From Haliscomenobacter hydrossis DSM 1100 (lineage in GTDB: Bacteria > Bacteroidota > Bacteroidia > Chitinophagales > Saprospiraceae): 64,000 nucleotides of DNA. The position numbers and the translations under genes were made by a program. The notes under the pieces were generated by a model. That model saw only the letters and a program-made list of their open reading frames with translations. It was not told where the DNA came from and searched no databases. Shown here in pieces: positions 1 to 64,000 of the stretch. Every line of letters begins with the position of its first letter. Within the stretch, counting starts at the first letter, position 1. The stretch spans positions 1,116,001-1,180,000 of the forward strand of contig NC_015510.1 in the NCBI RefSeq assembly GCF_000212735.1, written 5' to 3'.

Positions 1-101
1 AAGGTATAATTTTGTGCCTTACCCGTTACTTGGGCCTGAATTTCAGAAAAAATAAATCCACCAAAACAGAGTATGGTCAGGAATAGCAATTTGCGGCTCA
101 T
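1..101 (-). CDS. N-terminus of an exported protein, truncated by the window edge
   Basis: Only the first 33 codons are inside the window. Read on the minus strand from the ATG at 101, the translation opens with Met-Ser-Arg-Lys, a run of about 15 hydrophobic residues and a probable signal peptidase site before Gln-Val-Thr-Gly-Lys. This is a typical Bacteroidota signal peptide ending in Ala-Gln. The mature start resembles that of outer-membrane or secreted proteins of the phylum (TonB-linked receptors often begin Gln-Val-Thr-Gly), but too little is present to name a family. The gene is divergent from the beta-lactamase-like gene at 422. Export is well supported; the function is unknown. Confidence 0.6.
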   Translation of the reverse strand, partial: MSRKLLFLTILCFGGFIFSEIQAQVTGKAQNYT

Positions 102-421
102 GTAAGTAGTTGTGATCGATGTTGCGTCAAAATAGAGACTAATCCCCGAATGACCAAACCCATCCTCTGCTGTGTCGGTAAAAAAGCAAAAGTGATCGAC
201 AAAAAGGCAATAACCAGTGTCCGGTTTCGTTTAAGAACCTTATGGAAAAAAATTTGCGCTGTGCTGTAACTTTTGGCCAGGTAATGCATTATGTAAAGAA
301 TACCCGGAAGAGCATTGGGTGGGAGCGATTAGGTTAAATAAAAATTAAACTCCTTGCTGTTTACAACCTCGACACCCTTTTTTGTTTTTTAATTCCATGA
401 ATACCAAAAAAATAAATCACT
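102..421. other. Intergenic region between divergent genes
   Basis: This 320-base AT-rich spacer separates the truncated exported gene from the beta-lactamase-like gene. It must hold both promoters, but I see no clear TAnnTTTG element at a good distance from either start, and no strong hairpin. The open frame on the minus strand (98-289) has no recognisable protein character. The last 50 bases before the ATG at 422 are A/T-rich, as is common for start regions in this phylum. Confidence 0.5.
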
Positions 422-1663
422 ATGCGATGGAGTGGTAAAACGCTATTGGCGTTGGTGGCAATGCTCGCAGTACCTTATTTTTGGTCAAAAAAAGAAGTTT
501 CGGAAGTAAAGCGTGAGCTCAAATACCTTCCTGAAAATCTTGAGAACCCGCACACACGGGATCTGGTCAACAGTTTTGATCAGTTTTTCAAATCAGCCAT
601 GCAGGGTTCTCGTACCCCTGGCGCTGCGGTGGTCATCATCAAAGATACCTCAATCCTCTATATGCGGGGATTTGGGGTAAAAAATGCGCGGGTAGGTGAT
701 TCGGTAGACGTCAACACCGTATTCAGAATTGGTTCTTTGTCCAAAGGTTTTGCGGGTGTGCTGAGTGGCATGCTGGTGGAAGATGGGCATTTTGCCTGGA
801 ACGATCCGGTCAAAAAATACTACCCTGACTTTAGATTATCCACGCAGGAACATACTGATCAGGCCACCATCACCAATTTATTGTCGCACACCACGGGCAT
901 GCCCTATCATACTTATTCCGATTTGGTAGAAGGGGGTTGGACCTTGCGTAATATTTCCGCAAAGCTCCATCGCGTACGCCCAGCTGCCCCCGTGGGTAAG
1001 ATGTACAATTACCAGAATGCCGTGTTCAGCTTGATTGAAGAAGTGATAAAATCGTCAACGCATCAAAATTACCAGGACTTGGTGCGCAAACGCATTTTTG
1101 AGCCTGCGGGTATGAAAAACGCTTCCCTCACTTACCGCGAAATACTGCAAACCAAAGACAAAGCCTTCCCCCACGACAATTTGGGTGGGCGTATGGAGAT
1201 TACTTCCAAATACTACAATACGACCGCTGCAGGAGGCATCAACGCCAGTATTGCCGACATGGGCAAATGGATGCAGGTGCTGCTGGGCAATCGCAACGAC
1301 ATCGTAACGGATGCTACCCTGGATCGGGTGTTTGCCCCGATCATCACCACGAGCAACGAGCGTCGGGTGTTTCCCCATTGGGCTCCGATGCGCGATGCGT
1401 ATTATGCCCTGGGCTGGAGGGTACTCGATTGTGGTGCCGATTCCATCGTTTATCACGGTGGGTACGTAAACGGTTACCGCAGTGAACTCGCTTTTGACCG
1501 CAAGGAAAAAGTAGCCATTTGTATCCTCTTCAATTCACCAAGCCCCATTGCCAGTTCTTGTATACCGACTTTCTTCGACATGTACCGCTTTCAGTCCGAC
1601 AACATCAAGGAGTGGGAAACCATCGGAAAGTTTAAATCCGCGTTGAGTTATCAAAGTAAATAG
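422..1663 (+). CDS. Serine hydrolase of the class C beta-lactamase / penicillin-binding fold
   Basis: The 413-residue protein has a short basic start and a hydrophobic segment at about residues 7-20, so it is exported or membrane-anchored. The family triad motifs are present: SxxK at Ser105-Lys108 (nucleophile and general base), Tyr197-x-Asn199, and His345-Gly-Gly in the KTG position. It therefore belongs to the Beta-lactamase Pfam family, which covers class C beta-lactamases, D-aminopeptidases, D,D-peptidases and esterases. Lys-to-His in the third motif is usual in the esterase/EstB/peptidase-like members. I therefore infer a periplasmic peptidase or esterase rather than a resistance enzyme. 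It is followed by a good terminator at 1678-1720 and stands alone. Confidence 0.85.
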   Translation: MRWSGKTLLALVAMLAVPYFWSKKEVSEVKRELKYLPENLENPHTRDLVNSFDQFFKSAMQGSRTPGAAVVIIKDTSILYMRGFGVKNARVGDSVDVNTVFRIGSLSKGFAGVLSGMLVEDGHFAWNDPVKKYYPDFRLSTQEHTDQATITNLLSHTTGMPYHTYSDLVEGGWTLRNISAKLHRVRPAAPVGKMYNYQNAVFSLIEEVIKSSTHQNYQDLVRKRIFEPAGMKNASLTYREILQTKDKAFPHDNLGGRMEITSKYYNTTAAGGINASIADMGKWMQVLLGNRNDIVTDATLDRVFAPIITTSNERRVFPHWAPMRDAYYALGWRVLDCGADSIVYHGGYVNGYRSELAFDRKEKVAICILFNSPSPIASSCIPTFFDMYRFQSDNIKEWETIGKFKSALSYQSK

Positions 1664-1677
1664 CAAATAATGTGTTT

Positions 1678-1720
1678 AAGCGGGGTCGAGAATAATCTTT
1701 GCCCCGCTTTTTTTATTTTT
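1678..1720 (+). terminator. Rho-independent terminator after the beta-lactamase-like gene
   Basis: An 8-bp stem AAGCGGGG (1678-1685) pairs with CCCCGCTT (1702-1709) across a 16-nt loop and runs straight into a T-rich tract. It lies 15 nt after the stop codon. Its T tract overlaps the -7 element of the next gene. Confidence 0.85.
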
Positions 1721-1721
1721 G
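1714..1721 (+). promoter_or_regulatory. -7 element TATTTTTG of the GNAT gene
   Basis: This matches the Bacteroidota consensus TAnnTTTG exactly and lies 16 nt before the ATG at 1738. No convincing -33 TTG is visible at the usual 19-21 nt, because that position falls inside the preceding terminator hairpin. Confidence 0.5.
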
Positions 1722-1737
1722 CCCCAAATATCGTTAC

Positions 1738-2202
1738 ATGCACATCCGTTCCGCTACTTCTGCCGACTTAACCGGCATTACCCGTTTGTTTTTTGCCACC
1801 GTCAACAAAGTCAATTCCAAAGATTACAGTCCCGAACACATCCAGGCCTGGGCTGAAGCAGCCCTGGATCAGGAATACTGGCAAGCCAAGGTGTCCGAGT
1901 TGTATTTTTGGGTTGCCGAAAGCGAAGATGCTGAACTACTGGGATTCATTTCACTCACGCCAGAGGGTTACCTCGATCACATCTTTGTCCATGATCAGCA
2001 TCAACACGAAGGCATTGCGCGTGCGTTATTGACCACGCTGGAAGCAAAAGCGCGCGAACTCAATTTGCAAAAAATTGACTCCGATGTCAGCATTACTGCC
2101 AAGCCTTTTTTTGACCAGCAAGACTACACCGTGGAAAAAGAAAACCGCAAAGAATGGAAGGGATTGGTGTTTGTGAATTATCGGATGAGTAAGGTGTTGT
2201 AA
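1738..2202 (+). CDS. GNAT-family N-acetyltransferase
   Basis: This 154-residue protein has the GNAT layout. An N-terminal segment resembles RxAtxxDxxgI. A middle beta-hairpin reads Phe-Trp-Val-Ala-Glu...Leu-Gly-Phe-Ile-Ser-Leu. The acetyl-CoA loop follows Tyr-Leu-Asp-His-Ile-Phe-Val and reads His-Glu-Gly-Ile-Ala-Arg-Ala-Leu-Leu, a Q/RxxGxG/A variant. The C-terminus has the usual Phe-Phe-x-x-x-x-Tyr segment near the end. The acceptor cannot be told; the short form resembles PhnO/YafP-like acetyltransferases. I start at the ATG at 1738 because it follows a -7 element by 16 nt and begins with the conserved Ile-Arg. An upstream TTG in frame would read into the terminator. Confidence 0.85.
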   Translation: MHIRSATSADLTGITRLFFATVNKVNSKDYSPEHIQAWAEAALDQEYWQAKVSELYFWVAESEDAELLGFISLTPEGYLDHIFVHDQHQHEGIARALLTTLEAKARELNLQKIDSDVSITAKPFFDQQDYTVEKENRKEWKGLVFVNYRMSKVL

Positions 2203-2273
2203 GGTTCTTGCTAAACTTTTATCTTATTTTTTGCCAAAGAAAGCCTTACTTTGTTACTCAAATTCCTCCACTC

Positions 2274-3950
2274 ATGATTCAAGTTTTGCGCATTTTTTGC
2301 TTGATTGGCCTATTCGCCTTGAATTTCGCTTGCCAACCCACTCCAAAATACGACCTCGTCATCCGCAATGCGACCCTCTACGATGGTAGCGGCGACGCTC
2401 CCATCCAGGGTGACATCGCCATCAGCGGAGATACCATCGTGGCCATGGGCGAGATCCTAGAAAAAGGAAAAACCGAGGTAGACGCCAAAGGAATGGCAGT
2501 CAGCCCGGGTTTTGTCAACATGTTGAGTTGGGGAACCGAAAGCCTGCTGATCGACGGTCGTGGCTTAAGTGACCTCAAACAAGGCATCACCCTTGAAGTC
2601 ATGGGCGAAGGCTGGTCGATGGGGCCCCTCAACGACCAAATGAAAAAAGAAGAACAAGCCGCCCAAGGCGACCTCAAATACGACATCAGCTGGAAAACCC
2701 TCGGTGAATACCTCCAAACCCTGGAGAAAAAAGGCGTGGCACCCAATGTAGCCTCTTTTTTAGGCGCTACCACCTTGCGCATCCACGAAATTGGTTACGA
2801 CAACCGGGAACCCAGCAAACTGGAACTGGACAACATGAAACTCCTGGCCCGTCAGGCCATGGAAGAAGGTGCATTGGGCATTGGTTCGTCCATGATTTAT
2901 GCGCCCGCTACCTATGCTTCTACCGAAGAATTAATTGCCCTATGCGAGATTGCCTCGGAATATGGCGGCATGTACATCACGCACATGCGCAGCGAGGGCA
3001 ACAAATTGCTCGAAGCGGTAGATGAAGTATTGGTCATCTCCAAAGACGCCAGGATACCCGCTGAAATTTACCACCTCAAAGCCGGAGGCAAAAACAACTG
3101 GTCCAAAATGGATCGTGTAATTGCCAAGATTGACAGCGCCCAAAAAGCTGGGCTGAAAATCACTGCCAACATGTATACCTATGTTGCTGGTGCCACTGGA
3201 CTGGATGCTGCCATGCCCACCTGGGCGCAGGAAGGCGGCTATACCGAGTGGGTCAAACGCCTGCAAGACCCCAGCACGCGCAAACGCATCATTGCCGAAA
3301 TGAAAACCGATGCCCAGGATTGGGAAAATCTTTATTTCGCCGCCGGATCGGCAGACAAATTGCTTTTGGTGGGATTCAAAGCCGATTCCCTCAAAAAATT
3401 CACGGGTAAAACACTCGCTGAAGTCAGCAAAATACGCGGAAAAAGCCCCGAAGAAACCGCCTGTGACCTGGTGATCCAGGATGGCAGCCGGGTAGGTACC
3501 GTATACTTCCTCATGTCGGAAGACAACGTGAAAAAACAGATCAAACTCCCTTATGTTTCCTTTGGTTCGGATGCGGGTGCCTTGGCCAATGAAGGAGATT
3601 TTATCAAATCGAGTACCCACCCACGGGCTTATGGCAACTTCGCCCGCTTGTTGGGCAAATACGTGCGCGAAGAAAAAGTGATTTCTCTGCAAGAAGCCAT
3701 TCGACGTTTGAGTTCGCTCCCTTGTGAAAACCTGAAAATCAAAAAAAGGGGCAAATTGGCGCCAGGGTATTTTGCCGACATCGTCGTGTTCGACCCACAA
3801 ACCATTGCCGATAAGGCCACTTTTGATCAGCCACATCAGTACTCCGTAGGTGTCCAGCACGTTTTTGTCAATGGCATTCAGGTGCTGGCTGATGGTGAAC
3901 CTACCGGGAAAGCGGCGGGAAGGTTTGTGAAAGGGCCGGGAGCAAAGTAA
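2274..3950 (+). CDS. Lipoprotein amidohydrolase of the N-acyl-D-amino-acid deacylase family, lacking the HxH motif
   Basis: The ATG at 2274 gives 558 residues with a lipobox (Leu-Asn-Phe-Ala-Cys at about 15-19), so the protein is probably lipid-anchored and exported. The fold is the D-aminoacylase/dihydroorotase type: a short beta segment, a TIM barrel and a C-terminal return with Pro-Gly-Tyr-Phe-Ala-Asp-Ile-Val-Val-Phe. His237 (in Thr-His-Met-Arg-Ser-Glu), His267 (in Tyr-His-Leu-Lys) and Asp433 (in Ser-Asp-Ala) match the deacylase metal and catalytic positions. The usual HxH after Pro-Gly-Phe is Leu84-Ser-Trp86, and the bridging cysteine position is Glu112. The catalytic site therefore differs from characterised D-aminoacylases. 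Substrate unknown; an N-acyl amino acid or peptide is likely. Confidence 0.85.
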   Translation: MIQVLRIFCLIGLFALNFACQPTPKYDLVIRNATLYDGSGDAPIQGDIAISGDTIVAMGEILEKGKTEVDAKGMAVSPGFVNMLSWGTESLLIDGRGLSDLKQGITLEVMGEGWSMGPLNDQMKKEEQAAQGDLKYDISWKTLGEYLQTLEKKGVAPNVASFLGATTLRIHEIGYDNREPSKLELDNMKLLARQAMEEGALGIGSSMIYAPATYASTEELIALCEIASEYGGMYITHMRSEGNKLLEAVDEVLVISKDARIPAEIYHLKAGGKNNWSKMDRVIAKIDSAQKAGLKITANMYTYVAGATGLDAAMPTWAQEGGYTEWVKRLQDPSTRKRIIAEMKTDAQDWENLYFAAGSADKLLLVGFKADSLKKFTGKTLAEVSKIRGKSPEETACDLVIQDGSRVGTVYFLMSEDNVKKQIKLPYVSFGSDAGALANEGDFIKSSTHPRAYGNFARLLGKYVREEKVISLQEAIRRLSSLPCENLKIKKRGKLAPGYFADIVVFDPQTIADKATFDQPHQYSVGVQHVFVNGIQVLADGEPTGKAAGRFVKGPGAK

Positions 3951-3957
3951 AACCCAA

Positions 3958-3992
3958 AGTGCTTATTAATGGCTTTTGGGCGCTTTTTAATA
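3958..3992 (+). terminator. Probable terminator after the amidohydrolase gene
   Basis: AAAGTGC pairs with GCGCTTT (one G-T pair) around a loop of roughly 18 nt and is followed by TTAATAGG. The stem is short and the T tract is weak, so this is a modest call. It lies about 10 nt after the stop. Confidence 0.4.
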
Positions 3993-4151
3993 GGCTAAAC
4001 TATCGATTATGCTTATCTTGCGCCCTGTTATGGTAAAGATTCCCTAAATGATCCTGGCTTACATTGTGCTTTGAGCCTGTTTAAACATGCTCTAAACCAT
4101 GGAAAATGTTGATTAACTACAAATCCGTTTACGACAAAAATCTGTATTTTA

Positions 4152-5228
4152 ATGAGAGATTTTGCACAAATTACCATTACTGATCCGATGGGCGCTCCAC
4201 AGCCAAAGAACTTTCTGGATCGCTTTTGGGTAAGCTTGCTTAAGGATTCCAGGGATTTACCACTGATGCAACTTACCTTCAAAATCACGGTGACTTTGCT
4301 TCCCCTGACCGTATTGCTGTTCTTTACACAGGGTTGGGTATGGGCCTTGGTCTTTGTGGCCCATTTTTACCTCAATCACTTGTATTTCAAAGGGCCTTTT
4401 GGGTTGATGCTGCACTGTGCCATCCACCGTCCTTTGTTCAAAAAAGAATACGAGCCACTGAACAACTATTTGCCCTGGTGCCTGGCGCCTTTGTTTGGCC
4501 ATACCCCCGAAACCTACCGGGCCCACCACATTGGTATGCACCATGCAGAGAACAACATGGAAACCGATGATAGCTCTACCCTGGAATTCCAACGCGACAG
4601 CTTGCGGGATTTTGGCAAATATGTAGGGCGTTTCATTTTGTATGGGGTGTACAACTTGTACCTCTACCACCGCGCTAAAAAACGCAAATTTTTCATGACC
4701 CGCATCCTGGCTGGTGAAATCGCGTTTTATACCATGGTGGTTGCGCTGTGTTTTGTCAATTTCACCGCTACGTTCTTTGCGTTTATTTTCCCACTCTTTG
4801 TGTTCCGCTTTGTAGCCATGATGGGCAATTGGTCGCAGCACTCCTTTGTAGATGCTGCAGATCCCAGCAATCACTATAAAAACAGTGCGACCTGTATCAA
4901 CCACTTCTACAACCACAAATGTTGGAACGATGGCTACCACATCAGCCACCACATCTTTCCACACATGCACTGGACCGAGCACCCCAATCATCTGCTGCAA
5001 AACCAAAATGACTATGCCGCAAATAAAGCCTTGGTGTTTGAAGATCTGGATTTTTTACGGATTTTCATTCTGCTGATGCAAAAGAAATACGATGCACTGG
5101 CCGATCATGTGGTGAATTTTAATGGGACTTTTAAGTCAAAAGAGGAGATTGTCGAACTATTGAAGGCTCGGACAATGAAGATTGAGGCACCGGTAGCACC
5201 GGTAAAGCCAGTAGCAGTACCTGCATAG
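4152..5228 (+). CDS. Membrane fatty-acid desaturase family protein
   Basis: The 358-residue integral membrane protein has the three histidine clusters of the di-iron desaturase/hydroxylase superfamily: His-Cys-Ala-Ile-His-Arg (around 97-101), His-His-Ile-Gly-Met-His-His (around 125-131), and Gly-Tyr-His-Ile-Ser-His-His near residue 260. Hydrophobic stretches flank them at about 40-80 and 190-225. A Pro/Ala/Val-rich tail ends the protein. The family desaturates or hydroxylates acyl chains, carotenoids or sphingolipids using di-iron. The subtype cannot be resolved here, so membrane-lipid modification is inference. A candidate TATCTTG element at 4014-4020 lies far upstream (about 130 nt). A long inverted repeat follows the gene. 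Confidence 0.85.
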   Translation: MRDFAQITITDPMGAPQPKNFLDRFWVSLLKDSRDLPLMQLTFKITVTLLPLTVLLFFTQGWVWALVFVAHFYLNHLYFKGPFGLMLHCAIHRPLFKKEYEPLNNYLPWCLAPLFGHTPETYRAHHIGMHHAENNMETDDSSTLEFQRDSLRDFGKYVGRFILYGVYNLYLYHRAKKRKFFMTRILAGEIAFYTMVVALCFVNFTATFFAFIFPLFVFRFVAMMGNWSQHSFVDAADPSNHYKNSATCINHFYNHKCWNDGYHISHHIFPHMHWTEHPNHLLQNQNDYAANKALVFEDLDFLRIFILLMQKKYDALADHVVNFNGTFKSKEEIVELLKARTMKIEAPVAPVKPVAVPA

Positions 5229-5257
5229 GCTATTTTTCCTGGCCGCCGACAACATGC

Positions 5258-5429
5258 GTTATCCCGAATTTTTAAAAGACCAAAGCGGATCAAAAAAGTA
5301 GCACAAAGGGCACTAAGGAAAGCACAAAGTGCACAAAAACAAGCGCTGCCTTGTGTTCTTTGTGCTTTCCTTTGTGCCCTTTGTGTTAAAAAAGTGTCGC
5401 TTTTGTTGCACTAAAAAATTCGGGATGAC
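5258..5429. repeat. Long two-tier inverted repeat after the desaturase gene
   Basis: The outer arms (5258-5288 and 5399-5429) share the word ATCCCGAATTTTT and its complement. The inner arms (5300-5336 and 5351-5387) are near-perfect complements built from repeats of GCACAAAG(G/T). The inner loop is about 14 nt. The element begins 30 nt after the desaturase stop and ends about 35 nt before the rhamnosidase start. It has the size and architecture of the other periodic-arm palindromes in the window. It could form a very stable RNA hairpin or a cruciform; no coding content. Confidence 0.85.
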
Positions 5430-5464
5430 TCAAGTTTAAGACCAAGTCCTCAAATCAGCCTGCC

Positions 5465-8400
5465 ATGAAAAAGTTCCTTTTCGCATTTTTCAGCTTCTTC
5501 GTTTGCTTTTTAAATGCTCAGGTCAGCCTGATAAACCTGAAAACCAATTATCTAAATACTCCTCTCGGCACTGACCTCCCCACCCCCCAGTTCTCCTGGC
5601 AAATGACCGCCCCAACCAGTAGCCATGGCGTAACGCAAAAAGCCTTCCGGATTTTGGTGAAAAACGAAAAAAGCCTTAAAGTTTGGGATTCCGGTAAAGT
5701 AACTTCCACTCAAGCACATGCGATTCAATACGCTGGAGAAGCCTTAAAGCCCAGCACCCGTTATACCTGGGTACTCCATGTTTGGGACAACAAAGGCAAG
5801 TTGATTAAATCCTCCTCCTGGTTTGAAACGGGACTGATGGATCCTTCGGAAAAAGCCTGGTCGGGTGCCCAATGGATTGGCGGAGGCGCGGCAGACGATG
5901 TTTTTTACCCGCACTATTTATCCGTTTTTAAATTCAGTTTTGCGGTTCAATTGGATAAAAATACGGGCTCGACCAAAGCGGCATTTGTCTTTGGGGCCAA
6001 CGATACCCGCTTGTCCAACCGCTACCTCAACCTCATGGGGGTAGAAAAAGGCAAAAATGAAAGTTATGTCGCCCTGGAACTGGACATTTCCGGTTTGAAT
6101 GATAGCCCCGACTCGAAAGCAAAACTCCATATTTTTCGGGTGGGTTATACTACCAACGACAAAGCTGATGTGCCTTTCCAGTCTTTGACCATCCCGCAAA
6201 GCATCATCAACCAGCAAAACAAATACAACCAGCACCAGATTTATGCGGAGTGTAACTTTGGCCTGTTCGAATTTTACATCAATGGCACCGACAATGCCCA
6301 CAAAATTGCCTTACCTGGACCGGAGCCAGCTTCGCCCTTTGCCTCCAGAGGCCTGAATTTGAACCCCGTTGGTTCTGGTAATAACTTCATCAGCTTCCCC
6401 ATGTTGGCCGATATGGGTTTTAAAACTGAAGTTGGTCAAACCGCCTTCTTCTCCGATCTAAACGTCAGAAATTTCCGCTTCCCCAGCAATGCGATTTTTG
6501 AAGACACCAACAATCAACTCTTAAGGAACATTGCCAAAGAAAACGGTGCCTATAAATTTTCTGGAAACATGCTGGTTACAGCCGATGCTTCCCGCAATGC
6601 CACCCCGATGTTGAGAACGGCTTTCCAAACCAAACCCAACATCAAAAAAGCCCGACTCTATGTCACTGCCCGAGGCATCTACGAGGTTTACCTGAATGGC
6701 AAAAGAGTAAGTGAGGAGTACTTCAATCCGGGGCTGACTCAATACAACAAGCACCACCAATACCAGACATATGATGTGACTCAAACCCTGATTGCTGGCA
6801 AAGAGAATGCCTTAGGCGCCTGGCTCAGCGAAGGTTGGTGGAGTGGAAACATCACCTACAGCGGCGAAAGCTGGAATTTTTTTGGTGACCGCCAATCCTT
6901 ACTCGCCAAAATGGTCATCACTTATGCGGATGGCTCCGAACAAATCATCAGCTCCAATCCCAAAGACTGGAAACTGTTCACCGATGGCCCTGTTCGCTAC
7001 GGGTCCTATTTCCAGGGTGAAGTATACGATGCCCAGAAAGAAGCGGCAATACAAGGCTGGACTACCGCAGGTTTTGATGACACGGCCTGGAAATCGGCCA
7101 GTGTAGTTCCGCTGGAAGGCAATGCCTACCTGGGCACCTTCACCGAAAGAGGCAGAACGACGACCTTTGATTACAAACATTTCAAGCTGATCGGCAACAT
7201 GGACGAAAATGTGAAGATCGTCAAAACCCTCACCGCCCGCTCCGTAAAAGAAGTCCGACCGAAGGTATACGTCTATGATATGGGGCAAAACATGGTGGGT
7301 ATCCCCCAAATTTCGATCAAAAATGGTCAAAAAGGCCAGGTGATCAACCTGCGTTTTGCAGAGATTACCTACCCCGCTTTGCCAGATTATAAGGGCAATG
7401 AAGGTATGATCATGTTGGAAAACATCCGCGCTGCTTTGACCCAAGACAGGTATATCCTCAAAGGTGGCGATGAGGTGATCCAACCCCGCTTTACCTTCCA
7501 CGGCTACCAGTATTTGGAGATTACCGGAGTGGATGCGGCCATCCCAATCGAAAACGTAAAAGGCCTGGTGCTGAGTTCAGTCCATGAATTGGCTTCGTAC
7601 TACGAAACCAACAACCCGCTGGTCAACAAACTCTGGGAAAACATTACCTGGTCGTTGAGAAGTAATTTCCTTTCTATCCCCACCGATTGCCCGCAGCGGA
7701 ACGAACGGATGGGCTGGAGCGGCGATATTTCCGTATTTTCAAAAGCGGCCACCTACTTAGCCGATGCACCGATGTTTTTGCGCAGACACCTGCTGGCCAT
7801 GCGGGATATTCAGGCCGAAAATGGCCGCTTTACCGATGTGGCTCCTGTAGGGGGTGGTTTTGGCGGCACCCTCTGGGGCAGTGCGGGCATTACCGTAGCC
7901 TGGGAAACTTACCGCCAGTATGGCGATATCCAGCTGTTGCAAGAACATTACCCGGCAATGAAGCGCTACGTAGATTTTCTGGAAACGAAAATTGATCCTC
8001 AAACTGGAATCCTCAACGAAGGCCCACTGGGCGACTGGTTGAGTCCAGAGGGCAACAAAAACGACAATACCCTCTTCTGGATGTCCTATTATGCCTACGA
8101 TTTGGACATTTTAAGCCAGATGGCTCAGGCGCTGGGCAAAACCGCAGATGTTACAGAATTAAACAAACGCAGCGCAAACATCAAGGCCAAAACCAATGCG
8201 GTGTACTTGAATGAAGCGGGTAAAACTGTAAAATCTGGCCTAAAAACCGGGTTCATGGGCGCACCCAACGAAAGTGATAGCCGTACCCAGTCTGAAAAAG
8301 GCAACCTCATGGATACCCAGGCCTCTTACGCCATTCCGCTGGACCTGGACATCTTCAATACCACCAACAAATCCAAGGCACTTGAAAATTTAAAAACAAC

Positions 8401-9040
8401 CATTACCAGAAACAACCTGGATGATGCTGGGGTAAACCGTCCTGAATATTCCCTGATGACCGGCTTCATCGGTACCGCTTCGATCAGTGAAGCGCTTTCC
8501 GAAAATGGCGCCGACGATTTGGCTTACAAACTGTTGACCAACAAGCAATATCCCTCCTGGTTGTATTCAGTAGTCAATGGTTCTTCCTCCATCTGGGAAC
8601 GACTCAACAGCTATACCGTAGAAAATGGATTCGGCGGAAACAACAGCATGAACTCCTTCAACCATTATTCGTTCGGAGCAGTGGCTGCCTGGATGTACAA
8701 TTACTCGTTGGGCATTCAAAGAGACCCTGTGGTACCCGCCTTCAAATCCTTCATCCTCCAGCCTACCCCTGACCCAAATGGCGAAATCACTTCGGCCAGT
8801 GGGTATTACGAGTCGATGTATGGGCGAATTGTCAGCTCATGGAAAATGGACAAAGGAAAGTTGACCTATATCTGCAGCGTACCCCCCAATAGTTCAGCGA
8901 CATTGTATTTACCCGCTAAAAGCATCAGCCAAATTACCGAATCGGGCCAGTCCATCAGCAAGTGGGCCGGCGTAACTGTCTCCGGCACAAAAGTGATGAT
9001 TCCTTTGAGTTCTGGGGTATATGAGTTTGTGGTGCAGTAA
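5465..9040 (+). CDS. Secreted alpha-L-rhamnosidase, glycoside hydrolase family 78
   Basis: This 1191-residue protein has a signal peptide at 1-18 (ending Asn-Ala before Gln). Apparent domains in order are: an Fn3-like N-domain (about 20-125); an inserted beta-sandwich of about 170 residues (150-330); the two carbohydrate-binding-like domains typical of bacterial rhamnosidases (about 380-700); an (alpha/alpha)6 catalytic barrel (about 710-1085); and a C-terminal beta-sandwich. The family signature Asp741-Cys-Pro-Gln-Arg-Asn-Glu747 followed by Met-Gly-Trp-Ser-Gly-Asp is intact. Trp1044-Glu1045 is in the position of the second catalytic glutamate. GH78 inverting enzymes release terminal alpha-L-rhamnose from pectin, flavonoids or cell-wall glycans. 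It heads a group with the genes at 9069 and 10877. No SusC/SusD pair is adjacent. Confidence 0.95.
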
Positions 9041-9068
9041 AAAAATAGCTAACCTGAAAAACACCTCC

Positions 9069-10493
9069 ATGTTTAAAACCCATCCTACCTTCAGCCGTTT
9101 TGCACTTTTGCTACTGCTTTTGCTGCAAACCATCACCATTTTCGCCCAAAACCCTCCCCAAAAACACCGGGTTTTGGTGCTCACTGACATCGAAAACGAG
9201 CCCGACGACGCCATGTCTATGGTGCGTTTTCTGACTTATACCAACCAATGGGATGTCGAAGGTCTATTGGCCACAACTTCCACCCATCTGCGCAATAAAA
9301 CGGCGGCCTGGCGCATTCGCCAAATCGTAAGGGCTTATGGGCAGGTGCGGAATAATCTTTTACAGCATGAAAAAGGTTATCCCGATACCACTCATTTATT
9401 GAGTATCATCAAAGATGGTTTACCAACTTATGGCATGACTGGCGTAGGTGCGGGTAAAGATTCAGAAGGCTCGGATTGGATCATCAAAGTGGTCGATAAA
9501 AACGATGCCCGCCCGGTTTATGTCTCCATTTGGGGCGGAGCGAACTGTTTGGCACAGGCACTTTGGAAAGTCCGCATGACGCGCACGCCTGTCGAATTGG
9601 AGAAATTTGTGGCAAAGCTCAGGGTCTACACCATCTCCGACCAGGACGATACCGGTCCCTGGATTCGCAAAAATTTCCCGGGCCTGCATTACGTCGTTAG
9701 CCCCGGCTATTACGAACGTGGCGCATACCACTATGCCACCTGGAGTGGCATCAGCGGCGACAAACTGAACAACTTTGGCGGCGCGGATTTCAACATTGTG
9801 GACAATCCCTGGCTCGATGAAAACATCCGCAAAAATCATGGGCCTTTGGGTGCCCAACACCCCCATACGGAATATTTGATGGAGGGCGACACACCCAGTT
9901 TTTTCAACCTGATTGAAAATGGTTTGAGCAACCCCGAACATCCCGATTGGGGCGGCTGGGGTGGTCGTTACGAATATTACCTCCCACGCACCCAAAAGTG
10001 GTTCAATGAACCCGAAACCCGGCCGATTTGGACCGATGCGGAAGATGAAGTAATCGGCAACGATGGAAAAATGCATACCTCCAATAAAGCCAGCATCTGG
10101 CGTTGGCGACAAGCCTACCAATTCGATTTTGCTGCCCGCATGGATTGGTGTATAAAGCCGTACAAGGATGCCAACCATCCGCCCGTGGTGGTTTTGGGTC
10201 ATGCCAATACTTTATCCGTAAAAAGTGGGGAAAAAGTAAACCTTAGCGCCGAAGGCTCCAAAGACCCGGATGGCAATGCCTTGAGTTACGAATGGATTTA
10301 TTACCGGGAAGTGGGGACGTATGAAAGCAGTCGCCCTCTACAGATCAACGACCATACATCCAAGACCGCCTCGTTCACTGCTCCAAATGTCACTCAACCC
10401 GAAACAGTGCACATTGTTCTGGCTGTGACGGATAATGGAATGCCTGCTTTGACACGGTACCAGCGGGTGATTGTAACGGTGTTTCCGAAATGA
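9069..10493 (+). CDS. Exported Sde182-type protein with nucleoside-hydrolase-like domain (DUF1593)
   Basis: The ATG at 9069 gives 474 residues with a signal peptide of about 26 residues ending Phe-Ala before Gln. The N-terminal domain (about 30-340) carries Thr39-Asp-Ile-Glu-Asn-Glu-Pro-Asp-Asp47, a variant of the acidic calcium-binding motif of nucleoside hydrolases, and Trp-Gly-Gly-Ala-Asn further on. This is the pattern of Pfam DUF1593. The last ~100 residues form an Ig-like sandwich (Ser-Lys-Asp-Pro-Asp-Gly-Asn-Ala). A member from Saccharophagus was reported to bind cellulose, but the reaction of the family is not established to my knowledge. It follows the rhamnosidase by 28 nt, so co-transcription and a role in plant or algal glycan breakdown are likely. 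Confidence 0.85.
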
Positions 10494-10534
10494 TGTATTA
10501 TAAATTTGGGTTGGGTCTTATAACACCCATTACG

Positions 10535-10789
10535 AACTTTTTTACCGCAGAGTAACGGAGTACACGCAGAGTTTCGCGGAGTTTTTTTAGGTGCACCTGC
10601 GGTGCGGAGAGGCCACGGAGGTCGCCTTTGCTGAAGTTTGGTTACTTCCTCACAATATCATTGACTTGATAAAAGGTAAGATTTTCCTGGAGTACTAACT
10701 CCCGCTACCGCAGGTGGCAAACTCCTTAAAACTTCAAAAACTCCGCGAAACTCCGTGTGTACGCTGTGAAACTCTGCGGTAAAAAAGTG
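10535..10789. repeat. Large inverted repeat filling the gap before the esterase gene
   Basis: The 383-base gap 10494-10876 is mostly this element. The left arm (10535-10586) and right arm (10736-10789) are near complements built from words such as CCGCAGAGT, ACGGAGTAC and CGCGGAGTTT. Imperfect pairing continues inward through GGTGCACCTGCGG (about 10590) and CCGCAGGTGG (about 10708), leaving a loop of roughly 75 nt. It begins 41 nt after the upstream stop. No coding capacity is evident. It belongs to the periodic-arm palindrome class, and similar text is scattered in many environmental genomes from memory. Confidence 0.85.
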
Positions 10790-10876
10790 TGTAATTTGAG
10801 TAGTAAAATGTGATTACCTTGCTCTAATTGTCAGGAAACCTTATATTGTATACTCAACCGAAAATCAGCAGCAAGT

Positions 10877-12847
10877 ATGAAAAAAGCATTGGTCCTACTC
10901 GCGTTGTGCATCTTGTGCAACGCTGGCTTGAATGCCCAAAAAGTCATTCAACTCTACGAAGGCAAACCCAAAGGTTCCGAAAACTGGACCTGGAGCGAAC
11001 AAACGAGCACCATGTTTAACACGGAGGTCGTCTACAACGTAGTGCAACCCACCATTACTGCCTACCTTCCCCATCCACAAAACGCCAATGGCACCGCCGT
11101 CATCGTCGCACCTGGTGGTGCCTTCCATACCTTGAGCATCAACAGCGAGGGAATCGATGTTGCCAAATGGCTCAACAGCAAAGGCGTGGCCGCTTTTGTA
11201 CTGAAATACCGGGTGGCCCGCAGTTTTACCAATGATCCGATGCGTGAACTCATGGGTAAAATGGGCGATTTTAAGAAGCTCGACGAAGAAAACGCCCCGA
11301 TCATTCCCCTGGCAACTGCCGATGGGCTAACCGCCATGAAGTACGTGCGGGAACACGCCAAAGAAATGAACATCAACCCCGAGCGCATCGGGTTCATGGG
11401 TTTTTCAGCCGGTGGAACCCTGACCATGTCGGTGGTGTATACCGCCACAGATGAAACCCGACCCAACTTCGTAGCCCCCATTTATCCCTACGAAAATGCC
11501 ATTCTGGGCTCGGAAATACCCAAAGCCAAAACCCCCATTTTTGTAGCCGTCGCGGGCGATGACCAATTGGGCTTTATGCCCCACAGCATCAACATCTACA
11601 AAAAATGGTTTGAGGCCAAACAACCCGCTGAACTGCACATTTACGAAAAAGGTGGCCATGGCTTTGGCATGCGCAAGCAAGGTTTGCCTACTGACACCTG
11701 GTACGAACGATTTGGCGAATGGTTGAAGCTGCAAGGCTTGTTGCCCCCTCCCCCACCCATGGCCAATGCCAATCCTTTTCAACGCCCGCCCAGTCCGAAC
11801 GATACACTCAGCTCAGTAAAAGTACTGCCGGATGGTAAAATCCGCTTCAGCATGTACGCACCCAATGCGCATGAGGTCAGCGTTTCGGGGGATTATGCGC
11901 CGACATTTGGTGCCAACAAATTGAGCAAAGATTATTCCGGCGTCTGGACGTACACCTCTGATTTTGTGGTGAAGCCGGATGTGTACACTTATGATTTTAC
12001 CGTAGATGGCCTCAAAATTTTTGATCCAAAAAATGCCCAATACAAAGAAAGCAACAGTGGTTTTTCCAACGTATACGAGGTTTCCGGGGCGGAAAATGAT
12101 TTCCAGACCTTAAAAAATGTACCGCATGGGCGCATTGAAAAACTGAACTACGTTTCCAGTGCTTTGGGAGGCATCACCCGCCGTTTGCATGTGTACCTGC
12201 CCCCCAATTACGACAAAGTCAAAACGCCACTCCCTGTGCTGTACCTCCTCCACGGCGGCGGCGACAACGACGCTTCCTGGACGACAGTTGGCCGCGCCAA
12301 TCTAATCCTCGACAACCTGTACGCAGCCGGCAAACTCAAGGACATGATCGTGGTCATGCCAGCCGGCCATACACCCAAAGCGGCTTTGGCCATGGGTGCT
12401 GGCCCCGACCAAGACCCTTTTTGCCAGGATCTAGTCAAAGACATCATTCCTTTTATTGAAAGCAATTTCAAAGTTTCGCCCAAACGAGAGCATCGAGCGA
12501 TTGCAGGTTTGTCGATGGGCGGTGTTCAGACCTTGAATCTGGCGTTGTGGTACCCTGAAAAATTCAGCTACGTGTATCCGATGAGCACGGGTTATTTTCC
12601 TCCTGTAATCAAAGAACTGGAGGAGAAATACAGCAGCGTGCTGAAAAACCCTGCTATCAATCAGTTCAAACTGTTCACCATTGGTGCAGGCAAAGGGGAC
12701 GCGCTGGTGATGCAAAACAACAAAAACACGATGGATCTCTTTACCAAGATGGGCATCAAATTCAACTACGTAGAAACCGAAGGAAGTCATACTTTTTTGG
12801 TGTGGAGGCGGAATTTGGCGTACATCGCGCCTTTGTTGTTCAGATGA
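10877..12847 (+). CDS. Secreted two-module esterase: acetyl-xylan-esterase-like plus feruloyl-esterase-like
   Basis: This 656-residue protein has a signal peptide (1-20, ending Asn-Ala before Gln). Module 1 (about 25-285) is an alpha/beta hydrolase with Gly-Phe-Ser177-Ala-Gly-Gly and a late Gly-Gly-His261-Gly-Phe. A Pro-rich linker (about 290-310) leads to an E-set domain resembling CBM48 (about 315-400). Module 2 (about 410-656) is an esterase-D/XynZ-type hydrolase with Leu-His-Gly-Gly, Gly-Leu-Ser546-Met-Gly-Gly and Gly-Ser-His638. Both active-site serines and their histidines are present, so both modules look functional. Such tandem esterases remove acetyl and feruloyl groups from xylan or pectin; the exact substrates are inferred. 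It complements the rhamnosidase upstream. The palindrome at 10535-10789 separates it from gene 9069. Confidence 0.9.
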   Translation: MKKALVLLALCILCNAGLNAQKVIQLYEGKPKGSENWTWSEQTSTMFNTEVVYNVVQPTITAYLPHPQNANGTAVIVAPGGAFHTLSINSEGIDVAKWLNSKGVAAFVLKYRVARSFTNDPMRELMGKMGDFKKLDEENAPIIPLATADGLTAMKYVREHAKEMNINPERIGFMGFSAGGTLTMSVVYTATDETRPNFVAPIYPYENAILGSEIPKAKTPIFVAVAGDDQLGFMPHSINIYKKWFEAKQPAELHIYEKGGHGFGMRKQGLPTDTWYERFGEWLKLQGLLPPPPPMANANPFQRPPSPNDTLSSVKVLPDGKIRFSMYAPNAHEVSVSGDYAPTFGANKLSKDYSGVWTYTSDFVVKPDVYTYDFTVDGLKIFDPKNAQYKESNSGFSNVYEVSGAENDFQTLKNVPHGRIEKLNYVSSALGGITRRLHVYLPPNYDKVKTPLPVLYLLHGGGDNDASWTTVGRANLILDNLYAAGKLKDMIVVMPAGHTPKAALAMGAGPDQDPFCQDLVKDIIPFIESNFKVSPKREHRAIAGLSMGGVQTLNLALWYPEKFSYVYPMSTGYFPPVIKELEEKYSSVLKNPAINQFKLFTIGAGKGDALVMQNNKNTMDLFTKMGIKFNYVETEGSHTFLVWRRNLAYIAPLLFR

Positions 12848-12856
12848 TGTACTGGT

Positions 12857-12886
12857 CGTAGAGGGGCAAAATTTTGCTCCTCTACG
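12857..12886. repeat. 30-bp palindrome between the esterase and the next gene
   Basis: CGTAGAGGGGCAAAA is followed directly by its complement with one mismatch. It begins 9 nt after the esterase stop and has no T tract. It could act as a weak terminator or an RNA end-stabilising hairpin. Confidence 0.7.
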
Positions 12887-12939
12887 GCACAATTACCCTG
12901 ATTTTCATTCCGATTTTTTACCTTCGGGGAAAAATCAGC

Positions 12940-13569
12940 ATGGAAGATATGGAAGAATCTACACCGAAAAGCCCCACTCCACCCTGGGGTTTGCAAGAAT
13001 ACCTTTCTGCAGGGTACGTCTATTTGATCTTTTTAGGCATCATCGACGAAGTAATTTTTTACAGCTTTTTCGAAATTGACATCTTGAACTATTCAGGGAT
13101 TTCAGACATCCTGATGGCACCCATCAACACCTTACTGAGCGATATTCGAGTCTTTGGAATGATATCCGCTATACTGTTTTTGGCATATTTGATGTACTTT
13201 AAAGTGCTCCCTTATTTACATCAAAAAAGCAAAAGCCAACAATGGTACCAAAAAATGGTGCGTGATATGGACAAAGCGGATGCCAAGTTTGCATACATGC
13301 AAAAAAGTAAAGTACTGTTTATTGGCATCTATATGTCCTGTTTGTTCTTGGGTTTGAGAATTGGCTATGGCTATAAAATGCAAGACCGTGTTGATAAAGG
13401 CCAGTTCAAACTCACCCACAGTTTAACCATGACGGACAACAGCGAGAAAAAAGTGCGCATCATCGGTCAAAATAGCCTGTATGTGTTTTATGTTACCAAA
13501 GAAAAAAGAAGCATTTCGATCATCCCCATTAGTGGGAATATCAAGGAGATTCAGCACTTGACACGATAA
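12940..13569 (+). CDS. Membrane protein of unknown function
   Basis: I do not recognise this 209-residue protein. From the ATG at 12940 it has an acidic/Pro-rich start, then hydrophobic segments at about residues 25-42, 72-92 and 128-148 that look like three membrane spans. A basic, Lys/Gln-rich stretch lies between spans 2 and 3. A C-terminal domain of about 55 residues rich in Lys and Ile may be a small beta domain. A TTG 66 nt upstream is in frame but lies inside the 12857-12886 palindrome, so I prefer the ATG. It is 20 nt upstream of the DUF3592 gene and may be co-transcribed with it. Confidence 0.6.
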   Translation: MEDMEESTPKSPTPPWGLQEYLSAGYVYLIFLGIIDEVIFYSFFEIDILNYSGISDILMAPINTLLSDIRVFGMISAILFLAYLMYFKVLPYLHQKSKSQQWYQKMVRDMDKADAKFAYMQKSKVLFIGIYMSCLFLGLRIGYGYKMQDRVDKGQFKLTHSLTMTDNSEKKVRIIGQNSLYVFYVTKEKRSISIIPISGNIKEIQHLTR

Positions 13570-13589
13570 AAAAACTCCATCTACAACCT

Positions 13590-14036
13590 ATGGAAATCTT
13601 AAACAGCATCAGCCCGTATTTTTCCTTTTTAGCATTCATTGGCACCTATCTTTTGATTCTCGCTAACGATCGCTCACACCTGGTTGGGCGCGTCAAGAAG
13701 CGAGGCATCCAAACCGAAGGAACCGTCGTAGAACTGCACCAGAATCCTGGCCCCTTGTTCAGCAAAACTTCTGGAGAAGGTGTGGCTCCTGTAGTAGATT
13801 TTACCACCAACGGGGGCACTCACCGCCACTACTCGACCCATTATGAGACGCCCAGCCCTTATCAAGTGGGGCAAAAAGTACAGGTATGGTACTATTTCTA
13901 CAAGTCAAAACGCGAGGTAACCTTAGCCGATGAAGATGGCGGTACTTTACCTCAAACCTTCTACCGCTGGGGAATTGTGTTTTGCGCATTGGGTTATCCT
14001 TTTTTGCTTTGGAGATTGATGTTGTTGGTTGGCTGA
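13590..14036 (+). CDS. DUF3592 membrane protein
   Basis: This 148-residue protein has an N-terminal span (about 8-26) and a C-terminal span (about 128-146). They flank a beta-rich domain of about 90 residues with Gly-Thr-Val-Val-Glu near its start, Pro-Val-Val-Asp-Phe in the middle, and Tyr-Gln-Val-Gly-Gln-Lys-Val-Gln-Val-Trp-Tyr. This is the DUF3592 pattern. The function of the family is unknown; it is common in proteobacteria and Bacteroidota as a small envelope protein. The ATG at 13590 follows an A-rich leader. No regulatory clue beyond the neighbouring membrane protein gene. Confidence 0.75.
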   Translation: MEILNSISPYFSFLAFIGTYLLILANDRSHLVGRVKKRGIQTEGTVVELHQNPGPLFSKTSGEGVAPVVDFTTNGGTHRHYSTHYETPSPYQVGQKVQVWYYFYKSKREVTLADEDGGTLPQTFYRWGIVFCALGYPFLLWRLMLLVG

Positions 14037-14088
14037 TTGAAGCTAAACGCCATTATTTGGACAAGGTGTAAAAATACCCTTACTTTGC

Positions 14089-14108
14089 TATACCCCGCGT
14101 GGGGTATA
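14089..14108. promoter_or_regulatory. Perfect palindrome TATACCCC-GCGT-GGGGTATA upstream of the coiled-coil gene
   Basis: An 8-bp arm inverted around GCGT lies 17 nt before the ATG at 14126, directly after a TACTTTG element (14081-14087). It could be an operator or a 5'-UTR hairpin that would hinder ribosome access. There is no T tract, so a terminator is unlikely. Confidence 0.5.
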
Positions 14109-14125
14109 ACACCAAAACCCAATCT

Positions 14126-14800
14126 ATGGATCCAGACCAATTTGGCCCATTAATGGAAAAAGCCTACCAGGATGCCCTCAACGCTGCCGACGCCATCAAA
14201 GCTGTAGCGCAGGCCGACCGTGAGGCGGCAGCCCAAGAACTGGATGCCGCCAAAGCTGCCCGTCAAGCTGTAGAAGCCGAAACCGAAAAAATAGTCGAAA
14301 CGTATTTTGAGGAAAGAAGAGCACAATTGATTGCATTCACCCAGAAGGAACAATTGCGGCAACTTGCCCTCAAGCACCTGGAAGCTGGTAAAAAAGCCGA
14401 AGACATTGCGCATTGGCTGGATGTTCCCATTGATTTTGTCACCAAGATTGAAGCCATGAAATTTCGATTCAACAACCCATTTGCAAAAAAAACACCCTTG
14501 CAGAAACAAGCAGAAGCCCTCGGAAATGCCCGCCTGCGTTATCACACTGAGGGCAGAGGAGGAACGGTTTATTACGAAAGTGATGCAGGTAAGTTCGATA
14601 TGTGGTGGGAGTTTGGCGGCGGTGATGCCATTGCCATCATTAACATCCCCTCCGAAAAACATTGGGAAGCCCAAACCAAAATGCATGTAGACAAAAGAGC
14701 AGCAGTACTCAACTATATTGGCGATCAGGTCGTTCAAGACCAGGCTTCTGGCAATGGTTATTTCGAAGTTTCTGGTGATTTTTTGACAATTTTTAAATAA
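14126..14800 (+). CDS. Unknown protein with an N-terminal coiled coil
   Basis: I do not recognise this 224-residue protein. Residues 5-75 are rich in Ala, Glu, Lys and Gln with heptad spacing, predicting a coiled coil. The stretch at about 75-115 resembles helix-turn-helix text of Bacteroidota (Ala-Leu-Lys-His-Leu...Ile-Ala-His-Trp-Leu-Asp-Val-Pro), like the small domain that follows PD-(D/E)XK transposase-family proteins. The last ~90 residues (Gly-Gly-Thr-Val-Tyr-Tyr...Trp-Trp-Glu-Phe-Gly-Gly-Gly-Asp) look like a compact beta domain. No signal peptide or membrane span, so probably cytoplasmic. The ATG at 14126 is preferred over an in-frame GTG inside the palindrome just upstream. Confidence 0.6.
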   Translation: MDPDQFGPLMEKAYQDALNAADAIKAVAQADREAAAQELDAAKAARQAVEAETEKIVETYFEERRAQLIAFTQKEQLRQLALKHLEAGKKAEDIAHWLDVPIDFVTKIEAMKFRFNNPFAKKTPLQKQAEALGNARLRYHTEGRGGTVYYESDAGKFDMWWEFGGGDAIAIINIPSEKHWEAQTKMHVDKRAAVLNYIGDQVVQDQASGNGYFEVSGDFLTIFK

Positions 14801-14806
14801 CACAAA

Positions 14807-14839
14807 TTTGCAGAAGACTTGTTATTTTAAATAAATTTG
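14807..14839 (+). promoter_or_regulatory. Promoter of the T9SS-secreted propeller gene
   Basis: TTTG at 14807-14810 and TAAATTTG at 14832-14839 are separated by 21 nt, matching the Bacteroidota -33/-7 arrangement. The ATG at 14876 lies 36 nt downstream of the -7 element. This also decides against an in-frame TTG at 14837. Confidence 0.65.
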
Positions 14840-14875
14840 CCCCCATATTCTCTTCTTTCCCAAAACCAATATTTT

Positions 14876-17353
14876 ATGCACAAGTTAAGCCTCGTTCTCC
14901 TGTTTTTTTTAAGTGCTATTGTTGTTTTTGCACAAGTCATTGATCCTGATTTTGCTCCCAAAATATTGCGTGCATCTAATGGATACACGATCACTGTGCA
15001 ACCGGATGACAAACTTCTGGTGGTTTCCCAAACCCGTGGATATATAAATGACAAACCAGCAGACTTTCTTTCTCGCTTGCTGGAGAACGGAAGTTTAGAC
15101 AGTACTTTCCAATATCCCAAACAATTGAACAACAGCCCATTTGTTGTGAAAATACAAAAGGATGGGAAAATTCTTATTGGTGGAAACTTTAAAGACCTAT
15201 CCGGCCAATACGTAGGCAGTCTCTTGCGCTTGTTGCCCAATGGATCACTAGACCCAACCTTCAATGTGCTTAAAAATGAGCCATTCACCATAAATGGCAT
15301 TGCTATTCTACCGAATCAAAAAATTCTCTTGCTTGGCAACGAATTTCAAAACACCACCCTATACCAGGTACAATTATTGAGCAAGGATGGAATTCCTGCG
15401 CCAAACTTTAAAAGTATTGAGTTTAAACAGGATGCCAATGGCTCGGCCAATAGCGTAACTGCTGTAGGGGTACAGTCGAACAATGAACTGATTATTGCAG
15501 GCACTGATCTCAATATTGGAACACTTACCCAAAGCGTATTTCGCCTGGATTCTATCGGAAAAGTTGACCTCAACTTTAACCCTCGCCCAAAGTCAGTTTC
15601 AAATTTCACCATTCAAAACATGGCCATTCTACCCGATGGTACCCTTGGCTTTTTAGCAGGAGATGGAAATAATGTCAGTGTTTTTGATCGAGATGGAAAA
15701 GCGGTGGCTACCTTTTATCTTTTCAACGAACAGGCATTTTTACATCGTGCTTCCAGCAATAGTTTCCTTGTTTTGGGGCAACGTGGCTACGAGGTATTTG
15801 CCAATGGAACCTATCGCGATCTTCCCACTATTACGGCCAATGGTTTTGTATTGGGGGCAGCCGAACAAAGTGGCAATCGGTTGGCAATCACAGGGGGATT
15901 TACCACCATCGGCAACAATTTTCGCGCTGGGTTAGCTCGTCTGAATGGGGGGAATACCACTCCTTTTTCGATCGACTTCAATTTCTCAGGGGGGCTTTAT
16001 TCCGAGGGAATTGTTAGAGACATCTTTGTACAAAAAGATGGTAAATTGATCGTTGGCGGTTTTTTTCACCAGATTAACGGCAAACAAGCCACACACATCA
16101 CTCGGTTATTGCCCTCTGGCGAGATTGATCCATCCTTCAATCCATTTATGGCCAGTTTTGGGCGCAGTGTATATAAAATCAGACAACAATCCAACGGGAA
16201 TCTCGTGATTGGCAGTGATAGAGCACCCAGCTTATTTGGAGGAGAACTCAATGGCCTCAGCCTAACCAATCAAGATGGTTATCAAATTAGCACCTTGAGT
16301 TTTCCTTACCAAGGCTCCGTGACTAGTGTCCCTTATCTCGCTCTGGACAAACTGGATAAAATTTATGCTGGTGAGGGGCTCGCTTACAGTAGCAATGGCA
16401 AAAGTGGCCAGGAATTTTTCCGTCTCAATGCAAATGGCACACCCGATGCGAACTTAAATCAATTGTACATCAATTCGCTCTTTCGGTTCAATGGATTTGA
16501 GTTGGGTGCTGATCAAAAAATGCTCCTCTTTGGCCAGGAAATGCGCTATGATAATTCGGATACCACTTGTTTGGTGAAATTGTTGCCAAGCGGGGCAAGA
16601 GATCAAAATTTTCAATTCAATTTCAACAAAAAAGCCATCGCCCTTACGGCCATTTCCCTTGACACCTCGTTTGCGCTCGTGGGCGGGCTGATCCGCAACT
16701 CTTTTACCAGCACTACTGCCTTTTTGTTAAAGCTGAATCAAGCAGGTCAAAGTGTAACTCAATTTACGCCAACGATAACTCATACTGAAAATAATTTCCC
16801 AGGTATTTCCTCCCTCTTTAATTTGCCAAACGGGCACATTTTGGTCTCCGGTGTTTTTAACCGTTACAACAATCTCCCGGTACGCAACAATATTTTAATT
16901 GACAAAAACGGGCAATTTGTACGTAATTTTTTACCAGAAATGCCCAACAATTCAGTCTATTCTACCCTAGCAAACATCGATGACAAACAAATTTATTTAG
17001 CGGGTATTTTTTCCGCTCCCAACGGAGCAATTGGACTCATCAAAGTGACAGATATCAATACCTCTACCCATTCGCCCAAGCCAAGTAGCCTCACCAAAAA
17101 AGGCAAAATTTTCCCTAATCCTAGCACCAGCGAAACCTTATATCTGGAGTTAGCTACAAAATCCAGGGATGCACATTTTGACTATCAAATCTGTGAATTG
17201 GCAAGCGGGAAAATAATGCAATCAGGCCGCTTGCCCGCCAGTTCTCTTGCTACTTTTAACCTAAAGGGCTTAGTAGATGGAGCTTATTTGCTGCGCCTGA
17301 TGGGGCAAGATTGGGAAGAATCTCATGTATTCACCAAAACTGCTCTTCCTTAA
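14876..17353 (+). CDS. Large type IX-secreted protein with delta-60 beta-propeller repeats
   Basis: This 825-residue protein has a signal peptide (1-19, ending Phe-Ala before Gln). The body is made of repeats with Asn-Gly-Ser-Leu-Asp-xx-Phe and Lys-Ile-Gln-Lys-Asp-Gly-Lys-Ile-Leu-Ile-Gly-Gly, the pattern of delta-60/DUF5122 propeller repeats. The last ~85 residues begin Lys-Ile-Phe-Pro-Asn-Pro-Ser and end with Asp-Gly-Ala-Tyr-Leu-Leu-Arg-Leu plus a short tail. This is a type A T9SS sorting domain (Por_Secre_tail), which sends proteins across the outer membrane and often to the cell surface. Its role is probably adhesion or surface binding; no catalytic motif is seen. It has its own promoter at 14807-14839. 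The gene looks AT-richer than its neighbours. Confidence 0.85.
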   Translation: MHKLSLVLLFFLSAIVVFAQVIDPDFAPKILRASNGYTITVQPDDKLLVVSQTRGYINDKPADFLSRLLENGSLDSTFQYPKQLNNSPFVVKIQKDGKILIGGNFKDLSGQYVGSLLRLLPNGSLDPTFNVLKNEPFTINGIAILPNQKILLLGNEFQNTTLYQVQLLSKDGIPAPNFKSIEFKQDANGSANSVTAVGVQSNNELIIAGTDLNIGTLTQSVFRLDSIGKVDLNFNPRPKSVSNFTIQNMAILPDGTLGFLAGDGNNVSVFDRDGKAVATFYLFNEQAFLHRASSNSFLVLGQRGYEVFANGTYRDLPTITANGFVLGAAEQSGNRLAITGGFTTIGNNFRAGLARLNGGNTTPFSIDFNFSGGLYSEGIVRDIFVQKDGKLIVGGFFHQINGKQATHITRLLPSGEIDPSFNPFMASFGRSVYKIRQQSNGNLVIGSDRAPSLFGGELNGLSLTNQDGYQISTLSFPYQGSVTSVPYLALDKLDKIYAGEGLAYSSNGKSGQEFFRLNANGTPDANLNQLYINSLFRFNGFELGADQKMLLFGQEMRYDNSDTTCLVKLLPSGARDQNFQFNFNKKAIALTAISLDTSFALVGGLIRNSFTSTTAFLLKLNQAGQSVTQFTPTITHTENNFPGISSLFNLPNGHILVSGVFNRYNNLPVRNNILIDKNGQFVRNFLPEMPNNSVYSTLANIDDKQIYLAGIFSAPNGAIGLIKVTDINTSTHSPKPSSLTKKGKIFPNPSTSETLYLELATKSRDAHFDYQICELASGKIMQSGRLPASSLATFNLKGLVDGAYLLRLMGQDWEESHVFTKTALP

Positions 17354-17488
17354 AATTGAGCTGATATTGGGCATTTTATGGTAGTTGTTTACATTTGTTT
17401 GGTATGAAACAATGAAAGATGAGACACCCATGGCAATTAAAACCTTATGGAGTTGTAAGCTTGGATTTCCTGTCCAGAATGGTTATAT

Positions 17489-17524
17489 TGCATTCATCCG
17501 AGATATTAAACCCGGATGAATGCA
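17489..17524. promoter_or_regulatory. Perfect 12-bp inverted repeat upstream of the P-type ATPase gene
   Basis: TGCATTCATCCG (17489-17500) is repeated in inverted form at 17513-17524 with a 12-nt spacer. It ends 20 nt before the ATG and just before a TACTTTG element at 17529-17535. It has no T tract, and the upstream gene ends 135 nt earlier. The position over the presumed -33 region fits an operator for a dimeric regulator of the transporter. A terminator for the upstream gene is the alternative. Confidence 0.5.
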
Positions 17525-17544
17525 CCCATACTTTGTAAATAAAA

Positions 17545-20043
17545 ATGATGCCCGAAACTAATTTTGACCAAAAAGGTTTGACCCAGGTAGAAGTAATCGC
17601 CGCTCGGGAAAAATACGGATACAACCGCTTGGACTACAAAAAAAGCAATGCCTTTTTGGATGCCCTGCTCAGTTTGGCCAAAGAGCCCATGGTGCTTCTG
17701 TTGCTCGTCGCCTCGGCCATTTATTTCATCAGTGGAAAAACCGGAGACGGAATTTTTTTGGCCTCGGCCATTGTACTGGTGGCCACCATTTCCCTGTACC
17801 AGGACTCCCGGAGCCGCAACGCGCTGGAGAAACTAAAAACCTTTACCCAACCCAATTGCAAAGTGATTCGGGAGGGCAAAGTCGAGGAAATCAAAAGTGA
17901 AGAATTGGTCGTTGGCGACAGCCTGATGGTGGAAGAAGGCACCTTAATCGCCGCAGACGGGGTCATCGTACATTCCAACGATTTTTCGGTCAATGAATCC
18001 ATCCTCACGGGTGAGTCTTTGTCCGTTTACAAAGACCAGAGCAAAGCAGACCATTTCATTTACAGTGGTACCACCGTGGCTAGCGGATTGGCGATTGCCA
18101 CCATCACCGCCATTGGAAGTGAGACCAAATTGGGGAAAATTGGCACCAGCCTCGAAAACATCCAGGAAGAACAAACACCCCTGGAGTTGCAGATCGGCAA
18201 TTTTGTAAAAAAAATGGTGATCGCTGGTGCCATTGTTTTTGTCATTGTTTGGGCCATCAATTATGTGCATTCCCGCGATGTGCTCGACAGTTTACTCAAA
18301 GCCCTCACCCTGGCCATGAGTATCCTGCCCGAAGAAATTCCCGTGGCCTTCACCACTTTCATGGCCCTGGGTGCCTGGCGCCTGATGAAAATGGGGATTG
18401 TGGTGAAACAAATGAAAACGGTGGAAACCCTCGGCAGCGCAACGGTCATCTGTACGGATAAAACCGGGACAATCACCGAAAACAAAATGAGCCTGGCCAA
18501 ATTGTACGTGCTGGAATCGAAAAAGATTACCACAGTGGAAGAAACCCTGGAGGACCCCGAAAAAGCGCTGATCCGACTGGCCATGTGGGCTTCCGAACCG
18601 ATCCCCTTTGACCCCATGGAAGTGGCCCTGCACGAGGCCTATGCCGCCGCAAGCACCCTGGATGAACGGCCCAGCTACAAAATGATCCACGAATACCCCC
18701 TGGATGGCCAGCCGCCCATGATGACCCATCTTTTTGAAAATGGAGAAGGCCAACGCATCATCGCCGCCAAAGGTGCTCCTGAGGCTTTGATGCAGCTAGC
18801 GAAGTTAAGTGCAACAGAAAAAAAACACCTCGATAAAGCCATTCACACGTTGGCATCTGACGGGTATCGTCTGCTGGGGGTGGCTGAAGCAATTTTTGCA
18901 GGCCATGATTTTCCGGCAACGCAACAAGAGTTCCCCTTCCAATTCAAGGGCCTGGTTGCTTTTTACGACCCGCCAAAGCACAACATTCAAAAGGTCTTGA
19001 AGGCTTTTTACAAAGCGGGCATCACCGTAAAAATTGTGACGGGCGACAATGCGGCTACCACCAGCGCCATTGCGCAGCAAGTTGGATTCAAAGGTTATGA
19101 AAAAAGCATTTCCGGAGATGAATTGATGAAATTGAGTGAGGAGAAATTGCAGGAATGTGTGCTCAACACCCAGGTATTTACCCGCATGTTTCCCGAGGCA
19201 AAACTGAAAATCATCAATGCCCTCAAAGCAAAAAATGAAATTGTGGCCATGACCGGCGATGGCGTCAACGACGGGCCCGCCCTCAAAGCCGCGCACATTG
19301 GGATTGCCATGGGCAAAAAAGGGAGCGAAATCGCCAAAGAAGCCGCTTCCCTGATTCTGGTGGAAGATGATTTGTCCAAAATGGTGGATGCGGTGGCGAT
19401 GGGCCGAAAAATTTATACCAACCTCAAAAAGGCCATTCAGTACATCATCTCCATCCACATCCCGATTGTGCTCACGGTGTTCATTCCCTTGGCCTTGGGC
19501 TGGATTTACCCCAACATTTTCACCCCCGTACACATCATCTTTTTGGAGTTGATCATGGGTCCTACCTGCTCCATCATTTATGAAAATGAGCCGATGGAAA
19601 AGAATACCATGTCGCAAAAACCTCGCCCCTTGAGCAATACTTTTTTCAATTGGAAGGAACTGACTACCAGCATCATCCAGGGTTTAATGATTACGTTAGG
19701 CACCTTGAGTGCGTATCAATACGCCGTATACGAAGGGTACAATGAAGCGATGACACGCACCATGGCTTTTACAGTGCTCATTTCCGCCAACATATTTCTG
19801 ACCCTGGTCAATCGTTCGTTTTTTTACTCCATCCTCACGACCCTCAAGTACAAGAACAATCTGGTGGCGCTGATCATTGGAGTGACCATTGCCATCACCG
19901 GGTTGCTGCTTTTTGTAAAACCCTTGGCGAAGTTTTTCGAGTTCGAACCCCTCAATCTATCTCAATTGGGCATTGCTGCGGGCATTGGTTTTGTGAGCGT
20001 CATTTGGTACGAGCTCGTGAAATGGAGAAAACGCGTGGTCTAA
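17545..20043 (+). CDS. P-type cation-transporting ATPase
   Basis: This 832-residue ATPase has all core P-type motifs: an N-terminal cation-ATPase domain (Gly-Leu-Thr...Tyr-Gly-Tyr-Asn-Arg-Leu), the actuator loop Leu-Thr-Gly-Glu-Ser, the phosphorylation motif Asp305-Lys-Thr-Gly-Thr, Thr-Gly-Asp-Asn, and the hinge Thr-Gly-Asp-Gly-Val-Asn-Asp. There is no N-terminal heavy-metal domain and no CPC motif. The M4 motif is Ile-Leu-Pro-Glu-Glu-Ile-Pro-Val, not the Pro-Glu-Gly-Leu of SERCA-type pumps. The M6 region reads Glu-Leu-Ile-Met-Gly-Pro-Thr-Cys-Ser, without the SERCA Thr-Asp-Gly. It therefore belongs to the bacterial subfamily IC-like group whose ion is uncertain; calcium or another divalent cation is possible. 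A palindrome lies at its promoter. Confidence 0.9.
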   Translation: MMPETNFDQKGLTQVEVIAAREKYGYNRLDYKKSNAFLDALLSLAKEPMVLLLLVASAIYFISGKTGDGIFLASAIVLVATISLYQDSRSRNALEKLKTFTQPNCKVIREGKVEEIKSEELVVGDSLMVEEGTLIAADGVIVHSNDFSVNESILTGESLSVYKDQSKADHFIYSGTTVASGLAIATITAIGSETKLGKIGTSLENIQEEQTPLELQIGNFVKKMVIAGAIVFVIVWAINYVHSRDVLDSLLKALTLAMSILPEEIPVAFTTFMALGAWRLMKMGIVVKQMKTVETLGSATVICTDKTGTITENKMSLAKLYVLESKKITTVEETLEDPEKALIRLAMWASEPIPFDPMEVALHEAYAAASTLDERPSYKMIHEYPLDGQPPMMTHLFENGEGQRIIAAKGAPEALMQLAKLSATEKKHLDKAIHTLASDGYRLLGVAEAIFAGHDFPATQQEFPFQFKGLVAFYDPPKHNIQKVLKAFYKAGITVKIVTGDNAATTSAIAQQVGFKGYEKSISGDELMKLSEEKLQECVLNTQVFTRMFPEAKLKIINALKAKNEIVAMTGDGVNDGPALKAAHIGIAMGKKGSEIAKEAASLILVEDDLSKMVDAVAMGRKIYTNLKKAIQYIISIHIPIVLTVFIPLALGWIYPNIFTPVHIIFLELIMGPTCSIIYENEPMEKNTMSQKPRPLSNTFFNWKELTTSIIQGLMITLGTLSAYQYAVYEGYNEAMTRTMAFTVLISANIFLTLVNRSFFYSILTTLKYKNNLVALIIGVTIAITGLLLFVKPLAKFFEFEPLNLSQLGIAAGIGFVSVIWYELVKWRKRVV

Positions 20044-20085
20044 ATAAAGTAATGGAACACAACAGAGGTTTTTTTGGCTGATTAA

Positions 20086-20148
20086 GATACAATATCTATG
20101 GTTTTTCGTTTACCCAGTGCTACTTCCTCCGCATTAGAACAATTCTAA
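20086..20148 (+). pseudogene. Short remnant resembling the 3' end of a histidine kinase gene
   Basis: In the frame ending at the TAA at 20146-20148, the translation reads Asp-Thr-Ile-Ser-Met-Val-Phe-Arg-Leu-Pro-Ser-Ala before diverging. The kinase gene at 22065-23429 ends Gly-Thr-Thr-Val-Leu-Phe-Ser-Leu-Pro-Ser-Ala. At DNA level both share GTTTACCCAGTGC just before the same TTCTAAT promoter. This looks like the tail of a duplicated kinase-plus-promoter segment. It is short, so chance resemblance is possible, but the shared promoter next to it makes common descent likely. Confidence 0.5.
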
Positions 20149-20190
20149 TACCATTCTTATACCGTTCTAATTGGCTTCACTACATCTTTG
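20133..20190 (+). promoter_or_regulatory. Promoter with three 11-bp-spaced TTCTAAT repeats, upstream of the SPFH gene
   Basis: ATTAGAA (20133-20139) is followed by CAA and then TTCTAAT (20143-20149), TTCTTAT (20154-20160) and TTCTAAT (20165-20171). The three direct repeats start exactly 11 bp apart. A -7-like CATCTTTG (20183-20190) follows the last box by 11 nt, so the box occupies the -33 position. The ATG at 20214 is 23 nt further on. 7-bp repeats on an 11-bp period are how OmpR/PhoB-family regulators bind, and one is encoded at 21380. The same layout recurs at 23425-23482. Confidence 0.75.
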
Positions 20191-20213
20191 TTTTAACAAA
20201 AAAAAGACAAAGA

Positions 20214-21104
20214 ATGAATAGCAAGTCAAATGTCAATTTACTGATTGTGGTGTCAATATTGATGACCAGCTGTGCCACGGTCATGCCGGATCAAGTTGGG
20301 GTAAAACGCACCTTTGGTCGCATTCAAGACAATGTCAGACCTCCAGGTTTAGTTGGATTCAATCCATTCACGACGATGTTAGTTAGGGTGCCAATTCGAA
20401 CTATGAACCTAGCAATTACCGAAAATCTACCATCTAAAGAAGGCTTAACGATTCGCTCAGAAAGTTCAATTCTCTATCGAATCCAACCAAGTTCAGTACC
20501 CCAAATCCTGAAAGAAACGGGAATGGCTTTCGAAGAAATGTTGATCTTACCTGTTTTTCGCTCTGCCGCCTCGGATGTATGTTCGGAATATGACGCGAAA
20601 AACATGCACAGTTCGAAACGCGCCGAAATTGAAGAAAAGATTAAACAGCGTTTGATCGAAGTATGTGGCCCAAAAGGGTTTGTCATTGAATCCGTACTCC
20701 TGAAAAGCATTACACTACCTGCGGGCTTGTCAAAATCCATTGAAGCCAAACTTGAAGCCGAGCAAGATGCATTGCGCATGCAATTTGTACTCGACCGCCA
20801 AAAGCAAGAAGCACAACGCCAAATCATTGATGCCGAAGGCGCCAAAGAAATTGCCAGGATTCAAGCGGAAGGCAAGAAAAATGCCACGATCATTGACGCT
20901 GAAGCAAGAGCTCGTGGCAATGAAATTGAAGCAGAAGGCATTAAAAAAGCCAATGAATTGATTAGTTTAAGTCTTACCCCCAACGTATTAAAATTCAAAC
21001 AAATCGAAGCTTTCCAAAAACTATCAGCATCTCCCAATACCAAAACCATTGTCACTGATGGCAAAACGCCTATCGTAAATATGCTGGGAAATGAAGGGAA
21101 CTAA
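20214..21104 (+). CDS. SPFH/band-7 (prohibitin-like) lipoprotein
   Basis: This 296-residue protein has a lipoprotein signal with lipobox Met-Thr-Ser-Cys at about residue 20. It then reads Asp-Gln-Val-Gly-Val-Lys-Arg-Thr-Phe-Gly, the start of an SPFH domain (about 25-180). The second half (about 175-255) is a long Ala/Glu/Lys/Gln helix with repeated Asp/Glu-Ala-Glu-Gly motifs, as in prohibitin/HflK-like coiled coils. SPFH proteins form oligomeric rings on membranes and organise proteases or lipid domains. A lipid-anchored rather than transmembrane member would sit on the periplasmic side. It is a single-gene unit between a TTCTAAT-box promoter and the terminator at 21171-21223, so control by the adjacent two-component system is likely. 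Confidence 0.85.
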   Translation: MNSKSNVNLLIVVSILMTSCATVMPDQVGVKRTFGRIQDNVRPPGLVGFNPFTTMLVRVPIRTMNLAITENLPSKEGLTIRSESSILYRIQPSSVPQILKETGMAFEEMLILPVFRSAASDVCSEYDAKNMHSSKRAEIEEKIKQRLIEVCGPKGFVIESVLLKSITLPAGLSKSIEAKLEAEQDALRMQFVLDRQKQEAQRQIIDAEGAKEIARIQAEGKKNATIIDAEARARGNEIEAEGIKKANELISLSLTPNVLKFKQIEAFQKLSASPNTKTIVTDGKTPIVNMLGNEGN

Positions 21105-21170
21105 TCCTGTCACCATGTGAAAAAAAGCAAGATCAAAGTTATTTCTTCATCGTGCCAAAGACTTTTGATT

Positions 21171-21223
21171 GTAACAGGGTAGCAGTTGGGGTCGGTCGTG
21201 TATCCCGCTGCTACACTTTTTTT
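21171..21223 (+). terminator. Terminator after the SPFH gene
   Basis: GTAGCAG (21179-21185) pairs with CTGCTAC (21208-21214), with further GGG/CCC pairing inside, followed by ACTTTTTTT. The text GTAACAGGGTAGCAGTTGGG recurs in related form in the terminator at 24715-24764. It lies about 70 nt after the stop. Confidence 0.75.
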
Positions 21224-21319
21224 CTATAAGGCCATCATTTTCAAAAGGGCAAGATTGCTAAGGAATTGGCTGGAAATTCCCAGCAACATCCCGAACCAAT
21301 CCATTCGTTATTTGTTATT

Positions 21320-21359
21320 AATAGTAATACTATTATTTTTAATAGTATTATTATCTTTA
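21320..21359 (+). promoter_or_regulatory. AT-rich operator and -7 element of the response regulator/kinase operon
   Basis: The half-site AATAGTA occurs at 21320-21326, inverted at 21328-21334, and direct again at 21341-21347. This yields a 15-bp palindrome and a larger inverted repeat (AATACTATT, 6-nt loop, AATAGTATT). TATCTTTA (21352-21359) fits a -7 element, 20 nt before the ATG at 21380. These boxes differ from the TTCTAAT boxes, so the operon may have separate control. Confidence 0.5.
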
Positions 21360-21379
21360 CAGATGATTAACGATTGAGT

Positions 21380-22054
21380 ATGTCCAAAATTTTGATCATT
21401 GAAGATGAAGCGCAAATTGCAGGCTTGATCAGTCAAACACTACAGGAAATGAGTTTTAAAACCTTTGTAGCACTGGATTCATCAACAGCACTGGATCTGT
21501 TTGACCTCATCAGCCCGCAATTGGTCATTACTGATCTGGTCATGCCCCAAGTCAGTGGGCATGAATTGTGTGCACAAATTCGCAATCGAAAACGTTCGAT
21601 CCCCATCCTTATGCTTACCGCATTGGGCAGTACCGAAGACATTGTAAAAGGGCTGGATAATGGCGCGGATGACTACATGGTCAAACCATTTCGGATACCT
21701 GAATTACAAGCTAGAGTGCGGGCATTATTGCGTCGCTCAGCATCCAATACTACGGCACAAATCAGCAGGTTAGCAGATTTAGTACTCAATCACGATACCA
21801 AAGAGGTAAGTCGTAACAATGAATCCATTAAGCTTACCGCAACTGAATTTCGCTTGCTGGAATATTTAATGAGCCATAAAGGCCGACTGAAGGCCCGCAT
21901 GGAAATTTTAGAGGAGGTATGGGGAATCAATTTTGACCCTGGCACCAATGTAGTTGATGTTTACGTCAGCTATTTGCGCAATAAAATTGACAAACCTTTT
22001 GAAAAAAAATTGCTCCACACCCAAATTGGCCAGGGCTTCATCCTGAAAGAATAA
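21380..22054 (+). CDS. OmpR/PhoB-family response regulator
   Basis: This 224-residue protein has a receiver domain (about 2-118) with acidic residues Glu8-Asp9, the phosphoacceptor Asp52 (Ile-Thr-Asp-Leu-Val-Met-Pro), Thr80 and Lys102 in Val-Lys-Pro-Phe. A C-terminal winged helix (about 130-222) follows, with Leu-Thr-Ala-Thr-Glu-Phe-Arg-Leu-Leu and Val-Asp-Val-Tyr-Val-Ser-Tyr-Leu-Arg-Asn-Lys. All phosphotransfer residues are intact. It is 10 nt upstream of its cognate kinase. The start is the ATG at 21380, not the TTG two codons earlier. The 11-bp-spaced repeats on either side of the operon are the expected binding-site type; that it binds them is inference. Confidence 0.95.
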   Translation: MSKILIIEDEAQIAGLISQTLQEMSFKTFVALDSSTALDLFDLISPQLVITDLVMPQVSGHELCAQIRNRKRSIPILMLTALGSTEDIVKGLDNGADDYMVKPFRIPELQARVRALLRRSASNTTAQISRLADLVLNHDTKEVSRNNESIKLTATEFRLLEYLMSHKGRLKARMEILEEVWGINFDPGTNVVDVYVSYLRNKIDKPFEKKLLHTQIGQGFILKE

Positions 22055-22064
22055 TTCGTTTGAT

Positions 22065-23429
22065 ATGCGTTTCTGGCAACTCAACATTCGTCAACGGCTG
22101 ACCATTTTCATCTCTATATCATCTTTCCTGATTTTGTTACTGGAAGGCTTTTTCATCTATAATCATATGGTAAAATTCTGTAAAAAAGAATTCAAAAGCC
22201 GCATCAAACAACGATTAGCTGAAGCTGATTCCTTGATTATCCGTGACCCAAACTATCCCTTTACTGCAATTGGCAATTTGCCACCCGGTAGCCTTCCTGA
22301 AGAAAAATTCGCCTATACCAAAGAATCAAATCAAATTCTATTACCCAACGGTGATCACCAATCCTCAGCCATTGATACCCTCAAACAAAAACATTGTACA
22401 TATTGCTTTCTTCGCTTAAACCAACGTGACTATGGTATACTTTATGACTCCACGAATCACCATACTTTAATTTTGTCCGCCTATGATCGCTATGGACAAA
22501 GCAAATTGCGTTCGTTGCGTCATGGTATCATTGTTGGTATTTTAATTGGAGTAATCCTTCTATCACTAGTCAGTTGGTTTTGGCTAACAAAATTTTTGCA
22601 ACCCATTTCCGCTAAAATCCAAAAAGCCCGTACCATCGGGACACACAACCTCAACTTGCGTCTAGAAGTAAAAAACAGTCACGACGAACTAGGCCAATTG
22701 GCACTAACCTTCAATGAAATGCTGGATCGCATTGAGGCCGGGTTCCTCTTTCAACAGCAATTCATCCGCAATGCATCTCATGAAATACGTACTCCACTTA
22801 CTGCCATTACAGCCGAAGTAGACCTGGCTCTGCAAAAAAATCGCAATCCTGAAAAGTACCAACACGCGCTAGAAAACATCAGGCAAAGGGCTGGACAACT
22901 CAATGAATTGGTAACCCAGCTGCTTCTGCTGGCAAAGGTAGAAGCCAACACCACCATCAATCAACAACTTTGCGCCGCAGATGAAATCCTTTTATTTGTA
23001 GTCAAAAATTTGCAATTCAAATATGTGCAAATCAAGGAAATTCTCAGTTTAAAACTTGAAGCAGCCGACTCAACTCAATTTCAAGTTTACTGTGATCATA
23101 TTCTTTTGCAGGCGGCTTTTTACAATTTACTCGACAATGCCCTAAAGTATGGCAACAATAAACCTGTTGTGACCCGGCTATTTCGATCCAACAACCTACT
23201 GTGTTTGGAAATTATAGATCGCGGAATCGGCATTGACCCCAAAGAATTGGAACACTTGTTTGAGCCTTTTTACCGCATCAATCGCCTCAATCATCCTCTG
23301 GGCAGTGGAATTGGATTGTCGTTGGTAAAGTCCATTGCCGAGAGGTTTGGTGGCAGTATTCAGCTAACTTCTCAACTAGGCCAAGGCACTACGGTGCTAT
23401 TTAGTTTACCCAGTGCAATTCAAGATTAG
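22065..23429 (+). CDS. Membrane sensor histidine kinase
   Basis: This 454-residue kinase has a first membrane span at about 14-32, a periplasmic region of about 115 residues with a Cys-Thr-Tyr-Cys pair near residue 112, a second span at about 148-170, a HAMP segment, and a HisKA domain with His239 in Ser-His-Glu-Ile-Arg-Thr-Pro. The HATPase domain has Asn-Leu-Leu-Asp-Asn-Ala-Leu-Lys-Tyr (N box), Asp-Arg-Gly-Ile-Gly-Ile (G1) and Gly-Ser-Gly-Ile-Gly-Leu-Ser-Leu-Val-Lys (G2). The Cys-x-x-Cys could make the sensor redox- or metal-responsive; that is inference. The last codons overlap the start of the next promoter: the TAG stop lies inside ATTAGAA of the TTCTAAT box region. Confidence 0.95.
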   Translation: MRFWQLNIRQRLTIFISISSFLILLLEGFFIYNHMVKFCKKEFKSRIKQRLAEADSLIIRDPNYPFTAIGNLPPGSLPEEKFAYTKESNQILLPNGDHQSSAIDTLKQKHCTYCFLRLNQRDYGILYDSTNHHTLILSAYDRYGQSKLRSLRHGIIVGILIGVILLSLVSWFWLTKFLQPISAKIQKARTIGTHNLNLRLEVKNSHDELGQLALTFNEMLDRIEAGFLFQQQFIRNASHEIRTPLTAITAEVDLALQKNRNPEKYQHALENIRQRAGQLNELVTQLLLLAKVEANTTINQQLCAADEILLFVVKNLQFKYVQIKEILSLKLEAADSTQFQVYCDHILLQAAFYNLLDNALKYGNNKPVVTRLFRSNNLLCLEIIDRGIGIDPKELEHLFEPFYRINRLNHPLGSGIGLSLVKSIAERFGGSIQLTSQLGQGTTVLFSLPSAIQD

Positions 23430-23482
23430 AACAATTCTAATCCTATTCTTATCTCATTCTAATGCGCTAAACTGCATCTTTA
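23425..23482 (+). promoter_or_regulatory. Second copy of the TTCTAAT promoter, upstream of the CBS gene
   Basis: ATTAGAA (23425-23431), CAA, then TTCTAAT (23435-23441), TTCTTAT (23446-23452) and TTCTAAT (23457-23463) repeat the layout at 20133-20190 base for base in spacing. CATCTTTA (23475-23482) occupies the -7 position, again 11 nt after the last box. The ATG at 23519 is 36 nt downstream. The kinase stop codon is inside the first half-site, so kinase and promoter overlap. Confidence 0.75.
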
Positions 23483-23518
23483 TTTTACCATTTATAAACC
23501 AATAAAGCCATTTCACAC

Positions 23519-23926
23519 ATGAAGACCATTAAGCAACTGATGAGTAGTTTGGTCGTGGTGGCCAATGCTCAATCTACCTTTGACAACCTAATGCAGTTGA
23601 TGACTCAGTACAACATTAGCGCCATACCAATTACCCATGAAGGAGCAAAGCAAGCGATCATTGGCATTGTAACCGAACTCGATTTGCGTAATTGGAAAGA
23701 CACCAACTTAACCGCAATGAGTTTGATGAGTACTCGGCTTTGTTACATCAACGGTGATGATTCAGCCGCTAATGCAGCAAACCTAATGTTGAAGAATCGG
23801 ATCCATCATTTGTTGGTCAAAGACAAAAAACACGATACTTTAATAGGCATTCTCAGTTCAGTAGATTTACTCAAACTAGTAGCCAGTCAGTCATTTACTG
23901 CGCAGCCTATTTTATTTTTTGTGTAA
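23519..23926 (+). CDS. Two-CBS-domain protein
   Basis: This 135-residue protein consists of a CBS pair (about 1-60 and 68-130). Each half has the typical Ala-Ile-Pro-Ile-Thr / His-Leu-Leu-Val-Lys strand and an Ile-Gly-Ile-Val-Thr-Glu-Leu-Asp-Leu / Ile-Gly-Ile-Leu-Ser-Ser-Val-Asp-Leu ending. Stand-alone CBS pairs bind adenine nucleotides and act as energy or ionic-strength sensors for a partner protein. No signal peptide, so it is cytoplasmic. It leads a unit with the carbonic anhydrase, whose ATG is 52 nt downstream with no terminator between. The unit starts at a TTCTAAT promoter, so two-component control is expected. Confidence 0.85.
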   Translation: MKTIKQLMSSLVVVANAQSTFDNLMQLMTQYNISAIPITHEGAKQAIIGIVTELDLRNWKDTNLTAMSLMSTRLCYINGDDSAANAANLMLKNRIHHLLVKDKKHDTLIGILSSVDLLKLVASQSFTAQPILFFV

Positions 23927-23978
23927 AAAGCCCCCCTTTGGGTACACTAATTTTTTTAACCTAAATTTTCATCAACTC

Positions 23979-24695
23979 ATGGTACAGAAAATGTTTAAGC
24001 CTTTTTTGGGCTTCGTCGTTTGTTTATTCACCTTTGCTTGCCAACCCGGCAACCAACAAGAATCTACCTCAGCCCAAACCACAGATTTGGTCAGCACAAC
24101 ACCGGCAACCGAACTTCCTTATCCACAAACTCCTGATGAAGCGATAGCTAGACTTAAAGAAGGAAATGCCCGCTTTCTCAATGATCAATCAGCACACCCC
24201 AATCGCGATGACAACCGCAAAATCATTCAAGCACAGAAACAGACTCCTTTTGCCAGCATCATGGGGTGTAGCGACAGCCGTGTACCGGCTGAAATTGTTT
24301 TTGATCAAGGATTAGGGGACTTATTCATCGTTCGTACGGCAGGCCAAGCACCTGCAATTGCTTCGTTTGGTTCGCTAGAATTTTCAGTGGCCGTACTGGG
24401 GGTTAAAGTAATTGTCGTCATGGGCCACGAAAAATGTGGCGCAGTAGCCGGTGCCATTGGTACGGAAAAACTTCCTGGACACATTGAAGATCTAGTCAAT
24501 ATCATTCGCCCGGGGGTTCATGCATTTATTGGGAAACCAGATCAGCTGGAAGCAGCCAGTAAAGCCAACGTCCTGGCGGAAGTCGAATCACTCAAAAAGC
24601 TGGATCCAATTCTATCCCAATACATAAAAGAGGGCAAAATCAAGATTATTCCGGCTTATTACCACCTAGAAACAGGTCAAGTCGAGTTTTTATAA
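23979..24695 (+). CDS. Lipoprotein beta-class carbonic anhydrase
   Basis: From the ATG at 23979 the protein has 238 residues. A lipoprotein signal has the lipobox Phe-Thr-Phe-Ala-Cys near residue 21, followed by a Gln/Ser/Thr-rich linker to about residue 50. The beta-CA zinc ligands are present: Cys97-Ser-Asp99-Ser-Arg101 and His150-Glu-Lys-Cys153-Gly. The active site is therefore intact and would interconvert CO2 and bicarbonate in the periplasm or at the outer membrane. Lipidated beta-CAs are less usual than cytoplasmic ones. A second in-frame ATG at 23991 is possible. It shares a unit with the CBS gene and is closed by the hairpin at 24715-24764. Confidence 0.9.
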   Translation: MVQKMFKPFLGFVVCLFTFACQPGNQQESTSAQTTDLVSTTPATELPYPQTPDEAIARLKEGNARFLNDQSAHPNRDDNRKIIQAQKQTPFASIMGCSDSRVPAEIVFDQGLGDLFIVRTAGQAPAIASFGSLEFSVAVLGVKVIVVMGHEKCGAVAGAIGTEKLPGHIEDLVNIIRPGVHAFIGKPDQLEAASKANVLAEVESLKKLDPILSQYIKEGKIKIIPAYYHLETGQVEFL

Positions 24696-24714
24696 GATTT
24701 TTATTGTAACCTTG

Positions 24715-24764
24715 GGGTAGCAGTTAGGATAAATTTTCTTATCCTACTGCTGTACCCTTTAATT
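24715..24764 (+). terminator. Terminator after the carbonic anhydrase gene
   Basis: GGGTAGCAGTTAGGATAA (24715-24732) pairs with a slightly bulged complement ending at 24757 around a short loop, then TTTAATTT follows. It lies 20 nt after the stop. Its left arm and the preceding TTGTAAC match the terminator of the SPFH gene (21171-21223), pointing to common origin. Confidence 0.75.
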
Positions 24765-24774
24765 TAGTGCGCCA

Positions 24775-25575
24775 ATGTCTCCTCGCTTGTTCTTGCTCAT
24801 CTTTATGTTAAATTTACTCTTTGCAAGTTCCTCATTTTCGCAAAATACCCGTATCAAAGACTATAATAAAATCGGATGGTGGGCAACTTTTGCTACCCTC
24901 AAACTAAGTGATAAATGGGGCATACACGCTGAGTACCAATGGCGACGAGAAGCATTCGTTGACCGTTGGCAACAGAGTCTCCTGCGCATTGGAGCAAACC
25001 ATCAACTTGCCCCCAATGTGCTGCTCCGTGCAGGATACGCTTGGATTGAAACGTTCAATTATGGGGAGTATCCAATCAATGGATTTGGCAGAGATTTTAC
25101 GGAACATCGTATGTTCCAAATGCTGACGCTGAGCAACAAAATCAGTGCCTTGGAGGTATCACATCGATTTATGCTTGAACAACGATGGATTGGCCGTTAC
25201 AGTGCGCCCGAAGTTTTGCGGGAAGATGATTATTTCTTCGTTAATCGCTTACGCTACATGTTCAGAATCCAACTTCCGCTGAAAGGCAGCACGTTGGAGG
25301 ATAAAGAGTTCTACGCAGGAGCCTATGACGAGATTTTGATCGGATTTGGTAGAAATGTGAATGAAAATATTTTCGATCAAAATCGACTCGGATTATTACT
25401 TGGATATCGGTTCAATAGTAGTTTACGTATAGAAGGTGGCTTTTTTAATCAAATATTGCAATTGCCCCGCGAGATTCAGCTTCAAGGTACAGCAAATGCG
25501 CGTAATGTATTTCAACACAACTCTGGCTTGATTCTCAATTCTTACCTGAATTTTGATTTGAGTAAGGACAAATAA
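24775..25575 (+). CDS. DUF2490 outer-membrane beta-strand protein
   Basis: This 266-residue protein has a signal peptide of about 22 residues (ending Phe-Ser before Gln). The rest is alternating polar/aromatic beta strands, such as Gly-Ile-His-Ala-Glu-Tyr-Gln-Trp-Arg-Arg, Leu-Arg-Ala-Gly-Tyr-Ala-Trp and Leu-Gly-Tyr-Arg-Phe-Asn, with Glu-His-Arg-Met-Phe-Gln near the middle. This is the DUF2490 pattern, a predicted small barrel often found near transport or stress genes. The function is unknown. It starts 79 nt after the carbonic anhydrase gene, beyond a strong hairpin, so it may be partly uncoupled. It converges on the minus-strand monooxygenase gene with a 9-nt gap. Confidence 0.8.
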   Translation: MSPRLFLLIFMLNLLFASSSFSQNTRIKDYNKIGWWATFATLKLSDKWGIHAEYQWRREAFVDRWQQSLLRIGANHQLAPNVLLRAGYAWIETFNYGEYPINGFGRDFTEHRMFQMLTLSNKISALEVSHRFMLEQRWIGRYSAPEVLREDDYFFVNRLRYMFRIQLPLKGSTLEDKEFYAGAYDEILIGFGRNVNENIFDQNRLGLLLGYRFNSSLRIEGGFFNQILQLPREIQLQGTANARNVFQHNSGLILNSYLNFDLSKDK

Positions 25576-25584
25576 ACCAGGTAA

Positions 25585-26712
25585 TCAAAACACCTCTCCA
25601 TGCGTCAGTTTGATCAACTTGTGCTTCAAGGCTGGAAGATAATGGAGCATTTTGAGCGCCAGATGGGTACTGGTATTTTTGCCAAACAAATGCTGCAGGT
25701 GCTGCCCAGCCCAAATGCGGGTGCTGAAATTGTCTTTCCAAGCAAGTGTATACCGGTTCACCAACTCCGCTTTGTCGATGCGTCCCTCCGCGTAGGGCAG
25801 CATTAAATCCGCCAAGAGTTTTGACGCCCGCATGGCCATACTCATGCCATTGCCACAAAGGGGAGAAATGGCACCCGCCGCATCGCCAAGCAGGAACATG
25901 CCATTGAGGTAGGTATCCTTTGGATGAAAATACACATTGCTGATCACCATTGGCTTCTCGAAAAGAAAGGTAGACTGCGTGAAATATTTTTTGAGGAAAG
26001 GATTTTTGTACAATACTGTTTCTTCCATCGCTTTGATGTCGTTGCCCGCGCGCTGCAAATTGCTGGATTTGGACAGGTAACACAAACAGTAACGGTTCAG
26101 GTCTACTTTTAAGATGCCGCAATACCCATCTTTAAAATTGTGCAATTCGATGCGATCGGGTGCAAGGTCGGTTTCGATGTAGTATTTTACCCCAATGTAG
26201 TTGGGCAGTTGAACGGCAATTTTGGCTGGTGATTTGGCAAAAGAAGGTGCGTATTTTCCAAAACTTCCACAGACCAATTGCGCACGATATTTTCCTTGGC
26301 TGGTACTGATTTCAGCCGTAGTAAGATCCGAAATTTGCACATCCATCACCTTACAGTTTTCCAGGACGGTAACGCCCCACTTCCGCGCAATCTGGCACAA
26401 GTGATCGTCCAAAGTATATCGGCTGATTCCAAAACCGCCTAGAGCCAGTGGGCTGTTGAGCATAAAACCGTTCTGTGCAGATATGCCCAGTTGACTGATT
26501 TGGGGCAAGCCGAGATCGTTCAACGGCACCCCCAAATCACACAAGAAATCCCAACTTTCCATCGAGATGTACTCTCCACAGACCTTGTGCTGCGGGAAAG
26601 TGTTTTTTTCAAACAAGATCACTTCCATACCCTTACGAGCCAACTGAATGGCCAGGCACAAGCCGCCCAAACCCCCACCGATGATGGCGTAAGGATAAAT
26701 CTTATTGTCCAT
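25585..26712 (-). CDS. FAD-dependent monooxygenase/oxidoreductase of the type III PKS operon
   Basis: This 375-residue flavoprotein has the Rossmann motif Gly12-Gly-Gly-Leu-Gly-Gly17, Glu35 at the end of the second strand, and the second FAD motif Leu-Leu-Gly276-Asp277-Ala-Ala-Gly followed by Ser-Pro-Leu-Cys-Gly-Asn-Gly. Overall it resembles the geranylgeranyl reductase / UbiH-like class of flavoenzymes. It is the last gene of a four-gene minus-strand operon and overlaps the methyltransferase by 11 nt. In Streptomyces srsABC, a flavin monooxygenase (SrsC) hydroxylates the resorcinol made by the type III PKS. By analogy this enzyme may hydroxylate or reduce the ring or side chain of the operon product. 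Confidence 0.85.
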   Translation of the reverse strand: MDNKIYPYAIIGGGLGGLCLAIQLARKGMEVILFEKNTFPQHKVCGEYISMESWDFLCDLGVPLNDLGLPQISQLGISAQNGFMLNSPLALGGFGISRYTLDDHLCQIARKWGVTVLENCKVMDVQISDLTTAEISTSQGKYRAQLVCGSFGKYAPSFAKSPAKIAVQLPNYIGVKYYIETDLAPDRIELHNFKDGYCGILKVDLNRYCLCYLSKSSNLQRAGNDIKAMEETVLYKNPFLKKYFTQSTFLFEKPMVISNVYFHPKDTYLNGMFLLGDAAGAISPLCGNGMSMAMRASKLLADLMLPYAEGRIDKAELVNRYTLAWKDNFSTRIWAGQHLQHLFGKNTSTHLALKMLHYLPALKHKLIKLTHGEVF

Positions 26713-27403
26713 TTTCGCTTTTATAGATGATGACTTCGTGGCGAAAAGCCCATTTGTTTTTGACCGAAAAATGTTTGGCTCCAGCTTTGTTGATGAGGTC
26801 GAGCCATTCTTTTTTCACAAACCCACGCGCCACCGAAATCGGCGCATCATTTTTGACCAAGTACGATTTTGAAAATAGGGCCGTCAGGGTTTTGATGGAC
26901 CAATAAGCAAACCAGTTTCGCTCCAAATCATTGATGATGAGCACCGCGTTTTTATCCAGTGCAAATTGAATGAGTTCGATCAACTGTCTTTCGTCCAGGT
27001 GATGACAAAACAAACAAGCGTGAATGATGTCAATCTGCGGTACATGCTGGAACATGTTCCGGTAATCATCACAAATAAACTGGATGTCAGGACGGGCTTT
27101 GTGCTCGGTTGCGTATTCGATACAAACCGGTTTCAGATCAATGCCAATCAGCTTCAGGTTCAGATTTTTGCGCAATTGCCATTGCTGAATGCGCTTGAGT
27201 GTGTCCCCGCCGCCACAACCGATATCGATGAGGGTGTAGGTTTTTTCAGGTTGGACCACTTTTTTCAAGGCCGAAAACGTAATGTCGTACCCACCCAAAA
27301 GGGTATTGATGCGGTCCAATTCCCGGAGGGTTTGGAACAAGTCTGCGGTCGGAATGTCTTCGGCATCCAGCAGTTCTTTTTGTAAGCTGCGTTGTTCAAG
27401 CAT
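26702..27403 (-). CDS. Class I SAM-dependent methyltransferase of the type III PKS operon
   Basis: This 233-residue methyltransferase has motif I Leu-Ile-Asp-Ile-Gly-Cys-Gly-Gly-Gly-Asp (about 58-67), an acidic residue after the second strand (Gly-Ile-Asp-Leu), and motif IV-like Asp-Ile-Ile-His-Ala-Cys-Leu-Phe-Cys-His-His. It is a Methyltransf_11/25-type enzyme. It overlaps the PKS gene upstream by 8 nt and the monooxygenase downstream by 11 nt, so translation is probably coupled. Its likely job is O- or C-methylation of the polyketide ring. In the Streptomyces and Bacillus phenolic-lipid operons the methyltransferase is an integral-membrane isoprenylcysteine type, so this one is a non-homologous replacement. 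Confidence 0.9.
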   Translation of the reverse strand: MLEQRSLQKELLDAEDIPTADLFQTLRELDRINTLLGGYDITFSALKKVVQPEKTYTLIDIGCGGGDTLKRIQQWQLRKNLNLKLIGIDLKPVCIEYATEHKARPDIQFICDDYRNMFQHVPQIDIIHACLFCHHLDERQLIELIQFALDKNAVLIINDLERNWFAYWSIKTLTALFSKSYLVKNDAPISVARGFVKKEWLDLINKAGAKHFSVKNKWAFRHEVIIYKSENGQ

Positions 27404-28484
27404 GGCACAATTGCATGGTTTCGACGGTCAATCCGGGGCCAAAAGCGGCAGCAAAAATGTTTTTGCCATCGGGATGGGGGTCGAGGTTCTCCAGAATATT
27501 TTTCAGCACAAACAATACTGTGGGCGACGACATGTTGCCGTAATCTTTCAACACCTGATACGATGCAGCCAAATCTGTAACTGAAAGACCAAGTGCTTCT
27601 CCGAAGCTATCCACAATCTTTTTGCCCCCTGGGTGTACCGCCCAATAATCGATGGACAGCGGATCGATGCCCACATTGTCCAGCATACTTTTGATGTTGT
27701 TTTTGATCAAGTCGCCTACATAAGCGCTGAGGTTCATGATGAAGCCCGTCTCGGAGAGTTGCCAGGCCATTTCATTGCGGCTATCGGGAATACAAAATGA
27801 ATCAAAACCCGTTATTTGTACATTTCTGCTGGTCGATTCTTTTACAGGTTGGCTGCTGAGTAATACTGCCGCACTGCCATCGCCAAACAGGACATTGCAG
27901 AGCAAATAATCCTGATTGTAGATGGTTTGAAAATGGAGAGTACACAACTCCGTACAGACCACCAACACCAGGGCATCGGGCTGGCTTTTGCAAATTCCAT
28001 CGGCTTGTTTGAGCGCGATAATGGCGGCATTACAACCCAAAAAATTGACGCTGCTGCGGTGGGTAGTCGGCGGCAAAGCCAGCGCTTGCATCAACTCAAT
28101 GTCCAAGCCCGGTGCCGACAATCCCGTACAAGTGACGGTGATGAGGTGGGTAATGCTGCTTTTGCTCGCTGCAAAATCGGGTAGATTTTGAATGGCTTTC
28201 ACCGAGAGCGGCAAGGCCTCTTTTTTGAACCGGTCCATGCGTTGCGTGAGACCGGGCGAAGGAAGAAGTTGGGTGTTTTTGGGAAAAAAAGTGAATTGTT
28301 CTGCGGGCAATCCGTAATCTTCTAACACCGAATAACGGGTAGAAGTACCCGATTTGTCGGCGAGAATTTTGACTTTTCTTTTTACACTCACATCATCAAT
28401 CGAGTTACTGTAAAATTGGGTAAGCACATGCTGCTCGTAACCATGATCGGGTACTGCAGTGGCAATGTTAACAATGTAACTCAT
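27396..28484 (-). CDS. Type III polyketide synthase (chalcone/stilbene/alkylresorcinol synthase family)
   Basis: This 362-residue protein has the complete type III PKS triad: Cys151 in Phe-Leu-Gly-Cys-Asn-Ala, His284 in Val-His-Pro-Gly-Gly, and Asn317 in Tyr-Gly-Asn-Met-Ser-Ser-Pro-Thr. The family condenses malonyl-CoA onto an acyl starter; in bacteria the products are usually alkylresorcinols, alkylpyrones or tetrahydroxynaphthalene. Starter and chain length cannot be read from sequence here. It lies 6 nt after the UbiA gene and overlaps the methyltransferase gene by 8 nt. A membrane-lipid phenol or quinone product is inferred from the partners. Confidence 0.95.
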   Translation of the reverse strand: MSYIVNIATAVPDHGYEQHVLTQFYSNSIDDVSVKRKVKILADKSGTSTRYSVLEDYGLPAEQFTFFPKNTQLLPSPGLTQRMDRFKKEALPLSVKAIQNLPDFAASKSSITHLITVTCTGLSAPGLDIELMQALALPPTTHRSSVNFLGCNAAIIALKQADGICKSQPDALVLVVCTELCTLHFQTIYNQDYLLCNVLFGDGSAAVLLSSQPVKESTSRNVQITGFDSFCIPDSRNEMAWQLSETGFIMNLSAYVGDLIKNNIKSMLDNVGIDPLSIDYWAVHPGGKKIVDSFGEALGLSVTDLAASYQVLKDYGNMSSPTVLFVLKNILENLDPHPDGKNIFAAAFGPGLTVETMQLCHA

Positions 28485-28490
28485 AGGAAG

Positions 28491-29360
28491 TTAATTTTTC
28501 AACAATAAAACAATAAAGCAGATATTCATGGAAAGTGCCGCGAGGATGTTCATCCGCATCGTATTTTTGAAATTTGCGTTGCGGGTATCTTTGACAACTT
28601 GACTAAACCAATACCCAAAGAAGGCTGCGATGGGTATGAAGAAGGCTTGAATGATGTAAAAACTCGCGATTTGATTGGTGTTTGTAAAATAGAGGAAATA
28701 ACAAAGATCGCAGATGGCGAACATGATGATCGAAAAAACAAAGGTGCCCCGGTAGCCCAGTTTGTAACTAATGGTGACTACGCCATCGGCCAGATCTTGT
28801 TTGTGTTGATAGATTTGCGTTAGTGGATACACGCCCCCGATTTGAAACGAACAGGCGGCCAGTACCCAAATATTGGTTCCGTTAAGTTCCAAAAATTCTT
28901 TTGTAATGCCCAAATACGACAGGTAATACGTAAAGGCGCCTTGAAAAATAACCACCACCAAAAAACCGGTGTAAGGATATTTTTTCAACCGAATTTGTCT
29001 TGCGCTATACGCCCTTGAAGCTGCCATACAAGTCAGCAAACATAGGGCAAATGCCATATTCACCAGCCATATGGCGAGCAGTAGAGCCACAATATCCAGG
29101 ATCAAGGTGACATAGAATAAGCGGATGGTAGGCATGGGTGGTTTTTCTAAACCGCCAATGCTATCCTGATCTTTGTCGATATAACTGTTGTAGCCATTGC
29201 TGGCAGGATAAACCAAAAAATGGATGATCAAGAAAGGAACCAGTACATCAATCCACGAAACAGCGCCCCTGATTTGGCTCCATGCCAAGATAAAAATAGG
29301 CATGAGCAAAAGCGAAAAAGGGATCCGCAGGAGTTTGATGGTGTCTTTATCAATCATCAT
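28491..29360 (-). CDS. UbiA-family prenyltransferase of the type III PKS operon
   Basis: This 289-residue protein has about eight membrane spans. The first aspartate-rich motif is Asn58-x3-Asp62-x3-Asp66 (Asn-Ser-Tyr-Ile-Asp-Lys-Asp-Gln-Asp), the prenyl-diphosphate/Mg site of UbiA. The second loop (about 178-189: Tyr-Pro-Leu-Thr-Gln-Ile-Tyr-Gln-His-Lys-Gln-Asp) is less acidic than usual but keeps Asp189. It is the first gene of the operon; either of two adjacent ATGs (29360 or 29357) could be the start. UbiA enzymes attach isoprenyl chains to aromatic rings, so it probably prenylates the PKS product. A distinct transferase role without a prenyl donor cannot be excluded. Confidence 0.9.
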   Translation of the reverse strand: MMIDKDTIKLLRIPFSLLLMPIFILAWSQIRGAVSWIDVLVPFLIIHFLVYPASNGYNSYIDKDQDSIGGLEKPPMPTIRLFYVTLILDIVALLLAIWLVNMAFALCLLTCMAASRAYSARQIRLKKYPYTGFLVVVIFQGAFTYYLSYLGITKEFLELNGTNIWVLAACSFQIGGVYPLTQIYQHKQDLADGVVTISYKLGYRGTFVFSIIMFAICDLCYFLYFTNTNQIASFYIIQAFFIPIAAFFGYWFSQVVKDTRNANFKNTMRMNILAALSMNICFIVLLLKN

Positions 29361-29423
29361 ATTTGTTTAAGATTTTATCCATTCAACCTCAATCGCTACT
29401 TAACGGAGAACATAGGAATTGTT

Positions 29424-29486
29424 TTTAAGTTGTATTATTCACAGGTTTCTTTAAGTTGTCCCTACAGGTCTAATTGTTTATCTTTG
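29424..29486 (+). promoter_or_regulatory. Promoter with direct repeats upstream of the coiled-coil gene at 29510
   Basis: TTG at 29456-29458 and a perfect TATCTTTG at 29479-29486 are 20 nt apart, a full Bacteroidota promoter 23 nt before the ATG. TTTAAGTTGT occurs at 29424-29433 and again at 29450-29459 (overlapping the -33), each followed by ACAGGT (29441-29446 and 29464-29469). The 26-bp direct repeat could be a regulator site. The divergent UbiA operon starts at 29360. Confidence 0.65.
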
Positions 29487-29509
29487 CAAAAACCAAAAAA
29501 TCAAAAACC

Positions 29510-29968
29510 ATGAAATCCCTTATCAAACTGGGTTTATTGTTGGTTGCCGTCATTCTGGTGTACAACTATTTTTTTGGCGACCCGCAAGAAAAAGCCCAGT
29601 CTAAAGAAATTTTCCATCAGGTTGGGCAGTTGGGCAAAGCTTCCTGGGCCTTACTCAAAACCGAAAAGGCCAAACTGGATCAAGGAAAATACGATTCTGC
29701 GTTGGATAAAATTGACAACATTTATCAGGATTTGCGTACCCGCGCCCGTTCGAGCAATGATGTGGAATCCTTGCAGCGTCTGAGCGAAATGGAAAAAGAA
29801 CGCCAGGAACTGGAGCAGCGCATGGCCGAGATTGACGCCGAAAAAGCCCGTCAAACGGGTGGCAAAACCTCGACATATCTGCTGGAAGATGAAAAAGAAC
29901 TCAAAATTGACCTCCGCAAGCTGCTCAGTGATACCGAAGCCCTGATGCGGCAAATGGATAAGGAATAA
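29510..29968 (+). CDS. Small membrane-anchored coiled-coil protein of unknown function
   Basis: The 152-residue protein from the ATG at 29510 has one N-terminal span (about 5-22) and then an almost wholly helical, charged region. This region has Glu/Lys/Gln/Arg heptads, notably around 80-115 (Glu-Met-Glu-Lys-Glu-Arg-Gln-Glu-Leu-Glu), predicting a coiled coil on the periplasmic side. I do not recognise a family. It sits just upstream of ftsX, separated by a palindrome that begins right at its stop codon, and has its own promoter. A cell-envelope or division role is only suggested by position. Confidence 0.7.
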   Translation: MKSLIKLGLLLVAVILVYNYFFGDPQEKAQSKEIFHQVGQLGKASWALLKTEKAKLDQGKYDSALDKIDNIYQDLRTRARSSNDVESLQRLSEMEKERQELEQRMAEIDAEKARQTGGKTSTYLLEDEKELKIDLRKLLSDTEALMRQMDKE

Positions 29969-30089
29969 AGTTGAGGAGGTTGAGAAAGTTGAGGAGGTTG
30001 AGGCTGCCGCAAGCGACTCAGCCCCACTCGATGACCGAGTCGCTTGCGGCAGCCTCAACCTCCTCAACCCTCTCAACTTTCTCAACCTC
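29969..30089. repeat. Inverted repeat with 9-nt periodic arms between the coiled-coil gene and ftsX
   Basis: The left arm (29969-30019) reads as four 9-mers of the form GTTGAGnnn followed by GCCGCAAGCGACTC. The right arm (30037-30089) is its complement with small slips. The loop is 17 nt. It starts one base after the TAA stop. The same arm words occur at 61665-61838, so this is a dispersed family and not a unique hairpin. The element is open in the ftsX frame, which artificially lengthens that ORF. Confidence 0.9.
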
Positions 30090-30099
30090 TCCAAACCAC

Positions 30100-30972
30100 A
30101 TGTCCAACAACATTGCCAATCGCCGTACTCGCCCCAATTACCTTTACGCCATGGTTAGCGTGGCGCTGGTACTTTTTGTGCTGGGATTTTTTGGGGCCAT
30201 TTTGCTCCATGCACAGCAGTTTGTGAGGCTGTACAAAGAGCGGGTCAACCTGATCGTGGAATTGACGGAAAGTGCAACCCCTATTGACATGGTTGCACTG
30301 GAAGGGTATTTGCAAAAAGCGCAGTACGTACGCCCGGGTACCATCAACAAAGTTCCCAAAGAAAAAGCAGCACAAATGATGCGGAATGAGTTTGGCGAAG
30401 AATTCCTCAAGCTCGACCTGCCCAACCCTTTCCTCGATGTGATCTTTTTCAACCTCAAAGCCGAATACCTCGACCCCGAGCACCTCAAACAAATTCGGGA
30501 AGAACTCAAAGGCATTGAAGCCATCAACGATGTGTATTATCAGGAAAGTTTGGTGGACAACATTGCCAACAACTTGCAAAAAGCCGGGTATTTCGCCCTG
30601 GGTTTTGGGCTGTTTTTTATCCTGGTCACCGCCACACTCATCCACAATACCATCCGCCTGGCCCTTTATTCCAATCGTTTTTTGATCAAAAACATGGAAT
30701 TGGTTGGCGCATCCTGGGGTTTTATTAGTCGCCCTTATCTCTTTCGCGCCATCCTGCACGGATTGTTGAGTAGCTTGATTTCTATCCTGGCCTTGGTCGG
30801 CATGTTGTACTGGCTCAACCGCAGTTTCCCCGAGGTTTACCTGTTTCAGGACACCCGTTTGCTGCTCCTCGTCATCTTTGGTATTCTATTCCTGGGGGTA
30901 CTCATTTATGCCCTATCCACGTTTTATGTGGTGAATCGGTATTTGAAGATGCGGGTGGATGATCTTTATTGA
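30100..30972 (+). CDS. ftsX: Cell division protein FtsX
   Basis: The ATG at 30100 gives 290 residues with the FtsX layout: one N-terminal span (about 18-38), an extracellular domain of about 120 residues, and three C-terminal spans (about 168-190, 220-245, 260-282) that form the permease core. FtsX with FtsE is an ABC-type module that activates septal peptidoglycan hydrolases. No ftsE is in the window, as is common in this phylum where the genes are apart. An in-frame extension back to 29971 would translate the palindrome and is rejected. The order ftsX, DUF3098, uppP, truB is conserved in Bacteroidota. Confidence 0.9.
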   Translation: MSNNIANRRTRPNYLYAMVSVALVLFVLGFFGAILLHAQQFVRLYKERVNLIVELTESATPIDMVALEGYLQKAQYVRPGTINKVPKEKAAQMMRNEFGEEFLKLDLPNPFLDVIFFNLKAEYLDPEHLKQIREELKGIEAINDVYYQESLVDNIANNLQKAGYFALGFGLFFILVTATLIHNTIRLALYSNRFLIKNMELVGASWGFISRPYLFRAILHGLLSSLISILALVGMLYWLNRSFPEVYLFQDTRLLLLVIFGILFLGVLIYALSTFYVVNRYLKMRVDDLY

Positions 30973-31119
30973 GTGAAAAACGAAAAGTGAAAAGTGAAAA
31001 GCAACACACAATCCGTATTTTCTGATCAAATTTGTCAATAAAAAATAACTTTTCACTTTTCACTTTTCACTTTTCACTTTTCACTTTTCACTTTTCACTT
31101 TTCACTTTTCACTTTTCAA
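30973..31119. repeat. TTTTCAC heptamer tandem array with inverted partner after ftsX
   Basis: Nine perfect TTTTCAC units run from 31050 to 31112, followed by a degenerate one to 31119. The left part (30973-31001) is rich in the complement GTGAAAA. It begins directly after the ftsX stop (30970-30972). A perfect 7-bp tandem array of this length is prone to slippage and should vary in copy number among strains. It lies just before the promoter of the DUF3098 gene. Confidence 0.9.
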
Positions 31120-31150
31120 ACTATTTTTCTGTTCAACTCATCAAATAGTG

Positions 31151-31158
31151 TAATTTTG
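31151..31158 (+). promoter_or_regulatory. -7 element TAATTTTG of the DUF3098 gene
   Basis: This matches TAnnTTTG exactly and lies 23 nt before the ATG at 31182. A weak -33 (TTTTCTG, about 31125-31131) is 19 nt upstream. It would drive DUF3098 and uppP separately from ftsX. Confidence 0.55.
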
Positions 31159-31181
31159 CCACTTCAAACTAAAAATTAGGC

Positions 31182-31553
31182 ATGAGTACTAGAAAACCTT
31201 CCAATAGAAAACCGGCTGGACCGGGCCGTCAGGAGAAGGAAACCCCTACGCCCAGACCCACCTCTGGAGCACGCCCAACTACCAGCAGCACGGAGCGCGT
31301 ACGCAGTACCGCAACGCCAACTCGGGCGCCAAGGGTCAAAAAAGAACTGATTTTCAACCGCAACAACTACATCATCCTTGGTGCAGCGGGCTTAGCCATG
31401 ACCTTGGGCATTATCCTGATGTCGGGTGGTGCTATGCCGGACCCCAATACCTGGGATGAAAACATCATTTACGGTTCTCGCCGCATGGTCATTGCACCCA
31501 TCATGATGTTGGGCGGCGTGGTACTGGGCATTGTAGCCATTTTCCGCAAATAG
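31182..31553 (+). CDS. DUF3098 small membrane protein
   Basis: This 123-residue protein has a disordered, Pro/Thr/Arg-rich N-terminus (1-55). It is followed by Phe-Asn-Arg-Asn-Asn-Tyr, a membrane span (about 62-80), a loop containing Trp-Asp-Glu-Asn-Ile-Ile-Tyr-Gly-Ser-Arg-Arg, and a second span (about 100-120). The core is diagnostic of DUF3098, found in Bacteroidota between ftsX and uppP. Its role is unknown; the fixed neighbourhood suggests envelope assembly or division. It is followed by uppP after 9 nt, so the two are very likely one transcript. Confidence 0.85.
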   Translation: MSTRKPSNRKPAGPGRQEKETPTPRPTSGARPTTSSTERVRSTATPTRAPRVKKELIFNRNNYIILGAAGLAMTLGIILMSGGAMPDPNTWDENIIYGSRRMVIAPIMMLGGVVLGIVAIFRK

Positions 31554-31562
31554 GAACACTCC

Positions 31563-32360
31563 ATGTCTGAAATCATCCGTTCGATTGTCCTTGGTATTGT
31601 ACAAGGGCTAACCGAGTTCTTGCCAGTCAGCAGCAGTGGCCACCTTGAATTGGCCAAATATTTTCTTGGGGATACCAGTATGGCCGAACAAAGCCTGTTG
31701 ATGACCGTCACGCTTCACGTGGCCACTGCTTTGTCCACCATTGTGGTCTTTCGCAAAGACATTGCGTCTGTTTTTAAAGGACTATTTGCTTTCAAATGGA
31801 ATCCAGAGACGGAATTTTCCGCCAAGATCGTCCTGTCCATGATTCCAGCGGCTGTGGTTGGTTTGCTATTTGAAAAACAAATCGAAGAATTGTTCACCCG
31901 CAATATTCTTTTGGTTGCAGCCATGTTGGCGGTCACGGGCGTACTTTTGTTGTTTGCACACCGGGCTAAGGATACGGGAAAACCTGTTTCGTACCTCAAT
32001 GCGCTTTTGATTGGTATCGCTCAGGCCATTGCCATTACCCCGGGTATCTCTCGTTCGGGTGCGACCATTTCTACTTCTGTATTGTTGGGAATTGACCGTG
32101 GTGAAGCGGCTCGATTTTCATTCTTGATGGTGGTTCCCTTGATTTTGGGCAAACTGGCCAAGGACATCATGGATGGAGAATATGGTCAAACTGAAAATTT
32201 TACGGCAATTGCGGTAGGATTTATCTTCGCTTTCCTGACTGGTTTATTTGCTTGTCGCTTGATGATCAGACTGGTTAAAGGCAGCAAACTGATCTATTTT
32301 TCCATATATTGCTTCGTTGTTGCCATCGCAGCAGGGGCGTATATTTTGTCTTTGGGATAA
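31563..32360 (+). CDS. uppP: Undecaprenyl-diphosphatase
   Basis: This 265-residue protein with about eight spans has the BacA/UppP signatures: Gly-Leu-Thr-Glu-Phe-Leu-Pro-Val-Ser-Ser-Ser-Gly-His (about 16-28) and Pro-Gly-Ile-Ser-Arg-Ser-Gly-Ala-Thr (about 160-168). It dephosphorylates undecaprenyl diphosphate to recycle the lipid carrier for peptidoglycan and other glycans. Length and motifs are normal. It follows DUF3098 by 9 nt; the ATG at 31563 is clear. A strong inverted repeat begins 8 nt after its stop and probably ends the transcript before truB. Confidence 0.95.
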   Translation: MSEIIRSIVLGIVQGLTEFLPVSSSGHLELAKYFLGDTSMAEQSLLMTVTLHVATALSTIVVFRKDIASVFKGLFAFKWNPETEFSAKIVLSMIPAAVVGLLFEKQIEELFTRNILLVAAMLAVTGVLLLFAHRAKDTGKPVSYLNALLIGIAQAIAITPGISRSGATISTSVLLGIDRGEAARFSFLMVVPLILGKLAKDIMDGEYGQTENFTAIAVGFIFAFLTGLFACRLMIRLVKGSKLIYFSIYCFVVAIAAGAYILSLG

Positions 32361-32368
32361 TTTTTCAA

Positions 32369-32512
32369 CCCGCCTGCGGCGGATTTTTTTTCACCACGGA
32401 TTCCACAGATTTTCACAAATTTTCACAAATTTTATGGATATGACAAAAAATCTGTGAAAATCTGTGGAATCCGTGGTGAAATTATATTTATCAACTTCCG
32501 CCGCAGGCGGGG
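32369..32512. repeat. Inverted repeat with CACAGATT/CACAAATTTT arms between uppP and truB
   Basis: An outer CCGCCTGCGGCGG-type word (about 32370) pairs with CCGCCGCAGGCGG near 32499. The inner arms TTCACCACGGATTCCACAGA (from 32390) and its complement (ending near 32479) enclose 10-nt repeats of CACAAATTTT. The core word TTCACCACnGATTCCACAGATT is shared with the smaller element at 60391-60452. It fills nearly all the 173-nt gap. Confidence 0.9.
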
Positions 32513-32533
32513 TGTTAAAACAAAAACGGCCAT

Positions 32534-33247
32534 ATGGACCCGAATGCCGGAGAACGGCCTCTTACCAGTCAATTTTTTACCGAAGGTGCTGTACTACTCG
32601 TAGACAAACCGCAAGGCTGGACTTCTTTTGACGTCGTCAACAAAATTCGCGGAAAAATCCGGAGTCTCTTCCAACTCAAAAACATCAAAGTAGGCCACGC
32701 GGGCACCCTCGACCCTATGGCCACCGGCCTGCTCATTGTCTGCACCGGTAAAGACACCAAACGCATCAACGAATACCAGGATCGACCCAAGGAATACACC
32801 GGCACCATCACTTTTGGTGCCACCACTCCTTCCTACGACGCCGAAACGGAAATCGATGCCAGCTACCCCACCGAGCACATCACGCCGGAATTGCTGGAAA
32901 ATGCCCGTCAGAAATTTCTCGGCGAAATTGAACAAGTTCCCCCCATGTTTTCGGCCATCAAGGTAGACGGGCAACCCCTCTACAAAATGGCCCGCAAAGG
33001 CGAAAGCATCAAGGTGGAGGCGCGCAAAGTGCACATCTACACCATGGAATTCACCCGCATTGAACTTCCGGAAGTGGATTTTCGGGTGGAGTGCAGCAAA
33101 GGGACGTACATCCGCTCACTGGCTTTTGACTTGGGCAAAGCAGTAAAAAGTGGTGCTTATCTGAGCGCACTGCGGCGGACGAAAATCGGGGAATTTGAGG
33201 TGGATAAAGCGAAAAGTGTGAGTGAGTGGGTGGAGTGGATGGAGTAG
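32534..33247 (+). CDS. truB: tRNA pseudouridine(55) synthase TruB
   Basis: This 237-residue protein has the TruB signatures: [12 protein letters not shown] (about 23-34), the catalytic Asp60 in [12 protein letters not shown], Gln-Val-Pro-Pro-Met-Phe-Ser-Ala and [10 protein letters not shown]. It converts U55 to pseudouridine in the T loop of tRNAs. The length is short, as in forms lacking a C-terminal PUA domain. It is the last member of the ftsX-DUF3098-uppP-truB block and converges with the secreted hydrolase gene. Confidence 0.95.
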
Positions 33248-33338
33248 GTTTTTGGGGGGGGGGAGCCTTGCCAAAAAATTAAGAAAAGATGCCGAGAGGG
33301 AAAAGAAGCTAGATGTGAGCCGGGCTGTGCTTGCACGC

Positions 33339-33431
33339 CCCGCCGTTGAAACGGCGGGTTACAAGATGATATATGCGATTTTATGTCATTTTTTTGGACA
33401 TCACACAGATTTTCCGTGAAAAATCTGTGTG
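33339..33431. terminator. Hairpins between convergent truB and hydrolase genes
   Basis: Two stems lie in this 194-nt convergent gap. CCCGCCGTT/AACGGCGGG (33339-33358) has a very tight loop. CACACAGATTTT/AAAAATCTGTGTG (33402-33431) has a 5-nt loop, ends 10 nt before the hydrolase stop and can serve both strands because of its A and T runs. A bidirectional terminator function is likely. Confidence 0.6.
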
Positions 33432-33441
33432 CTCATCCCCA

Positions 33442-34500
33442 TCAGGGTACCCACACCTCCATCTCCTTCACCTTTTTCCCATCCGCCCAGGTTCCCAGCG
33501 ACTTCTGCTGTTCCGTTCCGCCAAAAACAAAGTCACAGTTTTCTCCAGCCCGCACACAATCGAGCAGGGCATCGCCCCATTTCCAAAAACCATAATAGTC
33601 TACCTGATTGGTCACCCCTACCATATAACTGCGGTAGATCGTCGGGTTGCGCATGCCATTGTCAAACGCTTCATCCAGACTGTAACAGGCATTGTGGTGG
33701 GCTTTGATCGCGGGACTGCCATGATCATCGGCATTGAGCTTCAAAAAATTGCGTGTGGTTGTATTGACTGCCGTATTAAAAATAGTGCGTTGAAAGGATT
33801 CCTTCACCACATGGTCGTCGTTGCTGTTGACGATGAGCAGTTTGGTATCCGTGGGCATTTGGCGGTAATCGTCCAGTTTGGCCCCGTTCATGGGCCCGGT
33901 GCCCGGTGCACAAAGCAACAACCCCTTGGGCTGCGGGATGCCGTATTTTTTGTATTTCACCCCCAGGTAAGCCGAAATTGCCCCACCGTAAGAATGCCCA
34001 ATCATCACCAGGGGACCATCAATAGGGCGCACGTGATCTCCGGTTTGTAAATCCTCCAAGGCATCCCGGATTCCCTTGGCCGCATTTTGGGCAAAATGTT
34101 CCGTAGGCGTCGTCCACATGTCGTGCTGATAACGGGGAAAAATGACGATGTTTCCTTTGCGCACCAAGTGCCGAATCCAGCCCCCGTAAGCCATTGGGTT
34201 AAGGGCGGCATACCCGTGCATAAACACCACCACATGTGCAGAATCCGGACGTGGATTGGCGGGTTCAAACAACCAGTATCCATCCGTTTTTTGGGCAGAA
34301 TCCTGCATGATGACCTCGGCGTGTGCATAGTTTGAGCCGCCAGGACCACTGAGCGGTTGAGCTGAGGCAGCGGGACCATCGGCTTTGCGATTGGAAACAC
34401 CCAGGATGCCAACCACCAAGACGCTACTGAGCATCATGCGCCGCGTCCAGGGCCCCATGCGGGGAAATTCAAACTTATTTATGCCTCGTTTAAAACTCAT
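33442..34500 (-). CDS. Exported alpha/beta hydrolase
   Basis: From the ATG at 34500 (preceded by AAAGGAAA, a rare good ribosome site here) the protein has 352 residues. The N-terminus is Arg-rich with a Thr-Arg-Arg-Met-Met motif before a hydrophobic segment (about 22-36), suggesting export, possibly by Tat. The alpha/beta hydrolase core has Phe-Met-His-Gly-Tyr (oxyanion region, about 93-97), the nucleophile elbow Gly-His-Ser170-Tyr-Gly-Gly, Asn-Ser-Asn-Asp-Asp-His (acid) and Asp-Asp-His-Gly-Ser-Pro. It resembles dienelactone-hydrolase/PET-hydrolase-like proteins of unknown substrate. It stands alone. A longer ORF start at 34575 is unlikely. Confidence 0.75.
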   Translation of the reverse strand: MSFKRGINKFEFPRMGPWTRRMMLSSVLVVGILGVSNRKADGPAASAQPLSGPGGSNYAHAEVIMQDSAQKTDGYWLFEPANPRPDSAHVVVFMHGYAALNPMAYGGWIRHLVRKGNIVIFPRYQHDMWTTPTEHFAQNAAKGIRDALEDLQTGDHVRPIDGPLVMIGHSYGGAISAYLGVKYKKYGIPQPKGLLLCAPGTGPMNGAKLDDYRQMPTDTKLLIVNSNDDHVVKESFQRTIFNTAVNTTTRNFLKLNADDHGSPAIKAHHNACYSLDEAFDNGMRNPTIYRSYMVGVTNQVDYYGFWKWGDALLDCVRAGENCDFVFGGTEQQKSLGTWADGKKVKEMEVWVP

Positions 34501-34617
34501 TTTCCTTTTTTTGCATCCATTGGATGACATTAAAACGCTTTTTCCCCTAAAACCTGATGCAGGAACACAAATCATCCTGCGAAAAACTTACTTTTACCGC
34601 AAATTGAAGAATTCCTG

Positions 34618-35658
34618 ATGCCAGATTTTCAACAGACCGTTGGTGTAGTCGGGGCCGGTACCTTTGGAACCGCCATTGCCAACTTGTTATCCCGCAGAGT
34701 CGACGTACTATTATACAGCCGAAACCCGGATACGGTTGAACGCATCAATCGGGAACGGCAAAATTTTGGCATCAACCTGTCTCCACGCATCAATGCCATC
34801 GGCAATGTACAAGAACTGGTAGAAAAATGCACCTTGATTTTCCCAGTAGTCCCTTCGGATGGTTTTCGCAGCACCATGACCCGTTTGGGGCCACACCTGC
34901 GTCCGTACCATATCCTCATCCACGGCACCAAGGGTTTTGACGTACAAGGCATCACGCCCGCACAAATGGACGAGGGACTTCTGGAGCCCCAGCACGTCAG
35001 CACCATGAGCCAGGTGATCACCCAGGAAACGGTGGTGCGCCGCGTCGGTTGCCTCTCCGGGCCCAACCTCGCTACCGAAATTCTGGAAGGTCAGCCCACG
35101 GCTACGGTAATTGGCAGCGTGTATGAGGAAGTGATCGAATTGGGCAAAAAAGTGCTCTCTTCGGATGCTTTCCACGTTTTTGGCAACAACGATATTCTGG
35201 GGGCAGAACTTGCCGGAGCCTTAAAAAACATCATCGCCATTGGTTCTGGCATCTTGCGTGGACGCGGCCTGGGCAAAAACCTGCAAGCCATGCTCATCAC
35301 CCGTGGTTTGATGGAAATGGCGCGTTTTGGCCAAGCCATGGGCAGCACCAACTCGGCTTTTTTTGGCACAGCGGGCATTGGCGACCTGGTTGCTACGGCG
35401 ACCAGCAAAAACAGCCGCAACTTCACTTTTGGTTTTCGCCTGGGAAAAGGGGAAAAGATGGCGGACATTGAAGCCACCATGCCCGAATTGGCCGAAGGTG
35501 TTCGTACCCTGAAAATTACCTGGCATTTGGCAAATTATTATAAATTGCGCCTGCCCATTACCCAGATGTTGTACAACATCGTCTTTGACGGCTATAACAT
35601 CGACAAAGCAATAAAATTTTTGATCACCTATCCATACGATGTTGACGTGGATTTTTAA
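34618..35658 (+). CDS. gpsA: NAD(P)-dependent glycerol-3-phosphate dehydrogenase
   Basis: This 346-residue protein has the nucleotide-binding motif Gly12-Ala-Gly-Thr-Phe-Gly17, the substrate-site segment Gly-Thr-Lys-Gly (about 103-106), Ser-Gly-Pro-Asn-Leu-Ala (about 147-152), Ala-Leu-Lys-Asn-Ile-Ile-Ala-Ile-Gly-Ser-Gly with the catalytic lysine, and Gly-Thr-Ala-Gly-Ile-Gly-Asp-Leu. These are the GpsA signatures. The enzyme reduces dihydroxyacetone phosphate to sn-glycerol 3-phosphate for phospholipid synthesis. The length is normal. It is followed after 35 nt by the YfhO-like gene and is divergent from the hydrolase gene. Confidence 0.95.
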   Translation: MPDFQQTVGVVGAGTFGTAIANLLSRRVDVLLYSRNPDTVERINRERQNFGINLSPRINAIGNVQELVEKCTLIFPVVPSDGFRSTMTRLGPHLRPYHILIHGTKGFDVQGITPAQMDEGLLEPQHVSTMSQVITQETVVRRVGCLSGPNLATEILEGQPTATVIGSVYEEVIELGKKVLSSDAFHVFGNNDILGAELAGALKNIIAIGSGILRGRGLGKNLQAMLITRGLMEMARFGQAMGSTNSAFFGTAGIGDLVATATSKNSRNFTFGFRLGKGEKMADIEATMPELAEGVRTLKITWHLANYYKLRLPITQMLYNIVFDGYNIDKAIKFLITYPYDVDVDF

Positions 35659-35693
35659 TTCTACGGTCAGCAAGCTTAAAAATTAGCACTTAC

Positions 35694-38252
35694 ATGAACC
35701 ATCTGATCAAACGACTCATTCCTCACCTGATTGCCGTAGCCATTTTTGTGGGTGTATCGGCCTTTTATTTTGCGCCTCAACTCTCTGGCAAAGTAATGAG
35801 CCAAAGTGACATCGTGCAAGTAACCGCGATGATGAAGGAAATGAACGATTATAGCCAAAAAGAAGGCCGTATGCCCCTGTGGACCAACAACATGTTTGGG
35901 GGTATGCCCACCTATCAGATCGCCAGCGTACGCGCAGGCAACCAAACCGGCTTGTTCGACAACTTACTCCAATTGTACATTCCCCGTCCTATCGGGCGCT
36001 TCATCTCCGCCATGCTGGCCTTTTACCTCTTGATGGTGGTACTCGGAGTCAATCGTTGGGTGGGCATCATTGGGGCCATTGCCTTTGGACTCACCACCAA
36101 CAACCTGGTGCTTTTTGAGGCTGGACACACCTCCAAGCTAGGGGCCATTGCTTACATGCCTTTGCTGGCCGCTGGTTTATTGCTGGCGTTTCGGGATAAA
36201 AAATACCTAGCGGGGGCCTTGCTATTTGGCTTGGGCTCGGCATTACAATTGTGGGTCAACCACGTCCAGATGACTTATTACCTGTTGCTGACGATGCTCA
36301 TTTTTGGGGTAGCCCAATTGATACATTCCATCCGCCATGGAGAATTGCTGCATTTTGCCAAAGCTGCGGCCCTGGTCATTGTTGCTGGTTTAATCGGAAT
36401 TGGCACGGGAGCTTCCAATCTGCTGACTACCCTGGAATACAAAGAGGCAACGATGCGGGGTACCAAAATTCTGACTCCAGCTCCAGGCACACCTGCGGCA
36501 CTAAAACCGGCACCAAAGGAAGGTCTTGAGTTCGACTATGCAACCCAGTGGAGCAACAACACCGTAGACCTTTTGGCAACACTGATTCCCGGTGCTGCCG
36601 GAGGAAGCAATGCCGAACCCGTTGACGCCGACTCCAAAAGTGTCGCCACTTTGCTGGCAAAAGGATATCAGGGTACAACCGACTTACAACTGCCTTTGTA
36701 TTGGGGGGGATTGCCCTTCACCAGTGGACCCAATTATTTAGGGGCAATTGCTCTATTTTTGTTCGTATTCGGTTTATTTACGGTCAAAGGCCCCGTGAAA
36801 TGGTGGCTGGGACTGGGTGTCTTGTTTACCATGATTTTATCCTTGGGTAAAAATGACGGCGGACTCAATAAGGCCCTGTTTGAAACCCTGCCATTGTTCA
36901 ATTCATTCCGCGCACCCAGCTCAGTACTGAGCGTTACCGCGTTTTTGGTTCCCATGTTGGGCTTTTTAGCGCTGGGACAAGTGTTGAAATCGGATGAAGA
37001 CCCCAAGCAGTTGTTGCGAAAACTCTGGATTTCAGCTGGTCTGACCGGAGGAGTCGCGTTGGTTTTTGCGCTGATTGGAGGTTCATTCTTCAGCTTTACC
37101 AGTGCAGCCGATGGCAATCTGGCGGGTTACGGTTTGGACGCTCCCAGTATAGTAGCCGACCGCAAAGCTTTATTCAGCAGCGATTCCTGGCGGAGTTTTT
37201 TACTGATTGCGCTTTGTGCTGGCTTGATCTGGGCCTGGGTGACTCAAAAAATCAATAGCACCATTGCCTTGGTTGGTATCGGCTTGCTCACCATGTTTGA
37301 CGTGTGGGGCGTGGGGCGTCGTTACGTCAACACCGCCAGTTTTGTGTCAAAAACGGAGTATCAGCAAAACAACTTCCAGGCTCGTCCGGTCGATCTGGAA
37401 ATCATCAACAAAGAAAAGGACTTGTACTACCGCGTACACGAGATCAAACCCGATGCGTTCCAATGGGCGATGACGTCGTACTTCCACAAAACCGTCGGTG
37501 GCTACAACCCTGCCAAAATGCAGCGTTACAATGACCTGATTGAGCAACACCTGAGCCAGGGCAATCGCAAGGTTTTGGACATGCTCAATACCAAGTATTT
37601 CATCGTCACTCCCGAAGGTCAACAGCCCATTTCGCAAATCAACCCTGGTGCACTTGGCAATGCCTGGTTTGTAGATACGCTCTTGATTGCCGAGTCCAAC
37701 AACATTGAAATAGCAGCGCTCAATGCCTTCTATCCTGATTCTCAAGCCATCGTACATCAGGAATTCAATAATTACATCAAAGGCTTTGATGTCAAAAAGG
37801 AAGGCAGTATTAAGCTCAGCAGCTATCATCCGGAAAAACTGAAATACCAAAGCGATAGCCCCAGTGAGCAATTTGCGGTGTTTTCTGAAATGTGGTATGG
37901 CCCCAACAAGGGTTGGAATGCCTACATTGATGGCAAACCCGCCGAACACATCCGGGTGAACTACGCATTGCGTGGCATGCGGGTGCCTGCGGGCAAACAC
38001 GAAATTGAATACCGCTTCGAACCCGCTTCTTTTGCCAAGGGGAAAACCATTTCCGGCGCTTCTTCTGTTGTTTTGATCCTCGGCGTACTGGGCATTGTTG
38101 GCACGAGTTTATGGAATTTCATCAAAAACCCTCCGGCAGAAGAACCAAAACCGGAACCACGCCCAAGGTCACAACCAACCCAACCAGCCGCACCAGTGAC
38201 GCGCAAACCTACAGGCACTGATCGCCGAGATCCGAAGAAAAAGAAACGGTAA
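35694..38252 (+). CDS. YfhO-family large membrane protein
   Basis: This 852-residue protein has about 12 membrane spans in the first ~560 residues and one near 785-805, with a periplasmic domain of about 200 residues between. An early loop contains Phe-Gly-Gly-Met-Pro-Thr-Tyr-Gln, characteristic of Bacteroidota YfhO-like proteins. The C-terminus is a Pro/Arg/Lys-rich cytoplasmic tail. YfhO in Bacillus is a glycosyltransferase-like protein (GT-C fold) needed to glycosylate lipoteichoic acid, so a sugar-transfer role at the membrane is plausible but not shown. The start ATG is 35 nt after gpsA, and co-transcription is likely. A palindrome follows. Confidence 0.85.
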   Translation: MNHLIKRLIPHLIAVAIFVGVSAFYFAPQLSGKVMSQSDIVQVTAMMKEMNDYSQKEGRMPLWTNNMFGGMPTYQIASVRAGNQTGLFDNLLQLYIPRPIGRFISAMLAFYLLMVVLGVNRWVGIIGAIAFGLTTNNLVLFEAGHTSKLGAIAYMPLLAAGLLLAFRDKKYLAGALLFGLGSALQLWVNHVQMTYYLLLTMLIFGVAQLIHSIRHGELLHFAKAAALVIVAGLIGIGTGASNLLTTLEYKEATMRGTKILTPAPGTPAALKPAPKEGLEFDYATQWSNNTVDLLATLIPGAAGGSNAEPVDADSKSVATLLAKGYQGTTDLQLPLYWGGLPFTSGPNYLGAIALFLFVFGLFTVKGPVKWWLGLGVLFTMILSLGKNDGGLNKALFETLPLFNSFRAPSSVLSVTAFLVPMLGFLALGQVLKSDEDPKQLLRKLWISAGLTGGVALVFALIGGSFFSFTSAADGNLAGYGLDAPSIVADRKALFSSDSWRSFLLIALCAGLIWAWVTQKINSTIALVGIGLLTMFDVWGVGRRYVNTASFVSKTEYQQNNFQARPVDLEIINKEKDLYYRVHEIKPDAFQWAMTSYFHKTVGGYNPAKMQRYNDLIEQHLSQGNRKVLDMLNTKYFIVTPEGQQPISQINPGALGNAWFVDTLLIAESNNIEIAALNAFYPDSQAIVHQEFNNYIKGFDVKKEGSIKLSSYHPEKLKYQSDSPSEQFAVFSEMWYGPNKGWNAYIDGKPAEHIRVNYALRGMRVPAGKHEIEYRFEPASFAKGKTISGASSVVLILGVLGIVGTSLWNFIKNPPAEEPKPEPRPRSQPTQPAAPVTRKPTGTDRRDPKKKKR

Positions 38253-38310
38253 GGACAAAAGCATCCTTATTTAGGCTATAGCAATCTTTGAAAATTGTGC
38301 TTTGTTTACA

Positions 38311-38430
38311 GACCCCCGACCCCTAAAGGGGAGTACATCATACGTTAAGTCAATAATCTACCTTTTTTCGAGCGAGAGGTAAGGTTTTTTACTTACCGAA
38401 AATGGACCCCCCTTTAGGGGTCGGGGGTTC
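38311..38430. repeat. Inverted repeat with GACCCCCGACCCCTAAAGGGG arms
   Basis: The left arm 38311-38331 and right arm 38407-38430 are complements. Each contains the self-complementary CCCCTAAAGGGG or CCCCTTTAGGGG, so alternative folds exist. The loop is about 75 nt and AT-rich, with a smaller GGTAAG/CTTACC stem near 38378-38396. It starts 59 nt after the YfhO-like gene. Elements of this text (CCCCGACCCCTAAAGGGG) are familiar from other Bacteroidota genomes from memory. Confidence 0.85.
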
Positions 38431-38494
38431 TGGGAAACAGGCTACCACAACCATACGATTCATACCAACGTTAATTGGTAAATAGATCCTGACA

Positions 38495-40525
38495 ATGCAA
38501 TTTTTATACCCGACTTTTTTGTGGGCACTTACCGCCTTGGCCATCCCGGTGATCTTGCACCTGTTTTATTTTCGGCGGTTTAAAAAAGTGTACTTCACCA
38601 ACGTGCGCTTCCTCAAGGAAGTAAAGGACGAGACCAGCATGCGCTCCAAACTGCGCAATCTCCTGGTGTTGGCGGCGCGTTTATTGGCAATTTTGTTTCT
38701 TGTTCTGGCTTTTGCCCAGCCCTTCATTCCCCAAAAAGGTGAGGTCAAAAAAGGCATTAAGGCGGTCAGTGTATACATCGACAATTCCTTCAGCATGAGT
38801 GCAGCCAGTCAGGATGTTCCTTTGCTGGAGAAAGCCAAACAACGGGCCAGAGAAATTGTCAGCGCCCACGGCCCGGAGGATCGTTTTCAAATTTTGAGCA
38901 ACGAATTCAGTGGCAGACAGCAGCGCCTGGTCAATCGGGAAGATGCGCTGGCCATGATTGAAGAAATTGTGTTAGGGCCCGAAGTACAAGTCATGTCAAA
39001 AGTGCTTGCTCGCCAAAAACAAGCCTTGTCTTTGGCCAAAACCGACAACCTGGCTTCGTACCTCATTTCCGACTTTCAACGGAGTGTAACCGACCTGACT
39101 ACTTATCAAGACAGCCTCTTGCCCCTCAACCTGATTCCACTCCAATCGGTACAAGAGAAAAACATCAGCATCGATACCGTATGGTTTGAAGCACCAGTGC
39201 GCATGGCCAATCAAACCACACCGCTCTTTATCAAAATCCACAACCACAGTACTACCCCGGTTGAAAATGCCCGGGTATCCCTAAAATACGGCAACGAAAT
39301 CAAGCCCCTCGGATCGCTCAGCGTTGGGCCAGGCGCCGACCGCACCGATACGGTCAACATCACCATTTCAGGTACTGGCTGGCAACGCGCCGAAGTAACC
39401 CTGACCGACTACCCGATTCAATTCGACGATCAATATTTTTTCAGTTTTTTTGTTGCTGATGAAATCAAAGTGTTGTCCATCAACGATGCCACCCCCAATC
39501 GTTACTTACAAGCAGCGGTAAATGGCTTGCCTTATTTTAAGTTGACCGATGTCAACAGCCAGAGTCTGGATTATTCCAAATTTGTGGACTATCAGTTGAT
39601 TATCCTGAACGACCTGGCCAATGTATCCACCGGGATGGGTGCTGAACTCAAAGAATACATCGACAACGGTGGCAATGTGCTGTTGTTTCCCGGCCGCAAT
39701 GCGAACCTGGGTACATACGCCACTTTTCTGCAAAGTTTTCCCGCCAATCCACCGCAATCCTTTGAACAGGTCAGTCGGATCGTAGGGGAAGTCAACCAGG
39801 CTGAATTCATCTTCAAAGATGTCTTTCTCAATAAAAGTGCCAACCTGCGTTTACCTTCCACCCAGGGAAACTATACGTTTGGTCGTTTTAATTCCCGCGC
39901 AGAGGAACAATTGTTGTCGTACCGCGATGGCAATCCTTACCTGTCCAAATACAAACAGGGCAAAGGCAATCTCTACGTTTGTGCCGCTCCCTTGGCCCAG
40001 GAGTTCAACAACCTGGTCAACAATGGGGAAATCTTCGTACCCATGTTGTACAAAATGGCCATTTCAGCCGGTACAGATCCGCGCATCGCCTACACCATTG
40101 GCCGCGATGAATTACTCGAAGCAGATCACCAGGCCAACAGCGCCGAGATCGTATACAAAATGAAAGGGGAAGGAGGTGAATTCATTCCCGAACAAAGAGC
40201 CGTAGGGGCCAAGGTATTTCTGACCATGAACGGACAGGTAAAAAAATCGGGCTTTTATGATCTTTTCCTCAATCCCGGCCAGGTCAATCACGGTTACGCA
40301 TTCAATTACAACCGTCGGGAATCGGCTCTGCAATACTTTAGCCCCGAAGAACTTACCGAACGTTTGGGCGAGCTGGTCAACATCATTTCCGCTTTGGATA
40401 CGGCGGTACTCACCGCACAAATTGAAGAAGACAATCGTGGCACCGTATTGTGGCGTTGGTGTATTATTTTAGCTTTGCTTTTTTTAGGTATTGAGATACT
40501 TTTGCTGCGATTTTGGAAAGTGTAA
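38495..40525 (+). CDS. BatA/VWA-domain membrane protein
   Basis: This 676-residue protein starts with the double-span BatA module (spans about 5-22 and 58-76, with Phe-Tyr-Phe-Arg-Arg-Phe-Lys-Lys-Val between). A von Willebrand A domain follows, whose MIDAS begins Tyr-Ile-Asp-Asn-Ser-Phe-Ser-Met-Ser (DxSxS). A long beta-rich periplasmic region (about 230-640) and a final span (about 652-672) complete it. Bat proteins were linked to aerotolerance in Bacteroides, and this large form is widespread in Bacteroidota envelopes. The molecular role is not known. It is followed immediately by a G/C-rich tandem repeat and the dihydroorotase-like gene. Confidence 0.85.
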   Translation: MQFLYPTFLWALTALAIPVILHLFYFRRFKKVYFTNVRFLKEVKDETSMRSKLRNLLVLAARLLAILFLVLAFAQPFIPQKGEVKKGIKAVSVYIDNSFSMSAASQDVPLLEKAKQRAREIVSAHGPEDRFQILSNEFSGRQQRLVNREDALAMIEEIVLGPEVQVMSKVLARQKQALSLAKTDNLASYLISDFQRSVTDLTTYQDSLLPLNLIPLQSVQEKNISIDTVWFEAPVRMANQTTPLFIKIHNHSTTPVENARVSLKYGNEIKPLGSLSVGPGADRTDTVNITISGTGWQRAEVTLTDYPIQFDDQYFFSFFVADEIKVLSINDATPNRYLQAAVNGLPYFKLTDVNSQSLDYSKFVDYQLIILNDLANVSTGMGAELKEYIDNGGNVLLFPGRNANLGTYATFLQSFPANPPQSFEQVSRIVGEVNQAEFIFKDVFLNKSANLRLPSTQGNYTFGRFNSRAEEQLLSYRDGNPYLSKYKQGKGNLYVCAAPLAQEFNNLVNNGEIFVPMLYKMAISAGTDPRIAYTIGRDELLEADHQANSAEIVYKMKGEGGEFIPEQRAVGAKVFLTMNGQVKKSGFYDLFLNPGQVNHGYAFNYNRRESALQYFSPEELTERLGELVNIISALDTAVLTAQIEEDNRGTVLWRWCIILALLFLGIEILLLRFWKV

Positions 40526-40529
40526 AAAA

Positions 40530-40690
40530 GGGTTCGGGGGTTCGTAGTTCGAAGGTTCGGGGTTATCGTCCACTGTTGAACCCCCGAACTACGAACCCCC
40601 GAACCCTCGAACCCCCGAACTACGAACCCCCGAACCCTCGAACCCCCGAACTACGAACCCCCGAACCCCCAAACCCCAAACCCCCAAACC
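40530..40690. repeat. 31-bp tandem repeat with an inverted copy, after the BatA gene
   Basis: Two perfect 31-bp units (40581-40611 and 40612-40642), each starting CCCCCGAACTACGAACCCCC, are followed by a partial third from 40643. An inverted copy of the same text (GGGTTCGGGGGTTCGTAGTTC) lies at 40530-40562. Loop about 18 nt. It starts 4 nt after the upstream stop and ends 8 nt before the next ATG. It is open in the frame of the downstream gene and would encode a Pro/Asn/Arg/Glu-rich extension, which I regard as an artefact. Confidence 0.9.
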
Positions 40691-40698
40691 CTCTAGCT

Positions 40699-41970
40699 AT
40701 GAATTTTCTGCTCCGTAAAGCCACCGTCATCGATCCCAATTCGCCGTACCACGGCAAGGTGGTGGATATTTTTATTGAAGGAGATAAAATCACTTCGATT
40801 GGATCCGAACTCAAGCGCAAAGCCGATCAGGTCATTGAAATAGAAGGCATTCATGTGTCTCCGGGTTGGGTCGATATTGGCGTACAAGTCGGTGATCCCG
40901 GCTTTGAACACCGGGAAGATTTGCGCTCGGTAAGCGCAGCGGCAGCCTCTGGTGGATTTACGGTCATTGGCGCACAGCCCAATACCTATCCCGTAGTCGA
41001 CGGCAAAACCGAAGTAGCCTACCTCGTACAACACAGTCGGGGCAAACTGGTCGACATCCTCCCCATTGCGGCCATCACTGCCAAATGCCAGGGCAAGGAC
41101 ATTACGGAAATGATCGACATGCACCATGCCGGAGCCATCGCTTTTTCCGACGGCAACCAGGCCATTGCCGACAATGGGATGATTCTGCGCGCCTTGGAAT
41201 ACGTCAAAGCTTTTGATGGCATCGTCATCAACCAGCCTTTGGATCGCACCCTGGCCTTTGAGGGTCAAATGCACGAGGGCGTGGTGAGCACCTCCCTGGG
41301 CATGAAAGGTATCCCCAACCTGGCCGAAGACCTCATGGTGCAGCGCGACATTTACCTGACCCAATACGCTGAATCACGCCTGCACCTGGCCAACTTGTCT
41401 TCACAATTTGCCGTAGAACTGGTGCGCCGGGCCAAAGCCAAAGGATTAAAGATCAGTTGCTCTGTTGCCGCGCTCAACCTCGCTTTTGATGATCGCGCAC
41501 TGGTAGAATTTGACAGCAACTTTAAAGTCCTCCCACCGCTGCGCAGCCACGAAGACATTGAAGCCCTGAAACAGGGTTTAAAAGATGGAACCATCGATCT
41601 GATTGGCTCCAACCACGTTCCGCTGGAAGAAGAAGCCAAAAAACTGGAGTTTCCATATGCTGATTTTGGGGCCATTGGCCTCGAAACTACTTATGCCTTG
41701 GTCAATACACATTTGGAAGGTGTCCTGTCTCAAACCGAATTAGTCGAAAAACTCGCCATTAATCCCCGAAGAATCTTCAACTTGGAGGAAATTACGGTGC
41801 GGGAAGGAGCAAAAGCCAATTTAACAGTGTTTCATCCCCACCAAACCTGGACTTTTGAAAGATCGCACATCTTTTCCAAGTCCAGTAACTCCCCCCTTCT
41901 GGGTAAGCGTTTGAAAGGTAAGGTGATTGGGGTAGTCAACAACGGATCGGCATTTATTAACCCTCATTAA
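40699..41970 (+). CDS. Dihydroorotase-like protein without the catalytic metal ligands
   Basis: The ATG at 40699 gives 423 residues of amidohydrolase fold, closest to class I dihydroorotase: Pro-Gly-Trp-Val-Asp near the barrel start, Gln-Pro-Asn-Thr near residue 95, Phe-Ser-Asp-Gly, and Gly-Leu-Glu-Thr near the end. The HxH ligands are Gly61 and Gln63, the usual Arg after them is Gly65, and the late Asp-His-Ala-Pro is Asn305-His-Val-Pro. Thus metal binding and catalysis are unlikely. Such inactive PyrC relatives (like PyrX) can support aspartate transcarbamoylase or act elsewhere. No pyrimidine gene is adjacent. An in-frame extension through the tandem repeat is rejected. Confidence 0.85.
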   Translation: MNFLLRKATVIDPNSPYHGKVVDIFIEGDKITSIGSELKRKADQVIEIEGIHVSPGWVDIGVQVGDPGFEHREDLRSVSAAAASGGFTVIGAQPNTYPVVDGKTEVAYLVQHSRGKLVDILPIAAITAKCQGKDITEMIDMHHAGAIAFSDGNQAIADNGMILRALEYVKAFDGIVINQPLDRTLAFEGQMHEGVVSTSLGMKGIPNLAEDLMVQRDIYLTQYAESRLHLANLSSQFAVELVRRAKAKGLKISCSVAALNLAFDDRALVEFDSNFKVLPPLRSHEDIEALKQGLKDGTIDLIGSNHVPLEEEAKKLEFPYADFGAIGLETTYALVNTHLEGVLSQTELVEKLAINPRRIFNLEEITVREGAKANLTVFHPHQTWTFERSHIFSKSSNSPLLGKRLKGKVIGVVNNGSAFINPH

Positions 41971-41980
41971 ATTTTCGCAC

Positions 41981-42550
41981 ATGGAAACTCTTGATTCAAC
42001 AGTAACTAAAGGTAACCCCAATGCTTCTTATTGGCCCTATGTAACCCGTTTTGGCGTCATCACTGGCGTCATCGGTGCTGTTTTAACGCTGATGATGTAC
42101 ATCGGGGGAAATGGTCTTAGCCCAATGGTTTGGTCTTTTTCCTTAATGGGCATTGGATTGCTCAGTTTAATCATTAATGGTGTACTTGCTACCCGTGGCG
42201 TGCGGGCTTACCGCGAAACCGATTTAGGTGGCTTGATTCCTTTTGGCAAAGCTTTTGTCGTTGCCTTCTTGATTTTACTGGTCGGTTCACTCATCAGTGG
42301 CTTATTTAATTTGTTGTATGTAACGGTCATCGATCCGGATTTTGCCAACAACATGGCTAGCCGCATGTCCGACTGGTTCACGGAAATCGGCATGGATGAA
42401 GCCCAGATTGAACTCCAAACTGAAAAAATGAAAGAAGGGTTCTCTCTGTCCCGCCAATTGATGAACCTGGCCATTTTTGGGCCCATTGGAGCAGCAATCA
42501 TTGGATTGATTGCGGGTGCCGTTGCCAAACGAAACCCACCGATGGACTAA
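41981..42550 (+). CDS. DUF4199 membrane protein
   Basis: This 189-residue protein has four hydrophobic segments (about 22-46, 50-70, 88-112, 162-182) and a periplasmic loop (about 115-158) rich in charged residues between spans 3 and 4. This is the DUF4199 layout, a Bacteroidota family of unknown function. It starts 10 nt after the dihydroorotase-like gene, so one transcript is likely. A second, smaller DUF4199-like gene follows at 42628 with its own promoter. The glycosyltransferase gene comes next, the common DUF4199/GT2 pairing in this phylum. Confidence 0.8.
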   Translation: METLDSTVTKGNPNASYWPYVTRFGVITGVIGAVLTLMMYIGGNGLSPMVWSFSLMGIGLLSLIINGVLATRGVRAYRETDLGGLIPFGKAFVVAFLILLVGSLISGLFNLLYVTVIDPDFANNMASRMSDWFTEIGMDEAQIELQTEKMKEGFSLSRQLMNLAIFGPIGAAIIGLIAGAVAKRNPPMD

Positions 42551-42581
42551 TTTTCGGTTTTCCGTTCTCCTTTTTTGGTTA

Positions 42582-42589
42582 TAAGTTTG
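42582..42589 (+). promoter_or_regulatory. -7 element TAAGTTTG of the second DUF4199-like gene
   Basis: This is an exact TAnnTTTG match 38 nt before the ATG at 42628. No strong -33 TTG at the standard spacing. It probably drives the 42628-45170 group. Confidence 0.5.
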
Positions 42590-42627
42590 CAGGATGATTT
42601 TTTCAACTTGCTAACTTAACCAATACC

Positions 42628-43137
42628 ATGATAAAATTCGGTAGTATAGCAGGTGTCGCCCTAGTGTTGTGGCACCTGCTATTTTATGTTGTGGATAAAA
42701 AGCTGTACTTCCACCCGGCTGTGCAGTGGGGTGTTTTGCTTTTTTATGTGTCTGGAATGTATTTGGCTTGCCGCAGCGAAGCCAAAAAAAGTGCGGATGT
42801 GTATGCCTGGCAACCCGCTTTGCGCACAGCTTTTGGCACATTTGTTGTTACCCACCTGATTGCGCATGTATTTTACTTCGTTCTTTTTAAGTTTATTGAT
42901 CCCGGAATGGTAAATTTGCAGGCCGAAATATTATTCGAAGGCATTGAGCGAAATACGACACTGTTGGGCGAAGAAAATGCTTGGAAAATGAAAGACCAAT
43001 ACAAAGCCGAGGATTTTAAACCCACTTTTCAAAAATCCGCCTTCGCTTTTACCTTCGGGTTAATTGGGGGATTTGTGCTCGCTTTGGGTGTAGCCTGGTC
43101 CACTTATGGGAAATCCGGATTTAACCCAACAAAATAA
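42628..43137 (+). CDS. Small membrane protein, DUF4199-like
   Basis: The 169-residue protein has spans at about 5-24, 32-48, 72-92 and 140-160. An amphipathic loop (about 95-138) before the last span contains Ala-Glu-Ile-Leu-Phe-Glu. The organisation matches the preceding DUF4199 protein, though direct sequence similarity is low; I call it a divergent paralogue. Function unknown. It lies 24 nt upstream of the GT2 gene and is probably co-transcribed with it and the epimerase. Confidence 0.6.
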   Translation: MIKFGSIAGVALVLWHLLFYVVDKKLYFHPAVQWGVLLFYVSGMYLACRSEAKKSADVYAWQPALRTAFGTFVVTHLIAHVFYFVLFKFIDPGMVNLQAEILFEGIERNTTLLGEENAWKMKDQYKAEDFKPTFQKSAFAFTFGLIGGFVLALGVAWSTYGKSGFNPTK

Positions 43138-43161
43138 TCCCTTGTACCTTTAACTACAGTC

Positions 43162-44133
43162 ATGAACATCTCTCTGGTTATACCGCTGCTGAATGAAGAA
43201 GAATCCTTGCCCGAGCTGGAAGCCTGGATCCGGCGGGTGATGGATGCCCATCAATACACTTACGAAGTGATCATGGTTGATGATGGAAGTACAGACAAAT
43301 CCTGGAAAGTCATTGAGCAATTGTGCACCCAGAACCCCAGCATCAAGGGCATCAAATTTCGGCGCAATTACGGCAAATCCGCAGGTTTGCATTCCGGTTT
43401 CCAAGTCGCCAGCGGACAGGTAGTCATTACCATGGACGCCGACTTGCAAGATAGTCCCGACGAAATTCCCGAATTGTATCGCCTGATTGTTGAAGAAGGG
43501 TATGACCTCATTTCTGGATGGAAAAAAAAGCGCCACGACCCCGTTTCCAAAACCATCCCCTCCAAGTTTTACAACTGGGTAGTACGCAAGGTCAGCAAAA
43601 TTAACCTGCACGATTTCAATTGTGGGCTCAAAGCCTATAAAAACGAGGTAGTGAAAAGTGTGGAAGTATACGGAGACATGCACCGCTTCATCCCACTGTT
43701 GGCCAAGTGGGCAGGTTTTAAAAAGATTGGTGAAAAAGTGGTAGAACACCATGCCCGCAAATACGGTTATTCCAAATTTGGCTGGACCCGTTTGTTTACC
43801 GGATTTTTGGATTTGCTTTCGGTGGTGTTTGTAGGACGTTATGCCAAAAAACCCATGCAGTTCTTCGGTACCTCCGGCCTGGTTGTGTTTGTAGCGGGCT
43901 TTTTTGCCGTAGCTTACCTGGGGCTTTCCAAACTATCCGATATCATGAACCATGTCAAACGAGCGCCGCTCATCGCCGAGAATCCCTGGTTCTTTTTTGC
44001 GCTCACCTGTATGGTAATTGGTACCCAGCTTTTTTTGGCGGGTTTCATCGCCGAATTGGTGAGCCGCAGCGCCCCCAACCGCAATAATTACATCGTTGAA
44101 AAAGTTCTTGGAGAGCTTGAAATCAAAGAATAA
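43162..44133 (+). CDS. Membrane-anchored family 2 glycosyltransferase (DPM1/GtrB-like)
   Basis: This 323-residue protein has a GT-A domain (about 3-225) with Val-Ile-Pro-Leu-Leu-Asn-Glu-Glu-Glu near the start, Val-Asp-Asp-Gly-Ser-Thr-Asp (about 39-45) and the metal-binding Asp92-Ala-Asp94. Two C-terminal spans (about 235-258 and 270-295) follow. The layout is that of polyprenyl-phosphate glycosyltransferases such as GtrB and ArnC, which transfer a sugar from a nucleotide donor to undecaprenyl phosphate at the cytoplasmic face. Donor sugar unknown. Its TAA stop overlaps the ATG of the epimerase gene by one base, so the two are translationally coupled. Confidence 0.9.
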   Translation: MNISLVIPLLNEEESLPELEAWIRRVMDAHQYTYEVIMVDDGSTDKSWKVIEQLCTQNPSIKGIKFRRNYGKSAGLHSGFQVASGQVVITMDADLQDSPDEIPELYRLIVEEGYDLISGWKKKRHDPVSKTIPSKFYNWVVRKVSKINLHDFNCGLKAYKNEVVKSVEVYGDMHRFIPLLAKWAGFKKIGEKVVEHHARKYGYSKFGWTRLFTGFLDLLSVVFVGRYAKKPMQFFGTSGLVVFVAGFFAVAYLGLSKLSDIMNHVKRAPLIAENPWFFFALTCMVIGTQLFLAGFIAELVSRSAPNRNNYIVEKVLGELEIKE

Positions 44134-45170
44134 TGCAAAAAGTACATTTGGTAAGTGGTGGCTGTGGATTTGTAGGCCGCAACATGGTAAAGCGGCTTTT
44201 CCGCAAAACGCAAGATAGAATTGTTTTTATCGATGACCTTTCCGTGGGTACTCATCCTTCCAACTGGTTGGATGCACCACAAGGCCGCAGTATTGGTAAC
44301 GCCACTTTTTTTGGCTCCGACGAGCGCCTTTTGTTCATCCAGGATGACTTCAGGAACGTACTGCGTGGCCTGCACGATGCGCCTGGTTTTTTTGCGCCCC
44401 TTGGTTGGGAAGTAGACAAACTGAGCGATGTTTTCCATTTTGCTGCCATCGTAGGCGGACGCGCCAAAATTGACGGAGACCCCATGATGGTTGCCCTGGA
44501 TTTATCCATTGATGCTGAATTTTTTTACTGGATTTGTCGCCACAAACCCGCCCGGGTGCTTTACCCCAGCTCTAGCGCAGCTTACCCCATCGACTTACAA
44601 ACCGAAAGTGATGCCATTGCCCTGAGTGAAAAAGACATCAATTTTGACCGCATGGGCAAACCCGATATGACCTACGGCTGGAGTAAATTAACGGGAGAGT
44701 ACCTGGCGCAAATTTCGGCCCAATACTACGGGGTCAAAGTCACTTGTATCCGGCCCTTTAGCGGCTACGGCGAAGACCAAGACCTCTCCTACCCCATTCC
44801 CGCCATTGCAGCGCGTGCAGCGCGCCGTGAAGACCCTTTTGAAGTATGGGGCAGTGGCAACCAGGGCCGCGATTTTGTACACATTGATGATGTACTGGAT
44901 TGTGTGGAGGTTGCCATGGATACCATTCACGATGGCAGTGCCATCAACATTGGCATGGGCCGTTTGAGCAGCTTCCGCGAAATCATTGAGATTTTCTGTC
45001 GACTTGCGGGCTATCAACCAACCATCAAACCTTTACTGGACAAACCAGTAGGGGTACATTCGCGTTATTGCAACATGGACTATGTCAAGGAAAAACTGGG
45101 TTGGGAAGCCAAAATCAGTTTGGAAGAAGGTTTGCGGCGGGTGTATAATGAGGCGATCAAACGCTTGTAG
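44133..45170 (+). CDS. NAD-dependent nucleotide-sugar epimerase/dehydratase
   Basis: This 345-residue extended SDR protein has Gly9-Gly-Cys-Gly-Phe-Val-Gly15 for NAD, Phe-Ala-Ala-Ile-Val-Gly-Gly (about 103-109), a Ser-Ser-Ser triplet at 146-148 and the catalytic Tyr181-x3-Lys185. Further on it has Arg-Pro-Phe-Ser-Gly-Tyr-Gly and Gly-Arg-Asp-Phe-Val-His-Ile-Asp-Asp-Val, both standard in GDP/UDP/dTDP-sugar epimerases. The substrate is not readable; GDP-mannose or UDP-sugar types are possible. Coupled to the GT2 gene upstream, it probably makes the activated sugar for an envelope glycan. Confidence 0.9.
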   Translation: MQKVHLVSGGCGFVGRNMVKRLFRKTQDRIVFIDDLSVGTHPSNWLDAPQGRSIGNATFFGSDERLLFIQDDFRNVLRGLHDAPGFFAPLGWEVDKLSDVFHFAAIVGGRAKIDGDPMMVALDLSIDAEFFYWICRHKPARVLYPSSSAAYPIDLQTESDAIALSEKDINFDRMGKPDMTYGWSKLTGEYLAQISAQYYGVKVTCIRPFSGYGEDQDLSYPIPAIAARAARREDPFEVWGSGNQGRDFVHIDDVLDCVEVAMDTIHDGSAINIGMGRLSSFREIIEIFCRLAGYQPTIKPLLDKPVGVHSRYCNMDYVKEKLGWEAKISLEEGLRRVYNEAIKRL

Positions 45171-45203
45171 TGATTCAACGCGCTATCGAAATAAAAAAGC
45201 ATA

Positions 45204-45434
45204 CAATGGGAGCGCGGATGACGCGGATTGAGCGGATTTACACGGATTTTCGTGCGCCTGTGGCGCAGCTTTTTTTAGCCATAAATGACACAAATTTTCT
45301 TTCTCTTCTATTCGCTTAAACGAAGTTTGGGCGTTTTTTTGTAAAAATTTGTGCAATTTGTGGCCTATCCCATTCCGCCGCAGGCGGAAAATCCGTGTAA
45401 ATCCGCTCAATCCGCGTCATCCGCGCTCCCATTG
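45204..45434. repeat. Cruciform element with perfect 47-bp arms
   Basis: 45204-45250 is perfectly complementary to 45388-45434. The arm is built from 9-nt words of the form GCGGATnnn. The 137-nt interior has further partial pairing (CACAAATTTT near 45289 with AAATTTGTG near 45345; GCCTGTGGCGC with GCCGCAGGCGG). It starts 33 nt after the epimerase stop and ends 26 nt before the GT4 start. Perfect identity of such long arms suggests recent formation or active maintenance. Confidence 0.95.
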
Positions 45435-45460
45435 ATGTCGCTTTTGCAAAGCACTAGTAA

Positions 45461-46732
45461 ATGAAAATAGTCTGCTTTGGCCCAGGGCCAAAATTCAAAG
45501 GAGGGATTTCCAACTACAATACTTCGTTGGCAAAAGCACTGGACAAAATCCCCGGTACCGAAGTCCACATCGTGTCCTGGACGCAACAGTACCCGGCCAT
45601 CATTCCCCGGGAATTTATCGACAAATCCAGCCGGATGGATTTGCTGGAAGGTAGTAATATCAAGGTAAAATACATCACCAACTACAACAACCCACTGAGT
45701 TGGTACCAGACTTATCAGTACATCCTGAGTCTAAAACCCGACAAAGTAATTTTCCAATGGGCCATTGCCATCCAGGGGCTCCCAATCGGGCGCATCGTCG
45801 GTTGGTTGCGCCATCATCCCGAGATTGAGGTGATCCTCGATTTGCATTTTGTCATCCAAAAAGAGAACAGCAGCATTGACCAATTTTTCACCAAATTGGG
45901 CATCGGCAAAGCAAAAACCTACATCGTACACGCGCTCAAGACCTATCAAGAGTTACAAACGTTATATCCACAGCGCCAATTTCAGCTCAGCTACGATGGT
46001 CAGCGCAGCACGAATCCAGCCGAACAGACTGTACTCAAACTGTACCATCCCATTTACGATCTTTTCCAACCCAAGGCTGATTTTGACATCGCTGCGTTTA
46101 AACAAGCACATGGTTTGCGCAAGCACGTCTTCCTGTTTTTTGGTTTTATCCGCAAATACAAAGGTTTACATCACGTAATCCCGGCCTTCCAAAAGGTGGC
46201 TGCCCAGCGGGATGATGTCTCTCTGCTCATTTGTGGGGAATCGTTTTGGCAAACCCTGGACAATACCAAGCTCGCTACCAAGATCAAAAATGCCCTGTTT
46301 GGCCTGGCCAAAAAAGTGGTCTTGCGGCAAAGCGACGACGAGCGCCAGTACAACCCACTGGCCTTAATTGATGAGCTTCAGTTGCGCGACCGTGTTGCGG
46401 TGTTCAACACGTTTATTCCCAACGAAGATGTACACAAATACTTCCAGGTGGCCGACTGTGTGGTACTTTTTTATGAATACGCTACGCCCTCGGGCATTGA
46501 GTCACTGAGTTATAATTTTGCGCTGCCCCTCGTGGCCACCAAAGTAGGCCATTTCCCCGAAACCATCCAACACGGTTACAGCGGCTACCTGGCCGAAGCG
46601 GGTGACATCGACTCGATGGCCGAGCAAATGTTGCATATTTTAGACGCTCCTATACCTCGTGAGAACATTCGGAGCAAAACCGCCGAAATGAGTTGGGACA
46701 ATTACGCCAAGGTGATAATCCATACAAAATGA
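45461..46732 (+). CDS. Family 4-type glycosyltransferase (GT-B)
   Basis: This 423-residue protein starts with Pro-Gly-Pro-Lys-Phe-Lys-Gly-Gly-Ile-Ser-Asn-Tyr, a glycine-rich GT-B acceptor loop. The C-terminal Rossmann half has Phe-Phe-Gly-Phe-Ile-Arg-Lys-Tyr-Lys-Gly-Leu (about 227-237), Phe-Ile-Pro-Asn-Glu-Asp-Val-His-Lys-Tyr-Phe, and a Pro-Ser-Gly-Ile-Glu-Ser motif near residue 345 in the position of the GT4 E-x7-E signature. It is a retaining GT-B transferase of unknown donor. It probably belongs with the adjacent isomerase in envelope glycan or lipopolysaccharide synthesis. The stop codon overlaps the ATG of the next gene (ATGA). Confidence 0.85.
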   Translation: MKIVCFGPGPKFKGGISNYNTSLAKALDKIPGTEVHIVSWTQQYPAIIPREFIDKSSRMDLLEGSNIKVKYITNYNNPLSWYQTYQYILSLKPDKVIFQWAIAIQGLPIGRIVGWLRHHPEIEVILDLHFVIQKENSSIDQFFTKLGIGKAKTYIVHALKTYQELQTLYPQRQFQLSYDGQRSTNPAEQTVLKLYHPIYDLFQPKADFDIAAFKQAHGLRKHVFLFFGFIRKYKGLHHVIPAFQKVAAQRDDVSLLICGESFWQTLDNTKLATKIKNALFGLAKKVVLRQSDDERQYNPLALIDELQLRDRVAVFNTFIPNEDVHKYFQVADCVVLFYEYATPSGIESLSYNFALPLVATKVGHFPETIQHGYSGYLAEAGDIDSMAEQMLHILDAPIPRENIRSKTAEMSWDNYAKVIIHTK

Positions 46733-47313
46733 TCCATCCCCTGATACAAACCCGCATTGCTTCACATTTGTATGTTGTGACCTTGCTGCATGAGCAGGAA
46801 GATTTGCTGGAGCGCTGCCAACAAATGGCGGATGCTTTGCTTAAAGCCTTCCAGACGGGCAAAAAAGTGCTGTTTTGTGGCAATGGAGGAAGTGCTGCCG
46901 ATGCACAGCACCTCGCTGCGGAGCTTTCTGGCCGCTATTATTTTGATCGCCCTCCTCTGTATGCCGAAGCACTACACGTCAACACATCCTACCTCACTGC
47001 GGTGAGCAACGATTACGGCTACGCTGAAATTTACGCCCGCTTGCTCCGGGCCATGGGTACTCCTGGTGATGTGCTGGTAGCCTTATCAACTTCCGGCAAC
47101 TCCGAAAATGTATTGAAAGCCATTGCCGCTGCACGTGAACAAGGCATGATCGTGATCGGAATGACCGGGATGGATGGAGGCAAAATGGCACAACTTTGTG
47201 ATGTACTGATCAATATCCCTTCCAAGGACACCCCCCGCATTCAGGAGTGTCATATGCTCCTGGGGCATATTGTGTGTGAGATTGTTGAACAAACCTTATT
47301 CAAAAAACCATAG
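46729..47313 (+). CDS. gmhA: SIS-domain phosphoheptose isomerase, GmhA-like
   Basis: This 194-residue SIS protein has Gly-Asn-Gly-Gly-Ser-Ala-Ala-Asp-Ala-Gln-His61-Leu-Ala-Ala-Glu65 and, at the C-terminus, Gln172 and His180 in Gln-Glu-Cys-His-Met-Leu-Leu-Gly-His. The numbering matches what I recall of the E. coli GmhA zinc and catalytic residues. The sugar-phosphate serines are in Ser-Thr-Ser-Gly-Asn-Ser (about 120-125). GmhA converts sedoheptulose 7-phosphate to D-glycero-D-manno-heptose 7-phosphate. No other heptose genes are in the window. The start is the ATG overlapping the GT4 stop, so the two genes are coupled. Confidence 0.9.
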   Translation: MIHPLIQTRIASHLYVVTLLHEQEDLLERCQQMADALLKAFQTGKKVLFCGNGGSAADAQHLAAELSGRYYFDRPPLYAEALHVNTSYLTAVSNDYGYAEIYARLLRAMGTPGDVLVALSTSGNSENVLKAIAAAREQGMIVIGMTGMDGGKMAQLCDVLINIPSKDTPRIQECHMLLGHIVCEIVEQTLFKKP

Positions 47314-47326
47314 ACTTTATCAAATA

Positions 47327-48664
47327 ATGCTCCCAGCTGCTTTTTCAGCCCAAATGCAAGACCAACTAGGCCAGGCAGCTTACGCGGATTTCCTACAGGC
47401 GCTCTCCTCCCCTATTCCGGTAAGTGTGCGTCGGAATCCTTTAAAATTAAAACATTGGGGGGAAAATTACGCCGGAGTAAAATGGCACCCAGAAGGAGTA
47501 TATTTACCTGCTCGTCCGGTGTTCACCCTTGATCCTCGACTACATGGTGGAGCTTATTACGTACAAGAAGCTTCTTCCATGTTGTTGTGGTCGGTATTAC
47601 AACAAACGGTCGATTTGAACAGTCCACTTAAAGTTTTGGATTTGGCAGCAGCCCCTGGTGGGAAAAGTACCTTGCTCGCTGCGGCGCTAGCGGAGGGAAG
47701 CTTATTGATCAGCAATGAAGTCATCAAAAGCAGATATCAAATTCTGCGCGAGAACCTGAGTAAATGGGGCTATCCCAATGTGGTTTGCACCAATCAGGAT
47801 AGCCGGGAGTTTGCCCCACTACAAAGGCAGTTTGATTTAGTTTTACTTGATGCGCCGTGTTCGGGAGAAGGTTTGTTTCGCAAAGATCCCACTGCAGTCA
47901 ATGAATGGTCACCTGAGCACGTACAACACTGTGCGGCACGCCAGCGCCGGATTTTAGCCGAAGCCAGCGCGCTGCTCAAGCCCGGAGGTATACTCATCTA
48001 TTGTACCTGTACTTACAATGACCACGAAAATGCATTGAATGTACAGTGGTCGCAAGAAAACCTGGATTTGGCACCTATTGCCTTATCTTTTCCAACAGAA
48101 TGGGGCATTCAAGCCCGGGAATTGGGTTACCAATGTTATCCCCACCACGTTGAGGGGGAAGGTTTTTTTATCGCTGCTCTGCGACAGGAAAAAAAATACC
48201 CTTTGCTTAAATCTACACCTCCAAAAGGATTTTGGAAAAATACGCCACGCAAAAACACTGGCGCGTTAAAAGACTGGATCAATCCAAGTTTTGAATTTCA
48301 AGCGCTGGAAAGCCCCCATGGTGAACTGGCGGCAATTCCTCAACCCTGTTTTGACTATTTTCAGGAACTCAGTCCCCACTTGCGACGCTGGGACCCCATA
48401 TTGGAACTGGGGGCTTTCAAACATCAGGATTTTGTACCTGCTGCAGCACTGGCCCTCAGTGCGGTAGTGCATCCCGCTATTCCCAATTTCAGTCTTGATC
48501 TGGCCACTGCTTTGCAATACTTACGCAAAGAGCCGATCGAACTAGCCGAGGTCACAGGAAGTTGGGGCCTCGTCAGTTACGAAGGCATCAACCTGGGATG
48601 GATCAAGAACATCAAAGGGAGAATCAACAATTATTTCCCAAAGGAATGGCGCATCCGCATGTAG
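47327..48664 (+). CDS. RsmF/NOP2/Sun-family RNA (cytosine-5) methyltransferase
   Basis: This 445-residue protein has the NOL1/NOP2/Sun core: SAM site Asp105-Leu-Ala-Ala-Ala-Pro-Gly-Gly-Lys-Ser (105-114), Leu-Leu-Asp-Ala-Pro-Cys178-Ser-Gly-Glu-Gly, and the nucleophile segment Tyr-Cys-Thr-Cys228-Thr-Tyr. Both conserved cysteines are present. The C-terminal ~150 residues match the RsmF accessory and PUA-like region (ending Leu-Gly-Trp-Ile-Lys-Asn...Asn-Asn-Tyr-Phe-Pro). It probably methylates a cytosine of 16S rRNA, as RsmF does at C1407. Its stop codon lies in a palindrome that also contains the stop of the convergent regulator gene. Confidence 0.9.
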   Translation: MLPAAFSAQMQDQLGQAAYADFLQALSSPIPVSVRRNPLKLKHWGENYAGVKWHPEGVYLPARPVFTLDPRLHGGAYYVQEASSMLLWSVLQQTVDLNSPLKVLDLAAAPGGKSTLLAAALAEGSLLISNEVIKSRYQILRENLSKWGYPNVVCTNQDSREFAPLQRQFDLVLLDAPCSGEGLFRKDPTAVNEWSPEHVQHCAARQRRILAEASALLKPGGILIYCTCTYNDHENALNVQWSQENLDLAPIALSFPTEWGIQARELGYQCYPHHVEGEGFFIAALRQEKKYPLLKSTPPKGFWKNTPRKNTGALKDWINPSFEFQALESPHGELAAIPQPCFDYFQELSPHLRRWDPILELGAFKHQDFVPAAALALSAVVHPAIPNFSLDLATALQYLRKEPIELAEVTGSWGLVSYEGINLGWIKNIKGRINNYFPKEWRIRM

Positions 48665-48724
48665 GGGCGAACCTATGTGTTCGCCCTGGGTGTTCGCCCT
48701 AGGCAACCACGTGGGGTGCCCTAC
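48661..48724. terminator. Palindrome holding both stop codons of convergent genes
   Basis: The ends GTAGGG (48661-48666) and CCCTAC (48719-48724) are complementary, and each carries the TAG stop of one gene (RsmF-like on plus, Crp/Fnr on minus). Inside, GGGCGAAC (48665-48672) pairs with GTTCGCCC (48679-48686). It can fold on either transcript and is a likely bidirectional terminator without a long T tract. Confidence 0.7.
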
Positions 48725-49443
48725 GCCAACCGAGCCAAATCCCGCACCAATATCTTACCCCGATTGAAATAAATCAGGTCAGATTTGCGCAATTCATTCA
48801 AGACCAGGGTTACCGTTTGTCGAGATGTACAGGTAATGTTGGCAATGTCTTGATGCGTCAAGGAATGGCGCAACAACATTTCATATCCTACGCGCTGCCC
48901 ACGATCCGAAACCGAATCTTTAATAAAATCTACAATACGGGTACGGGCATCTTTAAAGATCAGCGATTCCATTTTTTGCTCGGCCAGGCTAAGGCGACTG
49001 CCCAAATAGAGCATTACCCGATTGCAGAGTTCAAAGTTTTGGCGCATCAAGCGGCGAAAATCCTCTACTTTCACCGCAAACAATACGACTTCTTCTTTCA
49101 TGACCTGCGCAAACTCTTGCCGGCGAACCTCACCGACCAAACCCAATTCGCCAAACATGGCCAGGGGATGAATCAGGGCTTTGATGACTTCTTTTCCGTC
49201 GTGTGAAGTAGCACCAATTTTGATGGCTCCTTCTGCCAAGAGGTAAAGCACTTCCGAGCCTTCACCGGTCTCATACACAAAACTATAGCGGGATTTCTCG
49301 CGATGTTCCATCTGATTTGCCAACACTAACTTCTCTTCCGGATTAAGGCAGGAAAACAAAGCGAAGCGTTCGATGAAAGCCATTTTGGCTTCCAGGGTAT
49401 TGCCCAGATTTCTTTTGCGGTTGTTATTGGCGTATACGGTCAT
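48721..49443 (-). CDS. Crp/Fnr-family transcription regulator
   Basis: This 240-residue regulator has a cyclic-nucleotide-binding-like domain (about 25-145) with Tyr-Glu-Thr-Gly-Glu-Gly-Ser-Glu, Leu-Ala-Glu-Gly-Ala-Ile-Lys and Phe-Gly-Glu-Leu-Gly-Leu-Val-Gly-Glu in the phosphate-cassette position. A long dimerisation helix and a C-terminal winged helix follow, with His-Gln-Asp-Ile-Ala-Asn-Ile-Thr-Cys-Thr-Ser-Arg-Gln-Thr-Val-Thr as recognition helix (about 195-212). No Fnr-type cysteine cluster for an iron-sulfur centre is evident at the N-terminus. Effector unknown. It is last in a run of minus-strand genes but is 171 nt from the DUF4249 gene, so probably has its own promoter. Confidence 0.9.
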   Translation of the reverse strand: MTVYANNNRKRNLGNTLEAKMAFIERFALFSCLNPEEKLVLANQMEHREKSRYSFVYETGEGSEVLYLLAEGAIKIGATSHDGKEVIKALIHPLAMFGELGLVGEVRRQEFAQVMKEEVVLFAVKVEDFRRLMRQNFELCNRVMLYLGSRLSLAEQKMESLIFKDARTRIVDFIKDSVSDRGQRVGYEMLLRHSLTHQDIANITCTSRQTVTLVLNELRKSDLIYFNRGKILVRDLARLA

Positions 49444-49614
49444 GAGTCAAGAGTTTTTTCAATGAAAAAAAGTTGGGTGATCATGCTGAATGAACAACTC
49501 CTTGACACATAAGAATTGGGTTACCCCCACGTCGACAGGTATTTTTTTGGAAAAAAATGAGGAAAAGGGAAGAAATGTCACCAAAATGGTAAAAAAGACC
49601 AAATCGCCGTAAAA

Positions 49615-50541
49615 TTACTTGGGCTTGATAATCACGGCTTGCTTGGCTTGGCTGTACCCGGCAAAGACTCCTTGTCCGTTGCGGATGTTGTTAAAAAGTA
49701 CTATTGGATCAGAGAAAGGTAAATCATCGTTGTCTTGTTGTCGACTAACGGTAGAATGGAAAAGGTAATATTCTTCTGAGACAGAACGTAGTTCTACAAT
49801 CAGCTCATCAAAATTCTGTAAATGAGCAGGCATCCGCATCGAAATGGGGATAGGGATGCGGATGGCACGACCGTCAATGAGTTTGTCTTCAATCAAAAGG
49901 CCACCATCATAATTGGCAACGATATAATTGGAATTGACTTCCGAGCCAAAGACCAGTTTTTTGGTTTGTTCCAAAAAATCTACTCCATCTTTAAGTGGTG
50001 TAATGCTTTTTTGGAACACATTGACATGGTAAAAATTGCGTTCAATTAAAGGATCGGTAAAATAGATGGCCAGATCAAAATCGTACCGCACAAACCCCGG
50101 ATCATCGGGAGTAGCTTTCAATTTTTCCACCAAAACACTGTCCAGGTTTACTCTTTCCGGAATGCGACTTGTTGCGGTAACCGACTCAAACCCTTTGGCA
50201 CTTACCTTGACGGTATAATCGACCCCAATGCGCGGTTTAATGACTTCACTGGTATAAAAAGGTGTTTTTTCCTCCCGGGTGTCGTTCAAATTGAGGCGTT
50301 CAAGCAATTGTTCCCCTTCCCAGATTTCTACTCTGGCATTCGTAATGTACTCGGTTCCTCCATTGTCCAGTGGTGAGCGGCTTTTGGATACCTGAACTTG
50401 AATCCCGTCCAGGGTAGTGAAATTTGAAATAACAACCAGACGAGGCTTGTGCTGATACAGGTCCGATAACTGTGGTTTTTCACAACCAAAGAGGAATGCC
50501 AAAAGGCTCAGCGATAATATGCCTCGTAGATTTTTTTTCAC
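49615..50541 (-). CDS. DUF4249 lipoprotein, partner of the TonB-dependent receptor
   Basis: This 308-residue protein has a lipoprotein signal ending Phe-Leu-Phe-Gly-Cys (Cys about 20). An Ig-like beta domain (about 30-120, with Asn-Ala-Arg-Val-Glu-Ile-Trp-Glu-Gly) and a second beta domain complete the DUF4249 pattern. DUF4249 genes typically lie just downstream of STN/carboxypeptidase-like TonB receptors in Bacteroidota, replacing the SusD position. The protein probably sits on the outer membrane and assists the receptor. It follows the receptor by 90 nt on the same strand. Ligand unknown. Confidence 0.85.
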   Translation of the reverse strand: MKKNLRGILSLSLLAFLFGCEKPQLSDLYQHKPRLVVISNFTTLDGIQVQVSKSRSPLDNGGTEYITNARVEIWEGEQLLERLNLNDTREEKTPFYTSEVIKPRIGVDYTVKVSAKGFESVTATSRIPERVNLDSVLVEKLKATPDDPGFVRYDFDLAIYFTDPLIERNFYHVNVFQKSITPLKDGVDFLEQTKKLVFGSEVNSNYIVANYDGGLLIEDKLIDGRAIRIPIPISMRMPAHLQNFDELIVELRSVSEEYYLFHSTVSRQQDNDDLPFSDPIVLFNNIRNGQGVFAGYSQAKQAVIIKPK

Positions 50542-50631
50542 ATTAAGCCGTTTAAGTGCCTGATTATTTTGAATTGACGGAAAATAAGACGCTTTCGTTG
50601 GTCAGATTTGTAAAAAATCAGACAAATTTAA

Positions 50632-53307
50632 CTAAAATTTTACAGAATAGTTAATTGAAGGCAAAAAAGGTAAAAGATGCACTCCCGTAAACACTTTTTC
50701 TTCCTTCAAGCGGCCATCCTCTTCTACATAGATGGTACGTAGTTGGTAATACAATGGATTGCGCCTACTGTATGCATTGTAGGCTCCGAATTGAAAATGG
50801 TGGGCGATACCCTTGTTGGAAAGAAAATGCAGGTTGAGTCCAATGTCAAAGCGATGATAAGCGGGCAAACGGGAACTGTTTTTGGGGCCAAAATCGATGA
50901 CCGTTACGGGAGGTGATACCCCTGGAATTTCTACAGTAAATGCATCTTGAGGCAAGCTAAAAGCCAAACCCGAACTAAACACCCATGAAGCCGACAAGTC
51001 TACTTTGGAAGAAAACCGAAAATCACCCCAAATTTTGAGGTCATGTCGGTGATCGTATTTGAAAGGATACCGTTCGCCCAGGTTGATTTTGGGGAAAATA
51101 CGATCGGTGCGCCCCAAAGTGTAGGCAATATATCCATTGATTCTACCCGCATCTTTGCGCAACATCATGTCCAAACCATAAGCTCTTCCTGAGCCAACGG
51201 TGATGTTTTGTTCCCAATCGTCCAGAAAATTGGCACCTTCGGAATAATTGACCAGGTTTTTCATTTGTTTAAAATACCCTTCTATCCCTAAATTCCAGCC
51301 GCGCCATAAATTTCTACGGATACCCAGGGTATATTGCCACGATAGTTCCGGGCCAATTTGTCCGGTTGAAGGCACCCATAAATCAGTAGGCAATCCAATG
51401 TTCGTTCCCGATAAGAGATGCAAAAACTGGCTCATCCTGCTGACCGAGGCTTCCAGGTAAGTCGAATCTGCCAACAAATAGGAGATGGCGACCCGGGGTT
51501 CCAGGATGGCGTAGTTCTTTTTATCGACGTTCCACCCCGCCAAATTCAGCCCATAATTACAATACAAACGCCGCGCAAAGAAACGTCTTTCGTTTTCGAC
51601 GTACAAAGACCAACCCGTGGTGTGAACCGTTCGGCTGATCGAGCCCCTTGGGGGAATGTATTCCTTGTAATCGTCGTCATATTCCTCTATACCTGGAACA
51701 AAATGGTTGCGTTGGATGCGCAAACCAAATCGCACCTTATTCCCGGGAGCTATGTCCCAGTGAAAATCGGTACGCGCGCCCAAATCGCGAATACTGGAAG
51801 AATAATTGCCAAAGTCGGCATCATAATCAATCGAAGGTGTGGGTAAAATAATGGCAACCGTATCGCTCGAAGCAGTGGCAATGTTCACTTTCAATTCGCT
51901 AAATGTGAGCGTGGTATTGGCGAACAGCTTTTTGTTGAGGATATGACTCCAACGCAGTGAGCCGCCGGTATTGGTCCAATACAGTTTCTCGCGGTAAACT
52001 TGTCGGAATCGAAACGTACCAACCCGGTCACTAATGAGCAAATTGAGGGTATCCTGAGAATCACCCTGGTTGCCAAAATCATCCTGTCCTCGATAAAAAC
52101 TGAAAAACAGTCGATCTTTTTCCCCTATTTCAACATTGAACTTTGCATTAAAATCGTAAAAGGTATAGCTGCTTTCTCCTTCTTCTCCCTTACGTGATTT
52201 AAACTGGCGGGAATAGGGTTTGAGTACCCAATTGAGCAGCGAAGTACGTCCAGCCAGTAGCAAGGAGCTTTTATTTTTTACAATGGGCCCTTCTACGGTC
52301 AATCTACCCGATACCAGGCCCAACTCTCCACTGGCCGTCCAATATTCTTTGTTGCCGTCGCGCATCCGCACATCCAGCACCGATGAAAGCCGGCCAGAGT
52401 ACCGTGCAGGAAAAGCTCCTTTGAGTAGTTCCGCTGATTTGACAATGCTGGTATTAAAAACCGACAAGACGCCTGCGGCATGATTGAAATTGTAAACGGG
52501 CACATCATCGATGATCACTAAATTATGGCCAGCCTCGCCTCCCCTTACAAAAACGCCACCTACCCCATCCGGACCCGTTTGTACCCCTGGAAGCATTTGT
52601 ACCGCCCGAATCAAATCCGTCTCACCACCAATTTTCGGCATACGTTGCAGCTGTTCCAAATCAAAATTGTAATGGCCAAAGTCCATTCCTTCTCGTTCTG
52701 GCGTTCCAGGAATAACTACCGCTTCCATTTGTTGACTTTCGCGCTGTAGGGATATCCGTAAAAAAGTGTCTTGCCTCAGGTCGATGAACAAGGTATCTGT
52801 TCGGAACCCGATAAACGAAATGCTGATTTGAGTGGGTCCCGGAAGCAAGGACAGGCTGAATACGCCCTGTTCATTGGAATGTGTCCCTTCGTTTTGGTTG
52901 AGGGCAAAAACATTGGCACCATTCAGGGTTTCCGCATTGCCAGCCGTTTCCACCATGCCCTGAATCGTATACCTCGAACGCCATTTTGAACTGGGAATGG
53001 TTCGGGTAACCACAACACCAGCCATTTCAGTCCGGTAGCTCAATCCCGTATTGGCCAGAATGGCATCAAGAATCCGCCGAATGCTTTGCTCTTGAAAATT
53101 GAGCGGAAAACTGTTGCGCCGAGGCAATTGGTTGTCTGAAAAAACAATGTTGAGGTTGAAAGATTTGCGCAAAAGCAATAGTGCCTTGACAGGAGATTGA
53201 TCTTCGAAAGAAACCGATACGACGCGGTCAAGCGTCTCTTGACCAAACAGGTTAGAGACGGCCAATAAACAACAAATCATCAGCCCGGGTAGAAGTTTTC
53301 CCTTCAT
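50632..53307 (-). CDS. TonB-dependent outer-membrane receptor with STN signalling domain
   Basis: This 891-residue protein has a signal peptide (1-22), an STN secretin/TonB short N-domain (about 28-105) that contacts FecR, a carboxypeptidase-like regulatory domain (about 115-195), a plug (about 195-320, with Arg-Gly-Gly-Glu-Ala-Gly-His-Asn and Asp-Asp-Val-Pro-Val-Tyr) and a barrel to the terminal Val-Lys-Phe. With the sigma and FecR genes upstream it forms a complete trans-envelope signalling cascade: ligand binding at the receptor, FecR in the inner membrane, sigma release. The ligand cannot be inferred; no SusD is present, but a DUF4249 lipoprotein follows. Confidence 0.95.
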   Translation of the reverse strand: MKGKLLPGLMICCLLAVSNLFGQETLDRVVSVSFEDQSPVKALLLLRKSFNLNIVFSDNQLPRRNSFPLNFQEQSIRRILDAILANTGLSYRTEMAGVVVTRTIPSSKWRSRYTIQGMVETAGNAETLNGANVFALNQNEGTHSNEQGVFSLSLLPGPTQISISFIGFRTDTLFIDLRQDTFLRISLQRESQQMEAVVIPGTPEREGMDFGHYNFDLEQLQRMPKIGGETDLIRAVQMLPGVQTGPDGVGGVFVRGGEAGHNLVIIDDVPVYNFNHAAGVLSVFNTSIVKSAELLKGAFPARYSGRLSSVLDVRMRDGNKEYWTASGELGLVSGRLTVEGPIVKNKSSLLLAGRTSLLNWVLKPYSRQFKSRKGEEGESSYTFYDFNAKFNVEIGEKDRLFFSFYRGQDDFGNQGDSQDTLNLLISDRVGTFRFRQVYREKLYWTNTGGSLRWSHILNKKLFANTTLTFSELKVNIATASSDTVAIILPTPSIDYDADFGNYSSSIRDLGARTDFHWDIAPGNKVRFGLRIQRNHFVPGIEEYDDDYKEYIPPRGSISRTVHTTGWSLYVENERRFFARRLYCNYGLNLAGWNVDKKNYAILEPRVAISYLLADSTYLEASVSRMSQFLHLLSGTNIGLPTDLWVPSTGQIGPELSWQYTLGIRRNLWRGWNLGIEGYFKQMKNLVNYSEGANFLDDWEQNITVGSGRAYGLDMMLRKDAGRINGYIAYTLGRTDRIFPKINLGERYPFKYDHRHDLKIWGDFRFSSKVDLSASWVFSSGLAFSLPQDAFTVEIPGVSPPVTVIDFGPKNSSRLPAYHRFDIGLNLHFLSNKGIAHHFQFGAYNAYSRRNPLYYQLRTIYVEEDGRLKEEKVFTGVHLLPFLPSINYSVKF

Positions 53308-53373
53308 ACTGCTGATTTCTACAGGACAACTAGGGTATGAATTAGTTGTCCCGCAATAATGACGAGCTTTAGC

Positions 53374-54390
53374 TTACTTAGGACAAGCCTTTCCTTCCAA
53401 ACGGAAAACGGTCGAAGTTGTTTTTTCTAAATGAAAATTTCCACTTTGTGCCAGCAATTGAAGGCTCGCTTCCGGTTTGTCTAATTGGAGCGTCCAGGTG
53501 AATATACAGTTGGCTAGGCGGGGGTCAGAAAATTCCAGCCGTTTGTCGGTATACCTGCGCATGATCTCCTGGGCTTCCGCCAGGGTTCGTTGCTCAAGAT
53601 TGATTTTTCTGGTTCGCCATACCTGGGTTGAGGCAAACACCTTGGTATTTTGTACAATTTCTTTATTGAGTCGTCCTGCATCGGCGGAAATATACCCGAC
53701 AAAGTTGGCAGGCACTTCGATTCTTTTGCTGTCCTGTTCTTTATTCATTAAGGCCACCAAACCATGCATCACTTGTACTTCGGTTTGGGTTTCTATTTTC
53801 AGGCCCCGAACATTAAAACTGGTGCCCAAAACTTCAATTAACCCATGAGGGGTTTCGATCTGAAAAGGCCGTGCAGCATTGGGTTTTACTTCAAAAAAAG
53901 CTTCTCCACGCAATTTTACATTGCGCAAGTTCCTGCGGTTAAAGTTTTCGTCAAAACTGATTTCACTATTGCTATTGAGCCAGACAACGGATTGGTCTGG
54001 AAGTACAACTTTTTTAATTTGTCTGGAATTGGTAGCAAAGGTTTTGGCAGCGGAATCAGCACCCATCGAACCAAAAACCAACCAGGATACCAAGGCGATG
54101 GCAGCTATCGAAGCAGCTGCCCACCAGTAGCGGGGAACCAGCCTGCGCACCGGAGTAGTTTCGGCTTCAAGTGGAGCCGATTGAATCCGGTTTTTAAATT
54201 TTTGCCAGTTGGCGTCTACATCCGGCTCAAAAGCTTTTTCTTTATATTTTCCGGCGCTGTCCCAGATTTTTTTGACATCTTTTTCCAATGCAGCAGCGTC
54301 CGCCCCCCCCCCACTATCGTGCAATTTGGTTTGCGGATCTATTTCTTCTCCTTTCCACTGTCGAACTAAAAATCGAATCATCTTCTCCAT
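53374..54390 (-). CDS. FecR-family anti-sigma factor
   Basis: This 338-residue protein has a cytoplasmic N-terminal region (about 1-90) with Trp-x-x-Phe-Lys near residue 64, one span (about 92-110), the FecR domain (about 125-225; Val-Trp-Leu-Asn-Ser-Asn-Ser, Gly-Glu-Ala-Phe-Phe-Glu-Val, Val-Leu-Gly-Thr-Ser-Phe-Asn-Val) and a C-terminal DUF4974 domain (about 260-335). It holds the ECF sigma inactive until the receptor signals. It lies between the sigma and receptor genes, 183 nt after the former and 66 nt before the latter. A TACTTTG element at 54445-54439 may give it a separate promoter. Confidence 0.95.
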   Translation of the reverse strand: MEKMIRFLVRQWKGEEIDPQTKLHDSGGGADAAALEKDVKKIWDSAGKYKEKAFEPDVDANWQKFKNRIQSAPLEAETTPVRRLVPRYWWAAASIAAIALVSWLVFGSMGADSAAKTFATNSRQIKKVVLPDQSVVWLNSNSEISFDENFNRRNLRNVKLRGEAFFEVKPNAARPFQIETPHGLIEVLGTSFNVRGLKIETQTEVQVMHGLVALMNKEQDSKRIEVPANFVGYISADAGRLNKEIVQNTKVFASTQVWRTRKINLEQRTLAEAQEIMRRYTDKRLEFSDPRLANCIFTWTLQLDKPEASLQLLAQSGNFHLEKTTSTVFRLEGKACPK

Positions 54391-54438
54391 TGGTCAAAAA
54401 ATTGTATGGGGCCTTGGCTGTGACTTTCTCCTTAGACA

Positions 54439-54445
54439 CAAAGTA
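54439..54445 (-). promoter_or_regulatory. Candidate -7 element TACTTTG before the FecR gene
   Basis: TACTTTG reads on the minus strand 48 nt upstream of the FecR ATG. It is preceded by ATAGGGGGATG, a GGGGG-rich block (54461-54454) that has a partly inverted partner at 54538-54545. Such G-rich blocks upstream of FecR are familiar in Bacteroidota and may mark a sigma-responsive promoter. Confidence 0.4.
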
Positions 54446-54573
54446 AACTACATCCCCCTATACCTTGCCTTGGTTTTCTCACCTCTTTTCTGCCGTTTAG
54501 CTGACAAAATTGCTGAAGAGTTAACCAATTTGTACAAATAGGGGGTGTATAAGGGATGATGAGGAAATTTCAG

Positions 54574-55155
54574 CTAAGTCCCCAACCACAAAATCAATAA
54601 AAACAAGCCGTCTTTCAAAAAAGGTTGAAGGCGTTCTCGCAGGTATTTCAATGCTTTTGAGACCTGGTTTTCCACTGTCTTTTCAGCAATACCCAATTCT
54701 GTGGCGATGTCCCGATAAGAAAGTTCCTCGTACCGACTCAGTACAAACACCATTCTGCATCTTTCGGGAAGTTCATCAATCGCTGCATCGACCCTTTGTT
54801 GTAGTTCTTCCGCACGCATGTTTTCGGTAGGATCAAATTCCTGGTCGGCAATTTCGGGCATTCCTTCTTCCCCTGACCACTTCCGGTTGTCGCGGAGATG
54901 GTTCAAGGTTCGATTCAACACTGCACGTTTGAGGTATGCCCGCAATGACGTGGTGATGGTCAATTGATCCCGCTTGCGCCACAACTCATACAACACCTCT
55001 TGTACCAGGTCTTGAGCAAGGTGCTCATCCGGAGTAACGCGATACACCACCTGGCACAATTCAGTAAAGTACCTGCGGAACAACCATTCAAATGCCTTTT
55101 CGGCATTTGTGGACAACAAATCGAAAAATTCTTGGTCGTTCAGCTTGGTCTGCAA
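54574..55155 (-). CDS. ECF-type RNA polymerase sigma factor
   Basis: This 193-residue sigma has region 2 (about 20-85: Glu-Trp-Leu-Phe-Arg-Arg-Tyr-Phe...Gln-Asp-Leu-Val-Gln-Glu-Val-Leu-Tyr-Glu-Leu-Trp) and region 4 (about 125-175: Leu-Pro-Glu-Arg-Cys-Arg-Met-Val-Phe...Tyr-Arg-Asp-Ile-Ala-Thr-Glu-Leu-Gly-Ile-Ala-Glu-Lys-Thr-Val). This is the Bacteroidetes family-1 type (RNA polymerase sigma-70 factor) paired with FecR and STN receptors. A hydrophobic C-terminal end is unusual but short. It is 50 nt downstream of the PAP2 gene on the same strand, so some read-through from that operon is possible. Confidence 0.95.
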   Translation of the reverse strand: MQTKLNDQEFFDLLSTNAEKAFEWLFRRYFTELCQVVYRVTPDEHLAQDLVQEVLYELWRKRDQLTITTSLRAYLKRAVLNRTLNHLRDNRKWSGEEGMPEIADQEFDPTENMRAEELQQRVDAAIDELPERCRMVFVLSRYEELSYRDIATELGIAEKTVENQVSKALKYLRERLQPFLKDGLFLLILWLGT

Positions 55156-55205
55156 ACAATCCCCTGTTTATAAGATGAATAATGACTGTGCGGAAGGTAA
55201 AAAAA

Positions 55206-55838
55206 TTATACTTTAAGAACTAACTTTTGCTCGATTTGATTCAACAATTGATAAGCGATCGCCCCTAAAGTTACGCCCAACAAGGCACCAGTATACACGT
55301 CTTTAAAAAAATGCTGTACCAGATACATCCGGGACACCCCGACCAGCAGGGCTGCGATAACACAAGTCAGGCTCAGCCAGGGTTTGCGGGGAAAACAAAA
55401 AGCCAGAAAGGAAAACAACGCAAAAGCCGCCATGGTATGACCGGAAGGAAAGCTGGTGAGGCCTTTGTGCATTTCTATACCAGGGATAAAATCCAGTTGA
55501 GCCAACAAGCCTTGCTGTTCGAAGTACCGATAAGGCCTCGGTTGGTGAAATAGAGCCTTGGTTACCCAGGCCACCAAGGAAACACCGATACCCAACAAAG
55601 GTACACCCCAGGCGGCTCGACGTTTGTACACCAGAAGAATCAAAAAAACCACGGCATAACCATAACCTTCGCCAACCCTGGTGAACAGCTGAAAAAATTG
55701 GTCCGCAAAGGCAGTACGGTGGTCGTTCAACCGAATCAGCAGGTCACCTTGCGGATAAGTCAAAAGGCCAATGCCTATCAGTAAAAAAGCAGCAAACACC
55801 CCGAAGAACCAGGGATTATCCTTGAACAGTTTTTGCAT
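55206..55838 (-). CDS. PAP2-family membrane phosphatase
   Basis: This 210-residue protein with about six spans has the complete PAP2 signature: Lys94-x6-Arg101-Pro102, Pro131-Ser-Gly-His134, and Ser169-Arg170-x5-His176-x3-Asp180. The family removes phosphate from lipid phosphates such as undecaprenyl diphosphate, phosphatidate or phosphatidylglycerol phosphate, or from lipid A. With the LptF/LptG-like permease upstream, overlapping by 23 nt, an envelope-lipid role is likely. The start ATG at 55838 lies inside the permease gene. Confidence 0.95.
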   Translation of the reverse strand: MQKLFKDNPWFFGVFAAFLLIGIGLLTYPQGDLLIRLNDHRTAFADQFFQLFTRVGEGYGYAVVFLILLVYKRRAAWGVPLLGIGVSLVAWVTKALFHQPRPYRYFEQQGLLAQLDFIPGIEMHKGLTSFPSGHTMAAFALFSFLAFCFPRKPWLSLTCVIAALLVGVSRMYLVQHFFKDVYTGALLGVTLGAIAYQLLNQIEQKLVLKV

Positions 55839-57432
55839 TCCTAAGTCTTTTTACAAGGCTTTGAAAGAAATAACGCACTCCTTCAAACAAGTTTAAGGGT
55901 TGATCATTCATCGCTTTGTAGGTCAGCCAAATGCCCAGTGGCATTAAAATAAGGCAGGGCAACCACGCCGCCAAATAAGCGGAGACCACAAAGGTTTCAG
56001 CAATTTTTCGGCAGAAAATGGTCAAAATCACAAACAACATAAAAAACACAATGGCGACCAATAAAGGGTAACCAAAACCTCCTTTGCGCACAATAGCCCC
56101 CATGGGTGCTCCAATGAACATAAAAATAAAACACACGACCGCAATGCTGTATTTCATTTGCCAGTCGTAAATGAATTTAACCCGGTTCTCCATGGTCGTA
56201 GACAGCGAAGTAGTTGTGCTCACGGTCTGGTTTTGTACCCCGCGTGCCGCCGATTCAGCCCGCCCGCGCAAGGTGGACTTATCCGCATCGCTAAAGGTAT
56301 CGGCAAAATGGGAAACCACCGAAATAGGCTTGGCTCGTTTGATGATGGTTGATCTCAATACATTAAACCCCAGGGTCACGCTATGGGCCGAGTCAAAAGT
56401 AGACTCTGCTGGAGCAGATACTGAAATGGGGGTTGGTCCTGATCCCCTGTTTTGTTCCGTGGATTCGCCCTTGACCTCTTTCTTCAGGTAAGTACTGTCC
56501 ACTTTGAAGATAGATACATAGTTCGCTACGTAGTTCCCTGCGATTACCGTACGTTTGTGGATATCGAGTGCCATCGAATCCGCCGCCGCTTTTAAGGCCC
56601 TGGAATCCATGGTTTGGCGGCTTTGTTTGAACAATTCTTCATTGGTGCGGCTGAGTGAAAACTCGGTCAAGTCAAAAACCTTGGTGAATTGTTTGAAGCC
56701 CGTGCGGATGAATGGATACTTGCTTTGGCTGCTGGACTGATACCCCCTCGATTCGATACATTGATAGCCATTGCGCAAGCGCATTACAAAAATATTGCCG
56801 TCTTCAGAGGTAAACATCTCTCCGTCTTTGGCGGTGATGACGGTGTATTTTCCTGAATTGGCTTCGCTATGATCGTAGATGATGACATCTTTGATGGTAC
56901 GTCCATCACTCATTTTTTTGCCAATGTGGATCGTGAACCCCTGGAAATCGTCGTTGAACACCCCCACATCCAGACGCAGCGCTGGTTTGGTTTGTTGAAT
57001 GTCCCACATCCGGGAACCAAATTTGAGGTTCGCTGCCGGAATCAAATAATCCGAACAGTACCAGGAAAACGCCACGGTGAAAATGGAAAAAATCAACATG
57101 GGCCGCATGATGCGCACCAGCGATAATCCTGCCGATTTCATGCTGGACAATTCATAATGCTCCGCAAAGTTGCCCATCAGCATGACCGAAGACAACAAGA
57201 TGCCCAAGGGCAAGGCCATCGGCACAAAACTCACCGCCCGGTAGGACAACAATTCAATGACCGTGAAAAAACCAAGTCCCTTGCCAGCCAGGTCATCAAT
57301 GTAGATCCAGAGCATCTGCATCAACAATACAAACAAGGAAACCGAAAAAGCCACAATAAATGGAGGAATAAAGCTGGTGATCACCAGCTCATCGATCCTT
57401 TTTAACACGGGCAATTTTTTTAAAATGCTCAT
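55816..57432 (-). CDS. LptF/LptG-type lipopolysaccharide export permease
   Basis: This 538-residue protein has the YjgP/YjgQ layout: three N-terminal spans (about 22-45, 62-82, 100-125), a large periplasmic beta-jellyroll region (about 130-410) and three C-terminal spans (about 415-435, 440-462, 472-492). Asp-Glu-Leu-Val-Ile at the start and Leu-Pro-Leu-Gly-Ile-Leu-Leu-Ser near span 2 are typical. It is longer than the E. coli proteins (about 360 residues); the extra length is a Ser/Thr/Pro-rich stretch at about 315-405, as in other Bacteroidota. It extracts lipopolysaccharide from the inner membrane with LptB. It heads the operon with the PAP2 gene. Confidence 0.9.
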   Translation of the reverse strand: MSILKKLPVLKRIDELVITSFIPPFIVAFSVSLFVLLMQMLWIYIDDLAGKGLGFFTVIELLSYRAVSFVPMALPLGILLSSVMLMGNFAEHYELSSMKSAGLSLVRIMRPMLIFSIFTVAFSWYCSDYLIPAANLKFGSRMWDIQQTKPALRLDVGVFNDDFQGFTIHIGKKMSDGRTIKDVIIYDHSEANSGKYTVITAKDGEMFTSEDGNIFVMRLRNGYQCIESRGYQSSSQSKYPFIRTGFKQFTKVFDLTEFSLSRTNEELFKQSRQTMDSRALKAAADSMALDIHKRTVIAGNYVANYVSIFKVDSTYLKKEVKGESTEQNRGSGPTPISVSAPAESTFDSAHSVTLGFNVLRSTIIKRAKPISVVSHFADTFSDADKSTLRGRAESAARGVQNQTVSTTTSLSTTMENRVKFIYDWQMKYSIAVVCFIFMFIGAPMGAIVRKGGFGYPLLVAIVFFMLFVILTIFCRKIAETFVVSAYLAAWLPCLILMPLGIWLTYKAMNDQPLNLFEGVRYFFQSLVKRLRNAKTVQG

Positions 57433-57609
57433 CCGCTACACGTTTCAGAAATATGATGCAATTTCAAGGAAAAACGTTGTACATCCAAATTGTTTTTTAA
57501 CAAAAGTCGCGCTACCAACTAAGTGGTTTTTATTTTTTTCAAAAAAAAATGCTTTTGCTGTAACTTTCTCCTGCTTACACCGTCTTCCAACTGTTTACGC
57601 CAGGATACT

Positions 57610-58116
57610 ATGAACCCGACTGAATTCAAACAAACCGTACTGCCACTCAAGGACAAGATGTTTCGCTTGGCCCTGCGCATGTTGAACAAGCGCGAGGAAG
57701 CGGAAGATCTGGTGCAAGAAGCCTTGATCAAACTCTGGCAGCAGCACGAGCGTTTGGGCGAAGTACAAAACCTGGAGGCATGGGTCATTCGTTTGACCAA
57801 AAATCAGTGCATCGACAAACTGCGCGGCACAAAAAATGGCCACAAAGAATGGAAAGAAGGCCTGGATTGGGCAGATTCAAGCCCATTACCCGATGCCAAA
57901 ACCGAATCAGCAGACACCATGCGTAAATTGCAAAAAATGATGGAGCGTTTGCCTGAAAACCAACGTCTGGTCATGCACCTGCGGGACATTGAGGGCATGA
58001 GCTATCAGGAAGTTGCCGATTCACTGGATTTACCCCTGGCTCAAGTCAAGATCAATTTATTCCGAGCCAGACAAGCCATGAAAAATATATTAAGTTTCGT
58101 AACCCCACAAGCATAA
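57610..58116 (+). CDS. ECF-type RNA polymerase sigma factor (second system)
   Basis: From the ATG at 57610 the protein has 168 residues. Region 2 is at about 10-80 (Met-Phe-Arg-Leu-Ala-Leu-Arg-Met-Leu...Ala-Glu-Asp-Leu-Val-Gln-Glu-Ala-Leu-Ile-Lys-Leu-Trp). Region 4 is at about 110-160 (Leu-Pro-Glu-Asn-Gln-Arg-Leu-Val-Met-His-Leu-Arg-Asp-Ile-Glu-Gly-Met-Ser-Tyr-Gln). It is followed after 9 nt by a small single-span protein that is probably its anti-sigma, then by three DUF4252 genes. The same order (sigma, small membrane protein, DUF4252) is common in Bacteroidota. It is divergent from the LptF/G gene. Upstream frame to 57523 is non-coding. Confidence 0.95.
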   Translation: MNPTEFKQTVLPLKDKMFRLALRMLNKREEAEDLVQEALIKLWQQHERLGEVQNLEAWVIRLTKNQCIDKLRGTKNGHKEWKEGLDWADSSPLPDAKTESADTMRKLQKMMERLPENQRLVMHLRDIEGMSYQEVADSLDLPLAQVKINLFRARQAMKNILSFVTPQA

Positions 58117-58125
58117 ACGAGTACC

Positions 58126-58641
58126 ATGAAACAAGAACTGATGCAATCCCTGTTGGACAAATACTTTGCTGGCGAAAGCAGCCTGCAAGAAGAAGCCCAG
58201 TTGAAACAGTTGTTACAGGACGAGCAAGGCTCTGCCGCTCAACAACAATACCAGGCCTGGTTTCAGTTTCTGGAACAAGAAACGGACATCCAGTTGGATG
58301 ATGATTTTGATGCTAAAATTATGCAGAAAATCGAAGCATCCCTTGCACCTGCTCCAGTCGTTCGAAAGTTACCCATCAGTTGGATGCTGCGCGTTGCCGC
58401 CGTTTTTGCCCTGGTTGCTGCGGGACTTTGGTGGATGACGCGCACCAACCCGGTAGCTCAACCACTGGTAGCGGAAGCCAAGGTCATCGACTGGTCGAAA
58501 TACGAACCCAAAACGGCTGAAGAAGCTTATCAAATTACCCGCAAGGCCTTCCGCCGGGTCGCTACCGAACTGAACGAAGGCACCGAAATTGCCAGTGAAA
58601 GTGTGGGCAAAATGGAGGAAATGGGTAGAATGTTTAAGTAA
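58126..58641 (+). CDS. Putative anti-sigma factor with one membrane span
   Basis: This 171-residue protein has a cytoplasmic N-terminal part (1-80) with Leu-Leu-Asp-Lys-Tyr-Phe-Ala-Gly-Glu-Ser near residue 10, typical of the short sigma-binding regions of Bacteroidota anti-sigma proteins. A span (about 87-104) and a short extracytoplasmic part ending Lys-Met-Glu-Glu-Met-Gly-Arg-Met-Phe follow. It starts 9 nt after the sigma gene. The anti-sigma role is inferred from position and layout; there is no zinc-binding HxxxCxxC motif. A palindrome begins right after its stop. Confidence 0.75.
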   Translation: MKQELMQSLLDKYFAGESSLQEEAQLKQLLQDEQGSAAQQQYQAWFQFLEQETDIQLDDDFDAKIMQKIEASLAPAPVVRKLPISWMLRVAAVFALVAAGLWWMTRTNPVAQPLVAEAKVIDWSKYEPKTAEEAYQITRKAFRRVATELNEGTEIASESVGKMEEMGRMFK

Positions 58642-58724
58642 GTTGATAAGGGTTGATGGGGGTTGATGAGGGTTGATATTAGGCAATACTCTTATCAACC
58701 CCCATCAACCCCCATCAACCCTCA
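58642..58724. repeat. Inverted repeat with 10-nt periodic arms after the anti-sigma gene
   Basis: The left arm 58642-58678 is GTTGATnnGG repeated about four times. The right arm 58690-58724 is its complement. The loop is about 11 nt. It begins one base after the TAA stop and ends 27 nt before the first DUF4252 gene. Stable enough to attenuate expression of the downstream genes. Confidence 0.9.
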
Positions 58725-58751
58725 AATCGACATCTTTTCAAACAAATCAAT

Positions 58752-59267
58752 ATGAAAATCAAGCATTTTTTCACCCTGGCCATCATCGCGGTGGCCGCAG
58801 TGCAAGGCATGGCCCAAAACAGCGCCGCCAGTGCCATCGACAAGTACTTTGCCAGCTACGTGGAAGACAAACGTTTCAGCGTAGTGTACATCAGCCCCAA
58901 GCTGTTCCAGATGATTGGCAAAATTGACACCAAGATTTTGGACATGGAAAACGATGCCGAAGCCAAAGCGGTATTGGAAATGGCCAAAGACCTGCAAGGA
59001 TTGCGCATCCTGACCACCGATGAAACGCCCGAAGCTTTTTACAAAGAAGCAAAAGCCAAAATCAACACCAAAGAGTACGAAGTATTGATGACCGTGCGGG
59101 ACAAAGATGGCGACAATGTGGAATTCCTCATCAAGGAAACCAACAACATCATCAGTGAATTACTCTTGTTGTCCAGCGGTGACGATGAGTTTGTGTTGCT
59201 GAGTTTCATGGGCACTTTGGACCTGAACAAAATCACCCGTTTGGCCAAAGAAATTGAGAAGAAATGA
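58752..59267 (+). CDS. DUF4252 protein 1
   Basis: This 171-residue protein has a signal peptide (1-21, ending Met-Ala before Gln). The mature part alternates helix and strand, with Val-Val-Tyr-Ile-Ser-Pro-Lys-Leu-Phe early, a middle Leu-Arg-Ile-Leu-Thr-Thr-Asp-Glu, and a C-terminal Leu-Ser-Phe-Met-Gly-Thr-Leu-Asp-Leu-Asn-Lys-Ile. This is the DUF4252 pattern, a Bacteroidota family of periplasmic or surface proteins of unknown function. The TGA stop overlaps the ATG of the second copy, so translation is coupled. Confidence 0.85.
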   Translation: MKIKHFFTLAIIAVAAVQGMAQNSAASAIDKYFASYVEDKRFSVVYISPKLFQMIGKIDTKILDMENDAEAKAVLEMAKDLQGLRILTTDETPEAFYKEAKAKINTKEYEVLMTVRDKDGDNVEFLIKETNNIISELLLLSSGDDEFVLLSFMGTLDLNKITRLAKEIEKK

Positions 59268-59815
59268 GCATGCGCATCCTCCTCCTCGCACTTGGTTTTT
59301 TCGTGTTGAGCAATATGGTAACTGCTCAAAATTCGGTTGCTGAATTTTACCAAAAATTCAAAAAGCAGGACCAGGTGACCAATTTCAAACTACCCGGTTG
59401 GCTGGTTTGGATTGGCACAGGTTTGGTGTACAACAGCATCCGCGATGAAGAAACCCGTACCTGGCTGCGTCTGGCTCGAAAAATGGGAAAAATCCGCTTG
59501 TTGCAAAGTGAAAACAGCAACAGCATTAAACCCACTGATCTTTCCAATTTTGTAAATAGCCTCAAGTCCGGCAACGCTTATAGCGACCTCATTTACGTGC
59601 GGGACGAAGACTCAGACCTCAACATCATGGTTCGTGAAGGTTCCAGTGGTCGACTGAAAGAGCTGTTAATCGTTGGCAGCACTGACGGCGAAACCATCAT
59701 GGTCAGCAGCAAAACCCGCCTGCGCATGAAAGACCTTAATGAGGTACTCGATCATTACCTCAAAGAACTGAACTGGAAAGAAAAGCCTAAATCCAAAAAA
59801 CTACCCCAGGCTTAA
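59264..59815 (+). CDS. DUF4252 protein 2
   Basis: This 183-residue paralogue of the gene upstream has a signal peptide ending Val-Thr-Ala before Gln at about residue 21. It shares the layout Phe-Tyr-x-Lys-Phe-Lys at the start, Arg-Leu-Leu-Gln-Ser-Glu-Asn in the middle, and Val-Ser-Ser-Lys-Thr-Arg-Leu-Arg-Met-Lys-Asp-Leu at the end. The C-terminus is basic (Lys-Pro-Lys-Ser-Lys-Lys). It starts at an ATGA overlap; the second Met (two codons on) is an alternative start. It resembles the third copy more than the first. Function unknown. Confidence 0.85.
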   Translation: MSMRILLLALGFFVLSNMVTAQNSVAEFYQKFKKQDQVTNFKLPGWLVWIGTGLVYNSIRDEETRTWLRLARKMGKIRLLQSENSNSIKPTDLSNFVNSLKSGNAYSDLIYVRDEDSDLNIMVREGSSGRLKELLIVGSTDGETIMVSSKTRLRMKDLNEVLDHYLKELNWKEKPKSKKLPQA

Positions 59816-59851
59816 GCACACCTTATCTCATTATTTAACATCCCTTTCGTC

Positions 59852-60379
59852 ATGAAAAAAATCATTTTCTGCCTGGCATTGCTAGGCCTGGGCTGCGCAT
59901 TGCCTGCCCAAAACCAGGTAGTACGGGATTTCATGCACAAGTTTGGTCGCCATGAGCAAGCTACGCACCTGAACATCGGCGGTTTGTTCCTCAAAATTGC
60001 GGCCAAAAACAGCGACGACGACGAGGCCAACCGCATCATGCGCAGCATCTCCAGCTTGCACCTGTTGAACTTTGACGAAAACAACCCCGTTGAAGCGCAA
60101 GACATCAGCAAATTGATGCAGCAACTGCACGATGACAAATTTGAAGATTTGGCCTATTTCAAAGACGGCGATTCCCATATCCGTTTCCTGGTCAAGGAAG
60201 AACGCGACGTGATCACCGATGTCATCATGGTCATCAGAGGAGAAAATAATTTTTTGCTCCTCAACCTGGAAGGCCGCTTGCGCTATTCTGATCTGAACGA
60301 CCTGAACATGGAGGTCAATGGCAGTAAAGAATTTAAAAGATTGCCAGAGGATCGGAAGACTTTGCCGAAGAAGGCATAA
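59852..60379 (+). CDS. DUF4252 protein 3
   Basis: This 175-residue paralogue has a signal peptide (1-19, ending Leu-Pro-Ala before Gln). It keeps Phe-Met-His-Lys-Phe-Gly near the mature start, Leu-Leu-Asn-Phe-Asp-Glu-Asn in the middle and Leu-Leu-Asn-Leu-Glu-Gly-Arg-Leu-Arg-Tyr-Ser-Asp-Leu near the end, parallel to copy 2. It lies 36 nt after copy 2 with no terminator between, so the three copies are probably one transcript with the sigma and anti-sigma genes. A palindrome follows 11 nt after the stop. Function unknown. Confidence 0.85.
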   Translation: MKKIIFCLALLGLGCALPAQNQVVRDFMHKFGRHEQATHLNIGGLFLKIAAKNSDDDEANRIMRSISSLHLLNFDENNPVEAQDISKLMQQLHDDKFEDLAYFKDGDSHIRFLVKEERDVITDVIMVIRGENNFLLLNLEGRLRYSDLNDLNMEVNGSKEFKRLPEDRKTLPKKA

Positions 60380-60390
60380 AGACCTATTTT

Positions 60391-60452
60391 TTCACCACAG
60401 ATTCCACAGATTATGAGCTGTTTTGCATAAAATCTGTGGAATCTGTGGTGAA
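60391..60452. repeat. Inverted repeat TTCACCACAGATTCCACAGATT after the DUF4252 genes
   Basis: Arms 60391-60415 and 60426-60452 are complementary with a loop of about 10 nt. They share the word TTCACCACnGATTCCACAGATT with the larger element at 32369-32512. It lies between convergent genes (DUF4252 copy 3 and the DUF5009 gene) and probably ends both transcripts. Confidence 0.9.
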
Positions 60453-60469
60453 TTCATTTTTTTTAGTGG

Positions 60470-61654
60470 CTAAATTTTGATAAAAATCCGCTTCCGGTAC
60501 ATCCAATCCAGCACCAAAAACTGCATCGCCAACAAAACCGTCCCACTCACCAAGGTCCGATACCCCTCCCCAAAAATCAAATCGTACTGTTGACTGACAT
60601 GAATGCGGAAAGACGAATCGATGAACCCAATCACCGTATGCGCCAACACATACGCCGCAATGGAATTCATGCCCAAAACCTTGAGCACATAAAACCAGCG
60701 CCCCTGCTGCAATACATCCACGAGGTAATAAAAACCAGCCAATAGTAGGAAGCACCAACCGCCACTGTACAACGTCCAGGTAGGCGTCCAGATGCGTTTT
60801 ACATTCGGGCATACACCCAGCAGATTGAGCAGAAAACCCAGGGTTAGCAAGATCAGGCCCGTGAGCACCAATTTGCGCAGCAAATCCACGGCCACCTGCG
60901 CCGATTTTAACCATTGCCCGGCAATCAGGCCCAAAATCATCGTGCCCAGGGTCGGAACAAAACTCATCGTAGAATACCCTCCCCCATTGAAGCGAAATGC
61001 CTCCTCCCGAGGAAACAGGTTCATAAACCAGCGGTCAAAAACCCAGGCGGCGTTGGTGTTTTTGTTCCAATGCGCCGCAAAACCCTGTAGGTGATGCGGC
61101 CAATCTGCGGCTACTCCCGCTTCCGCCCAGTTAAAATCTGCACCGGGCAGAGGAAAAAGGGCAAACCAGGCCCAATACCCCAGTAAAATAATGGCCAGTG
61201 CCACCCATTGTCGACGTTGGGAAACCTGGCCCAAGGCGAACAAAAAAATGTAGCCCAACCCAATTTGGGTCAGGGTATCTTCAAAGGTAAAATTGGTTTG
61301 TTTGTCGTACATTGAACGCAGGAAAATGCCCAACAAAATCAAGATCAGTGCCCGCCGAAAAGTATGCCCCCAAATTTGCCAATTGGATTGCCCCTGACTC
61401 ATCCGGCTAGCCAGGGAATAGGGCAAGGCTACTCCTACCAGAAAGGAAAACGAGGGTTGAATCAAATCGTGCAAAGAGCAACCCACCCAGGGTACATGGC
61501 TCTGATGAAAATGCAAAAAAGCCCAAAATCCACTGTCGGGAAAGGCTTTGGCTACGTGCCCAAACTCTAAAACTTCAGCCATCATCAAAAACATGACCAA
61601 ACCACGGTAGACATCCACGGAGCCTAAGCGGGGCGGCGGGGGAACAATTGACAT
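60470..61654 (-). CDS. DUF5009/HGSNAT-like membrane acyltransferase
   Basis: This 394-residue protein has about ten membrane spans. Near the N-terminus it reads Ser-Val-Asp-Val-Tyr-Arg-Gly-Leu-Val-Met-Phe-Leu, then His-Phe-His-Gln-Ser-His...Gly-Cys-Ser-Leu-His-Asp-Leu-Ile-Gln-Pro-Ser-Phe-Ser-Phe-Leu-Val-Gly-Val. This is the DUF5009 / heparan-alpha-glucosaminide N-acetyltransferase (YeiB/HGSNAT-like) family, which moves acetyl groups across membranes to sugars. Substrate unknown; acetylation of an envelope or imported glycan is plausible. The ATG at 61654 is used; an in-frame extension to 61717 would run into the palindrome upstream. Confidence 0.8.
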   Translation of the reverse strand: MSIVPPPPRLGSVDVYRGLVMFLMMAEVLEFGHVAKAFPDSGFWAFLHFHQSHVPWVGCSLHDLIQPSFSFLVGVALPYSLASRMSQGQSNWQIWGHTFRRALILILLGIFLRSMYDKQTNFTFEDTLTQIGLGYIFLFALGQVSQRRQWVALAIILLGYWAWFALFPLPGADFNWAEAGVAADWPHHLQGFAAHWNKNTNAAWVFDRWFMNLFPREEAFRFNGGGYSTMSFVPTLGTMILGLIAGQWLKSAQVAVDLLRKLVLTGLILLTLGFLLNLLGVCPNVKRIWTPTWTLYSGGWCFLLLAGFYYLVDVLQQGRWFYVLKVLGMNSIAAYVLAHTVIGFIDSSFRIHVSQQYDLIFGEGYRTLVSGTVLLAMQFLVLDWMYRKRIFIKI

Positions 61655-61664
61655 ATGCGATCTT

Positions 61665-61838
61665 TTTTTGGTTGAGGAGGTTGAGGAAGTTGAGGCTACC
61701 GCGAGCGACAATGCCAAAGCGACATGATTAATTTTTTATTTGTGGATGCGAAAAACCTCAAATTTTTTCCCTTAGTTGCTCGCGGTAGCCTCAACCTCCT
61801 CAACTTCTCAACCTCCTCAACTTTTTCTCAACCAAAAA
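61665..61838. repeat. Inverted repeat with GTTGAGGAG arms between divergent genes
   Basis: The left arm 61665-61709 (GTTGAGGAG, GTTGAGGAA, GTTGAGGCT, then ACCGCGAGCGAC) pairs with 61776-61838, which has a slightly longer set of the same units. The loop is about 66 nt. The arm text is nearly the same as at 29969-30089. This is the only element of the group placed between divergent genes and not just after a stop codon. Confidence 0.9.
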
Positions 61839-61909
61839 TAGTTTTTTTCATCAGCAAACATTATAGGTAGCACAAATAAGTTATCTTGGATTGACCAAAA
61901 TCCACCCGT

Positions 61910-63085
61910 ATGCCCATTTTACAGGACCCGCTTGCCATTTTTGCCCTGCTGATGCTGAACATTGTCATCTCCGAACAATTGGCAAAATTACCCTACCTCC
62001 GTTCATTCGGCAGTGCCTTAATCGTCATCATCCTTACGGCCATTACGGCCAATTTGGGCATCATTCCCTCTTCAACCAATGCACCTCCGCTGTACGACGG
62101 GATTTTCACGTATCTGGCGCCAGTTTCTATTTTTTATTTGCTGCTCACGGTCAATTTGCGCGGTTTGAAAAAAGCCGGAGCACCGATGGTATTGAATTTT
62201 TTGTTGGGTACCCTAGGGACGATGTTGGGTACCTTGCTCGCCATGTATTTGATTGTTGGCCCCAAAAGTTTTGGAGAATCATTTTATGCCCTGGGAGGAA
62301 TGTTCACCGGTACCTATATCGGAGGCAGCAGCAATTTTAATGCCCTGGCCTTGCACTACGAAGTCAACAAACAAGGCAATTTGTATGCAGCCGCCATTGC
62401 AGCCGACAACATCATCACCGCCATTTGGATGGTCGTCACGCTCCTGCTGCCACCCATTTTGAACCGTTATTTTCCAAGAAAAAACCGCGAAAACCTTTCA
62501 GCAAGTGATCAGCAACGGCTATCGGATGAAGCCGACGCGCACATCAATGACCGGGAGACCATGAACCCACAGGAATTGGGTATATTATTGGGTCTGGGTG
62601 CGCTTTCACTGTACCTCTCCCAACTGGCCAGCAATATGTTTCCGGCCATCCCCAAGATCATTTTCCTCACCACCATTGCCCTGGTTTTGGCGCAATTTCC
62701 CTATGTACAACGCTTACGGGGGGTACGCCTGATTGGCATGTTTTGCATTTACCTCTTCCTGGCGGTGATCGGCGCTTATTGTGATTTGGCGGCCTTGTTG
62801 CACGACGGAAACCTGGCTATCGCCATGATGGGCTTTGTCACCATCCTGGTTTTGGTACATGGCGTGGTGGTCTTTGGCATTGGTGGGTTTTTCAAACAGG
62901 ACTGGGACATTCTGTCCATTGCTTCACAAGCCAATGTGGGTGGATCAGCCTCGGCGCTGGCCTTGTCCAAAGGACTCAACCGCCCGGATTTACATTTGCC
63001 TGGCATTTTAGCGGGCGCATTGGGCAATGCCATCGGGACATATTGTGGCTTGCTGATTGCAGAGTATTTAAAAAACTGGGGATAA
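61910..63085 (+). CDS. DUF819 (YjcL-like) membrane protein
   Basis: This 391-residue protein has about ten spans. Characteristic segments are Leu-Asn-Ile-Val-Ile-Ser-Glu-Gln-Leu (about 16-24), Gly-Gly-Met-Phe-Thr-Gly-Thr-Tyr-Ile-Gly-Gly-Ser-Ser-Asn-Phe (about 133-147), and in the second half Gln-Ala-Asn-Val-Gly-Gly-Ser-Ala-Ser-Ala. The two Gly-Gly-Ser-rich segments in the two halves suggest the inverted two-fold symmetry of secondary transporters. DUF819 function is unknown to me. The start ATG at 61910 is preceded at about 40 nt by a palindrome; a TTATCTTG element (about 61881) may serve as -7. Gap to the next gene is 82 nt. Confidence 0.85.
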   Translation: MPILQDPLAIFALLMLNIVISEQLAKLPYLRSFGSALIVIILTAITANLGIIPSSTNAPPLYDGIFTYLAPVSIFYLLLTVNLRGLKKAGAPMVLNFLLGTLGTMLGTLLAMYLIVGPKSFGESFYALGGMFTGTYIGGSSNFNALALHYEVNKQGNLYAAAIAADNIITAIWMVVTLLLPPILNRYFPRKNRENLSASDQQRLSDEADAHINDRETMNPQELGILLGLGALSLYLSQLASNMFPAIPKIIFLTTIALVLAQFPYVQRLRGVRLIGMFCIYLFLAVIGAYCDLAALLHDGNLAIAMMGFVTILVLVHGVVVFGIGGFFKQDWDILSIASQANVGGSASALALSKGLNRPDLHLPGILAGALGNAIGTYCGLLIAEYLKNWG

Positions 63086-63101
63086 AAAATTATCCGATCA
63101 T

Positions 63102-63131
63102 TTTGTTTTCAAAACTATTTATTTAAATTTG
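63102..63131 (+). promoter_or_regulatory. Promoter of the DUF1761 gene
   Basis: TTTG (63102-63105) and an exact TAAATTTG (63124-63131) are 18 nt apart. The ATG at 63168 lies 36 nt downstream. This excludes an in-frame TTG at 63129, which overlaps the -7 element. Confidence 0.6.
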
Positions 63132-63167
63132 AGCACAAACACCTTTTTTCAACCAAAAAACAAAAAA

Positions 63168-63668
63168 ATGGCTCTTAACTTTGTCGTCATTCTATTGACT
63201 GCCCTGGTTCCACTACTTACTGGGTTCATTTGGTTCAACCCCAAAGTTTTTGGAACGGCCTGGATGAAAGCGGCAGGTGTGACCCCCGAGTCGGGCAAAG
63301 GATCAAACATGGTGCTGGTTTTTGGGCTGACCTATCTGTTTGGCTTGATGCTTTCCGCGATCCTCTATTCGGTTGTTGTTCACCAAAACCATATTTACTC
63401 TATTCTACTCGATACGCCCGGATTTGGACAAGAAGGCTCGGAAGTCATGAACTACATCGAAGACTTCATGGGCAAATACGGCGACAATTACCGCACTTTT
63501 AAACACGGTGCCTTACATGGTACCATCGCAGGTGTGTTTTTGGTCATGCCCTGTATTGCCGTCAATGCCCTTTTTGAAATGAAAGGCTTCAAATACATTG
63601 CCATCAACAGTGGATTCTGGATTCTGAACCTGCTGATTATGGGGGGAATTATTTGTCAGTTTGGGTAA
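63168..63668 (+). CDS. DUF1761 membrane protein
   Basis: This 166-residue protein has four spans (about 5-25, 45-68, 110-130, 140-160). Early it has Gly-Phe-Ile-Trp-Phe-Asn-Pro-Lys-Val-Phe-Gly-Thr-Ala-Trp-Met, the DUF1761 hallmark. A central loop carries charged residues, including His-Gly-Ala-Leu-His-Gly-Thr before span 3. DUF1761 is a small membrane family of unknown function, common in Bacteroidota. It has its own promoter (63102-63131) and is followed directly by a heptamer-based palindrome. Confidence 0.85.
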   Translation: MALNFVVILLTALVPLLTGFIWFNPKVFGTAWMKAAGVTPESGKGSNMVLVFGLTYLFGLMLSAILYSVVVHQNHIYSILLDTPGFGQEGSEVMNYIEDFMGKYGDNYRTFKHGALHGTIAGVFLVMPCIAVNALFEMKGFKYIAINSGFWILNLLIMGGIICQFG

Positions 63669-63672
63669 AATC

Positions 63673-63770
63673 AAATGACGAAGTACGAATGACGATTGAC
63701 GAGTAATCGCCAGCTTATGGCTTTATTCGTCAATCGTCAATCGTCATTCGTACTTCGTACTTCGTCATTT
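63673..63770. repeat. Inverted repeat built of TCGTnnn heptamers
   Basis: The right arm (63723-63770) reads TCGTCAA, TCGTCAA, TCGTCAT, TCGTACT, TCGTACT, TCGTCAT in unbroken 7-nt register. The left arm (63673-63706) is the complement with fewer units. The loop is 16 nt. It starts four bases after the DUF1761 stop. Confidence 0.9.
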
Positions 63771-63820
63771 AATTTTATCTTGCCAATCGACATCATTTAC
63801 CAAACAATAACTCAAAACAC

Positions 63821-64000
63821 ATGATACCCAAGGAATTGTCTGAACTGAGTGTAGACGAACTCAAAACCAAAGAAAAAGGCCTTAAAGTAGTTGTTGGTAT
63901 ATACATCGGAGTCCTGACCTTTATGTCAGTTTGCGGTGCTTATTTGACCTTTCAACAAGGATTCAATGTCTTTACTGTTTTGCCGGTTGCTTTCCTGCCC
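63821..64000 (+). CDS. N-terminus of a small membrane protein, truncated by the window edge
   Basis: Sixty codons are visible from the ATG at 63821. They encode an acidic/Lys-rich N-terminal helix (Glu-Leu-Ser-Val-Asp-Glu-Leu-Lys-Thr-Lys-Glu-Lys), a first hydrophobic segment (about 21-40) and the start of a second one (about 47-60). This suggests a small two-span protein. I do not recognise the family. A TTATCTTG element about 40 nt upstream could be its -7 region, just outside the palindrome that ends at 63770. Confidence 0.55.
   Translation, partial: MIPKELSELSVDELKTKEKGLKVVVGIYIGVLTFMSVCGAYLTFQQGFNVFTVLPVAFLP

Follow-up and report, generated by a model that had tools for sequence, protein, structure and literature searches.

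The closest solved relative of the response regulator described here, RR1, is PhoP of Mycobacterium tuberculosis, whose binding sites are 7-bp direct repeats set strictly 4 bp apart and which extends to trimers and tetramers (PMC4832192; PDB 3r0j, 5ed4). In that protein, Tyr220 hydrogen-bonds C5 of T4CACAGC, and Glu215 contacts C19' (PMC4832192). Within Bacteroidota, the motif of Riemerella anatipestifer PhoP has been mapped; it recurs at hundreds of places in the genome, and phoPR itself is preceded by an autoregulatory site (PMC9603813). The pho-box operators of PhoB, OmpR and KdpE likewise consist of direct repeats of about one helical turn that take the place of the upstream promoter element. 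No description of the present system was found in the open-access literature (TTCTAAT; a kinase with SulP, USP or carbonic anhydrase; a kinase with bestrophin), and, to our knowledge, hardly any operators have been described for the classical (non-hybrid) response regulators of this phylum.

The locus lies in a 64,000-nucleotide stretch of the Haliscomenobacter hydrossis genome (hereafter the window), and all of its features are on the + strand. RR1 (21380..22054) and its sensor histidine kinase HK1 (22065..23429) are flanked by two sets of presumed targets: an SPFH/Band 7 protein with a lipobox-like N-terminus (LMTSC; 20214..21104; PF01145, 4e-28), followed by a terminator-like hairpin (21178..21224), and, beyond the kinase, a two-CBS-domain protein (23519..23926; PF00571) and a beta-class carbonic anhydrase with a signal/lipobox-like N-terminus (23979..24695; PF00484, 6e-36). 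RR1 carries the PF00072 receiver and the PF00486 Trans_reg_C winged helix that define an OmpR/PhoB-type regulator, and its recognition helix TNVVDVYVSYLRNKID (T189-D204, 21944..21991) includes D193 as well as Y198 (codon 21971-21973), the specificity residue. The best-scoring named families are those of heavy-metal systems, TIGR01387 (CzcR/CopR) for RR1 and TIGR01386 (CzcS/CopS) for HK1, with scores of 200.9 and 193.5 bits that fall under the curated cut-offs of 279.2 and 292.55, respectively; the RprY and Bacteroidota PhoB equivalogs are also below theirs (117.1 vs 370 and 158.3 vs 270). The likeness to CzcR/CopR/CusR extends to a branch of related systems beside RND exporters, whereas many other targets (SulP, bestrophin, carbonic anhydrase) are not metal efflux genes.

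As the earlier note reported, ATTAGAACAATTCTAAT-N4-TTCTTAT-N4-TTCTAAT occurs exactly at 20133-20171 and 23425-23463, as two 39-bp elements 3.3 kb apart, each followed 11 nt later by CATCTTT. Promoter 1, before the SPFH gene, comprises an inverted half-box ATTAGAA (20133..20139) and a predicted operator (20143..20171) of three boxes, TTCTAAT (20143-20149), TTCTTAT (20154-20160) and TTCTAAT (20165-20171). Promoter 2, before the CBS gene, repeats this layout, with an inverted half-box that contains the HK1 stop codon TAG (23425..23431) and predicted operator boxes (23435..23463) TTCTAAT (23435-23441), TTCTTAT (23446-23452) and TTCTAAT (23457-23463). The period is exactly 11 bp, with the 4-bp spacer typical of OmpR/PhoB-family direct repeats. 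Even at ≤3 mismatches, the three-box part matches only these two places in the window, and it is found in none of 100 dinucleotide shuffles. CATCTTT is probably a degenerate version of the Bacteroidota sigma-A -7 element (TAnnTTTG; PMC9723704, PMC7366714) and not a -10 box; the degenerate copies are CATCTTTG at promoter 1 (20183..20190, 11 nt past the last box) and CATCTTTA at promoter 2 (23475..23482). The proposal that the boxes stand in for an upstream promoter element needs one correction, as the replaced element would be the Bacteroidota -33 rather than a -35. Of the two -7 copies, that of promoter 1 is the better.

The resemblance to M. tuberculosis PhoP is close at the level of protein and geometry: the recognition helices are near-identical (NVVESYVSYLRRKID vs NVVDVYVSYLRNKID), both systems combine 7-bp boxes with a 4-bp spacer and head-to-tail tandem binding (here predicted), and in PhoP the Tyr equivalent to Y198, Tyr220, reads a C near the box's 5' end. 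Unlike PhoP, which belongs to another phylum, recognizes TCACAGC and works at -10/-35 promoters, the present system has TTCTAAT boxes, and PhoP operators do not as a rule lie in the 3' end of the kinase gene. The pho-box operators differ in their letters, and here arrays of 3-4 (up to 6) boxes stand 10 nt from a Bacteroidota -7. R. anatipestifer PhoP is also a Bacteroidota OmpR-type regulator, and its core TTTAACA resembles the T-type boxes of Phe regulators described below; in the present system, by contrast, sites are few and located behind the kinase.

The two promoters are duplicates rather than independent instances, a point absent from the earlier note. The two regions align over 95 bp at 77% identity (E 2e-16), and the 13-bp sequence GTTTACCCAGTGC precedes both arrays, as the tail of the kinase frame at 23404-23416 and as an identical relic of that 3' end upstream of promoter 1 (20108..20120). 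A second relic (21293..21358), now before the regulator gene, matches the sequence upstream of SPFH in congener L167 (80%, E 7e-12), so that the ancestral promoter of SPFH, as judged from this similarity, is lost from its original position and survives as a remnant in front of RR1. SPFH and CBS-carbonic anhydrase were apparently captured in H. hydrossis through duplication of a kinase-tail-plus-operator segment. Such an origin, with its kinase-end relic, could mean that promoter 1 is a non-functional leftover and that promoter 2 alone works. We regard this as quite improbable, since all box letters are the same in the two copies (21/21) while the spacers (3/8 letters shared) and flanks have diverged, the -7 of promoter 1 (CATCTTTG) is the better of the two, and SPFH no longer has its ancestral promoter.

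The congeners retain SPFH, and one of them also CBS, yet they have neither a counterpart of RR1-HK1 nor the boxes. The earlier note had held that absence of the boxes from relatives that keep the operon would count against its reading; the missing regulator pair makes the congeners informative rather than fatal in this respect. The idea that the boxes are a property of the target genes is rejected, as SPFH is 92-94% conserved in congeners without boxes.

Analysis of related kinases reveals that this arrangement is widespread. YTCTAAY boxes with an exact 11-bp period occur at or just past the kinase stop codon in 81/114 related kinases (8 of these 114 loci served to train the scoring matrix), and the stop codon often doubles as part of box 1 (TTC-TAA); for the other 33 clade members, the flank that was tested is free of arrays. 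Across 116 kinase 3' flanks, the mean best 4-box score reaches 20 when the period is 11, compared with -6 to -10 over periods 8-14 and a mean of -11 for both the reverse strand and shuffled sequences, and 84/116 reach the shuffle floor of p 0.005. No signal appears in clade flanks at periods 8, 9, 10, 12, 13 or 14, and arrays are absent from the flanks of all 62 control kinases (0/62), most of which belong to other phyla. A second, more distant kinase set has arrays in just 28/66. Judged from these sequences, the order regulator, kinase, predicted operator and target is the usual layout of this clade throughout Bacteroidota. It is hardly conceivable, then, that the repeats are a chance or neutral tandem feature with no regulatory role: AT-rich genomes do contain loose versions of the pattern about as often as chance predicts, but none is expected in the window by chance, and place, strand, period and -7 spacing are kept phylum-wide, together with covariation with the regulator. 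Autoregulation through the boxes was considered as a rule and rejected, with 3/91 weak matches upstream of the regulator gene and none upstream of RR1.

Of the 71 -7 elements (TAnnTTTG) that are recognizable in the clade, 54 begin exactly 10 nt past the last box, with a second peak (9/71) at 22 nt, about one turn further. The window promoters are slightly atypical: each has three boxes where four are usual, and its degenerate -7 begins at 11 nt rather than 10. OmpR-family regulators can also repress, and the closeness of the last box to the -7 would allow RR1 to act as a repressor whose last box blocks RNA polymerase. This is unlikely, since the fixed 10-nt step with its second peak is the spacing of polymerase-contacting activators, and the arrays sit upstream of the -7, neither over nor downstream of it.

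Covariation points to the residues that would read the boxes. Over ~225 regulator columns tested, helix position 10 (Tyr/Phe) is the top column for box position 3 (C/T) in 81 loci (eta2 0.49, next 0.18); it is also the top column in 28 further loci, and in the combined loci eta2 rises to 0.58 (next 0.31). Phe regulators have T at box position 3 in 20/20 cases and Tyr regulators have C in 80/85, although 4/13 of the new Tyr loci had been found with a C-containing pattern. The regulator-only tree yields just 2 supported pairs, and the combined regulator and kinase tree was used instead; it shows 7 residue changes and 5 supported independent pairs, across which the box changed accordingly in 4-5 and oppositely in none. 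Helix position 5 (Asp/Glu) tracks T/G at box position 7, and it does so even when Tyr-only and Phe-only subsets are taken separately. Control of box position 7 by a single residue is not established as clearly as for position 3, several columns being tied. Taken with the agreement with PhoP contacts, these patterns indirectly support the reading of operator bases by recognition-helix residues.

The assignment of the boxes as the RR1 operator for SPFH and CBS-carbonic anhydrase is therefore well supported, if indirectly, by the clade arrays 3' of the kinase, the helix covariation and the PhoP analogy. Very probably, the boxes are tandem operators through which RR1 activates both units; we infer physical binding, and activation rather than repression. 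Phosphorylated RR1 would bind head-to-tail along a single helix face, with a protomer every 11 bp, each reading YTCTAAY with Tyr198 at the C of box position 3; the protomer on the last box would occupy the -33 place and recruit RNA polymerase to the adjoining -7, switching on SPFH from promoter 1 and CBS-carbonic anhydrase from promoter 2. Both targets would have come under the RR1 system by copying of the kinase-tail-plus-operator segment.

Elsewhere in the 8.77-Mb genome, the three-box pattern at ≤3 mismatches matches, besides the window pair, one site (C1:543739-543778, two overlapping registers). The reversed control pattern gives 4 genome matches. On the scale of the genome, the loose pattern is therefore not significant by itself, and the argument depends on the exact matches and their context. 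The third site is the 3' end of a paralogous RR2-HK2 pair, before a USP-SulP operon, and the RR2 helix has Asp and Tyr at both code positions, as in RR1. A second regulator could therefore share the boxes, and the small local regulon proposed earlier is not purely local. Given that an array of this box type follows its own kinase and that its helix shares both residues, RR2 might even serve the H. hydrossis boxes mainly, or jointly with RR1, leaving RR1 as not the main activator. This is possible but doubtful, because arrays normally adjoin their own regulator-kinase pair, as promoter 2 adjoins HK1, and boxes are missing at SPFH in congeners without RR1-HK1. Within H. hydrossis, TTCTAAT boxes belong to two systems, and another system pairs a Phe helix with TTTTAAG boxes; around 30 other HisKA loci of the genome, 96 kb yield 1 weak array on either strand. 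In 149 relatives, the loose three-box pattern gives mostly AT-rich noise at control level, and its value lay solely in its best matches, which were behind kinases.

On balance, we favor a two-position code in which helix 10 Tyr/Phe would specify C/T at box 3 and helix 5 Asp/Glu would specify T/G at box 7, near-orthogonally, within a phylum-wide family that follows a single operator grammar, in which the kinase stop codon is followed by tandem 11-bp boxes and, after a constant 10-nt step, by the -7. Regulator targets and specificity would then be readable from sequence, and new systems would be recruited by copying of kinase tail and operator, as in H. hydrossis. The fixed place of the operator allows the cognate target to be sought behind the kinase gene, and the first position of the proposed residue-to-base rule agrees with a crystal structure published for a distant relative. 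If true, the targets and specificity of thousands of uncharacterized regulators become legible, and the insulation of paralogous regulators becomes testable inside one genome, that of H. hydrossis.

Genes downstream of the arrays are often SulP, bestrophin, carbonic anhydrase or metal exporters. The recurrence of the first three in one unexplored sensor branch suggests bicarbonate/CO2 or anion balance as its signal, and the RND exporters adjoining another branch suggest metals. A hairpin related to the one after SPFH also lies 3' of the carbonic anhydrase gene, at about 24700-24760.

The two window promoters carry the elements exactly as the earlier note had read them, in position and in letters: a conserved inverted half-box, ATTAGAA, followed by three 7-bp boxes (TTCTAAT, TTCTTAT, TTCTAAT) at an 11-bp period, at 20133-20171 (promoter 1) and 23425-23463 (promoter 2). 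Between the two elements 21 of 21 box letters are the same and 3 of 8 spacer letters, a difference that points to selection on the boxes. The gene order is a P-type ATPase (17545-20043), promoter 1, an SPFH/Band 7 protein (20214-21104), a hairpin, the OmpR-type response regulator RR1 (21380-22054), the sensor kinase HK1 (22065-23429), promoter 2, a two-CBS protein (23519-23926), a beta-carbonic anhydrase (23979-24695), and a DUF2490 protein. The SPFH protein and the carbonic anhydrase, two presumed targets, both start with lipobox-like signal sequences, which suggests that they may reside outside the inner membrane, a location unusual for SPFH proteins. The HK1 sensor region contains a CxxC (HCTYC, window 22383-22440) that is missing in the other aligned clade kinases, including HK2 of the paralogous pair RR2-HK2.

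The earlier note had proposed searching the motif in the whole genome and in related ones. In H. hydrossis, at up to two mismatches, the search returned the window elements and one further site, which overlaps the 3′ end of HK2 and stands upstream of genes for a USP-like protein and a SulP transporter. Across the phylum, a box matrix built from 8 loci was scanned on the 3′ flanks (-30 to +350) of HK1/HK2 relatives from named genomes and 396 Bacteroidota genomes. A 4-box array reached the shuffle floor (p 0.005) in 84 of 116 flanks; with duplicates removed and a score of at least 14, arrays lie behind 81 of 114 kinases, with none detectable in the tested flank of the other 33 or of 38/66 kinases in a second set. 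The signal is restricted to period 11 and to the kinase strand. Among the controls, 0 of 62 flanks of non-clade kinases, largely from other phyla, had an array; 96 kb of sequence surrounding 30 other kinase genes in the same genomes held one weak array, and 91 regions upstream of the regulators three weak ones. An independent genome-wide pattern search, covering 62 genomes, found 75 arrays after merging, and 39 lie no more than 500 bp behind a listed kinase; the backwards pattern matched 7 times in this set. Among 20 surrounding stretches read for the remaining sites, several adjoin further regulator-kinase pairs or precede SulP and MgtC genes. At many loci box 1 begins 6 nt before the reading-frame end, so that the last codon and stop (TTC-TAA) form part of the box. 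The window boxes are predicted operators.

The Bacteroidota -7 element TAnnTTTG (5 or 6 of 6 letters) follows the last box by 10 nt in 54 of 71 cases and by 22 nt in 9. In published Bacteroidota maps this element spans -12 to -5 (PMC9723704); by this reckoning the last box covers about -29 to -23 and overlies the -33 region. The window promoters, with three boxes each, have a degenerate -7 element, one nucleotide further off than usual in the clade.

At loci with an array and a linked regulator, all regulator alignment columns were compared for how well they predict box letters, with a matrix that favours neither C nor T at box position 3. Over 81 loci, C at this position is predicted best, among ~225 columns, by the choice of Tyr or Phe at recognition-helix position 10 (Tyr198 in RR1), with an eta2 of 0.49 against 0.18 for the runner-up. 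This column ranked first again in 28 further loci (0.63), with the next columns close (0.61, 0.60), and led by 0.58 to 0.31 when the loci were combined. T boxes occur in 20/20 Phe loci and C boxes in 80/85 Tyr loci, four of the new Tyr loci having come from a fetch with a C-containing pattern. A tree of regulator plus kinase, with the helix left out, has seven changes of the helix residue and five supported, independent pairs; the box shifts the same way in four or five of the five and never oppositely, the pairs being too few to get below 0.05 in a sign test. Asp or Glu at helix position 5 (Asp193 in RR1) is matched by T or G, respectively, in box position 7, whether the background is Tyr or Phe; this rule is weaker than the position 10 rule because other columns tie as predictors. 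M. tuberculosis PhoP is the closest solved relative, and in its DNA complex Tyr220 hydrogen-bonds C5 of T4CACAGC, Glu215 touches the base paired with G9, and a strict 4-bp spacer is required, with extension to trimers and tetramers (PMC4832192). Tyr220 and Glu215 occupy helix positions 10 and 5, and setting C5 at box position 3 brings G9 to box position 7, a register aligned in the present analysis; agreement with these contacts played no part in discovering the columns.

Because RR1 and RR2 have the Tyr/Asp code in common, the two systems may cross-regulate. A third related pair in H. hydrossis, at chromosomal position C1:7934307 (locus L349), has a Phe helix, TTTTAAG boxes and an interrupted kinase reading frame; a congener ortholog (L347) likewise has the Phe helix and TTTTAAG boxes. 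Orthologs of the interrupted kinase are intact in two congeners.

The sequence GTTTACCCAGTGC precedes both window elements. At promoter 2 it closes the HK1 reading frame, at promoter 1 it lies outside any gene, and the two regions are 77% identical over 95 aligned bp; judged by this alignment, the promoters are a duplication. The earlier note had also raised the absence of the boxes in relatives that keep the operon. Three Haliscomenobacter congeners (G001, G002, G004) keep SPFH at 92-94% identity under a different promoter and have no boxes there, and a search of the genus at E 1e-60 gave no counterpart of HK1. The congeners' ancestral SPFH promoter persists as an 80% relic at window 21293-21358, now upstream of RR1; a hairpin related to the SPFH hairpin lies 3′ of the carbonic anhydrase, and in G004 CBS directly follows SPFH. 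The simplest reading, in which the order of events is inferred, has a regulator-kinase-operator unit inserted into an SPFH-CBS operon, followed by duplication of the segment and by loss of different parts from the copies, which would leave the same operator in control of both resulting operons. The congener SPFH promoters (L167, L168, L169) carry another conserved repeated element, AATAGTATTA, in copies about two turns apart, as well as a conserved TTCTTAC in single copy; these promoters may be under another regulator.

The genes that come first after the arrays are for the most part USP with bestrophin, DUF1275 or SulP, SulP with beta-carbonic anhydrase, RND export parts, MgtC, and P-type ATPases. 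SulP-beta-carbonic anhydrase fusion genes (PF00916 and PF00484) stand directly behind a box array in two loci (L334 1397-3781, L335 4192-6621). The carbonic anhydrase gene downstream of promoter 2 is in keeping with these targets; that bicarbonate/CO2 is the shared signal is a guess. Two other H. hydrossis carbonic anhydrase genes, C1:657818-658522 and C1:1020627-1021331, score equally against the window gene (132.5 bits, 42%) and are probably a recent duplication. In genome G134, five- to six-box TTCTAAT arrays (L035 6485-6557, L036 6306-6367) lie upstream of two different serine-recombinase-like genes with the N-terminus ..VVYTRVSSKEQADTNLSLDFQ.., with no regulator-kinase pair adjoining. The Saprospiraceae G011 and G017 have arrays of six and four boxes, with CTCTAAC at the end (L049 5957-6018, L050 6024-6063), upstream of outer-membrane-type genes with no adjacent pair, and TACCTTTG and TACTTTTG follow 22 nt after the last box.
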